Made by a program: the position numbers and the translations under genes. A stretch of 64,000 bases of DNA, from NCBI GenBank assembly GCA_022828105.1, contig JAJEJC010000007.1, positions 330,885 through 394,884 on the forward strand, written 5' to 3'. The notes under the pieces are model-generated. The model saw only the letters and a program-made list of their open reading frames with translations, was not told the DNA's origin and searched no databases. Shown piece by piece: positions 1-64,000 of the stretch. The DNA is from Dehalococcoidia bacterium. Its GTDB lineage: Bacteria > Chloroflexota > Dehalococcoidia > Bin125. Positions within the stretch are counted from its first letter, which is position 1. The number at the start of each line of letters is the position of its first letter.

Positions 1-1
1 T

Positions 2-448
2 TCGGACGTTCGCCACTACGGATTTCTGCCGCGCAAACCGGCCGCCGTGCGCCGCACCATCGCCGAATTCGCCGAGCAGGGTCGGCCCGTGATCGCATTC
101 GAGGCGCCCCGGCGGCTGCGCGCCACGCTCGAACAGCTCGCCCGCATCGCGCCCGGCGCGGAGCTCACCATCGGCCGTGAACTGACCAAGCTGCACGAAC
201 AGATCTGGACCGGCTCGCCTGCTGAGGCGCTGGAGGAGTTCTCCGAGCCGCGCGGCGAGTTCACGTTGCTGATCGTCCCGCCCGTCGGCGAACAGACGCC
301 GTGGACCGACGCCGAGATCGCCCAGGCATTGGCCGAGGCCGCCGCGCAGGGCGCGTCGCGCTCGCAAGCCGCCCGCCATGTCGCCCAGCAATCCGGGCGC
401 CCGCGACGCGAGATTTACGCGCTCTGGCCATTCGGTCAGGATCGTTGA
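2..448 (+). CDS. rsmI: 16S rRNA (cytidine-2'-O)-methyltransferase RsmI, C-terminal part (5' end outside window)
   Basis: Open frame from base 2 reads SDVRHYGFLPRKPAAVRRTIAEF...; ORF track start at 47 is internal. RsmI-like GFLPRK, FEAPRRL and TIGRELTKLHE motifs. Confidence 0.85.
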   Translation, partial: SDVRHYGFLPRKPAAVRRTIAEFAEQGRPVIAFEAPRRLRATLEQLARIAPGAELTIGRELTKLHEQIWTGSPAEALEEFSEPRGEFTLLIVPPVGEQTPWTDAEIAQALAEAAAQGASRSQAARHVAQQSGRPRREIYALWPFGQDR

Positions 449-493
449 CATGCCACGGACCTATCAAATGGAATCAGCGCCTAACCTAGAGCC

Positions 494-2161
494 ATGAGCG
501 ACAACATCCTCGTCTGCGTGGCCTGGCCCTACGCCAACGGGCCGATTCACCACGGACAGCTCGGCGGCGCGTATCTGCCCGCCGACATCTTCGCCCGCTA
601 CCACCGCATCCGCGGCAACCGCGTGGCAATGGTCTCCGGCTCCGACACGCACGGCACGCCGATCACCGTCCGCGCCGACGACGAAGGCCGTACGCCCGGC
701 GAGGTCGTGGCCGAGTACCACCAGTCGATCCTCGATACGTGGGAGGGCATGGGCATCTCGTTCGACACGTTTACAACGACCATGACCGACAACCACGAGG
801 AAGTCGTCCATGGCCTGTTCAACGCCCTGCTCGAGCACGACTATCTGTTCAAGCAGACCCAGGACCTGTTCTACGACCCCGAGGCGCGGCGCTTCCTGCC
901 CGACCGCTACATCGAGGGCGAGTGCCCGCACTGCAACGAGCCGCGCGCCCGCGGCGACCAATGCGACACCTGCGGCCGCCAGCTCGACGCCGTTGACCTA
1001 ATCAACCCGCGCTCGCGCAACACCGGCGCGACACCCGAGCTGCGCAGCTCCGAGCACTACTTCCTGCGCCTGACCGCCTTCGAGGAGCCGCTGGCAGAGT
1101 GGCTTGACGACGGCAAGGATTTCTGGCGCACCCACGTGCTCAACTTTTCCAAGGGCATGCTGCGCGAGGGCCTGCAGGACCGCGCCATCACCCGCGACAT
1201 CGACTGGGGCGTGCCCGTCCCGCTCGAGGGTTGGGAAGACAAGCGCATCTACGTCTGGTTCGAGGCCGTGATCGGCTATCTCTCCGCCACCGTCGAGTGG
1301 GCCGCGACCAACGGCGAGCCCGAGGCCTGGCGCGACTTCTGGCAGTCGGACGACGCGCGGATCTACAACTTCATCGGCAAGGACAACGTCCCTTTTCACA
1401 CGATCATCTGGCCCGCGATCCTGCTCGGCGCGGGCGGCTACCGCCTGCCCTACGACGTACCCGCCAACCAGTACATCACGATGAGCGGTTCCAAGGCCAG
1501 TACCTCGCAGCGCTGGGCCGTCTGGGTCAACGATTACCTGACCCGCTACGACCCCGATCCGCTGCGCTACGCGCTCGCCGCGCAGATGCCAGAGACGGCC
1601 GACTCCGACTTCTCCTGGTCGGAGTTCCTGCGCCGCAACAACGACGAACTCGTCGCCACCTGGGGCAACCTCGTCAACCGCGTGCTCTCGCTGATCAACC
1701 GCCACTTCGACGCTCAAGTGCCCGACCCCGGCCCGCTCGACCGCGACGCGACGCGGATGCTTGACCGCGCCCAGTCGGGACTCGAACAGGTCGGACAGTC
1801 GATCGAGGCCGTTCACCTGCGCCAGGGTATCCAGCAGGCGTTCGCGCTCGCGCAGGAGGCCAACCGCTACCTCGACCAGACCGCGCCCTGGCAGACGGTC
1901 AAGACGGACAAGCAGGCCGCCGCGCGCAGCCTCTACACGGCGCTCAACGTGATCGCCGCGCTGCGCACCGCGCTCGCGCCGTATCTGCCCTTCAGTTGCC
2001 AGCGGCTGCACGAGATGCTCAACACCGAGGGCAGCATCGACGATCTCGGCTGGCAGATGCACGCGCTCCGTCCCGGCGACCAACTGCAGAAGCCGACGCC
2101 GCTGTTCAAGAAGCTCGACCCCTCAATTGTCGAGGAGGAAGAGGCCAGACTTGGCACATAG
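494..2161 (+). CDS. metG: methionyl-tRNA synthetase
   Basis: 555 aa; WPYANGPIHHGQLGGAYLPADIFARY and class I signature, GSKASTS (KMSKS-like) motif. Confidence 0.96.
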   Translation: MSDNILVCVAWPYANGPIHHGQLGGAYLPADIFARYHRIRGNRVAMVSGSDTHGTPITVRADDEGRTPGEVVAEYHQSILDTWEGMGISFDTFTTTMTDNHEEVVHGLFNALLEHDYLFKQTQDLFYDPEARRFLPDRYIEGECPHCNEPRARGDQCDTCGRQLDAVDLINPRSRNTGATPELRSSEHYFLRLTAFEEPLAEWLDDGKDFWRTHVLNFSKGMLREGLQDRAITRDIDWGVPVPLEGWEDKRIYVWFEAVIGYLSATVEWAATNGEPEAWRDFWQSDDARIYNFIGKDNVPFHTIIWPAILLGAGGYRLPYDVPANQYITMSGSKASTSQRWAVWVNDYLTRYDPDPLRYALAAQMPETADSDFSWSEFLRRNNDELVATWGNLVNRVLSLINRHFDAQVPDPGPLDRDATRMLDRAQSGLEQVGQSIEAVHLRQGIQQAFALAQEANRYLDQTAPWQTVKTDKQAAARSLYTALNVIAALRTALAPYLPFSCQRLHEMLNTEGSIDDLGWQMHALRPGDQLQKPTPLFKKLDPSIVEEEEARLGT

Positions 2162-2168
2162 AGGGCAG

Positions 2169-3044
2169 GTGAGCGCGTCACCTGAGCTCTTCGACACCCA
2201 CGCGCACCTGCACGACCCCTGGATCGGCGACGACCTGCCCGAGGTGATGTCCCGCGCCCGCGAGGCCGACGTCGTTCGGATCGTTACGATCGGCTGCTCG
2301 CTCGAAGACAGCCGCAACGCCCTCGCCGTCGCCGAGCAGTACGAAGACGTCTGGGCCACGCTCGGCCTCCACCCCCACGACGCCAAGGACTGGACGGCAG
2401 AGATCGAGTCCGAGTTCCGCGAGATGGCGCAACATGAGAAGGTCGTCGCCATCGGAGAGATCGGCCTTGACTTCTACCGCAATCTCTCGCCGCACGAAGA
2501 CCAGTACGCCGCATTCAGAGCCCAGCTCGCCCTCGCCGACGAGCTCAACCTCCCCGTCGTCATCCACTCCCGAGACGCCCACGAAGAGTGCTACGGCATC
2601 CTCAAGGATTGGGCCGAGTCCCCTTCTCCCCCCGCCGCAGAGGAGGAGATGTCACGACTCGACTCTTCATCTCCCCCCGCTCCGCGGGGGGAGATGTCCC
2701 GTAAGGACAGAGGGGGGCTCCCCATCGGCGTGATCCACTGCTTCTCCGGCGACGCCGACCTTGCCCACCGCTACCACGACCTCGGTTTCCTGATCTCCTT
2801 CGCCGGACCGGTGACGTATCCCAAGAACCACGACCTCCGAGAGGCGGCCGCGTCGTTGCCGATTGAGGCCATCGTCATCGAAACCGACTGTCCCTACCTC
2901 AGCCCCCAACCCCGCCGAGGCAAACGAAACGAACCCGCCAACATCCGCTTCACAGCTCAGCAAATCGCTGAGGTGCGGGGGGAGTCAATCGGAACTGTCA
3001 CCGTCGAGACCACTCGAAACGCCCTCAAGCTGTTCTCTCTCTAA
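2169..3044 (+). CDS. tatD: TatD-family DNase/metal-dependent hydrolase, with an in-frame repeat-derived insertion
   Basis: FDTHAHLHD, GEIGLDFY, VIHCFSG, IETDCPYLSP motifs; GTG start at 2169 chosen because the TatD core begins there. Confidence 0.9.
   Translation: MSASPELFDTHAHLHDPWIGDDLPEVMSRAREADVVRIVTIGCSLEDSRNALAVAEQYEDVWATLGLHPHDAKDWTAEIESEFREMAQHEKVVAIGEIGLDFYRNLSPHEDQYAAFRAQLALADELNLPVVIHSRDAHEECYGILKDWAESPSPPAAEEEMSRLDSSSPPAPRGEMSRKDRGGLPIGVIHCFSGDADLAHRYHDLGFLISFAGPVTYPKNHDLREAAASLPIEAIVIETDCPYLSPQPRRGKRNEPANIRFTAQQIAEVRGESIGTVTVETTRNALKLFSL
2625..2735. repeat. Palindromic repeat (two units) inside tatD; the second unit is a perfect 13-bp stem catctccccccgc/gcggggggagatg
   Basis: 2668-2680 pairs with 2684-2696; followed by gtcccgtaaggacagaggggggctcccc, also found at 34571-34676 and (reverse strand) 46217-46268. 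Confidence 0.85.
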
Positions 3045-3986
3045 CTCCTCGGCGATTCGATTTAGTCTCGGCTCAAGTACCCGCTTGAACTTCGGAATCC
3101 ATCCGATCATCCACTGCTGGATCTCTTCCAGGTCATCGTCTGACATAGACCAGTCAAAGGGACACCTCAGGCTTACCGTTGACCATTTGTGACCTGCCAA
3201 ACGCTCCCAAACGAGTTCCGCACCCAATTCCGATTCGATCTCGCTGCGCTCACGATGCAGCAAATCGAACACTGCACGATCATTATCTGGGGTCAGCCAC
3301 GCTAACACCCGCGCACTACCCGAGCCGTCGCGCAGGACGGTCGAATAGGAACCTATCCTCTGACTCCTGCCCGAGTTGAAATACTGCGCATTCTTACCCG
3401 TCGGTTCCGTTCGATTTGTGTGACCCCGCTCGTGCAGGTCTGTAACCACGGGTAGGAAGAACTCTCGATATCGCTCGGCAGCCGCTGACTGTGAACGATT
3501 GGAGCGGATCGCGGATCGCCGCGACCAGTTGTTGGGAAATGCCACAGCCCGGAACTCAGGCGCCGGCAACGAATCACCGATTCGGACTGCACGCACCGCA
3601 ACGCCGAACACCCTGATTTCCTCTGCCGTCCAGCGATTCAACCAGTCCAACGCTGCGCGATGCTCATCACGGAAATTGGGAGTGATCCAGATCAGCGTTC
3701 GAGCATCACGCCCCGCTGCATACGTCAGCAGTTGCCCCAAATGGCCGTGGTCTGTGCGTTCCAACTGGTTCTCGATCACTACAAACGCCTCATCCTCTTC
3801 GGCCAGGATGTCGACAGCAAACGGGCCGACACCCGCTTCTTGTTCGATGAGGTTCAAATCCAGACCCAATGCAGCACCGAGTTCGTCCAAATGCTCAGCC
3901 AGCCATGGCGTGAAGTCCCGTGATTCATCTCCCCAGATCGCTCTCAGGTCGACTTCTTCCAGTTGACCGAGTTTCGCTGTCGCCAT
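2985..3986 (-). CDS. DUF4268-type protein with N-terminal PD-(D/E)XK-like nuclease domain
   Basis: FAVDILAEEDEAFVVIENQLERTDHGHLGQLLTYAAG resembles PD-(D/E)XK core; C-terminal DUF4268-like region; 3' end overlaps tatD. Confidence 0.7.
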   Translation of the reverse strand: MATAKLGQLEEVDLRAIWGDESRDFTPWLAEHLDELGAALGLDLNLIEQEAGVGPFAVDILAEEDEAFVVIENQLERTDHGHLGQLLTYAAGRDARTLIWITPNFRDEHRAALDWLNRWTAEEIRVFGVAVRAVRIGDSLPAPEFRAVAFPNNWSRRSAIRSNRSQSAAAERYREFFLPVVTDLHERGHTNRTEPTGKNAQYFNSGRSQRIGSYSTVLRDGSGSARVLAWLTPDNDRAVFDLLHRERSEIESELGAELVWERLAGHKWSTVSLRCPFDWSMSDDDLEEIQQWMIGWIPKFKRVLEPRLNRIAEELEREQLEGVSSGLDGDSSD

Positions 3987-4039
3987 GCCACGCATTCCCT
4001 TCCCTGTCCCACTGACCAACCCAGAGTACGCTAGTGCCG

Positions 4040-5020
4040 ATGACCTCCCTTGACCGACTCTATGAGCCGATTGCCGACGATCTGGCGATTGTCGAGGACA
4101 CGCTCTCGCTGGTGGCGCAATCGGACTTTCTGCCGCTGGAGGCGATGCTCAACCAAGTGCTCTCGCGCGGGGGCAAGCGGCTGCGGCCCGCGATCTCGCT
4201 GCTCTGCGGCGGGTTTGGGGACTACGACGCCGACACGCAGATTCCGCTGGCCGCGTCGATCGAGCTGCTGCACACGGCGACCCTGGTCCATGACGATGTG
4301 ATCGACTCAGCCGATACCCGCCGCGGGCACGTCACGGCCAATGCGACATTCGGCAACCCCGCCTCGGTGATGCTCGGCGACTACATGTTCGCCCACGCCG
4401 CCGAGCTGGTCGCGCGGACCGGGCACATCGGGGTGATCCGGCTGTTCGCCGACACGCTGATGGTGATGGCCAAGGGCGAGCTGGCGCAGGATGTGTCCGC
4501 CTTCGACGCCGACTCGGGCACGATGCGCGACTACTACCGGCGCATCCACGGCAAGACGGCGTCGCTGTTTGCGACCGCCGGCGCGGGCGGCGCGATGATG
4601 TCCGCCTGCGACTCCGACACGATCGACTCGCTGCGCGAGTACGGCCGCTCGATCGGCATGGCCTTCCAGATTGTCGACGACATCCTCGACTTCTGCGGCA
4701 CCGAGGAGCAGTTGGGCAAGCCGGTCGGCGGCGACCTCTCGGCCGGCACGCTGACCCTGCCAGCCATCGTGCTGATGGAGGACGCGCCCGACGACAATCC
4801 GATCAACCGTTTTCTCGACGCGAAGGACGAGGACGGACGCGCGGGATTCCTCCACGAGGCGCTCGAGGCCGCACGTCAGGACTCGATCGTCGAGCGTTGC
4901 ATGGACACCGTCGTCGAGTGGCGAGACCGGGGCTTGGCTGCGCTCCACGCCGCCCCGTCCAGCGGCCCCCGACAGCAACTCACCGCCATCGCCGAGTTCG
5001 TCACCCAGCGCGACTTCTAA
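4040..5020 (+). CDS. polyprenyl diphosphate synthase (trans-isoprenyl diphosphate synthase family)
   Basis: LVHDDVIDSADTRRG and QIVDDILDFCG Asp-rich motifs. Confidence 0.92.
   Translation: MTSLDRLYEPIADDLAIVEDTLSLVAQSDFLPLEAMLNQVLSRGGKRLRPAISLLCGGFGDYDADTQIPLAASIELLHTATLVHDDVIDSADTRRGHVTANATFGNPASVMLGDYMFAHAAELVARTGHIGVIRLFADTLMVMAKGELAQDVSAFDADSGTMRDYYRRIHGKTASLFATAGAGGAMMSACDSDTIDSLREYGRSIGMAFQIVDDILDFCGTEEQLGKPVGGDLSAGTLTLPAIVLMEDAPDDNPINRFLDAKDEDGRAGFLHEALEAARQDSIVERCMDTVVEWRDRGLAALHAAPSSGPRQQLTAIAEFVTQRDF
4983..5018 (+). repeat. Left copy of 36-bp direct repeat (3' end of polyprenyl synthase gene)
   Basis: ccgccatcgccgagttcgtcacccagcgcgacttct; one mismatch against 5488-5523. Confidence 0.95.
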
Positions 5021-5033
5021 CTCCGGCAAGCTC

Positions 5034-5525
5034 ATGACTCACGGCGAATCTGAGGAAGGGTATCCGCAGAGGCGGATCATCTTTCCTGCTCACGTGAGGA
5101 ACAGGTTGTTCATTGAACAACGCGGGCGGTGCCGCTACTGCGGTCGCCGCATGAGTAACCATTATCTCGAGATCGATCACAGATGGCCGCTGAGTCGCAA
5201 TGGCGGCAACGAGCTCTCAAACTTGCAGTTGCTCTGCACGGCCTGCAATCTGCGCAAGGGAATCCAGACCGACGAGGAGTTTCGCGATCGCTATTGGCGC
5301 CTGCTGCCTCCTGATGGGTCAATTCCCGACCCACCGATTCCGCAAGACCTGTTCACTCGTGAGACTCAGTTGACGAGGGCAGCGCCTGAGGTTCGATCCA
5401 TTTTCCGTGATCGGTTCGAGGCCGCGAGGCGTCGGCGACAGCCGGCAGGTTGCCTGTTCGCAGCGCTGCTCCTGCTGACCCTGGTGGCCGCCATCGCCGA
5501 GTTCGTCACCCAGCGGGACTTCTGA
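5034..5525 (+). CDS. HNH endonuclease with hydrophobic C-terminal segment
   Basis: GRCRYCGRRMSNHYLEIDHRWPLSRNGGNELSNLQLLCTACNLRKG; C-terminus AGCLFAALLLLTLVAAIAEFVTQRDF. Confidence 0.88.
   Translation: MTHGESEEGYPQRRIIFPAHVRNRLFIEQRGRCRYCGRRMSNHYLEIDHRWPLSRNGGNELSNLQLLCTACNLRKGIQTDEEFRDRYWRLLPPDGSIPDPPIPQDLFTRETQLTRAAPEVRSIFRDRFEAARRRRQPAGCLFAALLLLTLVAAIAEFVTQRDF
5488..5523 (+). repeat. Right copy of 36-bp direct repeat, forming the 3' end of the HNH ORF
   Basis: ccgccatcgccgagttcgtcacccagcgggacttct; same reading frame as left copy. Confidence 0.95.
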
Positions 5526-5554
5526 GCCAACTCCGGCGGGCTTCTCCGCGGGCG

Positions 5555-5995
5555 CTAGTCCCGCTTCTGGGGTTGCGGCTGGGGCTTGAATTCGCGGCCC
5601 TTGTTGGCGATCCGGTCCCGCTTCAGATCGCGTTCCTTGCGGCGATCCTCCCTGGCCAGGCGGCGCTCGGCGATCTTGCGGTCGACCAGGTCGGTGTAGT
5701 CCTGCGTCGACAGCGGCTCCTTCTCGCGGCGCTTGGTGACCTGCGGGTGCTCATAGGGGCGGGCCTGCTTGGGCAGGTACGTCACTTCCTGGCCCAGGTG
5801 CCAGTAGGTGCCCTTGTCGGGAATCCGGCGCGGATAGCCCTGGCGCATGATGAAGGCCGAGAAGGACGACGGCATGACACGCTCGCAGTCGTCGTCGCAC
5901 TCGGGACATGGCTGCGGCTCCGGCGCTTCGCGAATCGGCCTTACGACTTCGAAGATGCCCGCGCACGATTCGCACAGGTATTCATACAACGGCAC
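5555..5995 (-). CDS. FmdB-family zinc-ribbon protein
   Basis: VPLYEYLCESCAGIFEVVRPI...CPECDDDCERV; GTG start at 5995. Confidence 0.8.
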   Translation of the reverse strand: MPLYEYLCESCAGIFEVVRPIREAPEPQPCPECDDDCERVMPSSFSAFIMRQGYPRRIPDKGTYWHLGQEVTYLPKQARPYEHPQVTKRREKEPLSTQDYTDLVDRKIAERRLAREDRRKERDLKRDRIANKGREFKPQPQPQKRD

Positions 5996-6809
5996 GGTCC
6001 TGCTCCTCTCGCTCTCGCTCGGTGGCCGCGGAGGCGGCGTGGCGACCGATTGCCTCCGCGCGTTCCAACGACTCCTGAAAGCCGCCCGAGCGCAATTGTC
6101 CATCCAGCGCCTGCTCCATCGACAGCCGCAGGTGGCGGTCCAGCTCCGCCGACGTGTTGGCGTCAACCCGCACCTGCGACGTCGCTTCGCACGACGAACG
6201 TCTCATATAGCGTAACAATCGAAACACCGGAGAGGACAGCCGCTGTCCGACGCCCGCCTGATGGCAGGACGGACAGACCGCTCCGCCGTCGGCCGGCGCA
6301 TAGCCATTGCCATCGGGACCGAGCACCGCGCGGCAGCGGACGCACTCGTCCAACTCGGGCCGATAGCCCTGCTGGTCGAGAAAGCGCAGCGTGAACCATC
6401 GGCGCACCGCGCGCGGCGCGGATGTCGCCGCCAGCACGTCCAGCGAGCCCTTGAGCAATGCGTAGAGCGGACCCGAGGCGACGTCCAGGTCGGTCGAGCG
6501 GTCGACCAGCTCAGCCATCGCCAACGCCTCGGTCATGCGGTCGACGTCGTCGTGCAGCGAGGGCCACGCGTCGAGCGTCTGGGCGTCGGTGATCACATGC
6601 AGCGATCGGCCTTGCGCGAGCCCAAACTGGCCGCGACTGAGCGGCTCCACATGGCCGGCCAGCTTGCTCAACGGCTTGCGCACGCCCCTGGCGACCGCCT
6701 CGATCCGTCCCCGCGTCGGAGAGAACAGCACGCAGATCCGATCGGCATCGCCGATCGGTCGCTGCCTCAGCACGATCGCCTCTGTGCGAATCGGATGCCG
6801 TCGCGGCAT
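5982..6809 (-). CDS. recO: DNA repair protein RecO
   Basis: TEAIVLRQRPIGDADRICVLFSPTRGRIEAVARGVRKPLSKLAGHVEP. Confidence 0.92.
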   Translation of the reverse strand: MPRRHPIRTEAIVLRQRPIGDADRICVLFSPTRGRIEAVARGVRKPLSKLAGHVEPLSRGQFGLAQGRSLHVITDAQTLDAWPSLHDDVDRMTEALAMAELVDRSTDLDVASGPLYALLKGSLDVLAATSAPRAVRRWFTLRFLDQQGYRPELDECVRCRAVLGPDGNGYAPADGGAVCPSCHQAGVGQRLSSPVFRLLRYMRRSSCEATSQVRVDANTSAELDRHLRLSMEQALDGQLRSGGFQESLERAEAIGRHAASAATEREREEQDRAVV

Positions 6810-7438
6810 CAGTCGTCTCCGTTCGGCTGTTCAACCTCGACGCGGTGCGTCATCGCCGCGCGCAGCGTGCGTTCGTCGGCGTACTCGACATCGGCGCCGA
6901 CCGGCAGGCCGTGCGCGATCCGCGTGACTCGCACGCCCATCGCGCCGATCACCCGCGACAGGTATCCGGCCGTCGCCTCGCCTTCAAGATTCGGATTCAT
7001 CGCCAGGATCACCTCGTCGATCGACGCGTCGCCCAGCCTGGCCAGCAATTCGCCCACCTTGAGGTCCTCGGGGCCGATTCCGTCCATCGGCGAGATCGCG
7101 CCGTGCAGCACGTGATAGCGGCCGCGATACACGCCCGACCGTTCGATCGCGGCCACGTCCAGCGGCTCCTCGACGACGCAGATCGTCGAGGCGGAACGGT
7201 CGGAATCGAGGCAAATCGCGCAGGGGTCGGCGTCGGTGATGTTCTGGCATGCGGCGCACAGTCGGGTCGAGTCCTTGACCTCGAGCAGCGCCTCGGAGAG
7301 CGCTTCGGCCTCGGCGCGAGGCGCACGCAGCACGTGATAGGCGAGCCGCTGCGCGCTCTTGGGGCCAATCCCGGGCAGCCGGTGGAACGCCTCGATCAGA
7401 CGCGCGATGGTCGGCGCGGTTGCCGGCGAGCGCTGCAT
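6809..7438 (-). CDS. recR: recombination mediator RecR
   Basis: FHRLPGIGPKSAQRLAYHVL, Cys4 zinc finger, Toprim region. Confidence 0.95.
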   Translation of the reverse strand: MQRSPATAPTIARLIEAFHRLPGIGPKSAQRLAYHVLRAPRAEAEALSEALLEVKDSTRLCAACQNITDADPCAICLDSDRSASTICVVEEPLDVAAIERSGVYRGRYHVLHGAISPMDGIGPEDLKVGELLARLGDASIDEVILAMNPNLEGEATAGYLSRVIGAMGVRVTRIAHGLPVGADVEYADERTLRAAMTHRVEVEQPNGDD

Positions 7439-7830
7439 TACTGCAGGCCCGGCAGCGACAACCCGTCCGTCAAACCCGACATCCGCTCCTGCTGCATTTC
7501 TTCCAGCCGGTCCTGCGCCTCATTGACGGCGGCCAACACCAGGTCCTGCAACATCTCGGTGTCATCGGGATCGACGACATCCGGGTCGATCACCACTTCG
7601 CGCAGCTTGTGGTCGCCGCCCAGGGTGACCGAAACGACGCCGCCGCCGACCGACGCCTCGACCGTCGCGTCCTTGAGTTCGTCCTGCGCCTCGGCAAGCT
7701 GGTTCTGCAACTCCTGGGCTCGACGAACCATCTCGGGCGAGAAGCCGCCGGCGCCGGCGACGCCCTGTCCGCGCGCCTTGTTGGAGCGCGCCGGGCGGAA
7801 CATGCCACCCTTCCGCTTGGCCATCGTCAA
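7438..7830 (-). CDS. YbaB/EbfC family nucleoid-associated protein
   Basis: Position between dnaX and recR; GGGVVSVTLGGDHKLREVVIDPDVVDPDDTEMLQDLVLAAVNEA. Confidence 0.9.
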   Translation of the reverse strand: MTMAKRKGGMFRPARSNKARGQGVAGAGGFSPEMVRRAQELQNQLAEAQDELKDATVEASVGGGVVSVTLGGDHKLREVVIDPDVVDPDDTEMLQDLVLAAVNEAQDRLEEMQQERMSGLTDGLSLPGLQ

Positions 7831-7887
7831 CCCTTTCGCCCGGTCACCCGGTGTCGCTCTGTCCAGTCTACGCGGTCGGATCGTCGG

Positions 7888-9558
7888 TCAGTTGGCCTGA
7901 TACGGTCGCGCGCCAAAGCGCCGGCTTGCATCCTCGCTGATGCGGCTGCGGGCGGGCTCGGCGTCCTTGCCGCCTGTTGGGGCAGGAGATGAAGCAGGGG
8001 ATGAGGCGGGAGACGAAGCAGGGGTCCCGGCTGACTTCGGATCGTCCCGCTGTTGGCCCAGCACGCAGACGACCTGGGCCGGACGCTTGAGGATCTCTTC
8101 AGCGACCTTGGAGAGACTGGGCAAGGAGTCCTGGCAGCGCTTCATGTGGCCTTCGCGATTGGGAGCAAACTCCAGGATCAGTCCTTCGTCCGAGGTCCTG
8201 GCATCCTGGCACCCGTCCCGAACGGCGGCGGCCAGCACCTTGTCACGACGCAGCAGCGTTCCCAGCAAGTGATCAAGCAACCGTTGACCCGAAGGTTGCT
8301 GTTGTTGCTGGGGTTGCCGCTCGGTCGCGCGCGCCGGCTCCGGGGAAGCGGATGTTCGGTCCGGCAGGCTGCGCGTTTGTTGTTGATCTCGACGTTGGTT
8401 CTGTCGGCGTTGCCCATCGGAACGCTGCTGCGGTCGTGATTGGCGCTGCTGACCGCCCTGCGGGGCTGCCTGCGGCTGCGGAGCAGGCGCCTCGACAACC
8501 GGCGGTCCGTAGACGATCGACGCGAGCGCCAGTTCCAGCGGCAACGGCTGGTACGGATCACGACGCACGTCGGCCTCAGAGAACGCGCGCAGGGCCGTCA
8601 CGGCGGCCGACGCCTCGATACCCTTGCTGACCTCCTCAAGCCGTTCAATGTCCGGGGCGGACAGCGAGAGCGTCTCGGACGCGCCGGTCAATGAGAGCAG
8701 CACGTGGCGCAGATGCGTCACGACCTGTTTCTTGAATCGTCCGAAGTCGATCGCATCCTCCTGCACCGCCGCCAGGACACCGAGCCCCTCGCTCAGCTCG
8801 CCGCGCAGCGCCGCCGAGGCCAGTTCCATCGCCCGCGCGTCGGGACTCAGACCGAGCGCCTCCTGCGCCGATTCCAGCGTGACCGACGAACCGCACATCA
8901 CCCAGACCTGATCGAGCAGGTTCACCCCGTCGCGCAGCGAGCCGGTCGCCTCGCGCGAGATGATCCGCAGCGCTTCGTCGGGGATCTCGATTCCCTCGGA
9001 CTCGGCGATTGCCCGCAGCCGCGCCACCATGTCGTCGACGCTGACGCGGCGGAAATCGAATCTCTGGCAGCGGCTGAGGATCGTCGGTTTGAGCGCCTCG
9101 GGATCGGTCGTGGCGAGGATGAATATGACATGCGGCGGCGGTTCTTCGAGCGTCTTCAGCAGCGCATCGGCGGCGGGACCGGTGAGCTGATGCACCTCGT
9201 CGATCAGATAGACCTTGAATCGCGCCGATCCGGGTCGGTAGTTGGCCCGCTCGCGCAACTCGCGGATGTCGTCGATGCCGCGGTTCGAAGCGGCGTCAAT
9301 CTCGACCAGGTCGAAGCCGAGATCGTCGTTGTCGCCCAATGCGGTCGCGCCGGTTGAGGCCGTCCGGCCGTTGATCGCCCGCGCCAGAATCCGAGCCGTC
9401 GTGGTCTTGCCCGTGCCCCGAGGTCCGCAGAAGAGATAGGCGTGCGAGATCTTGTCCTGCGCCACCGCGTTGCGCAGCGTCCGCACAACCGGCTCCTGGC
9501 CGACGACCTGGTCGAAGTCGGCCGGCCGCCACTTGCGGTAGAGCACCGTTCCGCTCAC
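7888..9558 (-). CDS. dnaX: DNA polymerase III gamma/tau subunit
   Basis: VLYRKWRPADFDQVVGQEPVVRTL, GPRGTGKTTTARILARAI; GTG start at 9558. Confidence 0.94.
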   Translation of the reverse strand: MSGTVLYRKWRPADFDQVVGQEPVVRTLRNAVAQDKISHAYLFCGPRGTGKTTTARILARAINGRTASTGATALGDNDDLGFDLVEIDAASNRGIDDIRELRERANYRPGSARFKVYLIDEVHQLTGPAADALLKTLEEPPPHVIFILATTDPEALKPTILSRCQRFDFRRVSVDDMVARLRAIAESEGIEIPDEALRIISREATGSLRDGVNLLDQVWVMCGSSVTLESAQEALGLSPDARAMELASAALRGELSEGLGVLAAVQEDAIDFGRFKKQVVTHLRHVLLSLTGASETLSLSAPDIERLEEVSKGIEASAAVTALRAFSEADVRRDPYQPLPLELALASIVYGPPVVEAPAPQPQAAPQGGQQRQSRPQQRSDGQRRQNQRRDQQQTRSLPDRTSASPEPARATERQPQQQQQPSGQRLLDHLLGTLLRRDKVLAAAVRDGCQDARTSDEGLILEFAPNREGHMKRCQDSLPSLSKVAEEILKRPAQVVCVLGQQRDDPKSAGTPASSPASSPASSPAPTGGKDAEPARSRISEDASRRFGARPYQAN

Positions 9559-9619
9559 GTCGCGCCTCCGTCGGCTGCCGAGTCCACGGTCGCAGAGTAG
9601 AACATACAATCTATCTCTG

Positions 9620-10096
9620 TCAACCGCGCGCGGCTTCGGCGAATCCGGCACGCTCCAGCGCGATCCGCTCCAGCTCCTTCATCCGGCGATCCTCCTCTAC
9701 CTCCTCGTGATCGAATCCAAGCAGATGCAGCGTGCCGTGGACTGTGAGCAAGGCCAGCTCGGCCGCCAGTGTGGCGCCCCGTTGCCGCGCCCCGCGCGCC
9801 GCGACCGGCAAGGCGATCACAATCTCGCCCAGGTCGGCCGCGCCGTCGGGCCGGCGCAAGCCGTAGAAATCGGTGTTGAAGGAGAGCACATCGGTCGCCG
9901 AGTCCTCACCACGAAAGCGCCGATTCAGCCGCCGCACGGTGCGCGAGTCGGTGACACGCAGGGAGACGACGCGGGCGACTCGCAGTTTCCGCGATGCGAG
10001 CGTCTCCCGCACGCAACGCTCAAGAGCGTCCACATCAACCCGGTGGAGAAACGGTGGATCGACCAGGATGTCGACGAAATGTCGGTCGGCGCTCAC
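9620..10096 (-). CDS. ybeY: endoribonuclease YbeY (rRNA maturation factor)
   Basis: TDVLSFN, HGTLHLLGFDHE zinc-binding motif. Confidence 0.94.
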   Translation of the reverse strand: MSADRHFVDILVDPPFLHRVDVDALERCVRETLASRKLRVARVVSLRVTDSRTVRRLNRRFRGEDSATDVLSFNTDFYGLRRPDGAADLGEIVIALPVAARGARQRGATLAAELALLTVHGTLHLLGFDHEEVEEDRRMKELERIALERAGFAEAARG

Positions 10097-10097
10097 A

Positions 10098-11570
10098 TCA
10101 GGAGAATATGGCGGCGACGGCGGCCTCGGCGGCGTTGATCAACAGGCCCGGATGCAGGCCGATTACGAGCACGCCGGCGGTGACCAGGCCCATCGCCGCG
10201 AGCACGCTGTTCGAGGGCCGCGCCACCTCGGGCTGAGTGTCTTCATCCTCGACCGTATCGATGAACATCGCCTTGACCGGTCGCAGGTAGTAGGCAGCCG
10301 AGATCAGCGTGTTCACCGCGCCGACCACCGCAAGCCAGGCCAGACCGCTCTGGACGGCCGTCTCGAACAGGTAGATCTTGCCGAAGAACACGGCCGTCGG
10401 CGGCAGACCGATCAGCGAAATCAGGGCGAAGGCGAGCACGAATGAGAGCCAGGGGGCGCGCTTGCCTAGTCCCGCGTAGGAACGGATGTCGTAGCTGCCG
10501 CCGTTGTGGTTGGCGATCAGGATGATCACCGTGAACGCGGCCAGGTTGGTGACCGTGTAGCCGGCGAGGTAGAAGAGGATGCCGCTCGCGCCGAGCAGTT
10601 CGCCTCGGTCGGCGGAGATTGCGGCCAGCCCGATCATCAGCGTCCCGGCCTGCGCCACCGAGGAGTAGGCCAGCATTCGCTTGATGTTGTTTTGTCGGAT
10701 GGCGAAGAAGTTGCCCACGAACATCGAGAGCGTGGCCAATGCGGCGAAGATCGTCTTCCAGTGCTCGGCGAGCAAGTCGTCGCCCAGCGCCTCGAAGAAG
10801 ATGCGGATCAGAATGGCGAACGCGGCCGCCTTGGAGGCGACGGAGAGATATGCGGCGATCGGTGTCGGCGCGCCGGTGTACGCGTCGGGCGCCCACATCT
10901 GGAAGGGCGCCACCGCCGCCTTGAAACCGAATCCGGCGATCAGGAAGACCGCCGCCAGCATCAACGCCTCTTCCTTGCCTGCGCCCTGCCAGGCAATGTA
11001 GGAGGCGATCTCGGAGAGGTTGGTCGAGCCGGTCAGGCCGAGCAGGATCGCCATGCCGTAGAGCAGCACCGCCGAGGCGACTGCGCCTGTGAGCAGGTAC
11101 TTGAGTCCGCCCTCCGAGCCCCAGCGATCCTTGTGGAATCCGACCAGGATGTACTGCGAGATCGAGGTGAGCTCGAGCGCGATGAAGACCATGATCAGAT
11201 CGCGGGAACCGGCCAGCAGTTGCAGTCCGGCGGTCGAAAACAGGATCAGCGCCAGGTACTCGCCGCGCCGCGAGGGCGTTCGTTGCAGGGTCTCGGTCGA
11301 GACGAGCACAGCGGCCATTGCCGCGCCCGCGAGCAGGATCTGGAAGAACACGGCGAACTTGTCGACGACCAGCGCGCCGCCGAATCCCTGCGAGCCAATG
11401 TGACCCTCAGTCAGCAGAATCGCGGAGTAGAGGATCGATCCCAACAGCGCCGCCAGCGTCAAGCCCATCAGGATGCGGCGGTCCTTGAGGAAGAGATCGG
11501 CGAACAGCAGGAAGCCGCCCACGACCAGCAGGACGAGCTCGGGACCGAGCAGATTGACGTCGTTCAGCAT
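10098..11570 (-). CDS. nuoN: NADH-quinone oxidoreductase subunit N
   Basis: Polytopic; APFQMWAPDAYTGAPTPIAAYLSVASKAAAF. Confidence 0.94.
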   Translation of the reverse strand: MLNDVNLLGPELVLLVVGGFLLFADLFLKDRRILMGLTLAALLGSILYSAILLTEGHIGSQGFGGALVVDKFAVFFQILLAGAAMAAVLVSTETLQRTPSRRGEYLALILFSTAGLQLLAGSRDLIMVFIALELTSISQYILVGFHKDRWGSEGGLKYLLTGAVASAVLLYGMAILLGLTGSTNLSEIASYIAWQGAGKEEALMLAAVFLIAGFGFKAAVAPFQMWAPDAYTGAPTPIAAYLSVASKAAAFAILIRIFFEALGDDLLAEHWKTIFAALATLSMFVGNFFAIRQNNIKRMLAYSSVAQAGTLMIGLAAISADRGELLGASGILFYLAGYTVTNLAAFTVIILIANHNGGSYDIRSYAGLGKRAPWLSFVLAFALISLIGLPPTAVFFGKIYLFETAVQSGLAWLAVVGAVNTLISAAYYLRPVKAMFIDTVEDEDTQPEVARPSNSVLAAMGLVTAGVLVIGLHPGLLINAAEAAVAAIFS

Positions 11571-13126
11571 CAGCCGCCTCCCGCCCCTGCAGAGACCACC
11601 GCTTCAATCTCATGCACAATCGGCTCGACGCCCATCTCCAGCAGGTCCATCACGATCGACGGGTAGACGCCGAGCAGCACGATCAGCGCCATCAGCGCGC
11701 CGATGATCGTGTACTCGCTCCAGTGATTGGCGTCGGGCAGGTGCGACCACTTCTCGTCCTTCGGTCCGAAGAACGTGCGCTGCAGCGCCCAGAGGATGTA
11801 GGCCGCCGCGAGCAGCACGCCGAGCAGCGACACCGAAACCGCTGCGGTCTGCGACTCGAACGCGCCCAGGAAGATCGTGATTTCGGCCACGAATCCAGCC
11901 AACGCGGGCAGTCCGAGCCCTGCCAATCCGGCGAAGACCATGCCGATTGCAAGCAGCGGGATGTAGTGCGCCAGACCGCGCATGTCGGCAATCTGCCGCG
12001 TATGCGTGCGGTCGTAGACCAGGCCGACCATGACGAAGAGCATGCCCGTGATCAGGCCGTGTGTGACGAGCTGCATGGCCGCGCCGCTCATCCCCGTGAC
12101 TCCGAGCGCGGACACACCGAGCAGCACGAAGCCCATGTGCGATACGGAGGAATAGGCAATCAGCCGCTTCAGATCGGTCTGCCGCATCGTCACGATCGCG
12201 CCGTAGACGATCGAGACCGCGCCGATGATCGCCAGCGCCAGGTCGGCGTCGGCGCCGACGTCGGGCATCAGCGTGAACAACAGTCTGAGGATGCCGTAGC
12301 CGCCCATCTTGAGCAGCACACCGGCGAGGATTACCGAGACTGCTGTCGGCGCGTCGGTATGCGCGTCGGGCAACCAGGTATGCAGCGGCACGACCGGCAG
12401 TTTGATTGCGAACGCGATCAGGATGAAGGCAAAGATCACCGGAGCGGGCAGGAAGGCCGCCGCAATTGCGTCGGCGCGGATTTCACGGAAGTCGAAGGTG
12501 TCGGCGGCGACGCCGAGCGCCAGGAATCCGACCAGCATGAAGGCCGAGCCGAAGACCGTGTAGAGCACGAACTTGAGCGCCGAGTAGTTGCGGTTGCCGC
12601 TACCCCAGATCGAGATCAGCAGGAACATCGGGATCAGTTCGAGCTCCCAGAAGAGGAAGAAGAACAGCAGGTCGAGCGAGGTGAACACGCCCAGCACCGA
12701 GGTCTCGAGCACGAGCAGCCAGGCGAAGTATTCCTTGGTGCGCATGTCGATGCGCCAGGAGACCAACACCGCCACCACGGAGAGGAACGCAGTCAGCAGG
12801 ACGAGCGGCGTCGACAGGCCGTCGACGCCGAAGGCGTACTTGACGTTGAAGCCGACCGCCTCTGCCGAGATCCAGTCAAACTCGTCGATGAACTGGAAGC
12901 CGGAGACCGAGCGGTCGAAGATGATGAACATCACCAAGGCGATGATCAGTGCGCCGAGCGAGATGCCCAGCGCGATCCACTTGGGATAGTCGCTCGGGTT
13001 GCCGGGCGCGTTCTGCACCAGCCACTGCGTCGGCGTGTGCCTGCCGGGCAGCAGCGCGATCAGCAACACACCCAGGAGGGGCAGGAAGATCAGCAGCGAC
13101 AGGACAGGGAAGCCCGGATCCATCAC
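11570..13126 (-). CDS. nuoM: NADH-quinone oxidoreductase subunit M
   Basis: PLHTWLPDAHTDAPTAVSVILAGVLLKMGGYG. Confidence 0.95.
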   Translation of the reverse strand: MMDPGFPVLSLLIFLPLLGVLLIALLPGRHTPTQWLVQNAPGNPSDYPKWIALGISLGALIIALVMFIIFDRSVSGFQFIDEFDWISAEAVGFNVKYAFGVDGLSTPLVLLTAFLSVVAVLVSWRIDMRTKEYFAWLLVLETSVLGVFTSLDLLFFFLFWELELIPMFLLISIWGSGNRNYSALKFVLYTVFGSAFMLVGFLALGVAADTFDFREIRADAIAAAFLPAPVIFAFILIAFAIKLPVVPLHTWLPDAHTDAPTAVSVILAGVLLKMGGYGILRLLFTLMPDVGADADLALAIIGAVSIVYGAIVTMRQTDLKRLIAYSSVSHMGFVLLGVSALGVTGMSGAAMQLVTHGLITGMLFVMVGLVYDRTHTRQIADMRGLAHYIPLLAIGMVFAGLAGLGLPALAGFVAEITIFLGAFESQTAAVSVSLLGVLLAAAYILWALQRTFFGPKDEKWSHLPDANHWSEYTIIGALMALIVLLGVYPSIVMDLLEMGVEPIVHEIEAVVSAGAGGG

Positions 13127-13132
13127 CCGCTC

Positions 13133-15148
13133 CTAGAACAACACGACGGCGATCCAGATGATCATGCCGCCGAGTCCGATTGACAATGTGCCCGCCTGCA
13201 CCCAGCCGTTCTGCACGAACCGGGACGCAGACGAGACGGTGAGACCTTCGCGCCAGGCGCGGTTGACCACGCCGTCCACGACATGCTCGTCGAACCACGC
13301 CGAGCCCTGGGCAATCCAGCGATAGAAGACCCTGCGGGCCAGGAAGTTCTCGGCCAGCGAGTCGAGATAGAACAGCTCGGTTGCGAACTTCTGCGCCTCG
13401 GGAATCGGCCAGATGCCGCCGATGCCCCAGGAGCGAATGCGGTCGCGGTGGTGAATGAAGGCGAACGCCGCGAACCCCGCCGTCAGCGCGAGCGCGGTCG
13501 AGCCGAGGAAGATGCCCCAGCTCCAGTGGAACTTGCCTGCGTGCGGATCGGGTAGCGCGCCGTAGACCCAGGTCTGGAACTCGCCGCCGATCGTCAGGAA
13601 CCCGGCCACCACCGAGATCACCATCAGAATCAGCAGCGGAACCGTCATGCTGCGCGGAGACTCGTGCGGGTGCGAGGGATCCTCGTTGCCGTGCTCGCCG
13701 GGCGCGACTTCCTCGCCGCCCTTGTACTCGCCGAAGAAGGTCATGTAGACCGCGCGGACCATGTAGGCGGCGGTCAATCCGGCGGCCAGCAGTCCGAGCA
13801 CGAAGACGCCCTTGTTGTGGTCCCAGGCGTAAATCAGGATTTCGTCTTTCGACCAGAATCCGGAGAGCGGGAAGATGCCAGCGAGCGACAACGTGCCTAC
13901 CGCAAAGGTGATGAACGTAATCGGCATCAACGTCCGCAGACCGCCCATCTTGCGCATGTCGAAGGTGTTGGTCGAGTGGTTCACCGAGCCCGAGCCGAGG
14001 AACAGCATCGCCTTGAAGAAGGCGTGCGTCATCAGGTGGAAGACCGCCGCCGCGTAACCGCCGATGCCGATCGCAAACATCATGTAGGCGAGTTGCGAGA
14101 TCGTCGAATAGGCGAGGACCCGCTTGATGTCGACCTGGACCAGCGCCAGGATCGCCGCGCCCAGCGCCGTGCCCGCGCCGATCCAGGCAATCAGGTCCGA
14201 TGCCGTCGACGAGGCGTGAATAACCGGGAAGAAGCGGGCCAGCAGGTAGACGCCGGCGGCGACCATTGTGGCCGAGTGGACCAACGCCGAGACCGGCGTG
14301 GGACCCTCCATCGCGTCGGGCAGCCAGATGTGCAGCGGGAACTGGGCCGACTTGCCGACCGCGCCGGCGATCAGGCCGAGACCGAACAGCGTCATCGCCG
14401 TCTGGCCGATCATCAGGCCGTTGAGCGCGAACATCCCCGCCTCTGCCCCGCTGTCGGCGAGCGCGTTGATCGCGGCGATGTCGAGTGTGCCGGTCTTGCT
14501 GTAGATCAGGATCATCGCGGCGAGCATTCCGAGGTCGCCCAGACGGGTGACCAGGAAGGCCTTCTTGGCTGCCGCCGCCGCAGCCGGACGGTGGAACCAG
14601 AATCCGATCAGCAGGTACGAGGTCAGGCCGACCAACTCCCAGAAGGCGAACAACATCAACAGGTTGTCGGCCAGGACCAGGCCCAGCATCGAGGTCGTGA
14701 ACAGCGCCATGAACGCGAAGTAACGCCGGTATCCATGGTCGCCGTCCATGTAGCCGGTCGAGTAGACCTGGACCAGCAGCGACACGCCCGTCACCACGAC
14801 GAGCATGACCGAGGTCAGCCCGTCGATCCGCACGCCGAGGTTGACCTTCAGATCGCCGGCGCTAAACAGCAGATGCGTACCGATATCAAGCGGCAGACCG
14901 CGCAGACCGATTGAGTCGATCAGGTTGATCACGGCCAGCACGAACGCAACGGCCAGTGCAATGATCAGAGGCGTCGAGGCCAGCCTCGGTCCGCAGAACT
15001 GGTCGGCGATCGGCTTCCAGGCGCGCGGATAGCTCGGATCCCACTCGGGAATCTGGCGCTGCAGATTCTGATTGAGCGCCGAAATCCCGGCCAACGCGAA
15101 CGCCGTCAGCGGCAGAAAGAGAATGACCCAGAAGATCGTCTCCGGCAC
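13133..15148 (-). CDS. nuoL: NADH-quinone oxidoreductase subunit L
   Basis: SAQFPLHIWLPDAMEGPTPVSALVHSATMVAAGVYLLAR. Confidence 0.96.
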   Translation of the reverse strand: MPETIFWVILFLPLTAFALAGISALNQNLQRQIPEWDPSYPRAWKPIADQFCGPRLASTPLIIALAVAFVLAVINLIDSIGLRGLPLDIGTHLLFSAGDLKVNLGVRIDGLTSVMLVVVTGVSLLVQVYSTGYMDGDHGYRRYFAFMALFTTSMLGLVLADNLLMLFAFWELVGLTSYLLIGFWFHRPAAAAAAKKAFLVTRLGDLGMLAAMILIYSKTGTLDIAAINALADSGAEAGMFALNGLMIGQTAMTLFGLGLIAGAVGKSAQFPLHIWLPDAMEGPTPVSALVHSATMVAAGVYLLARFFPVIHASSTASDLIAWIGAGTALGAAILALVQVDIKRVLAYSTISQLAYMMFAIGIGGYAAAVFHLMTHAFFKAMLFLGSGSVNHSTNTFDMRKMGGLRTLMPITFITFAVGTLSLAGIFPLSGFWSKDEILIYAWDHNKGVFVLGLLAAGLTAAYMVRAVYMTFFGEYKGGEEVAPGEHGNEDPSHPHESPRSMTVPLLILMVISVVAGFLTIGGEFQTWVYGALPDPHAGKFHWSWGIFLGSTALALTAGFAAFAFIHHRDRIRSWGIGGIWPIPEAQKFATELFYLDSLAENFLARRVFYRWIAQGSAWFDEHVVDGVVNRAWREGLTVSSASRFVQNGWVQAGTLSIGLGGMIIWIAVVLF

Positions 15149-15152
15149 GCCG

Positions 15153-15332
15153 CTACACCTTCCCCAGGATTTCCCGCGCCACGTGCGTCTTGGAGTCCGG
15201 CACGTAGAGCATCACCGGCGCGAAGTCGCCTTCGTCCTGACGATCCGGCTCGACCACGAAGCGCACCGACACACCCTCGGCAAACAACAACTCGCGCAGC
15301 GTTTCCGCCACGTAGCGATTCGGCACGGTCAT
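15153..15332 (-). CDS. small DUF2007-like protein within nuo operon
   Basis: MTVPNRYVAETLRELLFAEGVSVRFVVEPDRQ...; fills the nuoK-nuoL gap on the same strand. Confidence 0.5.
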   Translation of the reverse strand: MTVPNRYVAETLRELLFAEGVSVRFVVEPDRQDEGDFAPVMLYVPDSKTHVAREILGKV

Positions 15333-15354
15333 CAGCGGGGCCCACATGTCAATG

Positions 15355-15669
15355 TCAGCCCTTCAACAAGGTCGTGCGGTCGACCGAGATGGTTTGCCGG
15401 TTGCGGTACACGACCAGCGCCAGCGCCAATCCGACCGCAACTTCCGCCGCCGCCACGGCGATGATGAAGACCACGAACACCTGGGTCGAGAGCGCGACTT
15501 CGGCCGTGCCGAAGCGCGAGAAGGCCACGAGCGTCAGATTGACCGCGTTGAGCATCAGCTCGACGCCGATCAGCACGCCAACCGCATTCTTCTTCGACAG
15601 GGCGATGAAGAAGCCGATGCAGAACAGCAGCGCGCCGAGGACGAGGTAGTGCTCGAGTCCGATGATCAT
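15355..15669 (-). CDS. nuoK: NADH-quinone oxidoreductase subunit K
   Basis: LVLGALLFCIGFFIALSKKNAVGVLIGVELMLNAVNLTLVAF. Confidence 0.95.
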   Translation of the reverse strand: MIIGLEHYLVLGALLFCIGFFIALSKKNAVGVLIGVELMLNAVNLTLVAFSRFGTAEVALSTQVFVVFIIAVAAAEVAVGLALALVVYRNRQTISVDRTTLLKG

Positions 15670-16277
15670 GTGCTGGCCTCACCGTCAGTCGGCAAGGGTG
15701 GGTCCACGACGTCAACCGGGTCAACCGACCCATCGTCGTCCAGTTCGGCCTGCAGCGACGCCGCGTGCACGGCGGCGTCTTCGTCATCCTGCCGCGCCAG
15801 GGCGATTGCCCCGACCAGCGCCGCGGTCAGCAGCACCGCGCCGATCTCGAAGGGCAGGATGTAGTGCTTGATCAAACTCTCGCCGATCAGACGCGCCTGT
15901 TCGGTCAGCGCCGCCTCGCGCACGGCGCCCCAGTCGGTATCGATCGCCACCCACATCGTCGCGATCATCACCATGATCACGACCACCCCAGCCGGACCAG
16001 CGGTCTTGATGTGTTGCGAGTTGTCGCGTTCGGCGCGCGGCGTCAGCATGATCGCGAACAGCATCAACACCGAGATCGCGCCGACGTAGATGAGCACCTG
16101 TACGACCGCAATGAACTCGGCCGAGAGGGTCAGGTACAGCCCGGCAATGCCGAGCATTGACAAAACCAGCCAGATTACGGCGTGGATCAGGTTGCGGCTG
16201 ACGACGATCATCGACGCGCCGCCGATCGTCATCGCGGCCAGGGACCAGAACGCCAGGTGGAATCCGAAGTCGCTCAT
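15666..16277 (-). CDS. nuoJ: NADH-quinone oxidoreductase subunit J
   Basis: HAVIWLVLSMLGIAGLYLTLSAEFIAVVQVLIYVGAISVLMLFAIML. Confidence 0.95.
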   Translation of the reverse strand: MSDFGFHLAFWSLAAMTIGGASMIVVSRNLIHAVIWLVLSMLGIAGLYLTLSAEFIAVVQVLIYVGAISVLMLFAIMLTPRAERDNSQHIKTAGPAGVVVIMVMIATMWVAIDTDWGAVREAALTEQARLIGESLIKHYILPFEIGAVLLTAALVGAIALARQDDEDAAVHAASLQAELDDDGSVDPVDVVDPPLPTDGEAST

Positions 16278-16279
16278 GG

Positions 16280-17584
16280 TCAGTCGCCGCCCACCTGCAA
16301 CTGCGGCTCCTCGCGCCGCGCCGCCACTTCGCGCGCCGCATTGAGGCCGCCGATGTCAGAGCCGGCCATGCGAATCCGCGCCGGCCGCCGCAGCGGCGCC
16401 GGTCGCGCAACCCTGGCAAAGAGCATGACTGCGCCCAGCGACAGGGCGATGTTGAACACGGCCATGATCGGCAAGGCCACGGTCGTATCCCAGCCTTCGG
16501 AGATCAGCAGGGTTCGTTCGACGAAGGCGACGACGACGAACAACAGGGTCGCCGGCACGAGCGCCTTCCAGCAGAAACCCATGAGCTGATCGACCCGGAG
16601 GCGCGGCAACGTGCCCCGAGTCCAGATCAGCAGGAAGTACACCGCGCCCGTCTTGGCCAGCAAGATGACCCAGCTTGGTACCCACTGGTCCAGACCCCAC
16701 AACCACCAGCCGCCAAGGAAGAACGTTGCGATGAACGCCGAGACCACCAGCGTGTTGCCGAGTTCGACCGCATAGAACAGCCCGAATCGCATGCCCGAGT
16801 ACTCGGTGTGATAGCCGGCGACGATCTCCGATTCCGCCTCTGAGATATCGGCCGGTGTGCGATTCAGCTCAGCCGAGGCCGCGAAGAAGAAGGCGATCGC
16901 CGAGAGCGGGAAGAGCAGGATGAAGATCACGTCTTCCTGCTGCTGCCACTGCACGATCCCGTTGATCGACATCGTGCCTGAGAACACCACCAGCGTGAGC
17001 AGCGCCAGCACCATCGGCACTTCGTAGGAGATCGACATTGCCACGGCGCGCATCGCGCCGAACAGCGCGTACTTGTTGTTCGAGGCCCAGCCGGCCATGA
17101 ACAGCACCAGCACCGCCGTTCCGGAGACCGCGAGCAGGAACAGCACGCCGACGTTGAGATCGGCCACCGACATCCGGGGACCGAACGGCAACACGCCCCA
17201 GATCAAGATGCCGGGAATGAAGACCAGCACCGGCGGCAGGAAGAAAATCAGCTTGTCCGCCGCGCGCGGCGCGAGCTGTTCTTTGAGGATCAACTTGACC
17301 GCGTCGGCGACCGGCTGCAGCAATCCCTTGGGCCCGACGCGGTTTGGTCCGTAGCGCTGCTGGAAGCGGGCGATGACCTTGCGCTCGACCCAGATCAGGA
17401 TCAGCAGTGTCGGACCGATCACGCCGAGAATGCCCAGCGCGCCGAGCACGCCGGTGATGATCGAGGCCAGCCAGTCGGGACCCCAGTCGGCGATCCACTC
17501 GGTGATCAACCGTTGCAGATTGTTCAGGTCGCGGAAGTCGTACCACGCGCCCAGGACGCTGCCGATGCCAGCGAGGTCGGTCAT
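16280..17584 (-). CDS. nuoH: NADH-quinone oxidoreductase subunit H
   Basis: WVERKVIARFQQRYGPNRVGPKGLLQPVADAVKLILKE; ELNRTPADISEAESEIVAGYHTEYSGMRF. Confidence 0.96.
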   Translation of the reverse strand: MTDLAGIGSVLGAWYDFRDLNNLQRLITEWIADWGPDWLASIITGVLGALGILGVIGPTLLILIWVERKVIARFQQRYGPNRVGPKGLLQPVADAVKLILKEQLAPRAADKLIFFLPPVLVFIPGILIWGVLPFGPRMSVADLNVGVLFLLAVSGTAVLVLFMAGWASNNKYALFGAMRAVAMSISYEVPMVLALLTLVVFSGTMSINGIVQWQQQEDVIFILLFPLSAIAFFFAASAELNRTPADISEAESEIVAGYHTEYSGMRFGLFYAVELGNTLVVSAFIATFFLGGWWLWGLDQWVPSWVILLAKTGAVYFLLIWTRGTLPRLRVDQLMGFCWKALVPATLLFVVVAFVERTLLISEGWDTTVALPIMAVFNIALSLGAVMLFARVARPAPLRRPARIRMAGSDIGGLNAAREVAARREEPQLQVGGD

Positions 17585-18741
17585 CGATCGATCTCCCCCA
17601 CCACGATGTCAATCGAACCCAGCGTCACGATCGCGTCCGCCAGCGTACCGCCAATCGACATTTCCTTCAGCGCCGAGAGGTTGATCAGCGACGGCGGCCG
17701 GCAGTGGAATCGATACGGCGCGGGTCCTCCGTCCGAGACCAGGTAGAAGCCCAGTTCGCCTCGCGGCGACTCGACCCGCGCATACGACTCGCCCGGCTCG
17801 GGCCGCGCATGCAGCGGCAGGTCGGCGAGATATGGACCGTCCGGCAAGGTGTCGACGACCTGGCGAAGGATCCTGAGACTCTCTTTGACTTCCGCCATGC
17901 GCACCAGGAAGCGGTCGAAGCAGTCGCCCTGCTCGCCGACCGGCACGTCGAACTCGTAGCTCTCGTATCCGCAGTACGGATTCGCCTTGCGCAGATCCCA
18001 GGGCACTCCGGTCGCGCGCAGCACCGGACCCGACAACGACGAGTTGATCGCCATCTCCGGAGAGATCACGCCGACGCCTCGAGCGCGAGCGTGCAGGATC
18101 TCGTTCTCCAGCAGCAGCGCCTCGTAGTTGGCGATGTTCTCCGGCATGTCGGCCAGGAACTGCTCCAGGGTCGGCAGCAACTCATCGGGCAAATCGAACG
18201 CGACGCCGCCAATCCGCATGTAGTTCGTCGTCAACCGCGCGCCGCAGGTCATCTCAAACATGTCGAGCACGCGTTCGCGGTCTCGAAACATATGGAACAA
18301 CGGCGTGTGCCAGGCGCCGCAGTCGTTGATGAACGTGCCGTTCGCCATCGCATGGGAAGCGACCCGCTGCAACTCGGCAAACATCACCCGGATTGCGTTC
18401 GCGCGCGGCGGCACCTCGACGCCCAGCAGCTCCTCGGCCGCCAGGCAGTAGGCAAGGTTGTTGGACATCGCGGCCAGGTAGTCGATCCGGTCCGTGAACG
18501 GAATGTTCTGCGTATAGGTCCGTTCTTCGGCCAGCTTTTCCATCGAGCGGTGCAGGTAGCCGATCCGCATTTCCGCGTCCTGGACGATCTCGCCGTCCAG
18601 CGTGACCTTGAGCCGGAACACCCCGTGCGTCGACGGATGCTGCGGTCCCAGATTGACGACGACCGGCTCGGAACCGTCGCCGCTGGTCAGCGCTTCGATC
18701 GTGCCCTGCATGGCGAGGCGTGTGTCGTCGGACATCGTCAC
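17581..18741 (-). CDS. nuoD: NADH-quinone oxidoreductase subunit D
   Basis: NLGPQHPSTHGVFRLKVTLDGEIV...IGYLHRSMEKLAEERTY. Confidence 0.96.
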   Translation of the reverse strand: MTMSDDTRLAMQGTIEALTSGDGSEPVVVNLGPQHPSTHGVFRLKVTLDGEIVQDAEMRIGYLHRSMEKLAEERTYTQNIPFTDRIDYLAAMSNNLAYCLAAEELLGVEVPPRANAIRVMFAELQRVASHAMANGTFINDCGAWHTPLFHMFRDRERVLDMFEMTCGARLTTNYMRIGGVAFDLPDELLPTLEQFLADMPENIANYEALLLENEILHARARGVGVISPEMAINSSLSGPVLRATGVPWDLRKANPYCGYESYEFDVPVGEQGDCFDRFLVRMAEVKESLRILRQVVDTLPDGPYLADLPLHARPEPGESYARVESPRGELGFYLVSDGGPAPYRFHCRPPSLINLSALKEMSIGGTLADAIVTLGSIDIVVGEIDR

Positions 18742-19337
18742 GAGGCGTCCTCGCTTTCATCGACGACGGCGACTTCGCCCTCAGGCTGCGGGTCGTTGGG
18801 ATGCAGAGGTCGCTGCGGCACGCTGCCCGGCACCGGCCATGAGTTCTCTTCGCTCTCATGCGGAAAGCCCGGCAGTCCGGCGCGCACCTGGCCCGGCATC
18901 TGGAGGAAGTCCTTGCGCAGCGGATAGCCGGGGAAGCCGTCCCAGAGGAACATCCGGCGCAGGTCTGGATGGCCCTCGAAGCGGATGCCGAACAGGTCAT
19001 AGACCTCGCGCTCCTGCAAGTGCGCCCCGTGGTAGACGCCGGTGAGTGAGGGCAGCGCCGGATCTTCGCGATCGAAGATGCGCGCCTTGGCCTGCAGGAG
19101 GTGATTCAGGTCCAACGATTGCAGGTGATAGACCATTTCAAAATGCAGTTCGTGGTCGACCGCGGTCAGGTTGGAGAGGAAGACCAGGTCACTCTGCTCT
19201 GCGTCGCGCAGGGCACGGATCGATTCGACCAGCGTGTCCGGATCGAGGAAGAGCACGCCGTCATATACGCAGGCCGCGCCGGGCGCGCTCGCGTTGACGA
19301 TCTCCATCGCCGCCGTCGCGTCGTATTGGATCGTCAC
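18738..19337 (-). CDS. nuoC: NADH-quinone oxidoreductase subunit C
   Basis: EREVYDLFGIRFEGHPDLRRMFLWDGFPGYPLRKDF. Confidence 0.94.
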   Translation of the reverse strand: MTIQYDATAAMEIVNASAPGAACVYDGVLFLDPDTLVESIRALRDAEQSDLVFLSNLTAVDHELHFEMVYHLQSLDLNHLLQAKARIFDREDPALPSLTGVYHGAHLQEREVYDLFGIRFEGHPDLRRMFLWDGFPGYPLRKDFLQMPGQVRAGLPGFPHESEENSWPVPGSVPQRPLHPNDPQPEGEVAVVDESEDAS

Positions 19338-19338
19338 G

Positions 19339-19719
19339 TCAGCGCCACTCCAGCGCCTGGCGCCGCCATTCGTAGACGAGCCCCAGGAACAGCACGGCGA
19401 TGAAGATCAACGCTGCAACCAGTCCGGTCACGACGACCGAGTCGAGCGCGACCGCCAGTGGGAAAAGGAAGATCACTTCCACGTCGAAGAGCACGAAGAT
19501 CAGCGCGACGAGGTAGTAACGGAAGTTGAACTGTACCCAGGTCGGGCCTTCGGTCTCCACGCCGCACTCGTAGGTGTCGGACTTCACCGCATTGGGCATC
19601 CTGGGTCGGAGACCGAACTTGAAGAACGCCCATGACGCGATCAGCGGGAGCGAGGGAAAGATCGCGGCAAAGATCAGCAAGATGCCGAGGTGCGCGTACT
19701 GCTCCAGGACGTTCTCCAT
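19339..19719 (-). CDS. nuoA: NADH-quinone oxidoreductase subunit A
   Basis: SDTYECGVETEGPTWVQFNFRYYLVALIFVLFDVEVIFLFP. Confidence 0.95.
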   Translation of the reverse strand: MENVLEQYAHLGILLIFAAIFPSLPLIASWAFFKFGLRPRMPNAVKSDTYECGVETEGPTWVQFNFRYYLVALIFVLFDVEVIFLFPLAVALDSVVVTGLVAALIFIAVLFLGLVYEWRRQALEWR

Positions 19720-19954
19720 CTGGATCAGCCTTACCAGCCTTGCTTCGCCTCATCCCCCACCGACGCCGATGGGTGACTCTGAGGGAGTATATGCACCAGC
19801 CCCAACTCGCTCAATGACGGCTCGCGACCGGCGATCGGATTCAAGCCCGTCGCGGGGTCGAACGGACGCTGCGGTCAACGTGCCGGGCAGGTTCCGGCCG
19901 GTGAGGTGATAGCATGTCAAGCGCCTATTCCCCACCCACCAGTGAGACGACTGC

Positions 19955-20662
19955 ATGCTGATTGACCTTCACAACCACACGTGGCCGCGCTCGCACGACT
20001 CAGTGCTCGACCCGCGGGATCTCGCCGTCCGCGCCAAGGAAGCCGGACTAGACGGGATCTCGTTCACCGAGCACGACGCGCTCTGGCCTCACGATGAGGT
20101 GCAGCAGATCGCCGAGGAAGTCGGCATCGTGATCATCCCCGGCTGTGAAGTCTCGACCGATCCCGGCCACATCCTCGCCTGGGGAATGGAAAAGTACGTG
20201 TTCGGCATGCACCGCGTCGAGCGGCTCGCCGAGCATGTCAACGAGCGCGGCGGCGCGCTCGTGCTGGCGCACCCCTACCGCCGGCAGATCGCCTGGAAGG
20301 ACAACCAGGAGGACTGGGACATCGCCGTCGAACGCGCGCTCAGTAACAGCGCGATGGAACACGTGCTTGCGCTGGAGATTCTCAACGGGCGCGGCAAGGA
20401 GCGCGAGAACCGCTTCTCGGCCGACCTCGCCGCAGCCTCCGAGATGAACGGCACGGCCGGCACCGACTCGCACGCCGTGCACGACATCGGCAAGGTGGCG
20501 ACCTGGTTCGAGACCGACTCGATTGAGACCTGGCAGGATCTGGTGCGCGAACTCAAGACCGGTAACTTCTGTGCCGTCGACATGGCCAGCGGCGAAGAGT
20601 TCGCCGTGCCCTCGCGGGCGCCGAAATTTAGAATCGTCGGAGCGAGCGCGGGCGGCAGCTAG
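19955..20662 (+). CDS. PHP-domain metal-dependent phosphoesterase
   Basis: MLIDLHNHTWPRSHDS, ISFTEHDAL, GCEVSTD, GTDSHAVHDIG. Confidence 0.85.
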   Translation: MLIDLHNHTWPRSHDSVLDPRDLAVRAKEAGLDGISFTEHDALWPHDEVQQIAEEVGIVIIPGCEVSTDPGHILAWGMEKYVFGMHRVERLAEHVNERGGALVLAHPYRRQIAWKDNQEDWDIAVERALSNSAMEHVLALEILNGRGKERENRFSADLAAASEMNGTAGTDSHAVHDIGKVATWFETDSIETWQDLVRELKTGNFCAVDMASGEEFAVPSRAPKFRIVGASAGGS

Positions 20663-20721
20663 ACTTCATTCCGTCCCGCAACAACCACCCCCATACACCG
20701 CACACACAAGGGAGGAGCCAC

Positions 20722-21240
20722 ATGGCAGACCAACAGTTTGAGTCCGTCATCACCGACGAAATGCGCGATCTGATCGGCAAGAAGGGTCCGGAAACGATCA
20801 GTGAACTGACCACGACCAGCGTGCGCATGTTCGCCCGCTCGGTCGGCTACGTCGATCCGGCCTTCTACGACGAAGCGGTCGCCCGCGAGCGCGGCTTCCG
20901 CAGCCTGCCGGCGCCTCCGGGCTACCTGGGCACGCCGATCTACAACCCAGCCGACTCCGATCCCACCTTCGGCGGTCGCCGCGGCGGGGGCGGGTTCCGC
21001 TCGCCCTACCCGCTGGTGCTCAACGGCGGCACCGACATCGAGTACACCGGCGAGCAGATCTGCGCTGGCGACACGCTCACGTCCGCGACCGCGCTGGCCT
21101 CGCTCAACGAGCGCTGGAGCGGCGCCTTGGGTGTGCCCATGCTGATCCAGGTGTCGGAAACCACCTACACCAACCAGCACGGAGCGGTCGTCGCGATTTC
21201 GCGCGGCACCGGAATCTCCTACCCCGCGCCGGGCAGCTAA
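20722..21240 (+). CDS. FAS1-like/MaoC N-terminal dehydratase
   Basis: GYVDPAFYDEAVARERGFRSLPAPPGYLGTP, LNGGTDIEYTGEQICAGDTL. Confidence 0.75.
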   Translation: MADQQFESVITDEMRDLIGKKGPETISELTTTSVRMFARSVGYVDPAFYDEAVARERGFRSLPAPPGYLGTPIYNPADSDPTFGGRRGGGGFRSPYPLVLNGGTDIEYTGEQICAGDTLTSATALASLNERWSGALGVPMLIQVSETTYTNQHGAVVAISRGTGISYPAPGS

Positions 21241-21300
21241 CCGAGCCACTCCGAAACGGCGCAGCGGCTACAATCCAGTACAGAGGCAAGGAGAGCCCAC

Positions 21301-21768
21301 ATGTCAGACGCGGTACCTGACCAGATCTACTTCGAGGACATCGAAGTCGGCGACAGCATTCCCGAACTCGAGAAGAACCCGACCAGCCAGCAGCTCGTCC
21401 AGTGGGCGGCCGGCTCCGGCGACTTCTACCAGATTCACTACGACACAAGCTACGCGCAGGACACCGGCCTCGACGACATCATCGTCCACGGCGCGCTCAA
21501 GCACGCCTTCCTCGGTGAGTTGCTCTGGCGCTTCGCCGGCCCCGAGGGCTCGGTCAAGCGTGTCCAGTGCTCCTACCGCGGCATGGACCCCGCCGCCCAG
21601 GGTCGCGAATCGGCGCAGGAGCGCAAGTTCCTGCTGCGCGGCACCGTCACCCGCAAGTACAGCGAGGGTGAGCGCAACTTCGTCGAACTCAACATCGAAG
21701 GCGTCCGCGCCGACGGTTCGGTCAGCACCCCCGGCACCGGCACCGTCGTCCTCCCCAGCCGCAGCTAA
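21301..21768 (+). CDS. MaoC-like (R)-hydratase/dehydratase
   Basis: GSGDFYQIHYDTSYAQDTGLDDIIVHGALKHAFLGELL hotdog hydratase motif. Confidence 0.82.
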   Translation: MSDAVPDQIYFEDIEVGDSIPELEKNPTSQQLVQWAAGSGDFYQIHYDTSYAQDTGLDDIIVHGALKHAFLGELLWRFAGPEGSVKRVQCSYRGMDPAAQGRESAQERKFLLRGTVTRKYSEGERNFVELNIEGVRADGSVSTPGTGTVVLPSRS

Positions 21769-21786
21769 TCGCTCCGGTTTCGAGCA

Positions 21787-21827
21787 CACGCCGAAGGGGC
21801 GGCCATCGTGGCCGCTCCTTCGGCGTG
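21787..21827. terminator. Bidirectional intrinsic terminator between convergent genes
   Basis: cacgccgaaggggcggcca-tcg-tggccgctccttcggcgtg near-perfect stem-loop. Confidence 0.75.
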
Positions 21828-21846
21828 CCTGCGTGTCTGCAGAGTC

Positions 21847-22476
21847 CTACCTGGCCCGCTTGCCGCGAAGCTGATACTCCCGATCCCAGAACCACTCCCG
21901 CAGCGCGTGCATCTGATGGAATCGGTGCCTTCCTCGACGCACCCGCCCGCAGTCCTTGAATCCCGCCGCCGCAAACGCCCGCTGCGCGCGCACGTTCCAA
22001 TCCAGCGTGTGCAGGTAGACCCGCGTCAATGACGTGTGGGTGAACACGTAGTCCAGCAACAGACCCACCGCTTCGCGACCAAAGCCGCCGTTCCACGTCG
22101 TCCGGTCGCCGAGCAGGATGCCCAACTCCGTCTCGCGACGCTGGAAGTCGGTGTTGTAGTACATCACATTGCCGATATGCCGCGGTTCGTCCTGCGTCTC
22201 GACCGCGAACGTCGAGCGGTAGACCGGCGTCGATCGCAACTGCCAGGCGTACTGATTGCGGTACTGCTCGAAGGTCAGCGGACTGATCGGCGCGGCGTCG
22301 AGCTCGGCGAGCTCCGGATCGGTGCGCCAGATCCAATCAAGTTCGGCATCGTCGAGGCGTTTGCGCCGCAACAGCACGAGTTGCCCCTCCGCCACGACAT
22401 CCGCCGGACTCGTCACCATTGGATTCACCGGTCCTTCAGTGCCTTCGACCGCCTCAGCCGCAGGGTACGTCGTCAA
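21847..22476 (-). CDS. GNAT-family (RimJ/RimL-like) N-acetyltransferase
   Basis: GILLGDRTTWNGGFGREAVGLLLDYVFTHTSLTRVYLHTLDWNVRAQRAFAAAGF. Confidence 0.85.
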   Translation of the reverse strand: MTTYPAAEAVEGTEGPVNPMVTSPADVVAEGQLVLLRRKRLDDAELDWIWRTDPELAELDAAPISPLTFEQYRNQYAWQLRSTPVYRSTFAVETQDEPRHIGNVMYYNTDFQRRETELGILLGDRTTWNGGFGREAVGLLLDYVFTHTSLTRVYLHTLDWNVRAQRAFAAAGFKDCGRVRRGRHRFHQMHALREWFWDREYQLRGKRAR

Positions 22477-22986
22477 TCACCCCTGCGGCGGACCGACCCG
22501 CTGATCAAGCATCGCCGCCGCGTCCTCGAGCAATGAGGCCGTATTGCGGTAACTGACCATGCGCATCGCGTCTCCCAGGCCGACCCAGCGGACGTCGATG
22601 TGCTCATCGTCGTGATTCTCGAACGACCCGCCGGTCGGCTGCATCAACCAGAAGTGAACCGCCTTGTCGATCCGCGCCTCTTCGCCGGGGAACGAGTAGC
22701 GCATGACGCCGATCTTCTCGTCCAATGACACCGACAGTCCCGTTTCTTCCGACACCTCGCGCAGTGCGGTGTCGACCAGCTTCTCGCCGTTCTCGGGCGT
22801 GCCCTTGGGCAGCGACCAGCGCCTGGCCGGTGTCTGGACCAGAACGATCTCGACTTCTCCCTCTCCGCCTGCCTCTCGCCAGACCACGCCTCCGGCGCTG
22901 ACCGCGATGCCCTTCTTGATCGACTTCTGGCTGTGAATCGTTCTTCGACTTCCGGATGTTCCACGGCGCTCGTTGCGGCTTCGCAC
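22477..22986 (-). CDS. NUDIX hydrolase
   Basis: GTPENGEKLVDTALREVSEETGL Nudix box. Confidence 0.87.
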   Translation of the reverse strand: MRSRNERRGTSGSRRTIHSQKSIKKGIAVSAGGVVWREAGGEGEVEIVLVQTPARRWSLPKGTPENGEKLVDTALREVSEETGLSVSLDEKIGVMRYSFPGEEARIDKAVHFWLMQPTGGSFENHDDEHIDVRWVGLGDAMRMVSYRNTASLLEDAAAMLDQRVGPPQG

Positions 22987-23084
22987 GCCTCTGCTCCTCG
23001 TCAGTTCACTTGACGGTTCTCAATCTATCAGAGGGTCACGTCAGATCACGCGGCCCTGGAGTCCTGACTACAGGCCGAGCGAAG

Positions 23085-24041
23085 CTACTCAAGGTCGTCC
23101 AACCAGGACGCCGATTCGAGCGCTGCCTGCGCGGTCTCGCGCACGGTTGGGTCGGGATGGGTCCGCAGTTGATCCAGTTCCTCCAGCGCTTCCTCGCTGC
23201 CGATCTCCCCTAGCGCGGCGACCGCGCCGCGCACGACTTCCTCCGTTGCGGTCGGATCGTCAAACAGCTCCAGCAGCAGCGGCGTACCTTCCTCGGAGCC
23301 GATTTCGCCGATCGCCTGGACGGCGGCCAGTCGCTCATCGTCATCCTCTGCTACGAGCGAGCCCTCCAACACCGGCAGCCAGAATTCGTCCGCATTGCGT
23401 CCCATTGCCTCGATCGCGCCGAGATGCAGCGCGGCGGCATCGCTGTCGTAGGCCGTCTCGATCATCCCGACCACCCAGTCGTCGGACACCACCGCGACTG
23501 CCGACAACGCCGAGGCCCGCAGCTCCTCGTCCTCCGTCGCATCTTCGGCGATGGCCCGCAGCGCAGGCACGACGTCGCCGGCGTCCTCGCTCGCAGCCCA
23601 ACCGAGCTCCACCCGCATCGCCACTTCGCCCAACGCGGCCACGGCTTCGCGACGGACCGCATCCTCTTCCTCGATCGATCCTGCAACCTGCAGCAACGAG
23701 CGGGTCGCGCCCGCCGTCTCGCATTGTCCGAGGCCCGTCACCGCGACCGTCCGCACCGACGTGTCCTCGTCCGCCGTCATCGCGCCGAAGATCACCGTGA
23801 AGTCATATCCGCCATAGTCGTCGCTCACTTGGCGAAGACGCTCGAGCAGGGCGAACCGTCCCTCGGCGTCCAACGCGCCTAGCTGCTGGCCGACGACATC
23901 GACGGAGTCGTCTCGCAGCCTGGAGATGGCGTGCAGGTCTTGCGGCTCCAACTCGACCTGACCGGAGGCGATGGCGGCAACGACGCGGCGAAGCGCATCA
24001 AGCGGCTCAGCGGCGTCCTGATATCCGTCTGTGGTCGTCAT
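23085..24041 (-). CDS. HEAT-repeat protein
   Basis: Repeated AVAALGEIGSEE.../AVQAIGEIGSEEGTPLLLELF units; ATG at 24041 adjoins gpsA stop. Confidence 0.78.
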   Translation of the reverse strand: MTTTDGYQDAAEPLDALRRVVAAIASGQVELEPQDLHAISRLRDDSVDVVGQQLGALDAEGRFALLERLRQVSDDYGGYDFTVIFGAMTADEDTSVRTVAVTGLGQCETAGATRSLLQVAGSIEEEDAVRREAVAALGEVAMRVELGWAASEDAGDVVPALRAIAEDATEDEELRASALSAVAVVSDDWVVGMIETAYDSDAAALHLGAIEAMGRNADEFWLPVLEGSLVAEDDDERLAAVQAIGEIGSEEGTPLLLELFDDPTATEEVVRGAVAALGEIGSEEALEELDQLRTHPDPTVRETAQAALESASWLDDLE

Positions 24042-25039
24042 CAACCCTCCACCGTTGGCGCCCGCTCCATCAGCACCCGGATAGCCTGGCGCGGATCCAA
24101 CTCTTCGAACAGCACCCGCGATACGACCTCCGCGATTGGCATCTGCACGTCCAGCGCCTCCGCAACCTCGAGCACGACCTTCGTGGTCTCGACGCCTTCC
24201 ACCACGTGCGGGTTTCCCGCCATCGCCTCGGCGAGCGTTAATCCGTTGCCGATCTTCTCCCCCAGCGAGCGATTTCGCGAGCGGGGACTGTTGGCGGTAG
24301 CCAGCAGGTCGCCAAGACCTGCAAGTCCGGCAAACGTCGACGGCTGAGCGCCCAGGGCCACTCCCAATCGCGCCATCTCCGAGAGCCCGCGCGTCATCAG
24401 CGCGGCATTGCCGTTGTCGCCGATGTCCAGACCAGTTGCGATTCCGACGGCGATCGCGATGACATTCTTCAGCGCGCCGCCAAGCTCGACGCCTACCACG
24501 TCCTCGTTCGTGTACACGCGAAATGCGGCGGAGTTGAGCGCCGCCTGGAGTCGCGCTCGGCATTCCTCCCGCTCCGCCGCGGCGACCGTGGTGGCGGGCA
24601 GTCCGCGCGCGACCTCGCGGGCGATGTTCGGCCCCGAGATCACCCCGACGCGCGCTTCGCGCTCCGCAAGTTGTAGCTCCTGGGTCAACACCTCGGTCAT
24701 GCGCAGATGCGAGCCGCGTTCCAGGCCCTTGGCCGCCGACGCGTGCACGGTGTCGCCCGGAGTCAAATCCGGCAAGACCAGGCGCAAGTTGTCACGCAGC
24801 CGCTGCGACGGGGTTGCCCAGATGATCACCTCGGGCGGACGCCCTTGCGCGTCCGCCCTGAAGCGGAGTCCTTCGGGTAGCGCGATGCCGGGCAACAGTC
24901 GGCGGTGCTCCCGCGCGGCCGAGAGCTCGGCCGCTTCGGCCTCGGTGCGGCATAGCACCTCAACATCATTGCCGGCCCGCTCGGCGCAGATCGCCAGCGT
25001 GCAACCCCATGACGTGGCGCCGACCACCATCACTCTCAT
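24041..25039 (-). CDS. gpsA: glycerol-3-phosphate dehydrogenase [NAD(P)+]
   Basis: VISGPNIAREVARGLPATTVAA, GGALKNVIAIAVGI. Confidence 0.94.
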   Translation of the reverse strand: MRVMVVGATSWGCTLAICAERAGNDVEVLCRTEAEAAELSAAREHRRLLPGIALPEGLRFRADAQGRPPEVIIWATPSQRLRDNLRLVLPDLTPGDTVHASAAKGLERGSHLRMTEVLTQELQLAEREARVGVISGPNIAREVARGLPATTVAAAEREECRARLQAALNSAAFRVYTNEDVVGVELGGALKNVIAIAVGIATGLDIGDNGNAALMTRGLSEMARLGVALGAQPSTFAGLAGLGDLLATANSPRSRNRSLGEKIGNGLTLAEAMAGNPHVVEGVETTKVVLEVAEALDVQMPIAEVVSRVLFEELDPRQAIRVLMERAPTVEG

Positions 25040-25653
25040 GACTCGGACCTGCCCATGGAGAGCACTCGTTCGGTCCCCGAGGCGATCCGCTCAATGTTGT
25101 CCTTATGTCCGATCAGCACCAGCGCCCAGGTCCCTACCGCGAACACCGCATAGACGTCAGGGGCGCCGCCAAAGACCGCCAGCAGCGACATCCCAATCGC
25201 CGCCGATGTCGCCCCGGTCAAGGAGGCCAACGACATCACCCGCACCCGCACCAGGATCGGAATACCGGTGCCCAGGGCGAACAGCGCGCCCATCGGCATG
25301 ATTGCGAGCACGCCGCCCAGCGCCGTCGCCGCGCCTCGTCCACCGCGGAATCCCGCGAACAGCGGCAACTGGTGACCGACGACCGCCGCCAGTCCCGCGA
25401 CGACCTCTGCTGTCGGGCTATCCCAGACCGCCATGACGATCAGGATCGGCGCGGCTCCCTTGACCGCGTCAAGCGCCAGCACCGTGACCGACCAGCGCAG
25501 CCCCAGCGCGCGGAACGTATTGGTCGCGCCGGTGCGTCCGCTGCCCGAGGCGCGAATGTCCTCGCCGCCCCGCCACATGCCGATCCAGAGCCCGGTCGGG
25601 ATCGACCCGAGCAGATACCCGATCGCCCCGCCGACAATCCAGGCCTCAACCAC
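25036..25653 (-). CDS. plsY: glycerol-3-phosphate acyltransferase PlsY
   Basis: GYLLGSIPTGLWIG, ASGSGRTGATNTFRALG, FAGFRGGRGAATALG. Confidence 0.93.
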   Translation of the reverse strand: MVEAWIVGGAIGYLLGSIPTGLWIGMWRGGEDIRASGSGRTGATNTFRALGLRWSVTVLALDAVKGAAPILIVMAVWDSPTAEVVAGLAAVVGHQLPLFAGFRGGRGAATALGGVLAIMPMGALFALGTGIPILVRVRVMSLASLTGATSAAIGMSLLAVFGGAPDVYAVFAVGTWALVLIGHKDNIERIASGTERVLSMGRSES

Positions 25654-27055
25654 GGGCGCCGCCTCCGTTGCTCGACTCTTCGGAGTCCCTGCCTCGCAGC
25701 ACGCAGCGTAGTGGCGTGCCCTCGAAGCCGAAGGTGCGGCGGATGCGGCCCATCAGGTAACGCTCGTAGGAGAAGTGCACACCTTCGGGATAGTTGACGA
25801 AGAAGGTGAACGTAGGCGGATCCGAGCCGGTCTGAACGGCGTAGTAGAAGCGGATGCGCTTGCCTCGATGCGTGGACGGCGTTCGTTCCATCTGCGCCTG
25901 ACGCAGCATGGCGTTGAGCCGCGGCGTCGGCACTTGCATGCGGCGAGCCTCGGCGACATGCAGCGCCGCCGCGACGACGCTGTCGACCGCGTCGCCGGTC
26001 AGGGCCGAGATCCAGACGATCGGCGCCCAACTCGCAAATCTCGCCCGGCCGGCGAGCTGTCGCTCCCTGCTGTTCCTCAAACCGTCTTCCGCATCGACCA
26101 GATCGGACTTGTTCATCACGATCACGACGCCCGAGCCCTCATCCATCGCCATGCCGATCACATGCAGGTCCTGCGACGTCACCCCTTCGTGCGCGTCGAT
26201 CACTACGGCAGAGACATCCGCGCGGCGTACTGCAGCGCCCGCCCTGCGCACCGAGGCGCGCTCAATCCCGGGCGCGACCCGTCCTCGGCGGCGTATTCCC
26301 GCCGTATCGACCAGAGACACGCGTTCGCCGCCGAAGCTGAGCATCGTATCCACCGCATCCCGAGTCGTGCCGGGCACCTCAGAGACGATCATGCGCTCGT
26401 CGCGCAACAGCGCATTGACTAACGAGGACTTGCCCACGTTGGGCCGCCCGACGATCGCCAGCCGGCAGGCGACATCCTCGGTCTCCAACGGTTCGGCGAC
26501 CGCCAGGCTCTCGGTGACCCGATCGAGCAGGTCGTCGATCCAGCGGCCGTGATGGGCGGAAATGGCCACGGGTTCGCCCAGCCCAAGCGAGAAGAACTGC
26601 GCCGCCTCCGCGACCAGCAAGTCGTTATCCGCCTTGTTCGCGCAGACGGTCACCGGCTGTGAAACTTCGCGCAGCAGACGCGCCACATCCTCGTCGGCGG
26701 GCAGCGTGCCCGCTTGCGCATCAACGACCAGCACGATCGCATCAGCCTCGGACACCGCCTGCTGCACCTGTTCCGCCACGGAGTCCGCGAAAGGTCCGGT
26801 GAGCTGCTCGCCAAGCAGTCCGCCGGTGTCAATCACCGAGAAATGCTGTCCGCGCCACTCCGTCGTGGCGTAGTTTCGGTCTCGGGTCGTGCCCGGTTCT
26901 CCCCGCACGATCGCCTGGCGACGGCGCACGATCCGATTGAACAGTGTCGACTTGCCGACATTCGGGCGGCCCACGATCGCGACCGTGGGCAGCGCGTTGC
27001 CCGGCAGCGCGCGCACCTCGACCTGCGGCGGTTGGTTCTGGGAGTCCTCACTCAT
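25646..27055 (-). CDS. der: ribosome-assembly GTPase Der (EngA)
   Basis: Two GRPNVGKS G-domains (VAIVGRPNVGKSTLFN and LAIVGRPNVGKSSLVN). Confidence 0.96.
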   Translation of the reverse strand: MSEDSQNQPPQVEVRALPGNALPTVAIVGRPNVGKSTLFNRIVRRRQAIVRGEPGTTRDRNYATTEWRGQHFSVIDTGGLLGEQLTGPFADSVAEQVQQAVSEADAIVLVVDAQAGTLPADEDVARLLREVSQPVTVCANKADNDLLVAEAAQFFSLGLGEPVAISAHHGRWIDDLLDRVTESLAVAEPLETEDVACRLAIVGRPNVGKSSLVNALLRDERMIVSEVPGTTRDAVDTMLSFGGERVSLVDTAGIRRRGRVAPGIERASVRRAGAAVRRADVSAVVIDAHEGVTSQDLHVIGMAMDEGSGVVIVMNKSDLVDAEDGLRNSRERQLAGRARFASWAPIVWISALTGDAVDSVVAAALHVAEARRMQVPTPRLNAMLRQAQMERTPSTHRGKRIRFYYAVQTGSDPPTFTFFVNYPEGVHFSYERYLMGRIRRTFGFEGTPLRCVLRGRDSEESSNGGGARG

Positions 27056-28316
27056 CTTCGACCTCCGCCGACTCTTCATCACTGACACTGTCCGATGCCG
27101 TGTCGACTGGCTGGACTGATGAGACGGTAATCAAGATGCGATTCGGCGTGATGCTCAGCAACTCGATTCCGCTCGGCGGCAGCCATTCGAGTTCGATCAG
27201 GTGCCTGCCGGCGCCGATCTGCGACATGTCAATCTCCAGAGGGCCCAGCGGTCCTTCGAGTTCCGAAATCAAAGCGACCGGGCCGTGCAGCTTGACAAGG
27301 GCCGCGGGCGGATCGCGCGGTGCGGCATCGAGTCCAGTGTCAAGGCCGACCAATCGAATCGCAACTGGTAAATCGACGGTAGTCAAGACCGGCTCAACTG
27401 CAATCGTCACCTGAATCGCCGTCTCCGTCTCGCCCGCCGGTGCGACGCCGTCGGCGAAGACCAATCTCGCCCGCGTCGTCAGATCAGTGGTCCGACCGCC
27501 GATGTCAATCGGTTCCGTACTGACCTCGACTTCATCATCGAGCACGTTGCGCGAGACAAGTACCTCGACCGTCGTCGGCGTCGCGCTCACGGTGCGCATT
27601 CGATACCCCTCGGCCGGCGTGCCGATCACGTCGGGCAGGATCGACGCCGTCTTTCGGAACACTTCCTGCTCGATAGGCACGCGCACCTGGGCGAACCTCG
27701 GATTGATGACTACCTGTGACACTGAACCACCTGCGGCAGTCCGAGCCTCGAGCGTGACATCTCGCTCCACCGACGCCCTCGCGCCGCCCAAGTCGAGGCG
27801 TGCCACCACCGAGTCGACCGCCTCGACCTCGGTTGCGATCCCCGAGACCAGAGCCGTCACGGGCGTGACTTCGGGTGTGCCTACGCGGAAACCCAGCGGC
27901 GGCAGATTCGACGGCTCCACGACGACCGGCACTTCGCGTTCGACGCTCTGCTGCAAGATTACGACCACGGTCTCGGGCTGAACCGCGCGAACGCGCACAT
28001 CGCCCTCCAGGCGGTCGACGCGGACTGCCAGGCTGTGCTGTCCTGCAACTCGATTGCGCATCGAGACCGTGGCCAGGAAGTGCTCCGGACGCGCGGCTTC
28101 AACATCCGCCTCGCGACCGATCACGGACACGGTGACGGGCAATGGCTCGCTGGCAACGACGAGATCGGAGCCGAGGTCGCGGACCTCGACCGGCAGACTG
28201 AAGCCCAGGCGCGATTCGATCTCGCGATTCTCGGTGTCGGCGATCACGAACCACACGATCAACGCCAGCACGACCACCGAGACCAGCAGGCCCGCCTCTT
28301 GCGCCGCGCGTCGCAC
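27048..28316 (-). CDS. YbbR-domain protein (CdaR-like)
   Basis: N-terminal TM, YbbR-like repeats, directly downstream of cdaA. Confidence 0.82.
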   Translation of the reverse strand: MRRAAQEAGLLVSVVVLALIVWFVIADTENREIESRLGFSLPVEVRDLGSDLVVASEPLPVTVSVIGREADVEAARPEHFLATVSMRNRVAGQHSLAVRVDRLEGDVRVRAVQPETVVVILQQSVEREVPVVVEPSNLPPLGFRVGTPEVTPVTALVSGIATEVEAVDSVVARLDLGGARASVERDVTLEARTAAGGSVSQVVINPRFAQVRVPIEQEVFRKTASILPDVIGTPAEGYRMRTVSATPTTVEVLVSRNVLDDEVEVSTEPIDIGGRTTDLTTRARLVFADGVAPAGETETAIQVTIAVEPVLTTVDLPVAIRLVGLDTGLDAAPRDPPAALVKLHGPVALISELEGPLGPLEIDMSQIGAGRHLIELEWLPPSGIELLSITPNRILITVSSVQPVDTASDSVSDEESAEVEDE

Positions 28317-29225
28317 TTAGGGCCCCGATGCATCTCCGCCGGCGGTCGACGGAGTGCCGCTGTGTCGACCCCACACTCGGTCTAGCCAGCGTGTGCCCAA
28401 CCGATCGCCCCAGCGCCGCGAGTGCAACTGTCGCGCCAGCGCCACTTCCAACTCGGTTGCCGTCAACGGCGCCGAGAGCACCCCGCCAACCGCAAGCGAG
28501 ACCCGCCCACTCTCCTCCGAGACTACCACTGCCACGGCGTCCGTTTCCTCAGTGACGGTCAACGCGGCGCGGTGCCGCGTGCCGAGATGCGCTCCCGCGT
28601 GGCCGTTGCCCTGGCCGCGCACGCTGTACTCGCCTGCCGGCGTCGGGATGATTACTGCAGCAGCGACGACCTCCGACGGCCGCAGCAGTACTGCGCCGTC
28701 GTGTAGCGGCGAACCGCGCCAGAAGATGCTCTCGAGTAGCTCAAGTGTCGGTTCCGCGCCCAGCCGGACGCCGGCGTCGGCCAGCTCTTCGAGGCCGGTG
28801 TCTCGCTCAAACACGAACAGCCCGCCGACCCGCTGTTGCGAGAGCTGATGCACCACCGCCACGACGATCGGGATCGACGCCCGATACGGCTGTCTCCTGC
28901 TGCCCCAGTGCTTCAGACCTCCCGCGCGGCCGACGTGCTCGAAGGCCCGCCGGAACTCCGGCTGAAACACCAGCAGCACGACGATCAACAACACCGCCAG
29001 CGCGTTCTCAACGATCCAGTCGAGGACAATCGACTCGGTCAAGCGGCCGATTACGAGGATTGCGAGCACGACGAGCACCATCCCGCGGATCACGGACATC
29101 GCCGTCGTTCCGCGCAGCAGTCGTAAGCCGGCGTAGAAGAACACGGCGATGACCGTGATCTCCAGCGCGCTCGTCCAGCCAAAGTCGCTAAACGTCACCT
29201 GGATGTCGTTGACCAGTTCAGTCAC
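28317..29225 (-). CDS. cdaA: diadenylate cyclase CdaA (DisA_N domain)
   Basis: WRGSPLHDGAVLL, GTRHRAALTVTEETDAVAVVVSEESG. Confidence 0.92.
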   Translation of the reverse strand: MTELVNDIQVTFSDFGWTSALEITVIAVFFYAGLRLLRGTTAMSVIRGMVLVVLAILVIGRLTESIVLDWIVENALAVLLIVVLLVFQPEFRRAFEHVGRAGGLKHWGSRRQPYRASIPIVVAVVHQLSQQRVGGLFVFERDTGLEELADAGVRLGAEPTLELLESIFWRGSPLHDGAVLLRPSEVVAAAVIIPTPAGEYSVRGQGNGHAGAHLGTRHRAALTVTEETDAVAVVVSEESGRVSLAVGGVLSAPLTATELEVALARQLHSRRWGDRLGTRWLDRVWGRHSGTPSTAGGDASGP

Positions 29226-29307
29226 GACAATCGCCTCGGATCCCTAGCCAGCTTGCTGCCCCAATGCGCCGGTCGTCATGCTAGGCGACCGACCATCTGG
29301 ACGCCGT

Positions 29308-30219
29308 TCAGCCGAACAGCCAGGCCATCAGCGCCTGTTGGGCATGCAAACGATTCTCTGCCTGATCGAGCACGATCGACTGCGGTCCGTCCAGCACCTC
29401 GTCGCTGATCTCCTCGCCGCGATGCGCGGGCAGACAGTGCATGACTCCGGCATCAGGCGAAGCCTTGGCGACGAGATTGACATCGACCTGGTAGCCCACA
29501 AACGCTTCATGCCGTTGCTTCGTTTCGAGTTCCTGCCCCATCGAGGTCCAGGTATCCGTGTACACCACATCGGCCCCGAAGACCGCCTCCTCCGGATCGG
29601 ACATTGTCGACACGCTGCCGCCCGACTCCCGCGCCCTCAGTGCCGCATCCTCGACACTGGACGCGTCGAGTTCGTACCCCGCCGGCGACGCGAGTCGAAC
29701 GTGCATCCCCTCGCCGGCTGCGGCGGCCGCAAGCGAACGGGCAACATTGTTGCCGTCGCCGACGTAGGCAAGGCAGCGACCGCTCGTGCCCCCGTGCTCT
29801 CGGATCGTCAACACATCGGCAAGCGCCTGGCAGGGATGTTCCCAATCGCTGAGGGCGTTGATCACCGGCACTCCGGACGATGCCGCGAGTCGCTCAAGAA
29901 CGGTCTGATCGAATGTCCGGCAAACGATCAGATCGCAGTAACGTCCCGCCACACTACCGACATCTTCCGGCGACTCGCGTTCGCCGATGCCCACTTCCGG
30001 CGGGGAGAGATACAGCGGCCGACCGCCCAGGTTGCTGACCGCCAGCTCGAACGAGACTCGGGTACGCAACGACGGCTTCTGGAAGATCAACAGCGCCGTC
30101 TTGCCGGCGAGCTCCGAGCCGCGCGGGCCGCTGCGACGCTTCGACTCAAGCGCCAGGTCCAGGACCGCGCCAATCTCCGACGCCGACAGGTCGCCAATGC
30201 TCAAGACCGATCGAGTCAT
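29308..30219 (-). CDS. argF: ornithine carbamoyltransferase
   Basis: [31 protein letters not shown]. Confidence 0.92.
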
Positions 30220-30339
30220 CGCTCTCGCACCCTTCAGGTTCCACGGTAGCGCCAGCCAATTCCGCGTGTTGTACGTTCTTCGTTTAATGTCGGCGTGTTC
30301 GTCGCGTGTCACGCCGGTGCAAGGGACGACCTATACACC

Positions 30340-30768
30340 ATGAGCATCTGGTCACAGATCCGTCCGCCGGCGCAGACGACGGCGCACCGCCGTTCATGGC
30401 TGTTCGGGCGTACCAATCCGCGGGTGGCCGCGCTCGCGAGTCTGCCAATCGTTGCGGCAGGGCTGTGTCTCGTGATTGGATTGGCACAGCTTGCGTCCGC
30501 GCTGTCTGACCCTGCACAATCGGCCGTCATCCAGTCGGCCGCGATGCCGACCGCCGCCAACGAATCGAAGATCGACATCAACACGGCTACAGCAGCTGAG
30601 CTGGCAACGCTGCCAGGCGTTGGCGAGCGTCGGGCGCAGGCCATCATCGAGCTGCGCGAGCAGCGGCCCTTCGCATCGCTTGCCGACCTCGTGCATCGCG
30701 GCGTGCTCAAGACCAATGAACTCCCAGCGCTCGCACCGCTGATCGCGGCCTATGTTCGCGCCGACTAG
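30340..30768 (+). CDS. comEA: ComEA-like helix-hairpin-helix DNA-binding protein
   Basis: IDINTATAAELATLPGVGERRAQAIIELREQRPFASLADL; N-terminal TM. Confidence 0.85.
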   Translation: MSIWSQIRPPAQTTAHRRSWLFGRTNPRVAALASLPIVAAGLCLVIGLAQLASALSDPAQSAVIQSAAMPTAANESKIDINTATAAELATLPGVGERRAQAIIELREQRPFASLADLVHRGVLKTNELPALAPLIAAYVRAD

Positions 30769-33274
30769 ACGGCTGGCCGCATTTGCCGAGCTGCGGCCGA
30801 TCTATCTCCCGCCGCTGCTGCTCTGGACGATCAGCTTCGTTGCAGGCGTCTCGCTCTCGCTCTCGATGGCAGGCGTGTGGATTGTCGCGCTGGCCGTGCT
30901 GGGCGCAACTGCGCTCTCGTTCGCCGTTGGCTTCGCCGGGAACGCCACGCCGCGCAACCGCGCGCTCCAGGCAGTGCTGATCCTGTTCGCGCCGACACTG
31001 CTGGCCCTGGGATTCTGGCGCGCCGAATCGACCAAGTTCGAACCTGACAGTCTCGCCCTTGCCGACCTCAACGGGCAGATCGTGCGCATCGACGGCACCA
31101 TCATCGAGGATCCGCAGTTCAATACTGGCGGAGTCCGATTTCTGGTGGCGGCGCAGCAGATCACACTCGGAGACCAGCGCCGCACGCTGGACGAGCAAGT
31201 ACTCCTCCACGCGACGGAACCGTTGAGTCTCGCGATCGGCGATCGGATCAGCGCTCGCGCGGTGTTGTCCCCCACGGCACTTGCGGCTGACGACTATCTC
31301 ATCTGGCTCGCCAACCGGCGCATCGCCGCCTCGGGACTGACGACGCCAAGCGGCGTTTCGGTTCAGGCGACTGGCCGGCTTCCTTGGTGGCAGCGCGTGG
31401 CCGCGGACGCCCGTGCGACACTCAACGATCGTTTGCGCGACGCGTTGCCACCGCCGCTCTCCGCCATCGCGCAGGGCATGGTCACGGGACGGCGCGACGC
31501 CCTCGACTCCGATCTGCGCGCGACGCTGAACGACACCTCGCTCTCCCACCTGATTGTGATCTCGGGCAGCAATCTCACGTTGCTCACGACGATCCTGATG
31601 TCGGCGTTCGCCTGGCTGGTGGGGCGTCGTCCTGCGGCGGCGCTGGCGATCGTTGCTGCGCTCGCCTACGGCACGCTGGTCGGACCGGACCCGCCCGTCC
31701 AACGAGCCATGTGGATGGCGATCGTCTTCGCCGCTTCGCACATGCTCGGCCGTGGCGCGTCCGCGCTCTATGCCGTGACCGCTACCGCCGGACTGATGAT
31801 TGCCCTCGAGCCGTACATCCTGCTCGATATCTCCTTCCAGCTCACGCTCGCCGGAACCCTGGGCATTGTCATCCTGATGCCGTCGCTGTCACACGACTTC
31901 CTCAGCGGGCAACGTGGGATTGTCGGATCGATTCGAGACGCGGCGCTCGTCACATTGGTCGCCAGCCTTGCCACGATGCCGCTGATCATCCTCCACTTCG
32001 AGCGCGCGGCACTGATTGGCATTCCCGCAAATCTGCTCGCCGCGCCAGTCTTTGCCTGGATGCTGCTCGGCTCGGTCGCCACGGCGGTTGTCGGACTGAT
32101 CTCCGAGTCCGTGGCGTCGATCATCGCCTGGCCGCTGGCCTGGCTCCCGCTGCGCTGGCTCGTGATTGTCGCCGAGCGGCTGGCGCAGCTTCCCGGCGCC
32201 GGCGTTCCGGTGATCGGCTTCAGCCATGTCCATTTGCTGCTGATCTACGCCGCAATCCTGACTGCTGCATTCAGGCCCCACCGCAATCGCGTCCGCCGCT
32301 GGTATCGAGTGCCGTTGGCCAGCAGTCGAGCTCGTCCCAACCCTCTGCACGGGATCGGGCTCGACCTGTTACCCGACCTCCGTACCCACCTGTCGCGGGC
32401 GGCGTGGACCGGGATTGTCGCTGCCGCAGGTGCCGCGATCTGGATGTCTGCCTGTTCGTCCCCGTCGGACCAGTTGCGCGTCCACTTCCTCGATGTGGGC
32501 CAGGGCGACGCTGCGCTGATCATGACGCCCGAAGGGCGCAGCATCTTGATCGACGCCGGGGACCAATCCGACGCCATCCGCTCCTCGCTGCGCCGACACC
32601 TGCCCGCCAACACCCACACAATCGACTTGCTGATTATCACCCATCCGCAGTCAGATCACGGAGAGGCGCTCTGGGCGATTGTCGACTTCTATGACATCGA
32701 GCGCGCGCTCGTGAATCAGTACTTCGACTCCACGGCGTTTGGACGTCAAGTCCTGGACCTGCTGCGCCGGCAGGGCACGGATATCGAGATCATCCGCGCC
32801 GGACAGCGCATCGCATTCGCCGGCGAGCCCGATCTTGCCCTCGACGTTCTCTGGCCGCCGCGTCACCGCCTGCCCGAACACTACGTCGCCGATCCGAACT
32901 CGACGTCCATCGTGGTCCGCGCTCGCTATCTGGACGCCGCCTTCCTGTTCGCCGGCGACCTGAACGCCGAACAGGAATTGGATCTCGTCCGTCAATCATG
33001 TCCCGGCGCGGCAGAATCCTGCGATCTCCGCGCCGATGTGCTCAAAGTCGCCCACCAGGGCAGCCGCTACTCGTCGACTTCGCTATTCCTGGAGTCGGTG
33101 CGGCCCAGCATCGGCATCCTCAGCGCAGGCGAGCACAATCCGCACGGACATCCACACGAGTCCGTCCTGCGCAATCTGCAGCGGGTTGGCTCGACCGCCT
33201 ATCTGACCTCCGAGCGCGGAGATATCAGCGTGAGCAGCGACGGACAGCGCATCAGCATTAGCACGGAGCGCTGA
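30752..33274 (+). CDS. comEC: ComEC/Rec2 DNA internalization protein
   Basis: SHLIVISGSNLTLLT competence domain; C-terminal metallo-beta-lactamase VHFLDVGQGDAALIMTPEG. Confidence 0.93.
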   Translation: MFAPTRRLAAFAELRPIYLPPLLLWTISFVAGVSLSLSMAGVWIVALAVLGATALSFAVGFAGNATPRNRALQAVLILFAPTLLALGFWRAESTKFEPDSLALADLNGQIVRIDGTIIEDPQFNTGGVRFLVAAQQITLGDQRRTLDEQVLLHATEPLSLAIGDRISARAVLSPTALAADDYLIWLANRRIAASGLTTPSGVSVQATGRLPWWQRVAADARATLNDRLRDALPPPLSAIAQGMVTGRRDALDSDLRATLNDTSLSHLIVISGSNLTLLTTILMSAFAWLVGRRPAAALAIVAALAYGTLVGPDPPVQRAMWMAIVFAASHMLGRGASALYAVTATAGLMIALEPYILLDISFQLTLAGTLGIVILMPSLSHDFLSGQRGIVGSIRDAALVTLVASLATMPLIILHFERAALIGIPANLLAAPVFAWMLLGSVATAVVGLISESVASIIAWPLAWLPLRWLVIVAERLAQLPGAGVPVIGFSHVHLLLIYAAILTAAFRPHRNRVRRWYRVPLASSRARPNPLHGIGLDLLPDLRTHLSRAAWTGIVAAAGAAIWMSACSSPSDQLRVHFLDVGQGDAALIMTPEGRSILIDAGDQSDAIRSSLRRHLPANTHTIDLLIITHPQSDHGEALWAIVDFYDIERALVNQYFDSTAFGRQVLDLLRRQGTDIEIIRAGQRIAFAGEPDLALDVLWPPRHRLPEHYVADPNSTSIVVRARYLDAAFLFAGDLNAEQELDLVRQSCPGAAESCDLRADVLKVAHQGSRYSSTSLFLESVRPSIGILSAGEHNPHGHPHESVLRNLQRVGSTAYLTSERGDISVSSDGQRISISTER

Positions 33275-33317
33275 GGCTTCGATATCGTCAGTGCAGCGGC
33301 CCCTCGGGCGGCTGCTC

Positions 33318-33404
33318 GCCGGGATGGCGAAACTGGCAGACGCGGCGGACTTAAAATCCGCTGGCCTTCGGGCCGTGTGGGTTCGAACCCCGCTCCCGGT
33401 ACCA
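33318..33404 (+). tRNA. tRNA-Leu, anticodon TAA
   Basis: GCCGGGA...cttaaaatc anticodon loop, long variable arm, ggttcgaacc T-arm, TCCCGGTACCA with encoded CCA. Confidence 0.93.
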
Positions 33405-33485
33405 CCTCTCCTCCTCGTTCGGCAAAGCACTAGACTGCCCAGCGCAGCGGCGTAACTGTGCGTCGCGCCCAGAAAGGACGCTCGA

Positions 33486-34571
33486 ATGAAAGCCGCCGTC
33501 TTCCACGGCCCCAACCAGGATCTGACTATCGAAGACGTTGACGTCTCCAAGCCCGGCCCGCGCGAAGTGCTGGTCAAGACGGCCGCATCGGGCGTCTGCC
33601 ACTCCGATCTTCACTTCGTCGAAGGTCTCTATCCCTTCCAGGCCCCCGGCATCCTCGGACACGAGGCGGCTGGTGTGGTCGAAGAGGTCGGAGAGCTGGT
33701 CCAGCAGTTCAAGGCCGGCGACCACGTGATCATGTGCCTCTCCGTGTTCTGCGGCAACTGCTCCTACTGCCTCAGCGGCCGGCCCAACCTCTGCCGCAGC
33801 CCCGAGACCCAGCGCCGCCCCGATGAGGACCCGCGCCTCTCCTGGAACGGAAACCCCGTCGCCCAGTTCGCCAATCTCTCGACCTATGCCGAGTTCACGC
33901 TGGTTCATGAGAACGCGCTCGTCTACGTCGACGACGAGATGCCGCTGGACAAGGCCGCGCTGATCGGCTGCGGCGTGATGACCGGCGCAGGCGCCGCAAT
34001 GAACACCGCCAAGGTGCACCACGGCAGCACTGTCGCCGTGTTCGGCGCAGGCGGCGTTGGACTATCCGCGATCCAGGGCGCGCGCATCGCCGGCGCGAAG
34101 CAGATCATCGCCGTCGACCTGCACGAGCACAAGCTGGCCCTGGCCCGCGAACTCGGCGCGACGCACTCGATCGACGCTTCCAGCGGTGACCCCGTCGCGC
34201 AGATCCGCGACATGACCGAGGGCGAAGGCGTCGACTTCAGCTTCGAGGCGATTGGCCTCAAGAGCGTCGCCGAGCAGTGCTTCGCCGCGATCAAGCGCGG
34301 CGGCGTCGCCACGATCATCGGAATGGTCCCGCTCGGACAGACGCTGGAGATTCCCGCGCACGAACTGCTCTCGGAGAAGGTTCTGCAGGGCTCGAGCATG
34401 GGCAGCAACCGCTTCCGCACCGACATGCCCAACCTGGTGGAGTACTACCGCCAGGGCCGACTGATGCTCGACGAGATGGTCACCCAAACAGCGCCGCTGG
34501 AGGACATCAATGAAGCCTTCCGCGCCATGAAGGCCGGAGAGGTCGCCCGAACCGTCCTGACCAGCTTCTAG
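33486..34571 (+). CDS. zinc-dependent alcohol dehydrogenase
   Basis: GHEAAGVVEEVG, CGNCSYCLSGRPNLC, GAGGVGLSAIQGARIAGA. Confidence 0.92.
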   Translation: MKAAVFHGPNQDLTIEDVDVSKPGPREVLVKTAASGVCHSDLHFVEGLYPFQAPGILGHEAAGVVEEVGELVQQFKAGDHVIMCLSVFCGNCSYCLSGRPNLCRSPETQRRPDEDPRLSWNGNPVAQFANLSTYAEFTLVHENALVYVDDEMPLDKAALIGCGVMTGAGAAMNTAKVHHGSTVAVFGAGGVGLSAIQGARIAGAKQIIAVDLHEHKLALARELGATHSIDASSGDPVAQIRDMTEGEGVDFSFEAIGLKSVAEQCFAAIKRGGVATIIGMVPLGQTLEIPAHELLSEKVLQGSSMGSNRFRTDMPNLVEYYRQGRLMLDEMVTQTAPLEDINEAFRAMKAGEVARTVLTSF

Positions 34572-34577
34572 CCCGCT

Positions 34578-34676
34578 CCCCATCTCCCCCCGCTGCGCGG
34601 GGGGAGACGCGGCCTTTCTCTTTTCTCCCCCCGTCCGGCGGGGGGAGACGTCACAGCGTGACAGTGGGGGGCTCCC
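34578..34676. repeat. Palindromic repeat, two hairpin units plus small distal hairpin, intergenic
   Basis: catctccccccgctgcgcggggggaga... tctccccccgtccggcggggggaga cgtcacagcgtgacagtggggggctccc. Confidence 0.85.
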
Positions 34677-34711
34677 TCGAGCCCAGTGCTCACCTGTACG
34701 CTGAACCCCGC

Positions 34712-34801
34712 GGAGGGGTGGCCGAGCGGACGAAGGCGGCGGTCTTGAAAACCGTTAGGCGTGCAAGCGTCTCGGGGGTTCGAATCCCTCCCCCTCCGCC
34801 A
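34712..34801 (+). tRNA. tRNA-Ser, anticodon TGA
   Basis: GGAGGGG...cttgaaaac anticodon loop, long variable arm, ggttcgaatcc, CCCCTCCGCCA. Confidence 0.95.
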
Positions 34802-34808
34802 GCGCGAC

Positions 34809-35417
34809 TCAGATGTCCGTGCCGGCAATCGCCCGCGCGATGGTCATCACCGCATCGACCGTCGTCGGTTGCGGCAATCCGCCGCCGCTGTGGTGCGCGG
34901 CCACTCTCACCCGATCCGTCAATGGCGCCACTTCGATCTGCATCGTCTGCGGCTCGCTCAGCAAGACGTTGACCAATCGCGCAACCCGATCGCTCATCGA
35001 GAGCAGTTCGACCGCCTGAAGGCATCCGGGCGTGGTGGCGTTGAGCGGCCGCCAGGCGAAGGAGCCGCGATCCTGCGGTTGCGCCAGGATCGGCGTTGCC
35101 CAATCCGCCGGCCACTGGTCGGGCAGCTCTGACCGATCCACGGTGACATGAATGCCGGTCACGGTGATCTTGCCCAGGTGTCCGGCGGCGTCTCCACCGA
35201 CTCGCGACGCCACCACATGGCGCAACGGCGCGGCGTCGGCATCGAGCTCAATCACGGCTGTCGCCCGCGTCCCGCGCGGCAACCGCATGTCCTTCATGAT
35301 CGCGTCTGGATGCTCCGCCGGCCGTCCGCTCACCCGGCGCCGGGCCAGCGTCTCAATCAGCTCGTCGGCCGACGTGCTATCGGAACCGCGGCCAAACAGT
35401 CGTCTGAGGATGCTCAC
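34809..35417 (-). CDS. hypothetical protein
   Basis: 202-aa ORF filling the gap between tRNA-Ser and 35470; no family recognised. Confidence 0.6.
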   Translation of the reverse strand: MSILRRLFGRGSDSTSADELIETLARRRVSGRPAEHPDAIMKDMRLPRGTRATAVIELDADAAPLRHVVASRVGGDAAGHLGKITVTGIHVTVDRSELPDQWPADWATPILAQPQDRGSFAWRPLNATTPGCLQAVELLSMSDRVARLVNVLLSEPQTMQIEVAPLTDRVRVAAHHSGGGLPQPTTVDAVMTIARAIAGTDI

Positions 35418-35469
35418 GTAGCCTGCCTATCACACTCGCGACAACGGTATCTCGCTAGGAGGCACAGCA

Positions 35470-35871
35470 ATGCTCGTCGTCATGCGGAGGTTCTGGATCG
35501 AGAAGGGGACGTTCGACGAGTTCGAACGGCTCAGCCGCGAGGAAATCTGGCCGCCGATTGAGGCCGCCGGCGCGCGCATCCTGGGCATGTTCCGCGCCGA
35601 GGAGGCGCATCCCAACGACGACGTGACCGAACCGTGCGACATGGTGATCCTGCTCACGCAATACACGGATCGCGATCACTGGCATGCGACCCGTGCGCGC
35701 GAGGACACCTGGCGCGGGCCCGACGATGTCCGGGCCAAGCTCGCGCGCGGAGGTCGTGAGCGCCATCAGCTCACGCTGGCGACGCACGCGACGTTCACCG
35801 AGCCGGTCCACGTCAAGATCGGCGGTCCCTTCTTCACCTGGAAGGAAGAGCCGATGGGCGAGGTGGAGTAG
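35470..35871 (+). CDS. NIPSNAP-like/dimeric alpha-beta barrel protein
   Basis: VMRRFWIEKGTFDEFERLSREEIWPPIEAAGARILGMF. Confidence 0.55.
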   Translation: MLVVMRRFWIEKGTFDEFERLSREEIWPPIEAAGARILGMFRAEEAHPNDDVTEPCDMVILLTQYTDRDHWHATRAREDTWRGPDDVRAKLARGGRERHQLTLATHATFTEPVHVKIGGPFFTWKEEPMGEVE

Positions 35872-36718
35872 CCGCCTTCGTGGCCCGCAGCGAGAACATC
35901 AGGGCCAATCGACGGTCCGGCTCGCCGTCCCGCTGCGGCAAGCGCCAGATGCCCCCTTCAGTTTCGACCAACCAGGGCAGCGCCGGGTAGACCGTCCAGT
36001 CCTGCTCGTGCAGGAAGTCGATGCTGCAGCCCGCGTCGATCACCGCCGACACGATCTCGCCGAGGCTGTGATTCCACTCGTACGAGTCCTGATTCGCCAT
36101 CTTCGCGGACGCATCGGCGTAGTCCCCGTCGCCGCGCCAATGCAGCGGCCTGTCAGTCTCGAAGTACGGATAGCGCAGACGCAGGTCGCCGATCGCTGCC
36201 TCGTCGTCGAGGCTCTGCGTCAGAGGATGCACGTCACGCAGGTAGAGCATGCCACCGGGCTTGAGGAACGCGGCGCAGACCTGCGCCCATCCGCTGATGT
36301 CGGGCAGCCAGCAGATCGCGCCCAGGTTGACGTAGACGATGTCGAACGAGCCCAACCGGTTGGACAGCACGCCAGACGACGCATACAGCTCGGATTCCAC
36401 AAACTCCGCCGAGAGGCCGGCGCGATCGGCGATGTCCCGAGCCGTCTCGACCGCAGACGGCGCGAAATCGACGCCGACCACGTCGGCACCGAGCCGAGTC
36501 CAGGAGAGCGTGTCGAGTCCAAAGTGGCATTGCAGGTGGAGCAGCGATTTGCCCGCGACATCTCCGACTTCGTCGAGATCGAGTTGCAGGAGCGTCGACT
36601 CGCCGCTGAGAAAGTCGTCAACCCGGTAAAAGTCCGATGCCGCGTGAATCGCCACCGACTCATCCCAGCGGGCACGGTTGGCCTCGCGGTACCGATCCGG
36701 TAGGTCAAGCGATGACAC
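35834..36718 (-). CDS. class I SAM-dependent methyltransferase
   Basis: KSLLHLQCHFGLDTLSWTRLGADVVGVDFAPSAVETARDIA. Confidence 0.88.
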   Translation of the reverse strand: MSSLDLPDRYREANRARWDESVAIHAASDFYRVDDFLSGESTLLQLDLDEVGDVAGKSLLHLQCHFGLDTLSWTRLGADVVGVDFAPSAVETARDIADRAGLSAEFVESELYASSGVLSNRLGSFDIVYVNLGAICWLPDISGWAQVCAAFLKPGGMLYLRDVHPLTQSLDDEAAIGDLRLRYPYFETDRPLHWRGDGDYADASAKMANQDSYEWNHSLGEIVSAVIDAGCSIDFLHEQDWTVYPALPWLVETEGGIWRLPQRDGEPDRRLALMFSLRATKAATPPRPSALPSR

Positions 36719-37967
36719 GGGAACCCATTCGCGCGGCCAGCACTTCCGGCAGAATCACCGTACCGTCCGCCTGCTGACCGTTCTCCAACAGCGCAGCGAT
36801 GGTGCGCGGCAGCGCCAACCCCGACCCGTTCAGCGTGTGTACGAAGCGCGTGCTCTTGCCTTCCTCAGGCCGGTAGCGGATATTGGCCCGCCGCGCCTGG
36901 AAATCGGTGCAGTTGGACACGCTGGAGACTTCCAGCCACTCCTGCGCGCCCGGCGCCCAGATTTCGAGGTCGTACGAGACCGACGCGTTGAATCCCAGGT
37001 CCCCGCTGCAGATTTGCAGCACGCGGTACTCCAGCTCCAGCCCCTGCAGCAACGACTCCGCCGAAGCCAGCATTTCGTCCAGCGCCTTCGACGACCTCTT
37101 CGGCGTCGTGAACTGGTACATCTCGACTTTCTCAAACTGGTGCACCCGCTTGATCCCGCGCACGTCGCGGCCGGCGCTCGTCTTCTCGCGGCGGAAGCAG
37201 GGCGTGTGCGCGGCGTAGCGGATCGGCAACTGCTCTTCCGACAGAATCTCGTCCGCGTGCATGTTGGTCAGCGGCACCTCGGCGGTGGGGACGAAGTAGT
37301 AGTCTTCCTCTTCGTCGCGATACAGGTTGTCGCGAAACTTGGGCAGTTGACCCGAGGCGCGCATCGCGTCCTCGCGCACCATCGCGGGGACGTAACACTC
37401 CTCGTAGCCGGTCGCCTGATGGCAGTCGAGGAACCAGCCGATCAGGGCCCGCTGCAAGCGAGCGCCTGCCCCGCGCAGCGCGTACATGCGCGAGCCCGAC
37501 ATGGCCGCCGCCCGTTCGATGTCGATGATGCCGAGCGACTCGCCGATTTCCCAGTGCGGCTTCGGCTCAAACGAAAACACACGGCGCGTACCCCACGCGC
37601 GGACCTCAACATTCGCTTCCTCATCGTCGCCGTCCGGCGTCTCGTCCCCGACGACGTTTGGAATCTCCGCCAGCAGCACGTCCAGGGACGCCTCAACGTC
37701 GCGAAGCTGCTCCTCCAGTTCGTCGATCCGCGTTGCGGACTCACGCTGCGCTGCGATCAGGCGTTGGCGCTCCTCGTGGTCCTTGGCCTTGCCGATCGCC
37801 CGGCCCGCCGAGTTCCTCGATGCCCGCAGCTCCTCCAACTCGACCAATACGCCTCGCCGCTGATCGTCAACCTTGATGGCGTCATCCACCGGCGCCTCGG
37901 CTCGCCGACGCTCCAACGACCGACGGATGACATCCGCCTGCTCCCGGATCATCTGCGCAGATATCAC
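36705..37967 (-). CDS. serS: seryl-tRNA synthetase
   Basis: Coiled-coil N-terminus, class II core: GCLATH-like PLTNMHADEIL, FRREKTSAGRDVRGIKRVHQFEKVE, NGSGLALPRTIAALLEN. Confidence 0.95.
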   Translation of the reverse strand: MISAQMIREQADVIRRSLERRRAEAPVDDAIKVDDQRRGVLVELEELRASRNSAGRAIGKAKDHEERQRLIAAQRESATRIDELEEQLRDVEASLDVLLAEIPNVVGDETPDGDDEEANVEVRAWGTRRVFSFEPKPHWEIGESLGIIDIERAAAMSGSRMYALRGAGARLQRALIGWFLDCHQATGYEECYVPAMVREDAMRASGQLPKFRDNLYRDEEEDYYFVPTAEVPLTNMHADEILSEEQLPIRYAAHTPCFRREKTSAGRDVRGIKRVHQFEKVEMYQFTTPKRSSKALDEMLASAESLLQGLELEYRVLQICSGDLGFNASVSYDLEIWAPGAQEWLEVSSVSNCTDFQARRANIRYRPEEGKSTRFVHTLNGSGLALPRTIAALLENGQQADGTVILPEVLAARMGSRVIA

Positions 37968-38479
37968 GCGTGTCGCTCCTCGTGTTTCGCAATGTGATCA
38001 ATCGCCGCCATGCCCAGCACCCGCACGTCCTGCGAGATATGCGCCGAGACGCCCGCGAGCGTCATCGGCGCGTCATCCTCAAGCTCTTGCCTGCTGACCC
38101 AGCGCCACGACTCCGACGGCGGTAGCGGGCGCGTCTCTGCGCTCGGGCGCGAGAAGTAGATCAGGTCAATGTGATGATGCGCGTCCTCGCCGCCGAATGC
38201 CCGAATCGGCTCGACCATGATCGTCACCGGCGGCGAGACCTGGGGCGGATCCGGATAGGCAAACGGCACAGTCGTGGGCACAATCTCCACGGCAAACTCC
38301 GTCTCCTCCAGCGCTTCCCGACGAGCGGCCTGCATCGGATCCTCGTTCGGCTCAATGTGACCGCCGGGCGGCAGCCACAGACCAACTTTACGGTGCCAGT
38401 GCAACAGCGTCGCGCCGTCCATCGACACAAACGTCGTCACCGTAAAGTGTCGGATACCGTCCCCAGAATTCACTGTCAC
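37964..38479 (-). CDS. NUDIX hydrolase
   Basis: LWLPPGGHIEPNEDPMQAARREALEETEF; GTG start 38479 places it divergent to 38494. Confidence 0.87.
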   Translation of the reverse strand: MTVNSGDGIRHFTVTTFVSMDGATLLHWHRKVGLWLPPGGHIEPNEDPMQAARREALEETEFAVEIVPTTVPFAYPDPPQVSPPVTIMVEPIRAFGGEDAHHHIDLIYFSRPSAETRPLPPSESWRWVSRQELEDDAPMTLAGVSAHISQDVRVLGMAAIDHIAKHEERHA

Positions 38480-38493
38480 GTACCGTATCGCAC

Positions 38494-39246
38494 ATGGAAC
38501 TGATCTCCGCCGCCAACGGCATGTCGCCAACCTGGTCGCCCGACGGCCAACAGATCGCATTCCTCAGCAACCGCGCCGAAGGCTGGGATCTCTACACCAT
38601 GCCCGCAAGCGGGGGCGAGGCCACACGGCTCACCAGCGGCGTCACCGCCGACAATCCCGCCTGGTCGCCGGACGGGCGCTGGATCGCGGTGGAGCGCAAC
38701 GACCGGATCGAGGCGGTCAGCCCGGACGGCCGCGAGCGAATCGTGCTGGCGACCGACGCCCGCTACCCAACCTGGTCGCCCAGCGGCGAACTCGCCTTTG
38801 TGCGCAACCGAGATCTGTATGTGCGGCAGGCGGACGAGCGCGAGCAGCTCGTGCTGCGCGACGCCGAACAGCCGCACTGGTCGGCGGACGGCCGGACGGT
38901 TGTGTTCGTCCGTCGCGGCATCTGGGAGCTTGAGACCGGCTCCGGAAGTCTGAGGCAACGAACCCGGAATCCCGCCGACGAGTCGCCTTGCATCCAGTTC
39001 GACCGCGACATCGTCTTCATTCGCAATGCCCAACTGATGATCATCCATCCCGACGGCGCGATGACCGACATCTCCTATCACCCATCGCCGGCGGGCGCTC
39101 CCGCGGCGCACCCGCTGGAAATCGACACCGTCGCCTACCACCTCCACGACGGTGGCAACTGGGACATCGTCACGGCCTCGCTCGAACACGGGAACGTCCG
39201 AAAGCTGACCCGCGCGACCTGGACCTCCTGGAACGCCCGCGCTTGA
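38494..39246 (+). CDS. TolB-like beta-propeller (PD40) protein
   Basis: Repeated PTWSPDGQQIAFLSNR / PAWSPDGRWIAVERN units. Confidence 0.8.
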   Translation: MELISAANGMSPTWSPDGQQIAFLSNRAEGWDLYTMPASGGEATRLTSGVTADNPAWSPDGRWIAVERNDRIEAVSPDGRERIVLATDARYPTWSPSGELAFVRNRDLYVRQADEREQLVLRDAEQPHWSADGRTVVFVRRGIWELETGSGSLRQRTRNPADESPCIQFDRDIVFIRNAQLMIIHPDGAMTDISYHPSPAGAPAAHPLEIDTVAYHLHDGGNWDIVTASLEHGNVRKLTRATWTSWNARA

Positions 39247-39270
39247 GCGACGCTTCGCTATCGTGGGCTC

Positions 39271-39744
39271 ATGTCCCACTTCCTGCTCCGACAGGCCGCT
39301 CGCGTCATCACCGGCTCCGCCGCGCCCCAGGTCGCCTCGCAGATCGCTCAGCGGTTGACTACGCCGTCGACCCGAGACGAAGATCGCCGCCGGTTCCTGA
39401 TCTGGCTGTCCGGACCGTTCCGGCAATCGCAGCCCGACGCCTATGAGCGCCTCTGGCCGCGGCTGCACGGCAAGGACGAGCGCATTCGTGCGCTGACCGG
39501 CGTCTTCCTGGAGTTGCAGACCGCTGGTCCGAGCGCCGCGAACCAGTGGTTCGCACAACTCGCCGACTCAGATCCGCAGCACTTCGACGAGTTGATCGCG
39601 GAATTGGCGCCCAGCCAACCCGATCCGCAGCAGATGATCAGACAGGCCTCGAAGGAAGCGGAGACCACGCTGCGCGGCGCGGCCCGATTCCTGGGCCGCA
39701 CCTACCGCAAGACCTCAGAGGAAGCGCGCAAACGAAAGCAGTAG
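39271..39744 (+). CDS. hypothetical protein
   Basis: 157-aa ORF in tight co-directional spacing with neighbours. Confidence 0.6.
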   Translation: MSHFLLRQAARVITGSAAPQVASQIAQRLTTPSTRDEDRRRFLIWLSGPFRQSQPDAYERLWPRLHGKDERIRALTGVFLELQTAGPSAANQWFAQLADSDPQHFDELIAELAPSQPDPQQMIRQASKEAETTLRGAARFLGRTYRKTSEEARKRKQ

Positions 39745-39749
39745 CGACC

Positions 39750-40244
39750 ATGCCGATGATCGATCACATCACGGACGAACAGGCCGACTTGATTCGCAAC
39801 GCGCGAGTCTTTTTCGTCGCCTCCGCCGACCCCGCGATGGGCGACGGACCGAATGGCGAGGGTCCGGTCAATCTCTCGCCAAAAGGCGCGGCCGACCTTC
39901 AGGTCGTCGACCGGCACACGATCGCTTACTTCGACTACTCGGGCAGCGGCAACGAGACGGCCCGACACACCGCGGCCGGCGGCCCGATCACGGTCATGGT
40001 TACCTCGTTCGACGAAGACGCCGCCATCGTCCGGCTCTACGGCACGGCGAAGTCCCTGCCGCTGGAAGAATCCGTCCTCGCCGACCAGGCCGAAGCCCTG
40101 CGCGCCGTCGAAATGCCCACGCCCGAGCGCCAGGTGATCGAGATCAGCGTCGACCGCACCCAAACCTCATGCGGCTACGGAGTCCCCATCTACGAATACA
40201 AAGGGGACCGTTCCAGAGACGAGCGCGGTCGGCGCTACAAGTAG
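39750..40244 (+). CDS. pyridoxamine 5'-phosphate oxidase-family flavoprotein
   Basis: VFFVASADP...GPVNLSPKGAADLQVVDRHTIAYFDYSGSGNETARH. Confidence 0.8.
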   Translation: MPMIDHITDEQADLIRNARVFFVASADPAMGDGPNGEGPVNLSPKGAADLQVVDRHTIAYFDYSGSGNETARHTAAGGPITVMVTSFDEDAAIVRLYGTAKSLPLEESVLADQAEALRAVEMPTPERQVIEISVDRTQTSCGYGVPIYEYKGDRSRDERGRRYK

Positions 40245-40258
40245 ACCTATCCGTAGAC

Positions 40259-41095
40259 CTACTGGATCAGCTTCGCCAGCCGATCCAGCTCCGGCAGCAC
40301 CTCGTCGGCGCCGGCGTGGGGCAGACCGAACACCACGCGATCGACGCCGATGCGCTCGTACTCGGGCAGCGCGTCCTCGATTGCCGGGAAGACGTTGATT
40401 GAGATCGAGTCGAAGTCGCGACCGGCCAGTTCGGCTCGGGACTTGATGTCCTGCATCGCACGCTCGACGAATCCCGGCGCGGGAATGTTCGGCAGCCAGC
40501 CGTCGCACCAGTCGACCACGCGCTGACGCGCCCACTTGCTGCCCGCTCCCATCAGGATCGGTGGATGCGGGTCTTGCAGCGGCTTCGGAATCACATGCGT
40601 GCGCGGGATATCGACGAACTCCGAGTGATACTCCGCGATCTCTTCCGTCCACATCACCTTCATCGCCTCGATCCGCTGTTGGGTGACCTTCCAACGGTCC
40701 TTGAATCGCACGCCGAGCGGTTCCATCTCCTCGGCCAACCATCCGGCGCCGATGCCGAACTCGAAGCGCCCCCCCGAAATGAAGTCGAGCGACGCCACCT
40801 GCTTGGCCAGCGCGATTGGCTCGTGCTCGGTCACCAGGCAGATGCTGGTCCCGAGCCGAATCTCCGAGGTCGCACCGGCCGCCGCGCCCAACGCCACGAA
40901 CGGATCGTGCAGGCGGTAGTACTGCTCGGGAAGCGAGCCGTCCTCCGAGCGCGGAAACGGCGTCTCGCGGTCGGCGGGCATGTGCACATGCTCGGGCACC
41001 CAGAACGACTCGAATCCCCGCTCCTCCGCCGCCGCAGCCAACGCCCCCGGATCCATCGCCATGTCGGTCGCAAAGATCATCACGCCGTACTTCAT
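40259..41095 (-). CDS. LLM-class F420/flavin-dependent oxidoreductase
   Basis: AAEERGFESFWVPEHVHMP, GGRFEFGIGAGWLAEEMEPLGV. Confidence 0.87.
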   Translation of the reverse strand: MKYGVMIFATDMAMDPGALAAAAEERGFESFWVPEHVHMPADRETPFPRSEDGSLPEQYYRLHDPFVALGAAAGATSEIRLGTSICLVTEHEPIALAKQVASLDFISGGRFEFGIGAGWLAEEMEPLGVRFKDRWKVTQQRIEAMKVMWTEEIAEYHSEFVDIPRTHVIPKPLQDPHPPILMGAGSKWARQRVVDWCDGWLPNIPAPGFVERAMQDIKSRAELAGRDFDSISINVFPAIEDALPEYERIGVDRVVFGLPHAGADEVLPELDRLAKLIQ

Positions 41096-41169
41096 CGTGG
41101 GGTCCTTTCTCAAACGGTCATGCTGTCGGTCACAGCCTACGATGCGCGGTTCGCGAATAGGCTGGGTCC

Positions 41170-42102
41170 ATGCAACACGACATCCTTACGCCGCCGGCAG
41201 CGCCCAACCCCGTCCCGATGGTGCTCGACACCGACACCGCCAACGAGATCGACGATCAGTTCGCCGTCGTCCATGCGTTGCTCTCCCAGGACCGGCTGCA
41301 ACTGGAAGCGATCTACCCAACGCTGTTCACGCGCCCAGGCAACACGCCCGCCGAGGGCGTCGCCGAGTCGGAGGCTGAGATTCATCGGCTGTTGGAACGG
41401 CTGCGGGTCGAACCAGGCGGCCGCGTGTTGCGCGGTGCCGACCGATTCCTCGCCGATGACCGGCCGACCGTCGCCAATGCCGCCTCCGACGACCTGATTC
41501 GGCGGGCCCTGGAGCCACGCGAGGGCCGGCTCTGGGTGGCGGCGATCGGCGCGTTGACCAACGTCGCCTCGGCGCTCAATCAGGCGCCAGAAATCGCCGA
41601 GCGCATCTGCATCGCCTGGCTGGGCGGGCAAGCGCAGCACGCTGTCGACGCTCGCGAATTCAATCTCTACCAGGACCCTGTCGCGGCGCGAGCCGTCTTC
41701 GACAGCGGCGCGCCGCTGGTCCACATCCCCTGCTACGGCGCGGCTTCGCATCTGCTGACCAGCACCGCCGAGCTCGACGCCTATGTCCGACCTCAGGGCA
41801 CAATTGGCGAGTATCTGAGCGACATCTTCCGCGACCACGACGAGCAGTATCCGGGCCGCAGCAAGGAAGTCTGGGATCTCTCGGCGACCGGCTATCTGAT
41901 CGACGATGACTGGGTTCCCACACGCAGCATCGCGCGGCCGACGCTCTCAGCCGACATGCGCTGGATTGCTCAGCCCGACGACGCCCCGCTCGCACCCTTC
42001 GCCGAAGCTCAATATGTCAACCGCGACCCGATCTTCCACGACCTGTTCTGCAAGCTGAGCGAGTTTGATCGCGGCGAGCGGTCAGCCGGATTTGCGTCCT
42101 GA
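41170..42102 (+). CDS. inosine-uridine nucleoside hydrolase family protein
   Basis: MVLDTDTANEIDDQFAVVHALLS Asp-rich motif. Confidence 0.82.
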   Translation: MQHDILTPPAAPNPVPMVLDTDTANEIDDQFAVVHALLSQDRLQLEAIYPTLFTRPGNTPAEGVAESEAEIHRLLERLRVEPGGRVLRGADRFLADDRPTVANAASDDLIRRALEPREGRLWVAAIGALTNVASALNQAPEIAERICIAWLGGQAQHAVDAREFNLYQDPVAARAVFDSGAPLVHIPCYGAASHLLTSTAELDAYVRPQGTIGEYLSDIFRDHDEQYPGRSKEVWDLSATGYLIDDDWVPTRSIARPTLSADMRWIAQPDDAPLAPFAEAQYVNRDPIFHDLFCKLSEFDRGERSAGFAS

Positions 42103-42112
42103 GCTCGAGTCG

Positions 42113-43177
42113 TTACATCGGTACGGTCACCGGGCGGGTCATGCCGCCGAAGGTGGGCATCCAGCAGGAGTGTTTGCCCGGGCCGCCGGCGACGATGATG
42201 TGGATTTCATCGGGCTTGTCGGTGATCGGCAGCCATTCGTCGGCGCTGTGAGTGGGCAGGACTCCGCCGGCCATGCGGATGTTGACGGACTCGAGGAACT
42301 CGGGGCTGAGCTTGCTCGCGGGGTAGCGGGCGTGCTCCCAGAGGTACTCCTGGACCGACTCGCGGGTCCAGCCCTCGGCGGCGACCGTCTCCGCGTGCTC
42401 GGGTCCGAAGGCCAGCACCGGCTCGCCCTTGCCGAGGATGTTGTTGGAGCCGGCCTGACCCATCGCGCCGGCGACGGTCTGGAGGATGCCGGCGGCGGTG
42501 TTGCTGCCGTGGTCCTGGATGTTGTGCGGGCCCTCGCAGGCCCAGGTCGTGATGCAACTGTCCTCGGCGTTGAGCCCGCGCGTCGTCTGGAAGGGCGGCC
42601 AGGGCGAGGCGTCCTCGCGCTCGGTCGCGCAGAAGGCGAACTTGGCCGGTGTGCCCTGCGTCGCGCGGTCGCCGCGACCGGGCGTCGCGCCGGCGACGTT
42701 GAGTTGGACCAGGCGCACGGCTCGGCCGATGGTGGCGTTGGAGGGAAACGTGGGACCGAAGCAGCCCGAGCCGCCGTGAATCCCGGCCGCGCGCGCCGCT
42801 GGACCTGACGCCAGCACGAAGACGGCGCAGGGATGCGTCGTTGCGTTGATCCCGTCGAGGTTGAAGGGCGGCTGCGAGATCGCCTCGACCGCCGCCAGCA
42901 CGATGGGAAACTGCTGCGGCCGGCAGCCGGCCATGACGGCGTTGATCGCGATTGCCTCGACCGTCGCCTCGCCCTGACGCGGCGCGAGCACACCCAGAAC
43001 TTCCAGTGAATCGCGACCCGACGATTCAATCATCGCGTTGACGCGGCCGGGGGTGGGAGGAATCAAAGGGAGTCCATCGGACCAGCCTCGTCGGATGCAC
43101 TCCTGGGAGAAGTCGAACGAATCCGAGGGCAGCGAAAACCGCTCGGCCGAACGACCTTGGGCTGTCTGTGAAGGCAT
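42113..43177 (-). CDS. conserved hypothetical protein, same strand as the UGSC-type gene cluster
   Basis: 354 aa; RRGWSDGLPLIPPTPGRVNAM...GGSGCFGP...; family not named with confidence. Confidence 0.65.
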   Translation of the reverse strand: MPSQTAQGRSAERFSLPSDSFDFSQECIRRGWSDGLPLIPPTPGRVNAMIESSGRDSLEVLGVLAPRQGEATVEAIAINAVMAGCRPQQFPIVLAAVEAISQPPFNLDGINATTHPCAVFVLASGPAARAAGIHGGSGCFGPTFPSNATIGRAVRLVQLNVAGATPGRGDRATQGTPAKFAFCATEREDASPWPPFQTTRGLNAEDSCITTWACEGPHNIQDHGSNTAAGILQTVAGAMGQAGSNNILGKGEPVLAFGPEHAETVAAEGWTRESVQEYLWEHARYPASKLSPEFLESVNIRMAGGVLPTHSADEWLPITDKPDEIHIIVAGGPGKHSCWMPTFGGMTRPVTVPM

Positions 43178-43257
43178 GGGCGAGTCCTAACTCTGAACAG
43201 TCGGCACATATGAAGGCGAAGTCGGGGATCGTGGATCATGGCCTACACGATAAATTC

Positions 43258-43521
43258 TCACATCGCCCACGCGGATCGCGGTAGGAAACGGCAGGGTTTC
43301 GCCGGTTGCGCACGTGAGGTATGGATGATCACGACTGCCTGGTCTTGCTTGTCGCGCAAGCGAATCACGTAGGAGGTCCCGTCACAGGATCGAGCCGGCC
43401 CGACGCTGCGGTAACTCACGTCCTCGGTGAGGCAGCCCGCGTCGATCAGTTCAGTGAAGCCCATGGCAAAGAAGAGATCGAACAGCTCGTAATCGCGAAG
43501 TTGTACCCTTGCCTCAGGCAC
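43258..43521 (-). CDS. hypothetical protein
   Basis: 87-aa ORF with GTG start, head-to-head with 43534. Confidence 0.4.
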   Translation of the reverse strand: MPEARVQLRDYELFDLFFAMGFTELIDAGCLTEDVSYRSVGPARSCDGTSYVIRLRDKQDQAVVIIHTSRAQPAKPCRFLPRSAWAM

Positions 43522-43533
43522 AGGAGTGACCCA

Positions 43534-43806
43534 ATGCCCAGCAACGTCGAAGTCCGGCGCGAGTTGACGAACCTGATTTCTTCGTGCCTCGACGGCACGG
43601 CGACGGCAACGGAGTTCCTGGCATTCGCGGCTCCATTAGCGCTTGACGAAGAGATTGACGACGAGTTGCGCGGCGACCTCGATCGCCTCTCACTGGTGGC
43701 CGACGAGGTACAGCGGTTTGGCCTTGCGCCCGAAGTATTCCTCGATGCCGTTCGCGCAGTATCGCAACGCAAGTTGGGCGTCGATCTCGCGCCGGCAGCC
43801 GACTGA
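43534..43806 (+). CDS. hypothetical protein
   Basis: 90 aa MPSNVEVRRELTNLISSCLDGTATATEFLAFA... Confidence 0.5.
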   Translation: MPSNVEVRRELTNLISSCLDGTATATEFLAFAAPLALDEEIDDELRGDLDRLSLVADEVQRFGLAPEVFLDAVRAVSQRKLGVDLAPAAD

Positions 43807-43821
43807 ACACGCTCTCAGCGC

Positions 43822-44358
43822 TCAGCCCTGACCCAGCAGGGCCGATTCCAGGCGGTCGACGACGGCGTCGTCGACTCGGGCGCGGACGCGGTCGGGGCGC
43901 AGGCCGCCGAGCGGATGCTGCACGATCAGGCGGTCGAGCTCGGGCAGGCCTCGCTGCTCGGCTTCGAGTTGGAGCAGGTCGGTGAAGGCCGAGGTGCCGA
44001 CGGTGACGGTCGGGATTCCCAGTTCTTCGAAGAGGACCGAGGCGTGGACACTCCACGTCGTGCAGCTGCCTCAATCGCAGCTCCCGATCAGGAGAAAATC
44101 GGCGCCGTTGCGCAAGGCGTCAATCGTGGAGTCGGAAGGCGGACCGCCAACCGGCTTACTGCCAACCACCAACTCGCCAAGATCGTGCCGCTCGCCCAGC
44201 CGCTCGACCATGGTCTCCATCAGCAGCCGGGCGTTGGCTTTGCGGTTTTCAAGGATCCCGGGTCGGAGGCCGTCGAGGGAGAGAGGACGAGGCGCAGCGG
44301 TCGCCTCGTGAATCGCGACGTGGGCCTGTGGGCTGAGAATTTCGATGGTTTCGGGCAT
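43822..44358 (-). CDS. UGSC-type (seleno)protein; in-frame TGA at 44073-44071 read as selenocysteine
   Basis: Reads MPETIEILSPQAHVAI...FLLIGSCD-U-GSCTTWSVHASVLFEELGIPTVTVGTSAFTDLLQLEAEQRGLPELDRLIVQHPLGGLRPDRVRARVDDAVVDRLESALLGQG*; the frame stays open from the TGA to 43822. Confidence 0.85.
44038..44073 (-). promoter_or_regulatory. Candidate bacterial SECIS element directly after the UGA
   Basis: UGAGGCAGCUGCACGA-CGUGGA-GUG-UCCACG-CCUCG; perfect 6-bp apical stem with GU in the loop, plus GAGG/CCUC basal pairing. Confidence 0.65.
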
Positions 44359-44384
44359 GATTCGGCTCCTGCTCCGGACAACCT

Positions 44385-44636
44385 CTATTCGAGCCGAGAG
44401 TAGATCAACTCGCGGAGCTCATCCATGTCGGGGAAGCGGCCCATGGCGGCCTTGCTGAAGACGAGGTCTCCGTTGACCTTCCACTCGAACAGGCCCCTCG
44501 TGTCGGGGACCAGCTTGACGTCCGAGACGAGGTGCTGGATGTCGGTCATCAGCTCGCCCAGCATCCAGGAGGTGCGCGGCCAGTAGCCGCAATCGGCGCA
44601 GTAGACGACTTCGATGGCGATCTGCTTGTCGGACAT
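44385..44636 (-). CDS. SelT/SelW/SelH (Rdx)-type protein, Cys form
   Basis: MSDKQIAIEVVYCADCGYWPRTSWMLGELMTDIQHLVSDVKLVPDTRGLFEWKVNGDLVFSKAAMGRFPD; CxxC and GxFEVxVNG-like motif. Confidence 0.82.
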   Translation of the reverse strand: MSDKQIAIEVVYCADCGYWPRTSWMLGELMTDIQHLVSDVKLVPDTRGLFEWKVNGDLVFSKAAMGRFPDMDELRELIYSRLE

Positions 44637-44645
44637 GGTTGAGTC

Positions 44646-45644
44646 CTAGCCGCCCAGGTACTGCTCGAGCCGGCGGCCGACGTCGACGGCGTCGCCCGAG
44701 GGCAGCGGGATCATCTGCAGGTCTGCGCCGGCGTCGGAGCGGGCCTGGAGCTGCTCAGGCACCGATTCGATCGGGCCGATCACCTGGATTTCGCGGACCA
44801 TGCTCTCGGAGAAGGCCATCAGCGCGCCCTCGGAGTCGCGGTCGGCCCAGGCGGCGCGGGAGTCCTTGATCTCGGACTCGAAGCCCGAGCGCGAGAGCAT
44901 TTGCCAGTAGAACGAGCCCATGCGGTTGGTGTAGTGGAAGAGCGGCTGGCGGGCGTTGCGCCAGACCTGCTCGTCGTCGCCTTCGCCGGTGACGTAGACG
45001 TTGGTAAAGGGCGCGACGGTGACCGAGTCCTCGGGACGGCCGGCGTCGCGCGACGCGCCGGCGAGCTGCCGCTTGAGCGGTTCGAAGCCGCGCCGCGGCC
45101 AGTGGATCGGGTAGATGCCGTCCGCGATCTCGCCGGTCTGCTGGATCGAGCGCGGGGTGATCGCCGCGATCCAGACGGGCAGGTCTTCGCGCACCGGTTC
45201 GTAGCCGAGCAGCCGGAAGCCGCGCTGTAGCGTGTAGATCTCACCCTCGTACTGGAGGCGCTGTCCGCTAAGCAGCATCTTGATGATCTCGGTGTACTCG
45301 CGGATGCGGCGCAGCGGACGGTCGAAGTCGACGCCGTGGAAGCCCTCGATCACGAGGTTGCCGGAGGAGCCGAGGCCGCAGACCATCCGTCCGCCGGAGA
45401 TCGTCTCCAACGTGGCGAACTCCTGCGCAATCGCGGCGGGCGTGCGCGAGAAGGTGTTGAGGATGCCGGTGCCGATCTGCATCTTCTCGGTGTTGGCGGC
45501 GATCACGGTCAGCCAGGGCAGCACCGAGTGTCCCCAGGCTTCGCCGGTGGAGACCATTTCGTAGCCGAGGTCCTCGGCGATCTTGATTTTCTCGAGCGTG
45601 TCGCGCCAGTTGGCGTCGAATCCGGCCAGGATGCCCAGTCGCAT
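44646..45644 (-). CDS. LLM-class flavin-dependent oxidoreductase
   Basis: ATLETISGGRMVCGLGSSGNLVIEGFHGVDFDRPLRRIREYTEII. Confidence 0.87.
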   Translation of the reverse strand: MRLGILAGFDANWRDTLEKIKIAEDLGYEMVSTGEAWGHSVLPWLTVIAANTEKMQIGTGILNTFSRTPAAIAQEFATLETISGGRMVCGLGSSGNLVIEGFHGVDFDRPLRRIREYTEIIKMLLSGQRLQYEGEIYTLQRGFRLLGYEPVREDLPVWIAAITPRSIQQTGEIADGIYPIHWPRRGFEPLKRQLAGASRDAGRPEDSVTVAPFTNVYVTGEGDDEQVWRNARQPLFHYTNRMGSFYWQMLSRSGFESEIKDSRAAWADRDSEGALMAFSESMVREIQVIGPIESVPEQLQARSDAGADLQMIPLPSGDAVDVGRRLEQYLGG

Positions 45645-45670
45645 GGTGGTGTCTCTTTCTGTTCATTCTG

Positions 45671-45697
45671 CATCTCCCCCCGCTTCGCGGGGGGAGA
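45671..45697. repeat. Single hairpin unit of the palindromic repeat family, intergenic
   Basis: catctccccccgcttcgcggggggaga. Confidence 0.8.
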
Positions 45698-45704
45698 GAG
45701 ATTG

Positions 45705-46166
45705 CTATTCGATTTCGACGATCATCTCGATTTCGACTGCCATGCCGACCGGGAGGGATTGCATGCCGACGGCCGAGCGTGCGTGGCGGCCCGACTCGCC
45801 GAACAGCTCGACGAGCAGGTCGGAGGCGCCGTTGGCGACGCCGGGATGGTTGCCGAAGTCGGGGGTGCAGTTGACCATGCAAAGCAGCTTGACGATCCGC
45901 GAGACGCGGTCGAGCGAGCCAATCTCGGCCCGCAGCGAGCCGAGCAACTGGACCATCACGGCACGCGCGGCCTGGTAGCCCTGGTCGACATCGAGGTCGT
46001 CGCCCAGCTTGCCGCGGATCAGCTCGCCGTCCTGGAACGGACCGTGTCCCGAGAGAAACACGAGATTGCCGGTCCGCACCGCCGGCACGTAGTTGGCCAG
46101 CGGCGGATTGGTGGACAGGTCGAGTCCCATTTCCAACGCTTTGGCGTCGGCGTTATGTGCAGACAT
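45705..46166 (-). CDS. RidA family protein
   Basis: NYVPAVRTGNLVFLSGHGPF...QAARAVMVQLLGSLRAEIGSLDRVSRIVKLLCMVN. Confidence 0.85.
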   Translation of the reverse strand: MSAHNADAKALEMGLDLSTNPPLANYVPAVRTGNLVFLSGHGPFQDGELIRGKLGDDLDVDQGYQAARAVMVQLLGSLRAEIGSLDRVSRIVKLLCMVNCTPDFGNHPGVANGASDLLVELFGESGRHARSAVGMQSLPVGMAVEIEMIVEIE

Positions 46167-46216
46167 CGAACGCTCCTTCGGTAGAGGTTGTCGGAAGTCA
46201 GGCTATCGCAGGCGGT

Positions 46217-46268
46217 CGCCCCCCTCTGTCCCTACGGGACATCTCCCCCGCTTCGCGGGGGAGAGAAC
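46217..46268. repeat. Palindromic repeat copy, intergenic, opposite orientation
   Basis: Reverse complement agttctctcccccgcgaagcgggggagatgtcccgtagggacagaggggggcg matches the tatD copy. Confidence 0.85.
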
Positions 46269-46269
46269 T

Positions 46270-46653
46270 CTAGGGATAGGCTCGGAGTTCGATCTCGTTG
46301 CCGTCCGGGTCGGCGATGTAGAGTCCGTCAGCGTAGCCGCGAGCGCCGTACAGCTCGAAGCCGGGATCGCGCACGATCGTGAACTCGTCCGACGATCTGA
46401 CCTCGGCCAGGTCGTCCGCCGAGACAACCATGCAGAAGTGATCGAGATTGCGCCTCGCGTGATCGACATCGCCGGGAATCAGATCGATGATCGTCTCTGC
46501 CGAGACCCGAACCGAGGGGAACGGACACTCTCCGGCTCGCCACTCCTCGACGCGGACCGGCGCGAGACCGAGTCGCGTGGTGTACCAGTCGAGCGATCTG
46601 TGCACGTCGGAGACTCGCAGCACGATGTGGTCCAGTGCCGTCACATGAATCAT
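46270..46653 (-). CDS. VOC family (glyoxalase/bleomycin-resistance-like) protein
   Basis: ALDHIVLRVSDVHRSLDWYTTRLGL, LYIADPDGNEIELRAYP. Confidence 0.88.
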   Translation of the reverse strand: MIHVTALDHIVLRVSDVHRSLDWYTTRLGLAPVRVEEWRAGECPFPSVRVSAETIIDLIPGDVDHARRNLDHFCMVVSADDLAEVRSSDEFTIVRDPGFELYGARGYADGLYIADPDGNEIELRAYP

Positions 46654-46737
46654 GATTCGCGTCCTCTCATTACGTCACTTGCGCGCAGCAATATCAAACA
46701 CCCGCGCTACGATGGGTCGGCTGCTGGAGCGTTCGAC

Positions 46738-47055
46738 ATGAGCGTAGAGATTCGGATGGCAAAAGGGCTGCGGGTCCATGTCGATGTTCCCGCCACGGTC
46801 AATGTTGATGGAGGCAATGCCCGTGAAGCAGTCGATGCGCTGATCGCCGCCTTTCCCGAGTTGCAGCGGTACGTGCTCGACGACGCCGACCGTCTGCGCC
46901 AGCACGTCAACATCTACATCAACGACGCGCTGATCGTCGATCGCAACGGCCTTTCGGACGCCCTCGACAACGGCGACCGGTTGTACATTCTCCCCGCCGT
47001 TTCCGGCGGCGCACTGGCGCCTACTCGACCCGACTCTCCAATGAAGTGGAACTAG
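46738..47055 (+). CDS. MoaD/ThiS-type ubiquitin-like protein with C-terminal extension after GG
   Basis: VEIRMAKGLRVHVDVPATVNVDGGNAREAVDALIAAFPEL...YINDALIV...DRLYILPAVSGGALAPTRPDSPMKWN. Confidence 0.78.
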   Translation: MSVEIRMAKGLRVHVDVPATVNVDGGNAREAVDALIAAFPELQRYVLDDADRLRQHVNIYINDALIVDRNGLSDALDNGDRLYILPAVSGGALAPTRPDSPMKWN

Positions 47056-47057
47056 AG

Positions 47058-48131
47058 ATGAGCGAAACCGGTCTGTTGGTCAGCACGCGCAAAGGGCTGC
47101 TGCTCGGTCGCAGCAACGAGCAACGAACCCGCTGGGAATGGTCCGACCTCCAGCGCGGCGGCTGGATGGTCGACTACTCGATGTACGACCCACGTAGCGG
47201 CAAGGTCTGGTGCTCGGCCAGCCACTGGCAGTGGGGTCCGAGGTTGCACTTCACCACCGATTGGGGCGCCACCTGGACTGAAGCCGGCACGCCCGCCTTC
47301 ACGGACGGCGAACGCTCGGTCGAGGCGATCTGGATGGTCGAGCCCGGCGTCACTGATGGCGTGCTCTATGCCGGGATCATGCCCGGGGCGATGTTCGTCT
47401 CCCGCGACGACGGCGAGACGTGGCGTGAGATCGATTCGCTCTCGCAGCATCCTGCCGCCGAGCACTGGGAACCGGGCGCGGCGGGCCTGGTGATTCACCA
47501 CATCTCCGTCGATCCGGACGATCCCGATCGTCTGGTCGTGGGCGGGTCGGCGACCGGGATCATGGTCAGCTACGACGGCGGTGAGTCCTGGGAAGTGCGC
47601 AACGAGGGCATCTTCAACGAGCACTTCCCTGCCGAGTTCCCGCAGGGCGCGCCGTGCGTCCACTCGTTGTACGCCCATCCTCTGCAGCGCGGACGACTCT
47701 GGCAGCAGAATCACTTCGGCCAGTACCGCTCCGACGACGACGGCCAGACCTGGCACGTGATCGGTCAGGACCTGCCCGGCGTGTTCGGATTCCCTTCGGC
47801 GATCGACCCAACGGACCCGGATGTTTGCTACTTCGTCCCGCACGACTCCGACCAGGCGCGAATGCCCTACGAGGGCTCGCTCGCGGTCTATCGCACGCGC
47901 GACGCGGGCGCGACCTGGGACCGGCTCTCGAACGGATTGCCGCAGACCGATTTCTATCACACCGTCTACCGCCACGCCCTGGGCCAGGACGGCGGCGATC
48001 CACTGGGCCTGTACTTCGGCTCCAGCGGCGGCGAGCTCTACGGCTCGACCGACGGCGGCGAGTCCTGGCGCCTGATGCGCGAGCATCTCGCCGCGATCAC
48101 CGCCGTCCGCGCATTCCCGCTGCCGGAGTAA
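47058..48131 (+). CDS. BNR-repeat/sialidase-fold beta-propeller protein
   Basis: Repeats FVSRDDGETWREI, MVSYDGGESWEVR, YRSDDDGQTWHVI, YRTRDAGATWDRL, YGSTDGGESWRLM. Confidence 0.85.
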   Translation: MSETGLLVSTRKGLLLGRSNEQRTRWEWSDLQRGGWMVDYSMYDPRSGKVWCSASHWQWGPRLHFTTDWGATWTEAGTPAFTDGERSVEAIWMVEPGVTDGVLYAGIMPGAMFVSRDDGETWREIDSLSQHPAAEHWEPGAAGLVIHHISVDPDDPDRLVVGGSATGIMVSYDGGESWEVRNEGIFNEHFPAEFPQGAPCVHSLYAHPLQRGRLWQQNHFGQYRSDDDGQTWHVIGQDLPGVFGFPSAIDPTDPDVCYFVPHDSDQARMPYEGSLAVYRTRDAGATWDRLSNGLPQTDFYHTVYRHALGQDGGDPLGLYFGSSGGELYGSTDGGESWRLMREHLAAITAVRAFPLPE

Positions 48132-48163
48132 GAGGGCCGCAGGGTCGGTCGTATCTTCGGGGA

Positions 48164-49120
48164 GTGAGCAGACAGCCTTCCGAGACCGAGGGAACCGACA
48201 GACCCGCCGCTCAGGGCTTGCCCGAGATGCGGCGCCCGCTGACGTTGCGGGCCGGGCTCTTCGCCTTCCTGCTGGTCCTCTTCTGGGGCGGGCAGCCGGT
48301 CGCGATCAAGGCCGGACTGGAAGAAGGCGTGGGGCCGCTCAGGCTCAGCGCGATCCGTATGGCCCTGGGCGGTGCAGTCGTGCTGATCTACGCCATCGTG
48401 ACACGCACGCGTATCCGTCCGACGCGCGATGAAGCACAGCCGTTGCTCGGACTGGGAGTCCTCTTCGTCGTCCAGACCTACTTGATGTACGCCGGCGGCG
48501 ACAACACCAGTTCGGGCCATGCGTCGGTACTGATTTTCTCGTTCCCGCTCTGGACGGCGGTGCTCGGTCACATCTTCATTCCCGGCGACCATATGTCGAT
48601 CCGGCGGACGTTCGGGCTATTGATCGCCTATGGAGGCGTGGTCGTGGTCTTCGTCGGCGGGCTAAGCGCGCCCGGCGCGACGATCCACGGCGATCTGATG
48701 ACGGCCGCGTCCGCCATGCTGCTCGCCTCGCGGCAGATCTATCTTGCCCATTTCTCGCACAGCATTCACCCGGCCCGACTGCTGCTAACCCAATCGGTGG
48801 CGGCCGTGATCGTCTTCGGCATTCTTGGACTGACGCTCGAATCGAGCGGACCGGTCTGGACCACCGACTTCGTCATTGCGCTCATCCATCAGGGCATCGT
48901 GATCGGCGGGCTGGGCTTCATCGGCAACCTCTGGCTGATCCAGCGCTACCTGCCCTCCCAGGTCGCGGCGACGATGTTGTTCGCGCCGATCTGCGGCGTG
49001 TTCTTTAGCTGGTTGCTGCTGGGCGAGACTCTGGGTTACGAGGTGCTTGTCGGTGTCGCCCTGCTGGTCGGCGGCAGCGCCATCGTCCAGCTCCGACGCC
49101 AACCCGCACCGGCTGCCTAG
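48164..49120 (+). CDS. EamA/DMT-family transporter
   Basis: Polytopic; LVLFWGGQPVAIKAGLEEGVGPLRLSAIRMALGG; GTG start at 48164. Confidence 0.85.
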   Translation: MSRQPSETEGTDRPAAQGLPEMRRPLTLRAGLFAFLLVLFWGGQPVAIKAGLEEGVGPLRLSAIRMALGGAVVLIYAIVTRTRIRPTRDEAQPLLGLGVLFVVQTYLMYAGGDNTSSGHASVLIFSFPLWTAVLGHIFIPGDHMSIRRTFGLLIAYGGVVVVFVGGLSAPGATIHGDLMTAASAMLLASRQIYLAHFSHSIHPARLLLTQSVAAVIVFGILGLTLESSGPVWTTDFVIALIHQGIVIGGLGFIGNLWLIQRYLPSQVAATMLFAPICGVFFSWLLLGETLGYEVLVGVALLVGGSAIVQLRRQPAPAA

Positions 49121-49122
49121 TT

Positions 49123-49980
49123 TCAGGCGTAGCCCCAGTCATCGAGACCAAGCAGTCTGCGGCCGAGCAGCGTCAGTTCGGCGGGCGGCGTGGCTGCTTC
49201 CTTGCCGCGCAGATCGCCGGGGAAGGCGCGCGGATTCTGGAAGGCCGGATGCGCCGAATCGCGCCAGGAAGCGATCCGCTGCTCGCGCAGCTCCTCGTTG
49301 GACGGCTCGGCCGGGAACATGCGGACGTACTGAGCCAGTCGAGGTTTGTCGGAGCGGTTGCGGCTATTGCCGTGCGGCAACGCCGAGTGCCAGATGATGA
49401 AGTCGCCGGCGTTGGCCTCGACTTCGATCGGCGGGCCGATCTGCTCGGGAAAGCGCTCGTGCAACTGCTGGTGGCGCAGGTCCTGGTCCGAGATGCCGGC
49501 CGAAATCTCGGCGGCTCGCCGATGCGCGCCCGGCACGCACTGGAACCCGCCCTCGCCCTGGCGCGTGTCGACGAGGTAGAGCACGCCCTGGACAAGGAAC
49601 GGCGTCGGCGTCTCGCGTACATCGATGTCCCAGTGCACCATGCCGTGATGGTCGTAGTCGGGATGCGCTTCGTTCGGCGGCGGCTTGAGGTTGGCCCGGT
49701 CAATGAAGACCCACAGGTCGTCGCGACCGAACAGGTCGCGGAACAGCTCGTAGACGCGCGGATTCTGACGGACGTCCCAGAGCGCCTGGTGGTGATACAT
49801 CTCCACCATCCCGTTGGGACGGTGCGGTTCGCGGTACCAGTCCGAGGGTTGATCGCGATCGAACTCGAGGAAGTCCCAGATCGCGTCCGTTACTGCCTCC
49901 ACTTGCTCGCGCGGGATCAGTTGGCGAACGACGAGGTAGCCGTTCTGGTCGAAGAAGTCGCGGTCGGCGTCGGAGAGCAT
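49123..49980 (-). CDS. phytanoyl-CoA dioxygenase (PhyH) family protein
   Basis: FFDQNGYLVVRQLIPREQVEAV, HWDIDVRETP, GDFIIWHSALPHGN. Confidence 0.88.
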   Translation of the reverse strand: MLSDADRDFFDQNGYLVVRQLIPREQVEAVTDAIWDFLEFDRDQPSDWYREPHRPNGMVEMYHHQALWDVRQNPRVYELFRDLFGRDDLWVFIDRANLKPPPNEAHPDYDHHGMVHWDIDVRETPTPFLVQGVLYLVDTRQGEGGFQCVPGAHRRAAEISAGISDQDLRHQQLHERFPEQIGPPIEVEANAGDFIIWHSALPHGNSRNRSDKPRLAQYVRMFPAEPSNEELREQRIASWRDSAHPAFQNPRAFPGDLRGKEAATPPAELTLLGRRLLGLDDWGYA

Positions 49981-49994
49981 CGAATCCTCCTCGG

Positions 49995-50588
49995 TCAGTC
50001 GTCGAAGGGAGCGTCGACGCCCGGCGGCATGGCGACGTTGAAGGTGTTCAGACCGATCGAGACGAGCGCGTAGTAGCCCATCACCGAGGCGATCTCGAAC
50101 ACGCCTCGTTCGCCAATCATGCCCTTCAGCGACTCGTAGGTTGCGTCCGAGACTCGTTGACTCTCAATCAGCTCGCGGCCGAACTGGTATACGGTTTGCT
50201 GACGCTCGTCGCCGAAGAAGGGTTGCTCGCCGTCGCGGATCGCGTCGATCGCGCCTTCCGAGACACGGGCATTCTTGGCCAGCCGCGCGTGCGCCCAGAA
50301 CTCGAAGTTGGCGCGCCAGTGACCGCCCATCGTGCAGATCGCCACCTCAAGGAGGTCATTGGGCAGCGAGGTCTCGTAGCGCACTGCCGCGCCCAGCTTC
50401 TGGACTGCGTCGCCCAACAGCGGCGACTGGAAGAGCGCGTTGAAGGGGCCGATCAGCGCTCCGTCGGCGCCGGCCAATCCGCCGTGTTCTCGTTCCGGAT
50501 TGCCTCGCGGACCAGTCGTGATGTTGTCCCACAGCACGCGTTGATCGTCGTCCAGCGTGTCAAATGTCTGCGGCTTTAGTCGCGGCAT
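49995..50588 (-). CDS. carboxymuconolactone decarboxylase (AhpD-like) family protein
   Basis: ETSLPNDLLEVAICTMGGHWRANFEFWAHARLAKNARVSEGAIDAI. Confidence 0.82.
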   Translation of the reverse strand: MPRLKPQTFDTLDDDQRVLWDNITTGPRGNPEREHGGLAGADGALIGPFNALFQSPLLGDAVQKLGAAVRYETSLPNDLLEVAICTMGGHWRANFEFWAHARLAKNARVSEGAIDAIRDGEQPFFGDERQQTVYQFGRELIESQRVSDATYESLKGMIGERGVFEIASVMGYYALVSIGLNTFNVAMPPGVDAPFDD

Positions 50589-50605
50589 GATCCGTCCTCC
50601 GTCCT

Positions 50606-53188
50606 TTACGGTGTTCGTTCGCTCCGCCTCGCGTGAGGCGGGAGCAGCTCATCGGGATACGTCGTTCCCACCAGCCCTTTGGATTCCAGTTCGGCCAACT
50701 CTGCTTCGGAGTAGCCCAGCAAGTCGCAGTAGATCTCCCGATTGTGTTCACCCAGCTTCGGCGGCGGCGTCTGCAGTCGATTCGGCGTCCGCTCCATCGT
50801 GAAGGTCAGGCCCGGATAGCGATGCGTCCCAACCCCGTCGACCGTCATCTGCTCGAAGAACCCGACTTCCCGCAAGTGGCGATCGGAGAGCGCGTCGAAC
50901 GGATCGTTGAGCGGCGCGGCGCAGATGCCCGCCTCCTGCAACTTGTGGAAGAGGTCTTCCTTGTGCCAGATCACGGTCTCGCGCGCGATCAACCCGTCCA
51001 ACGGCACCGAGTTGGCCTTGCGCGCCTGGGCGTTGGCAAAGCGCGCGTCCATCGGCGCATGGGCCAGCTCCGACTGCACGGACGCCTCGCCCGGACCGGC
51101 CGCCAGCGCGTCGCAGAGCGTAACGAAGTCCGCGTCGGAGCCCACGTCAATCGCAATCCACTGGTCGTCGCCGCGGCAGGGATACACGCCGTAGGGCGCG
51201 TGGATCGCGTGGCTGTTCGCCTGCGGCGGCGGATTGACGCCGTTCATCGAGTACTCGAACAGATACTCGGCCAGGGTCGGGATGAAGCCCTCGTTGAGCG
51301 GCATCTCGATCATCTGACCCTCGCCGGTCTGCTCCCGATGCCGCAGCGCCATCAGCACGGCGACCGCGCCCTGCACGCCCGACAGCCCGTCGCTGGCCAG
51401 CGTCTCGCCGATCCCTTCGGGCCCGCGATCCGGGTATCCGCGCAGATGGGTGTGCGCCACCATCGCCTCAACGTGCAGACCGAACGCGCGATAGCCGGAA
51501 TAGGGACCCTCCAGTCCGAACGCGGGCATGCGCAGCATGATCAGGCGCGGGTTGACTTCCCGCAGCGTCTCCCAGCCGATCCCGGCCTTGTCGATCGTGG
51601 TCGGCACATTGTTCTCGACCAGCACGTCGCACTGTTCGATCAGCTTGAGGAACGCTTCGCGGCCCTCGGGCGACATGATGTCGCAGGTCATCGAGCGCTT
51701 GTTGCGCGCGTGCGAGTTGAAGGAGGCGAAGCGGTTCCAGGGCTCCTCGCCCGGCTCGGCGTCGGGATACTGCGGCTGCACGCCGATCGCCGCGCCGCGC
51801 AGCATGGCCTCGCGGGTCTGCACGTTTTCCGCGCCGCGCGTGTAGGGCTGCACCCGGTTGACCGGCTCGACATTGACCACATCCGCGCCCCACTCGGCGA
51901 GCAACTGGGTCACATGGGGACCCGCCCAGACCACCGTGACCGCCGCCACACGGATGCCTTCGAGGGGCAGATGCAATGAGCTGCTCGGACCCTCGGGCAA
52001 GGGATGCCGCTGGTCTTCCAGCGGATCGGGCGGCGTCATGTCGAGCACGACGCGCGAGTGTTCGCCCAGCCTCGGCGAGCGCCTCGGACGCTCGGGCTGC
52101 GACTCGCTCATCCGGAAGGGGAAGCCCGGATAGGGCAGCGACTTGCCGTGCCAGTGCGTGATCTCGTGCCACCAGTCGCGCGATGCGAGCTGAGGGTCTT
52201 CGAGCACGTCGGCGACGGTCATCACCGCCCCGGCCAACAGACCGGCCGCCTGGGCCGAGGCCACCGCCTCGATCTTGCCCATCCCGGCCAGGTGCGCCTC
52301 GACGGCCTCGTCCACGCGGGCGCCGAAGCCGGAGCCCGGCCTCGGTCCGGCAAGGTAGTCCGGATCCTCCAGCAAGTCCTCGCGGCCCACCCAGCGCATC
52401 AGCCTGGGCATCCGCGTGCCTGCGCCGACGATGTTGACGAACCCGTCGGCGCAGGGATACATGCCGAATCCGACTAGCCGCCGGGTCGGCTGCGCGCGCC
52501 CCGGCGAGACGCCGCTGTACTCGGCCGCGACCAGTTGAATCGTGCGCCGGTCTCGGCAGCCGACCTGGCAGCGGTAGATCGAAATGTCCACCCAGTCGCC
52601 GGCCTGCCGGTCGTGTTCGACACGTTTCAGCGCCAGCAGCACGGCAAACGCCGCCGTCGCGCCGGCGTGATAGCTCGCGTAATGGCCGGCCACCTTGATT
52701 GGCTCGCGGTCGGCCGCGCCGGTCGCGTGCAAGGGACCGCCGATCGCCTGCATCGTGATCTCCGAGCCGCGGTAGAGGCGGTACGGCCCCGTCTGGCCGT
52801 AGGGCGTGATCGAGCACATGACCAGCTTCGGATTGATTGCGTACAGCGTCTCCCAGCCCCAGCCCGCATCCTCGGCTTCGCCCGGACGCAAGTCCTCGAT
52901 GACGACATCCACGATCTGCGCCAGACGCCGCACCGTGGCCGCGCCGTCGTCGGTGTGCGGATCCAGCACGATCGACTGCTTGCTCGTGTTCAGGTGCAGG
53001 TACAGACCGGAAGCTTCGATGTTTTGATCGTGACCGGCAAACGGCCCAAACTGCCGCGACGGATCGCCGCCGCGCGGCTCCGCTTTGATCACACGCGCGC
53101 CGTAGTCGGCCAGCAGCTTCGTGGCGTACGGACCGGCGACCTCGGTGGTCAGGTCCAGGACGACGAGGCCCTCCAACGGTCCGGCCAT
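50606..53188 (-). CDS. CaiB/BaiF family III CoA-transferase, two fused domains
   Basis: Domain 1 LEGLVVLDLTTEVAGPYATKLLADYGARVIKAEPRGGDPSR; domain 2 LEGIRVAAVTVVWAGPHVTQLLAEWGADVVNVEPVN. Confidence 0.9.
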   Translation of the reverse strand: MAGPLEGLVVLDLTTEVAGPYATKLLADYGARVIKAEPRGGDPSRQFGPFAGHDQNIEASGLYLHLNTSKQSIVLDPHTDDGAATVRRLAQIVDVVIEDLRPGEAEDAGWGWETLYAINPKLVMCSITPYGQTGPYRLYRGSEITMQAIGGPLHATGAADREPIKVAGHYASYHAGATAAFAVLLALKRVEHDRQAGDWVDISIYRCQVGCRDRRTIQLVAAEYSGVSPGRAQPTRRLVGFGMYPCADGFVNIVGAGTRMPRLMRWVGREDLLEDPDYLAGPRPGSGFGARVDEAVEAHLAGMGKIEAVASAQAAGLLAGAVMTVADVLEDPQLASRDWWHEITHWHGKSLPYPGFPFRMSESQPERPRRSPRLGEHSRVVLDMTPPDPLEDQRHPLPEGPSSSLHLPLEGIRVAAVTVVWAGPHVTQLLAEWGADVVNVEPVNRVQPYTRGAENVQTREAMLRGAAIGVQPQYPDAEPGEEPWNRFASFNSHARNKRSMTCDIMSPEGREAFLKLIEQCDVLVENNVPTTIDKAGIGWETLREVNPRLIMLRMPAFGLEGPYSGYRAFGLHVEAMVAHTHLRGYPDRGPEGIGETLASDGLSGVQGAVAVLMALRHREQTGEGQMIEMPLNEGFIPTLAEYLFEYSMNGVNPPPQANSHAIHAPYGVYPCRGDDQWIAIDVGSDADFVTLCDALAAGPGEASVQSELAHAPMDARFANAQARKANSVPLDGLIARETVIWHKEDLFHKLQEAGICAAPLNDPFDALSDRHLREVGFFEQMTVDGVGTHRYPGLTFTMERTPNRLQTPPPKLGEHNREIYCDLLGYSEAELAELESKGLVGTTYPDELLPPHARRSERTP

Positions 53189-53314
53189 ACGACTCCCCAG
53201 GAACAGGCGCCAACGCGCGACCGTCCCCCAAAGCGGTTGCGGTCATGCTAAGCCACATCCGCGAATTCGCAGAATCGGTTCATGCCTGGGGCAATCAGAT
53301 TGAGCGCCCTGGCG

Positions 53315-54502
53315 TTAGCGCACGCGGCGCGGCTGCATGTCGAGCAGCGGGCGCACACCGGCGTCGAAGTTCCACTCCAGGGCCGCGCCGTGCTGGCGCG
53401 CCGTCTGGAGATCGCGCCAGCGCCGTTCCAGCGTCCAGCTTCGTCGCGCGGCCTTGGTTCCGCCCGCCTTGAATAGCCGCTCGACGGCATCGACACAGGC
53501 ATGGACCGCGTGGACATTGGCCAGCCGGCAGCGGCCCAGCGACTCCGGCTCCGTCTCATCGCGCTCGACCAGCGGCCAGGCTCGCGTCCAGGCCTCCTGG
53601 ACCAACGCCCGCGCCGCCGACACCCCCGCCTGCGCCCGGGCGTACTCGAGCCGGAACGGCTCGCGCTCCCGCAACGCGGCCGTGTCGCCGGTCGTCGATT
53701 CTCCTGCCCAGACGGCGAGATCGTCGAGCGCACCCTGCGCCGTGCCGACCGCATGGCCGGCGTTGGCGATCCAGGCGACGAGCGAACGGTCCGGCACGCG
53801 CCATTGCGGCCCGGCGGCGTTGGCCGCATCGAGTGCCGCCCAGGTATGCGCGTGCTGGACAAACGCGTCGTCCAGCTCCCAATCGTGGCTGCCCGTTCCG
53901 CGCAGACCCATCGCGTCCCAGGTCTCGATCACCCGTCCCGCCCGTTGCGGCAACAAGGCGAAACGTACTCGGTCCTCGAAATCGACAAAGGTCGCCACAA
54001 TGTGGGTTGCGTGCTCGACTCCGCTGACGAAGTTCAACCGTCCGCTCAGCCGATAGCCGCCTGTGTCCGGCTGCGCCGTCGTCATCACCCGTGACGAGCC
54101 CACGATTCGACAGCGCGGACCGCCGGGTTCCTCGCCGCCGATCATCTGGCTGAGGATCGAGTTCGGAAGATATGACGCCAGCAGCGATACCTCGGTCGAG
54201 ATCATCACGACCCAAGCCAGCGACGCGTCGGCGTGCGCCAGCGCTTCCATCACATGAAAGACCACCAGCGGATGCGCTTGCTCGCCATAGCTGCGCGCGG
54301 GAATGTTGAGCCGGAACAGCCCGCGATCGGTCAGCGCCTCGATCAGGTGGACCGGGATCGTTCCGCTCGCCTCGATCTCGTCGGCGCAGTCGCGAATTGC
54401 CGGCTCCAGTTCGCGCGCCGCCTGTACAAGCCGGTGCTCCTCGTAGACGCTGAAGGCGTGGATCGCACCGGACTGGTTTGACTGGTCGGACTGGTCGGAC
54501 AT
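53315..54502 (-). CDS. acyl-CoA dehydrogenase-family protein
   Basis: LTDRGLFRLNIPARSYGE, FVSGVEHATHIVATF, WDAMGLRGTGSHDWELDDAFV. Confidence 0.83.
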   Translation of the reverse strand: MSDQSDQSNQSGAIHAFSVYEEHRLVQAARELEPAIRDCADEIEASGTIPVHLIEALTDRGLFRLNIPARSYGEQAHPLVVFHVMEALAHADASLAWVVMISTEVSLLASYLPNSILSQMIGGEEPGGPRCRIVGSSRVMTTAQPDTGGYRLSGRLNFVSGVEHATHIVATFVDFEDRVRFALLPQRAGRVIETWDAMGLRGTGSHDWELDDAFVQHAHTWAALDAANAAGPQWRVPDRSLVAWIANAGHAVGTAQGALDDLAVWAGESTTGDTAALREREPFRLEYARAQAGVSAARALVQEAWTRAWPLVERDETEPESLGRCRLANVHAVHACVDAVERLFKAGGTKAARRSWTLERRWRDLQTARQHGAALEWNFDAGVRPLLDMQPRRVR

Positions 54503-54571
54503 GGAAGCAGGCTAGAGGGACGCGCCTAGAATGCGCCGTAACACCAATGCCTCCCCGATTGGAAGTCCGAG

Positions 54572-55813
54572 ATGACTACTGAGCGCCCGCGTACGAAGGA
54601 CATGGCCCTGCGCGAACGTGCCCGCGCCGTGATTCCCAACGGCATGTACGGCCACCAGAACGCGTCGATTCTGCCGCCCAACTTCCCCCAATTCTTCTCG
54701 CGAGCCGACGGCGCCCACCTCTGGGACGCCGACGGCAACAGGTACATCGACTACATGTGCGCCTACGGTCCGATCCTGCTCGGCTACCGCCATCCCGGGG
54801 TCGACCGCGCGGCCGCCGAAGTCCAGGACGCGGGCGACTGCATGAACGGTCCCACCGAGAAGATGGTCGAGCTGGCCGAGTTGCTCGTCGACATCACGCC
54901 CTGGGCCGACTGGGCCTGGTTCGCCAAGAACGGCACGGACGCCACCGTCTACGCCGCCTCGCTCGCCCGCACGGCGACCGGCAGGAATGCAATCCTGCGC
55001 GCCGGGGGCGCCTACCACGGCGCTTCGCCGACCTGGATGGCGGGCGGTCCCGAGGACTCCGCCGAGGGAATGATCGAGTACACATTCAACGACCTCGCTT
55101 CGGTTCGCGCCGCGCTCGACGCCGCCGAGGGCGCCGCCGCCGCCGTGATCGTCTCCGCCTTCCGCCACGATGTCGGCTACGACCAGGAGCTGCCCACGGT
55201 CGAGTTCGCTCAGGGAGTCCGCGACCTTTGCGACACGAACGGAATCCTGTTGATCCTCGACGACGTGCGCGGCGGCTTCCGCATCGACATGGCCGGCAGC
55301 TGGGCCCCGCTCGGCATCGACCCAGACCTGAGCATCTACTGCAAGGCGATCGGCAACGGCCACCCGATTTCGGCGCTGTTGGGTCGCGATCACCTGTCCG
55401 AGGCGGTCGCTGCGACCTTCGCCACCGGCTCCTACTGGTTCACGGGAGCACCCATGGCTGCCGCGCACGCCACGATCACCGCGATGCAGGAAACCGATGG
55501 CATCGCCCGCCTCGACCGGATCGGCACAGCCCTCCGCGAGGGCTGGCAGCAGGCCGCCGACGCTCACGGCGTCGGCATCCGCCAGACCGGCCCGGTTTCG
55601 ATCCCGTTGATGCTCTTCGACGGCGACGATTTCAGCACCCGCGATGTGCCCCGCGCCTACCGATTCTCCGCCGAACTCGCCGATCGCGGCGTCTACCTGC
55701 ATCCCGTGCACAACGGATTTCTCTCGACCGCCATCAGCGACGAGGACATCGCCCACACGATCGAAGCCTCGAACGAGGCCTTCGGCGTCATTGCCGCGGA
55801 GTTTTCCGGCTAA
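54572..55813 (+). CDS. class III aminotransferase (glutamate-1-semialdehyde aminomutase-like)
   Basis: DADGNRYIDYMCAYGPILLGYRHP, WFAKNGTDATVYAASLARTATGR, ILDDVRGGFR, YCKAIGNGHPISALLG. Confidence 0.88.
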   Translation: MTTERPRTKDMALRERARAVIPNGMYGHQNASILPPNFPQFFSRADGAHLWDADGNRYIDYMCAYGPILLGYRHPGVDRAAAEVQDAGDCMNGPTEKMVELAELLVDITPWADWAWFAKNGTDATVYAASLARTATGRNAILRAGGAYHGASPTWMAGGPEDSAEGMIEYTFNDLASVRAALDAAEGAAAAVIVSAFRHDVGYDQELPTVEFAQGVRDLCDTNGILLILDDVRGGFRIDMAGSWAPLGIDPDLSIYCKAIGNGHPISALLGRDHLSEAVAATFATGSYWFTGAPMAAAHATITAMQETDGIARLDRIGTALREGWQQAADAHGVGIRQTGPVSIPLMLFDGDDFSTRDVPRAYRFSAELADRGVYLHPVHNGFLSTAISDEDIAHTIEASNEAFGVIAAEFSG

Positions 55814-57741
55814 CGAGCGCCGTTGCGGCCCGAGACGAGCGAGATAGCCAGGCCGACGCCGGCGCCCAGGATCGCGCTCGCGACCATCACGCGTTTCAGG
55901 CTGGGCGCACTGTCCGAGCCGTTGCCTGTGCTGCCACCGTGCGACGACGCATCTCGCAGCGACGCGTACTGTCCGCGCAACTGGAGATCGTCGAAGCGCT
56001 CCGGCGGCAGTGATCGCAGACCGCCGTTGTGTTGCAGCTTGGGCTTCGGCTCGAGGATCGGGAACTCGATCACGCGTGCCTGGCTCGAGTTCCCCCATTG
56101 CAACGACTCCGATTCCGGAGCCGGCTCGGGGCGTTCGACGTCCACGGCCGTCGGCATGGCCGCGCTGCGCAGCGGTATCTCCCGCATGCGCAGGATTGCG
56201 AGCACCGAGATGAAGACGATCGCCGCCGCGAGCAGAAAGTTATCGGTGATCGCCGTCGCCACGGCTGTCTGTACCTGCGGCTCCGCCACCGACCAGACCT
56301 CGGCGCCGAGGTCTGCAACCAGCGACTCACGAAACAGCGGATCGACCAGCTTCTCTGGTTGAATCACATCGACCAGATCGGGAGCCAGCCGCTCCATCAA
56401 TCCGTTCGCCAGTCGCGCATTGAACAGCGCGCCCACGACGCCGATGCCGATCACGCCGCCGACCTGTTGGAAGAATTGGCTGAAGGCCGAGACGATGCCC
56501 AGGAACTTCTGCGGCGCGGCGTTCTGCGACGCGATCGACATCACCGGCATCATTAGACCCATGCCGATCCCGAACAGGAACATCCGCCCCAGCACGCCGG
56601 GGATCGTCGTGTCGCGCGTCATCGTCGAGAGCAGCAGCATCGAGCTGAACATCATCAGCGAGCCGGTAACGGCCAGGATCTTGTAGCGCCCGGTGCGCGA
56701 CATGATCTGTCCGGAGACAATCGATCCTGTCACCGAGACCAGGATCATTGGCCCCATCACCAACCCGGCTGTCGCCGCATCCACGCCGATCCCGACCTGC
56801 AGGTAGAACTGCAGGTAGACGAACACCCCCATCATGCCCACGCCGATGAAGAAATTGACCACGGCCGCCGTGGCGATGGTCTGAATCCGGAACAGTTGCA
56901 GGGGGACGATCGGCTGTTCGGCCCGTTGCTCGACGCGGATGAAGACCATCAGGCCGATGGCGGAGACGACGAACAACAGCAGCGTCTGCGGCGCCAACCA
57001 GCCCCACTGCGAGGCAAGGCTGAGGGCGATCATCGCCGGAATCAGCGTGACGGACAGCGTCAGGACACCGGCGGCGTCGACCCGGAACTTGCGCCTGGGC
57101 GGCCGCAGCCAGGGCATCTTGAAGGCCACGACCGCCAGCACCAGCGGTCCCAGCAACAGCATGATCCAGAAGACCCAGCGCCAGTGCAGCGCCTCGGTCA
57201 GCACCCCGCCCAGCGGCGCGCCGATCAGGCTGCTGAGCGCGAAGACGCCGCCGAACAGGCCGATGAAACGTCCCCGCTCAGCCGGCGCATAGAGGTCGCC
57301 GACGACCGAGAAGGTCGCCGTCATCAGGATCGCCGCGCCGACGCCCTGCACGGCGCGGAAGGCAATCAACTCATAGATGCCCGGCGCAAAGCCGCACAGC
57401 GCCGAACCGATCAGGAAGACGGTCATGCCGGTCAGCAGGACCGGTTTGCGCCCGAACGTGTCGCTCAGCGTGCCCGCGATCGGGATCGTCACGACCTGCG
57501 CCATGATGAACGACTGCACCAACCAGGGGTACAGCTCGAGGCCGCCCAGGTCAGAGACGATCTGCGGCATCGCCGGGCTGACCACGCTCTGTTCGAGCGC
57601 AGCCATGAACATGCCCAGCATCGCCCCGATGATGATCAGCCGCTTGGTCCGGACCGGCAGGTCGATGCCAAGCGGCCGCTGGTCGTCCGGCATGGACTGC
57701 GAAGCAACGTCGGTGTCGGTACGGGAACCCTGAACAGCCAT
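55810..57741 (-). CDS. MFS transporter, DHA2 (14-TM) type
   Basis: MFMAALEQSVVSPAMPQIVSDLGG, AGTLSDTFGRKPVLLTGMTVFLIGSALCGFA. Confidence 0.88.
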   Translation of the reverse strand: MAVQGSRTDTDVASQSMPDDQRPLGIDLPVRTKRLIIIGAMLGMFMAALEQSVVSPAMPQIVSDLGGLELYPWLVQSFIMAQVVTIPIAGTLSDTFGRKPVLLTGMTVFLIGSALCGFAPGIYELIAFRAVQGVGAAILMTATFSVVGDLYAPAERGRFIGLFGGVFALSSLIGAPLGGVLTEALHWRWVFWIMLLLGPLVLAVVAFKMPWLRPPRRKFRVDAAGVLTLSVTLIPAMIALSLASQWGWLAPQTLLLFVVSAIGLMVFIRVEQRAEQPIVPLQLFRIQTIATAAVVNFFIGVGMMGVFVYLQFYLQVGIGVDAATAGLVMGPMILVSVTGSIVSGQIMSRTGRYKILAVTGSLMMFSSMLLLSTMTRDTTIPGVLGRMFLFGIGMGLMMPVMSIASQNAAPQKFLGIVSAFSQFFQQVGGVIGIGVVGALFNARLANGLMERLAPDLVDVIQPEKLVDPLFRESLVADLGAEVWSVAEPQVQTAVATAITDNFLLAAAIVFISVLAILRMREIPLRSAAMPTAVDVERPEPAPESESLQWGNSSQARVIEFPILEPKPKLQHNGGLRSLPPERFDDLQLRGQYASLRDASSHGGSTGNGSDSAPSLKRVMVASAILGAGVGLAISLVSGRNGAR

Positions 57742-57865
57742 GGCAAGATGTTTCGAGCCTGCGAACTAACTGCAGCCTACGCACGCCTCCAACGTCAATC
57801 AACGCCGCACACCCGCGTCTGCCAGTGCTAACCTGACAACACTTCCGATCTCGCCAGCGAAAGGT

Positions 57866-59056
57866 ATGTCAGCGATGGCTGAGATGATCTGCGACCGAAT
57901 CAAGGTGATCGACTCCGACACCCACGTGTCCGAACCGGAGACGCTGTGGACGGACCGCATCTCGACCAGGAAGTGGGGCGACCTCGTCCCCCACGTGATC
58001 TTCGACCCGGAAATCAACGAGGACCGTTGGGTGATGGGCGGCAAGAAATTCATGCCCACGGCCGGCGCTGCAATGGCCGGCTGGAAATCGCCGCCGCCCG
58101 ACCACCCGCCCAGCCTCAAGGAAGCCGACCACGGCAGCTGGGAGATCCGCGAACGACTGCAGCGGATGGACGAGTACGGCATGTACGCCCAGGTCGTCTA
58201 CCCCAACGTCGGTGGCTTCGGTTCGGGCAACTTCCTGCAGATGACCGACGACGAGCTGCGTCTCGACTGCGTCCGCGCCTACAACGACTTCCTCGTCGAC
58301 TGGACGTCGGTCGAGCCTTCGCGCTTCATCCCGATCATGGCGATGCCCTTCTGGGACGTGCAGGCTTGCGTCGACGAGATGCAGCGTGCGTACGACCGCG
58401 GACACCGCGGCGTGCTAATGACCAACCAGCCCGACACTTTCGGTCTGCCCCGGATCACCGACCGGCACTGGGACCCGCTCTGGAACCAGGCCCAGGACAT
58501 GGGTCTGTCGATCAACTTCCACATCGGCTCCGGCGACCTCACCGAGGTCCGCAATGCCAACGTCGATAACGGACGCCAGGCGGCCTACGCCAAGATCACC
58601 GTCAAGCTCTTCCTCGACAACTCCAACGCCATTCTGGACATCATCCTCTCGGGCATGTGCCACCGCTTCCCCGAGCTCAAGTTCGTCTCCGTCGAGTCGG
58701 GCGTCGGCTGGATCCCCTATCTGCTCGAGGCGATGGACTGGCAGTGGCTCAATTCGGGTTGCCGCGAAGAACACCCCGAGATGGACCTGCTGCCCTCTGA
58801 GTACTTCCGCCGCCAGTGCTATGGGTGCTTCTGGTTCGAAGAGGACTCGGTGCTCAAGGCAATCGAGCAGTTCGGCTCCGAGAACTTCCTCTTCGAGACC
58901 GACTTCCCGCACCCGACCTCGATGTCGCCGGGACCGAACAGCATTGCCCGCAACCCCAAGCAGCATGTAGAGGAAGTCCTCAGCGTCCTGCCCGAGGAGG
59001 ACCTGCTCAACGTCCTCCAGCGCAACGCCGCCAAGGTCTACAACTTCCAGGTGTAG
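57866..59056 (+). CDS. amidohydrolase family metal-dependent hydrolase
   Basis: VIDSDTHVSEP, NFHIGSGD, FVSVESGVGWIPYLLEAMDWQ, FLFETDFPHPTS. Confidence 0.88.
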   Translation: MSAMAEMICDRIKVIDSDTHVSEPETLWTDRISTRKWGDLVPHVIFDPEINEDRWVMGGKKFMPTAGAAMAGWKSPPPDHPPSLKEADHGSWEIRERLQRMDEYGMYAQVVYPNVGGFGSGNFLQMTDDELRLDCVRAYNDFLVDWTSVEPSRFIPIMAMPFWDVQACVDEMQRAYDRGHRGVLMTNQPDTFGLPRITDRHWDPLWNQAQDMGLSINFHIGSGDLTEVRNANVDNGRQAAYAKITVKLFLDNSNAILDIILSGMCHRFPELKFVSVESGVGWIPYLLEAMDWQWLNSGCREEHPEMDLLPSEYFRRQCYGCFWFEEDSVLKAIEQFGSENFLFETDFPHPTSMSPGPNSIARNPKQHVEEVLSVLPEEDLLNVLQRNAAKVYNFQV

Positions 59057-59084
59057 ACACCAGGGCAATCGCACGACTCAACCG

Positions 59085-59127
59085 CCGCGCCGGGCTCCTG
59101 CGGGAGCCCGGCGCGGTACTTTTGTTT
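59085..59127 (+). terminator. Rho-independent terminator
   Basis: ccgcgccgggctcc-tgcg-ggagcccggcgcgg followed by tacttttgttt. Confidence 0.85.
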
Positions 59128-59200
59128 CACGTTCAGCGATGGGCGGGTGAATCGGGCTCTCTGTGAGATGTACTCTGCCTCTTGGAGAAGCGATGAAGCC

Positions 59201-59755
59201 ATGACCACCGAGACCAACTTGCTCACCGCCGACGACCTGTTGCGGCTGCACAGCAAGGGTGTACGCGGAGAGCTCATTCAGGGAGTGCTGTGCGAAACCA
59301 TGTCTACGGGAGTCGAGCACGGCGAGATTGTGATGGAGCTGGGTCGGCATCTTGGGAACTTCGTCGTTCCTCGGCGACTCGGCCGTCTAATCGGATCTGA
59401 CTCGGGCATCCGATTGGAACGCGCGCCCGACACGGTGCGCGAGCCGGATGTTGCATTCATCTCGGCCGATCGAATGCCGTTAGGCGAGCGGATTACTGCC
59501 TACTCGGATGTCGTGCCCGACCTGGTGGTCGAAATCGTCTCGCCCAACGATGACTCGGACAACGTCTTCAACAAGGCGCGGATGTGGTTGAGCTTCGGCG
59601 TACGGCTGGTCTGGGTCGTGCAGCCCGAGACTCGCAGCGTGGAAGTGCATCGGTCTGGGGCAGCGGTGGTCGTCGTCAGGGAAGATGGGCAACTCGACGG
59701 ACTGGATGTTCTGCCCGGCTTCACCTGTCCCGTGGCCTCGATCTTCGGCTCCTAG
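59201..59755 (+). CDS. Uma2/DUF820-type PD-(D/E)XK family protein
   Basis: LTADDLLRLHSKGVRGELIQGVLCE, VREPDVAFISADR, PDLVVEIVSPNDDSDNVFNKARMWLSFGVRLVWVV. Confidence 0.85.
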   Translation: MTTETNLLTADDLLRLHSKGVRGELIQGVLCETMSTGVEHGEIVMELGRHLGNFVVPRRLGRLIGSDSGIRLERAPDTVREPDVAFISADRMPLGERITAYSDVVPDLVVEIVSPNDDSDNVFNKARMWLSFGVRLVWVVQPETRSVEVHRSGAAVVVVREDGQLDGLDVLPGFTCPVASIFGS

Positions 59756-59858
59756 TCGCCACATTCGAATTTGCTGGGCATTCGCTACACTGCCGACTGA
59801 ACCACAGAGACAGGGTGCGTCTGTGATTTGGCGCGCCTCAGAGAGAGGAAATCGAACG

Positions 59859-61163
59859 ATGGAAATGCAGAATGTCGTCATCGTTGACGGCGCTCGTTCC
59901 GCCTTCACGCGCGGCGGCCGCGGCGCGTTCACGGCGACCCGGATGGACACCGTCGGCGTCCAGGTGCTCCAGGAGCTCCTCAGCCGCTACCCGCAGCTTT
60001 CCCCGCACGATATCGAAGATGTCGGCATGGGCTGCGTCGGCGGCGTGGCCGAACTCGCCGGCATCGGCGCCAACCACATCGTGCGGCTCGCCGGCCTGCC
60101 CGAGTCGGTTTGCACGTTCGACTCCAACCGACAGTGCGGCTCCTCGATGGAGACCATGCACCGCGTCGCGCAGGAGATCATGGTCGGCGCGATTGACGTC
60201 GGCATCGCGCTCGGCGTCGAGCGCATGGGCCGACAGCTCGGCGGCGGCGGCGGCGCAGAGCCGAACCGGATCACCGAGTTCAACCAGGAACGCCACCAGA
60301 TGACCGAGGCGCAGCGCAACCTCGCGCCCGACCACGGCCTCGACTTCTCCGTGCCGATCCCCGACGAGATCCTCGACTCCTCGCCCGTCTGCTCGATGCT
60401 GCAGACCGCCCAGAACGTGGCCGAGATGTACGACATCTCCCGCGAGACCCTGGACGAGTTCGCGGTCGAGTCGCACCGCAAGTACGGCGAAGCGCTGGCC
60501 AACGGCTTCTACGAGGGCGAGATTGTCCCGATCGAGGTCGAGCGCCCCGTCTTCGACGAGGAAGGCAACCTGCTGCTCGACGAGCGCGGCGAACGCGCCG
60601 TCGTCTCGGTCGACGAGGGCTACCGCCCGGGCACGAACTTCGAGGGTCTCAGCGGTCTGCGCACCGTGCGCGGCACCGTCTCGCACACGCAGAGTGAGAT
60701 CCGCATTACCGCCGGCAACTCCTGCCCGACCAACGACGGCTTCACCGCCGCGCTGCTGATGAGCGAGCGCAAGGCGGACGAGCTCGGCCTCGAGCCGCTG
60801 GCTCGGATCGCCGGCTTCGGCGTCGGCGGCGTCAAGCCGCAGGTCATGGGTCTCGGCCCGATCCCGGCGACCCGCAAGGCGCTGGCCCACGCCGGCATCG
60901 ACGCCTCCGAGATCGACCGCGTTGAGTTCAACGAAGCCTTCGCCGCACAGGTCATCCCGTCGGTGAAGGAACTTGGCATCGAGATGGACAAGGTCAACGT
61001 CAACGGCGGTTCGCTGGCCATTGGTCACCCGCTCGGCGCGACCGGCACCCGACTAGTCACGACGGTCGCCCGCGAGCTCAAGCGCTCCGGCAGCCAGTAC
61101 GGTCTGGCCACCCAGTGCATCGGCGCGGGCATGGGCATCAGCACGATTATCGAGGCTGTCTAG
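59859..61163 (+). CDS. thiolase family protein (acetyl-CoA acetyltransferase-like)
   Basis: VIVDGARSAFTRGG, SNRQCGSSMETMHRVAQEI, VNVNGGSLAIGHPLGATGTR. Confidence 0.94.
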   Translation: MEMQNVVIVDGARSAFTRGGRGAFTATRMDTVGVQVLQELLSRYPQLSPHDIEDVGMGCVGGVAELAGIGANHIVRLAGLPESVCTFDSNRQCGSSMETMHRVAQEIMVGAIDVGIALGVERMGRQLGGGGGAEPNRITEFNQERHQMTEAQRNLAPDHGLDFSVPIPDEILDSSPVCSMLQTAQNVAEMYDISRETLDEFAVESHRKYGEALANGFYEGEIVPIEVERPVFDEEGNLLLDERGERAVVSVDEGYRPGTNFEGLSGLRTVRGTVSHTQSEIRITAGNSCPTNDGFTAALLMSERKADELGLEPLARIAGFGVGGVKPQVMGLGPIPATRKALAHAGIDASEIDRVEFNEAFAAQVIPSVKELGIEMDKVNVNGGSLAIGHPLGATGTRLVTTVARELKRSGSQYGLATQCIGAGMGISTIIEAV

Positions 61164-61196
61164 GGCAACTGACCACCCGGACATCCTCAACCACGC

Positions 61197-61227
61197 AGAG
61201 GGCACGGGCGTACCGCCCGTGCCCTCT
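61197..61227 (+). terminator. Intrinsic terminator-like hairpin
   Basis: agagggcacgggcg-tac-cgcccgtgccctct. Confidence 0.75.
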
Positions 61228-61290
61228 TGCATCTCATTGATGTACGCCTAGCCTGTGAGCAATCGAACACCATCATCGGAAGGCAATGAC

Positions 61291-62550
61291 ATGTTCCGAA
61301 ACCAATGGCGACTCGTCAGTCTGGCGCTGCTGGGAGTAATCGCGATTGTCGCAGGTGCGGTGTACGCCACGTCCGACGGTGACGCCGAAATCCGAGTGGC
61401 GACCATGCGCCACGACGACGGCCGCGTTGAGGTCGCCGTCCAGCAACGCGACGCTAGCGGCGGCTGGGGCGAACGGCAACTGCCCGTGGCGCGCTTCCTG
61501 CCGCCCGGGGTCACCGGCGAATGGCGCGTGTCATCGCCCGTCAACGTCCTGGCGGCGGCCGGTGGCATGAGCGGCGACGCAACGTCGACCGAAGCGCCCG
61601 CCGAACTCCACTGCATCGTCCATCACGGATCAGATGTCGATCAGTTCTGGCTCGCTTTCAATGGGTTCGCCCAAGGCGGCGCTGCCGGACTTGGTGTGGC
61701 CAATGTCGAGATCCACGGCGAGCCGATCGTTGCTGACCAGGCTGCGGCAATCGCAGACTGCGTCGAGCGCGGCGCGGTCAGCATCGCCTCAACGATTCCC
61801 GATCTTGATGGCCTGCAGGCCGCCCTCATTGGTGCGCGTTCGAGTGGCGCAATTCTGATTACCTTCAACTCCGGCGCCGATGTCGCGGGACTCGTCGGCT
61901 CGACCGTTCACTACGGCCTCGACGACCATGCTGCCGGACAACTCGCCGGCCGCGAGTTCAACAACGCCGGCGCGACCGGAACGATCCTCTGCGTGCTTCA
62001 CGAGCCGGTCAACATCGGCCTCGAAGACCGCTGCGTAGGACTCGACAGCACCTACAACGGCGAGGTCCAGCGTCTGCAACTTCCAGCCGATGCCCTGATC
62101 AATCCTCAAGCCACGGGGACGGCTATCGCAGGAGGAATCATGACTCATGAGGCAGCAGGTGTTGTGGTGCTCAACGGAGCCCTCGCCCCGCTTGCCACCG
62201 GGACCGTTGCCCAGATTCAAAGCGACGCGTTGGTCGGAGTCATTGGCGCGTCCATCGCGGCGCCGTTCCTGGTAGACGACGGCGCTTTGCTCTTCGCGAT
62301 CGACGACGGTAGCCAGGTCCAAGCGACCCATGTGACGCTGGCAATCAAGAACGTCGACGCGAACCCCGCAGCACGGACACTGCTGGCTCTGTCGGCCAGC
62401 CAGGCCCAGGGCACGACCTTGATGCTGATGCGGCCGCTGGTGCTGAATCAGGACTACATCAGCAACCTGCCGGCCGACTGGAGAGCGCAATCCTGCGCCC
62501 TGGTCAACCAACTCGCCCCGCAACTCGCGTCAGCGTTCTGCGGCCAGTAA
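61291..62550 (+). CDS. periplasmic sugar-binding-like protein with additional N-terminal domain
   Basis: N-terminal TM/signal LVSLALLGVIAIVAGAVYA; substrate-binding fold FNGFAQGGAAGLGVANVEIHGEPIVADQAAAIADCVERGAVSIASTIPD. Confidence 0.65.
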   Translation: MFRNQWRLVSLALLGVIAIVAGAVYATSDGDAEIRVATMRHDDGRVEVAVQQRDASGGWGERQLPVARFLPPGVTGEWRVSSPVNVLAAAGGMSGDATSTEAPAELHCIVHHGSDVDQFWLAFNGFAQGGAAGLGVANVEIHGEPIVADQAAAIADCVERGAVSIASTIPDLDGLQAALIGARSSGAILITFNSGADVAGLVGSTVHYGLDDHAAGQLAGREFNNAGATGTILCVLHEPVNIGLEDRCVGLDSTYNGEVQRLQLPADALINPQATGTAIAGGIMTHEAAGVVVLNGALAPLATGTVAQIQSDALVGVIGASIAAPFLVDDGALLFAIDDGSQVQATHVTLAIKNVDANPAARTLLALSASQAQGTTLMLMRPLVLNQDYISNLPADWRAQSCALVNQLAPQLASAFCGQ

Positions 62551-62574
62551 TCGGCCAAGGTGTCGTAGCAATCC

Positions 62575-62604
62575 AAGAGGGCGGGCCAATCGGCCCGCCC
62601 TCTT
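62575..62604 (+). terminator. Intrinsic terminator-like hairpin
   Basis: aagagggcgggcc-aatc-ggcccgccctctt. Confidence 0.75.
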
Positions 62605-62685
62605 CGGTCTCTACGACTACCAAGCACCGATTGGTCTTCGGTAAACGTAGACTGCAAGAGGACACTTCCAGAGGAGCAGATCACC

Positions 62686-64000
62686 ATGGTCACCGAGACA
62701 CGACCCGCGACGCCCGTTGGCGTTAGCCATCCGCTTGACCCACTGACCCCCGATGAAATCTCGGCGGCATCACAGATTGCCGCCTCGCACGAGCCACGCG
62801 ACGGCTGGCGATTCCCGCTTGTCGCTCTTGACGAGCCGTCCAAGGACATCGTGCGCGGATTCTCCGACGGCGACGCCCTCGAGCGGCGGGCGCTGGTGCT
62901 GTTGCACGACATCACGAGCGGCGATTCCGTCGAGTGCCTCGTCGACCTGGCTTCCGAATCGGTGGTCCGTTGGTCGCCGCTGGTCGGTCACCAGCCGTTC
63001 CCGCTGATGGAAGAGTTCGGCCGCGCCATCGAGGCGGTCAAGTCGGACTCGCGCTGGCTGGCGGCGATGAAGAAGCGCGGCTACTCGGACGAGCAGATCG
63101 AGTTGATCCAGGTCGACCCCTGGCCGGGCGGCAACTTCGGCACGGCCTGGGAAAACGAGCACCGCACGCTCAAGGCAATCTCGTACCTGCGCGACTCCGA
63201 GGAATCAAACGGCTACGGCCGCCCGATCGAGCACGTCATGGCCGTCGTCGATCTGGTCGCGAACGAAGTGATTGATGTCGTCGACGAGCCCGGGCCGCCG
63301 GCGCCCGACACGTCGCTCGACTACCGCTACAACGACATCGCGCCGCGCGAGGACCTGAAGACGCTCGACATCGTCCAGCCGGACGGCGTCTCCTTCACGC
63401 TCGACGGACACCTGCTCAGTTGGCAGAAGTGGCAGATGCGCGTTTCGTTGCATCCGCGCGAGGGCCTGGTCCTGCATCAGATCGCCTACAACGACGATGG
63501 CGAGCTGCGCCCGATTTGCTACCGCGCCTCGATGACCGAGATGGTCGTGCCCTACGGCGACCCCTCGCCGACGCAGTACTTCAAGAACGCATTCGACTCG
63601 GGCGAAGTCGGCGGTCTGGGCCGTCTGACCAACTCGCTTGAGCTGGGTTGCGACTGCCTGGGCGAGATCGTTTACATGGACGGCCACGTGACCAACGAGT
63701 TCGGCGGTTCGCGCACAATCAACAACGCGGTCTGCATCCACGAAGAAGACTTCGGCATCAACTGGAAGCACACCCGGGTCGAGAACGACATCCCGGTCTC
63801 CGAGGTGCGGCGCACCCGGCGGCTGGTCGTCTCGGCGATTGCGACGGTCGGCAACTACGACTACGGCTTCTATTGGATGTTCTACCCGGACGGCTCGTGG
63901 GAGCAGGAGGTCAAGGCAACCGGCATCGTGCAGACGATTGCCGCAGACCCCGACGACCCGCAGATCACGCGGCACATGATCGCTCCCGGCCTGGCCGCGC
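62686..64000 (+). CDS. primary (copper) amine oxidase, N-terminal part; runs off window
   Basis: Open frame from ATG 62686 to window end, absent from the ORF track because it has no stop; HPLDPLTPDEISAA..., LYDDG-like LVLHQIAYNDDGELRPICYRASMTEMVVPYGDP, SAIATVGNYDYGFYW (TPQ-site context). Confidence 0.93.
   Translation, partial: MVTETRPATPVGVSHPLDPLTPDEISAASQIAASHEPRDGWRFPLVALDEPSKDIVRGFSDGDALERRALVLLHDITSGDSVECLVDLASESVVRWSPLVGHQPFPLMEEFGRAIEAVKSDSRWLAAMKKRGYSDEQIELIQVDPWPGGNFGTAWENEHRTLKAISYLRDSEESNGYGRPIEHVMAVVDLVANEVIDVVDEPGPPAPDTSLDYRYNDIAPREDLKTLDIVQPDGVSFTLDGHLLSWQKWQMRVSLHPREGLVLHQIAYNDDGELRPICYRASMTEMVVPYGDPSPTQYFKNAFDSGEVGGLGRLTNSLELGCDCLGEIVYMDGHVTNEFGGSRTINNAVCIHEEDFGINWKHTRVENDIPVSEVRRTRRLVVSAIATVGNYDYGFYWMFYPDGSWEQEVKATGIVQTIAADPDDPQITRHMIAPGLAA

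Follow-up and report, generated by a model that had tools for sequence, protein, structure and literature searches.

The stretch of DNA analysed here (64 kb in full, contig 9, 330885-394884; hereafter the window) belongs to a Dehalococcoidia bacterium whose genome is assembled to 2.74 Mb in 10 contigs. Towards the left end of the window, a polyprenyl diphosphate synthase gene is followed on the same strand by a short open reading frame (ORF) predicted to encode an HNH endonuclease, and then by a zinc-ribbon gene on the opposite strand (Table 1). The 3' end of the synthase gene is present twice, once in its own place and once as the end of the HNH ORF. The gene directly upstream of the synthase (window 2985-4019, - strand) encodes a DUF4268 protein that matches the PADLOC candidate-defence family PDC-S11 (2.9e-94), and similar genes were seen by eye at the same position in several relatives (G013, G009, G017).

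Table 1. Genes and repeat copies at the synthase/HNH locus (window coordinates).
Feature	Position	Strand	Details
Polyprenyl diphosphate synthase (host gene)	4034..5020	+	Pfam polyprenyl_synt 3.7e-64; native C-terminus TAIAEFVTQRDF
Left copy of duplicated unit	4983..5032	+	36-bp core 4983-5018, synthase 3' end, TAA stop, trailer
HNH endonuclease ORF, 163 aa	5034..5525	+	Pfam HNH 3.6e-12; HNH domain residues 33-87, C-terminal hydrophobic segment
Foreign insert proper (HNH body)	5034..5487	+	GC 0.595, GC3 0.68
Right copy of duplicated unit	5488..5542	+	36-bp core 5488-5523, TGA stop, trailer, joined to native downstream flank
Zinc-ribbon (Zn_ribbon_8) gene	5555..6166	-	Pfam 1.8e-10; natively follows the synthase gene in relatives with an empty site

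The two 36-bp cores form a direct repeat, 505 bp apart, in which 35 of 36 positions match. The reading frame is identical in the two copies, both ORFs finish with IAEFVTQRDF and a stop codon, and the last 11 amino acids are common to two unrelated predicted proteins; on all of these points (coordinates, spacing, single mismatch and shared in-frame tail) the initial annotation was exact. The similarity extends 3' of both stop codons, reading TAACTCCGGCaaGCT in the first copy (5018-5032) and TgagccAACTCCGGCggGCT in the second (5523-5542), and when one 5-base gap is allowed the repeat reaches about 50 bp. Apart from this gap, the copies differ by a single core base and two trailer bases; the left copy has a TAA stop and is without the five bases, and the right copy has a TGA stop and a TGAGC trailer resembling that of the closest relative (G013). 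The left copy stops one base short of the HNH start codon (ATG at 5034). When the window was resampled 60 times under a third-order Markov model, the longest one-mismatch repeats within 5 kb reached at most 24 bp (mean 18). The 36 bp of the real sequence are thus far above chance expectation, and this is the sole isolated direct repeat of at least 24 bp within 5 kb in the window. The core 28-mer, with up to three mismatches allowed, occurs at only these two places in the whole genome.

The initial annotation had proposed that an HNH gene was inserted at the 3' end of the host gene with the host terminus duplicated, and relatives with an empty site bear this out. In at least 12 genomes of the same genus the zinc-ribbon gene comes next after the synthase gene, in convergent orientation, without an HNH gene in between and with one copy of the repeat. 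A search of 61 genomes gave no HNH match (E<=1e-12) at the synthase site except in the window genome, and the junction between the HNH gene and the duplication is present in one genome assembly only. Synthase orthologues in the genus share 89-96% protein identity and have the C-terminus IAEFVTQRDF or a one-residue variant of it. The close HNH homologues have hydrophobic ends of their own (LLVAVVRSCG, VCIVIAFAI, LALLVVT) and not IAEFVTQRDF as a native terminus, again in line with the initial annotation, so the shared tail belongs originally to the synthase and was taken over by the HNH ORF. The approximately 11 synthase-derived residues replaced about six native C-terminal residues of the HNH protein. 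The HNH start codon is conserved in position, lying 16 residues before an FP motif in the two nearest homologues, which places the left join at the gene start. Comparison with the relatives thus shows that the HNH gene was inserted at the synthase 3' end, with the host terminus duplicated and the synthase intact.

The HNH ORF scores 46.7 and 43.5 bits against cut-offs of 21.4 and 27.5 for the Pfam families PF01844 and PF14279, respectively, and is thereby a member of both. Like stand-alone HNH nucleases in the Pfam families HNH/HNH_5, it has the conserved Cys pair and DH...N HNH core. It weakly resembles the HNH domains found in IscB, Cas9 and PtuB, but the ORF (~160 aa with a C-terminal hydrophobic helix) is without the partner domains of those systems. 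It is assigned to a family of small, stand-alone proteins with a predicted C-terminal hydrophobic helix that is found in a few genomes of the class, with homologues (E<=1e-18) in 13 of 393 class genomes, the window genome counted; one homologue lies in an uncultured Dehalococcoidia MAG. In the same genus one other genome, that of a sister species (G004), has the gene, at a different locus, and there is no HNH gene at the synthase site of G004. By composition the HNH gene of the window is foreign, with a GC3 of 0.68 vs 0.90 for the synthase. For the window genome (G000) and G004, the HNH genes give a pS of 0.74 (saturated) and a pN of 0.18, and the synthase genes a dS of 0.60 and a dN of 0.02. 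Since the HNH synonymous sites are saturated as against a synthase dS of 0.60, the two HNH copies do not behave as simple orthologues and were probably not simply inherited from a common ancestor, and the pN of 0.18 shows that purifying selection has acted on the protein. The neighbours of the HNH gene in G004 (L038:2500-8240) encode an ApeA-type HEPN protein, a type ISP/IIG restriction-methylase fragment and a DUF5615 PIN-like protein, neighbours that would fit a defence island.

On balance, the foreign HNH gene was probably inserted by illegitimate recombination just behind the synthase gene. On the left, the incoming DNA would have been attached behind the synthase trailer. On the right, the HNH 3' end (...GTGGCCGCC) would have been linked back to the end of the synthase gene at CCGCCATC, ~50 bp upstream of the point where the left join departs, so that the segment between the two join points would have been kept twice. 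The HNH ORF has lost roughly its last six native codons and now terminates in frame with the synthase tail and a TGA stop. The joins may have been made by microhomology-guided strand or template switching or, alternatively, by homologous recombination on one side and an illegitimate join on the other (homology-facilitated illegitimate recombination). At the right join, at CCGCC, the HNH end GTGGCCGCC (G004: GTAGCCGTC) and the synthase end CACCGCC share a few bases, by which microhomology is only suggested. Sliding identity to relatives revealed no recombination breakpoint in the synthase gene, so the one-sided homologous version is unproven. Homology-facilitated and illegitimate recombination of foreign DNA have been described as an outcome of transformation in competent cultures of Acinetobacter baylyi, Pseudomonas stutzeri and Streptococcus pneumoniae (PMC6382021). 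The window case would resemble these in that a foreign segment is joined via limited or one-sided homology with end points that are not fixed; it differs in that they were seen in competent cultures, whereas here the event is inferred from a genome. A foreign gene, unique non-homologous junctions and a duplication of variable length are all found, as expected of illegitimate recombination. Against it, the left join lies exactly at the gene start and the right join is in frame (chance ~1/3), and both joins look tidy for an accidental event.

The differences between the two copies imply that some time has passed since the duplication, and would also suit a two-step history in which the HNH gene entered without any duplication and slippage or gene conversion later gave the HNH gene its copy of the synthase end. 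This history is unlikely, however, as the right copy runs straight into the native flank (the TGAGC trailer and the zinc-ribbon gene), as expected if it were the original end, and a separate event would require a second precise exchange.

Prophages and islands integrate in tRNA genes and in some protein genes and restore the host gene, and in the case of e14 in icd the end of the host gene is duplicated. The integration of prophage e14 in the isocitrate dehydrogenase gene of Escherichia coli takes place inside a protein-coding gene without loss of function (PMC4632033). The outcome in the window is similar to e14-type integration, with the insertion at the gene end, the upstream gene intact and its 3' end duplicated at the far side of the insert, and the single copy of the host-gene end at the empty sites is equally as expected of an element that carried the synthase 3' end as its attP and whose integrase restored the host gene; the 505-bp unit would then represent an element that is minimal or has decayed and that was moved by functions supplied in trans. 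Unlike e14, however, the window case has yielded no integrase, element backbone or attP-like copy, and the duplicated end is fused in frame to the cargo gene. The insert consists of the HNH ORF alone, with no integrase or recombinase in it, the 28-mer is found nowhere else in the genome, and a 26-bp core of the 36-mer, searched as a phage attP, had no exact match in IMG/VR viral contigs. Full-length HNH homologues were likewise absent from phage and plasmid records and from viral contigs, where only partial matches to the HNH domain were found. The initial annotation had also suggested looking for other HNH genes flanked by duplicated host-gene ends, and this search came back empty: for the 13 HNH homologues checked, no flanking repeat was convincing and none had a long duplication (L037 and L044 each show one pair of 18-20 bp, well away from the gene, and L040 has an interspersed repeat with more than two copies). 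We therefore regard att-type integration as quite unlikely.

The predicted protein has a conserved HNH domain and its gene adjoins conserved coding sequence, both of which would be consistent with homing, if the HNH protein had cleaved the 3' end of the synthase gene and the break had then received a copy of the HNH gene. Such gene conversion would not be expected to leave a ~50-bp flanking duplication, though, and the putative target is not split, as both copies remain whole. The HNH homologues found lie elsewhere, none of them beside a synthase gene, and the closest one sits in the putative defence island, in a family with a C-terminal hydrophobic helix. Homing at this site seems most improbable. 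The terms 'mobile', 'att-site' and 'homing' in the initial annotation are not sustained by an insert that is only an HNH ORF, has no terminal inverted repeats and has homologues with neither long duplications nor a synthase gene beside them.

A comparable arrangement occurs at one other locus of the same genome (C9, ~444.6-446.9 kb; L072:12600-14900), where a 207-aa ORF upstream of an MBL-fold gene lies between 27-bp copies of the MBL leader. In G005 and G011 (L112, L114) a different ORF, aspartic-protease-like by eye and with no Pfam match, lies between 62-72-bp copies of the MBL leader plus first codons, and in G004 and G012 the MBL site is empty, with no ORF. G005 and G011 each have two divergent versions of the aspartic-protease-like ORF, and these pairs look like additive recombination between related loci, with one side homologous and the other illegitimate. 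A scheme of this type could equally be drawn for the synthase/HNH locus. The MBL locus as a whole is a hotspot between tyrS and the MBL-fold gene with variable small ORFs. For the own genome it was the one further case of gene-end duplication in our scan for isolated repeats, which covered, with overlaps counted, ~1.13 Mb from the own genome and 1.08 Mb from three relatives (G004, G013 and G011) and in which no other clear case was found. Judged on spacing, copy number and gene position rather than one by one, nearly all other repeats in the scan seem to stem from paralogues, repeated domains or REP-like families. Multi-copy REP-like palindromic repeats such as GGGGGAGATGCCGAAGGCAGAGGGGGG are scattered in L073, L075, L079, L101 and L108 of the own genome, with up to 20 counts.

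The direct repeat on both sides of the insert and the flanked ORFs at the MBL locus might also be explained by transposition in trans by an unidentified element that makes a long target-site duplication. We consider this very unlikely, as the duplications (27, ~50 and 62-72 bp) are not of a fixed length, no inverted repeats bracket the insert, no transposase was seen in it, the flanked ORFs are unrelated and no further clear gene-end duplication turned up in the sequence scanned (~1.1 Mb from the own genome, 1.1 Mb from the three relatives). A recurrent enzyme-driven process in the genus that inserts small single ORFs (the HNH nuclease, the aspartic-protease-like protein and proteins of unknown type) at gene borders with duplications of ~30-70 bp, the window case included, is more doubtful still. 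Duplications that vary in length and surround unrelated ORFs fit general recombination and not the action of the HNH enzyme. Variable length and rarity together favour illegitimate recombination, assisted by microhomology or homology, over att-site or homing insertion.

Insertion with duplication of the host end is well supported at this locus, and represents a known kind of recombination event and not a demonstrated mobile or homing element. Our literature searches found no description of the synthase/HNH locus. With its empty sites and outgroups, it offers a clean example of the entry of a foreign gene without a visible mobile element, and of how the adjacent gene can supply the newcomer with a ready-made C-terminus and stop codon. 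The locus calls for caution in two respects: a common protein tail need not imply common ancestry, and a duplicated gene end beside an endonuclease gene is not by itself a sign of homing or att-site integration.

Small ORFs were also seen at the opposite end of the synthase gene in two relatives. Next to the synthase start in L011 and L013 (G014, G002) lies a small ORF, VVYMITDKPGGRLYIGSTTDLIRRIWEHK, that by eye only is GIY-YIG-nuclease-like, and in both genomes it is flanked by CGCCCCCGCGCAGGCGGGGGC-type repeats.
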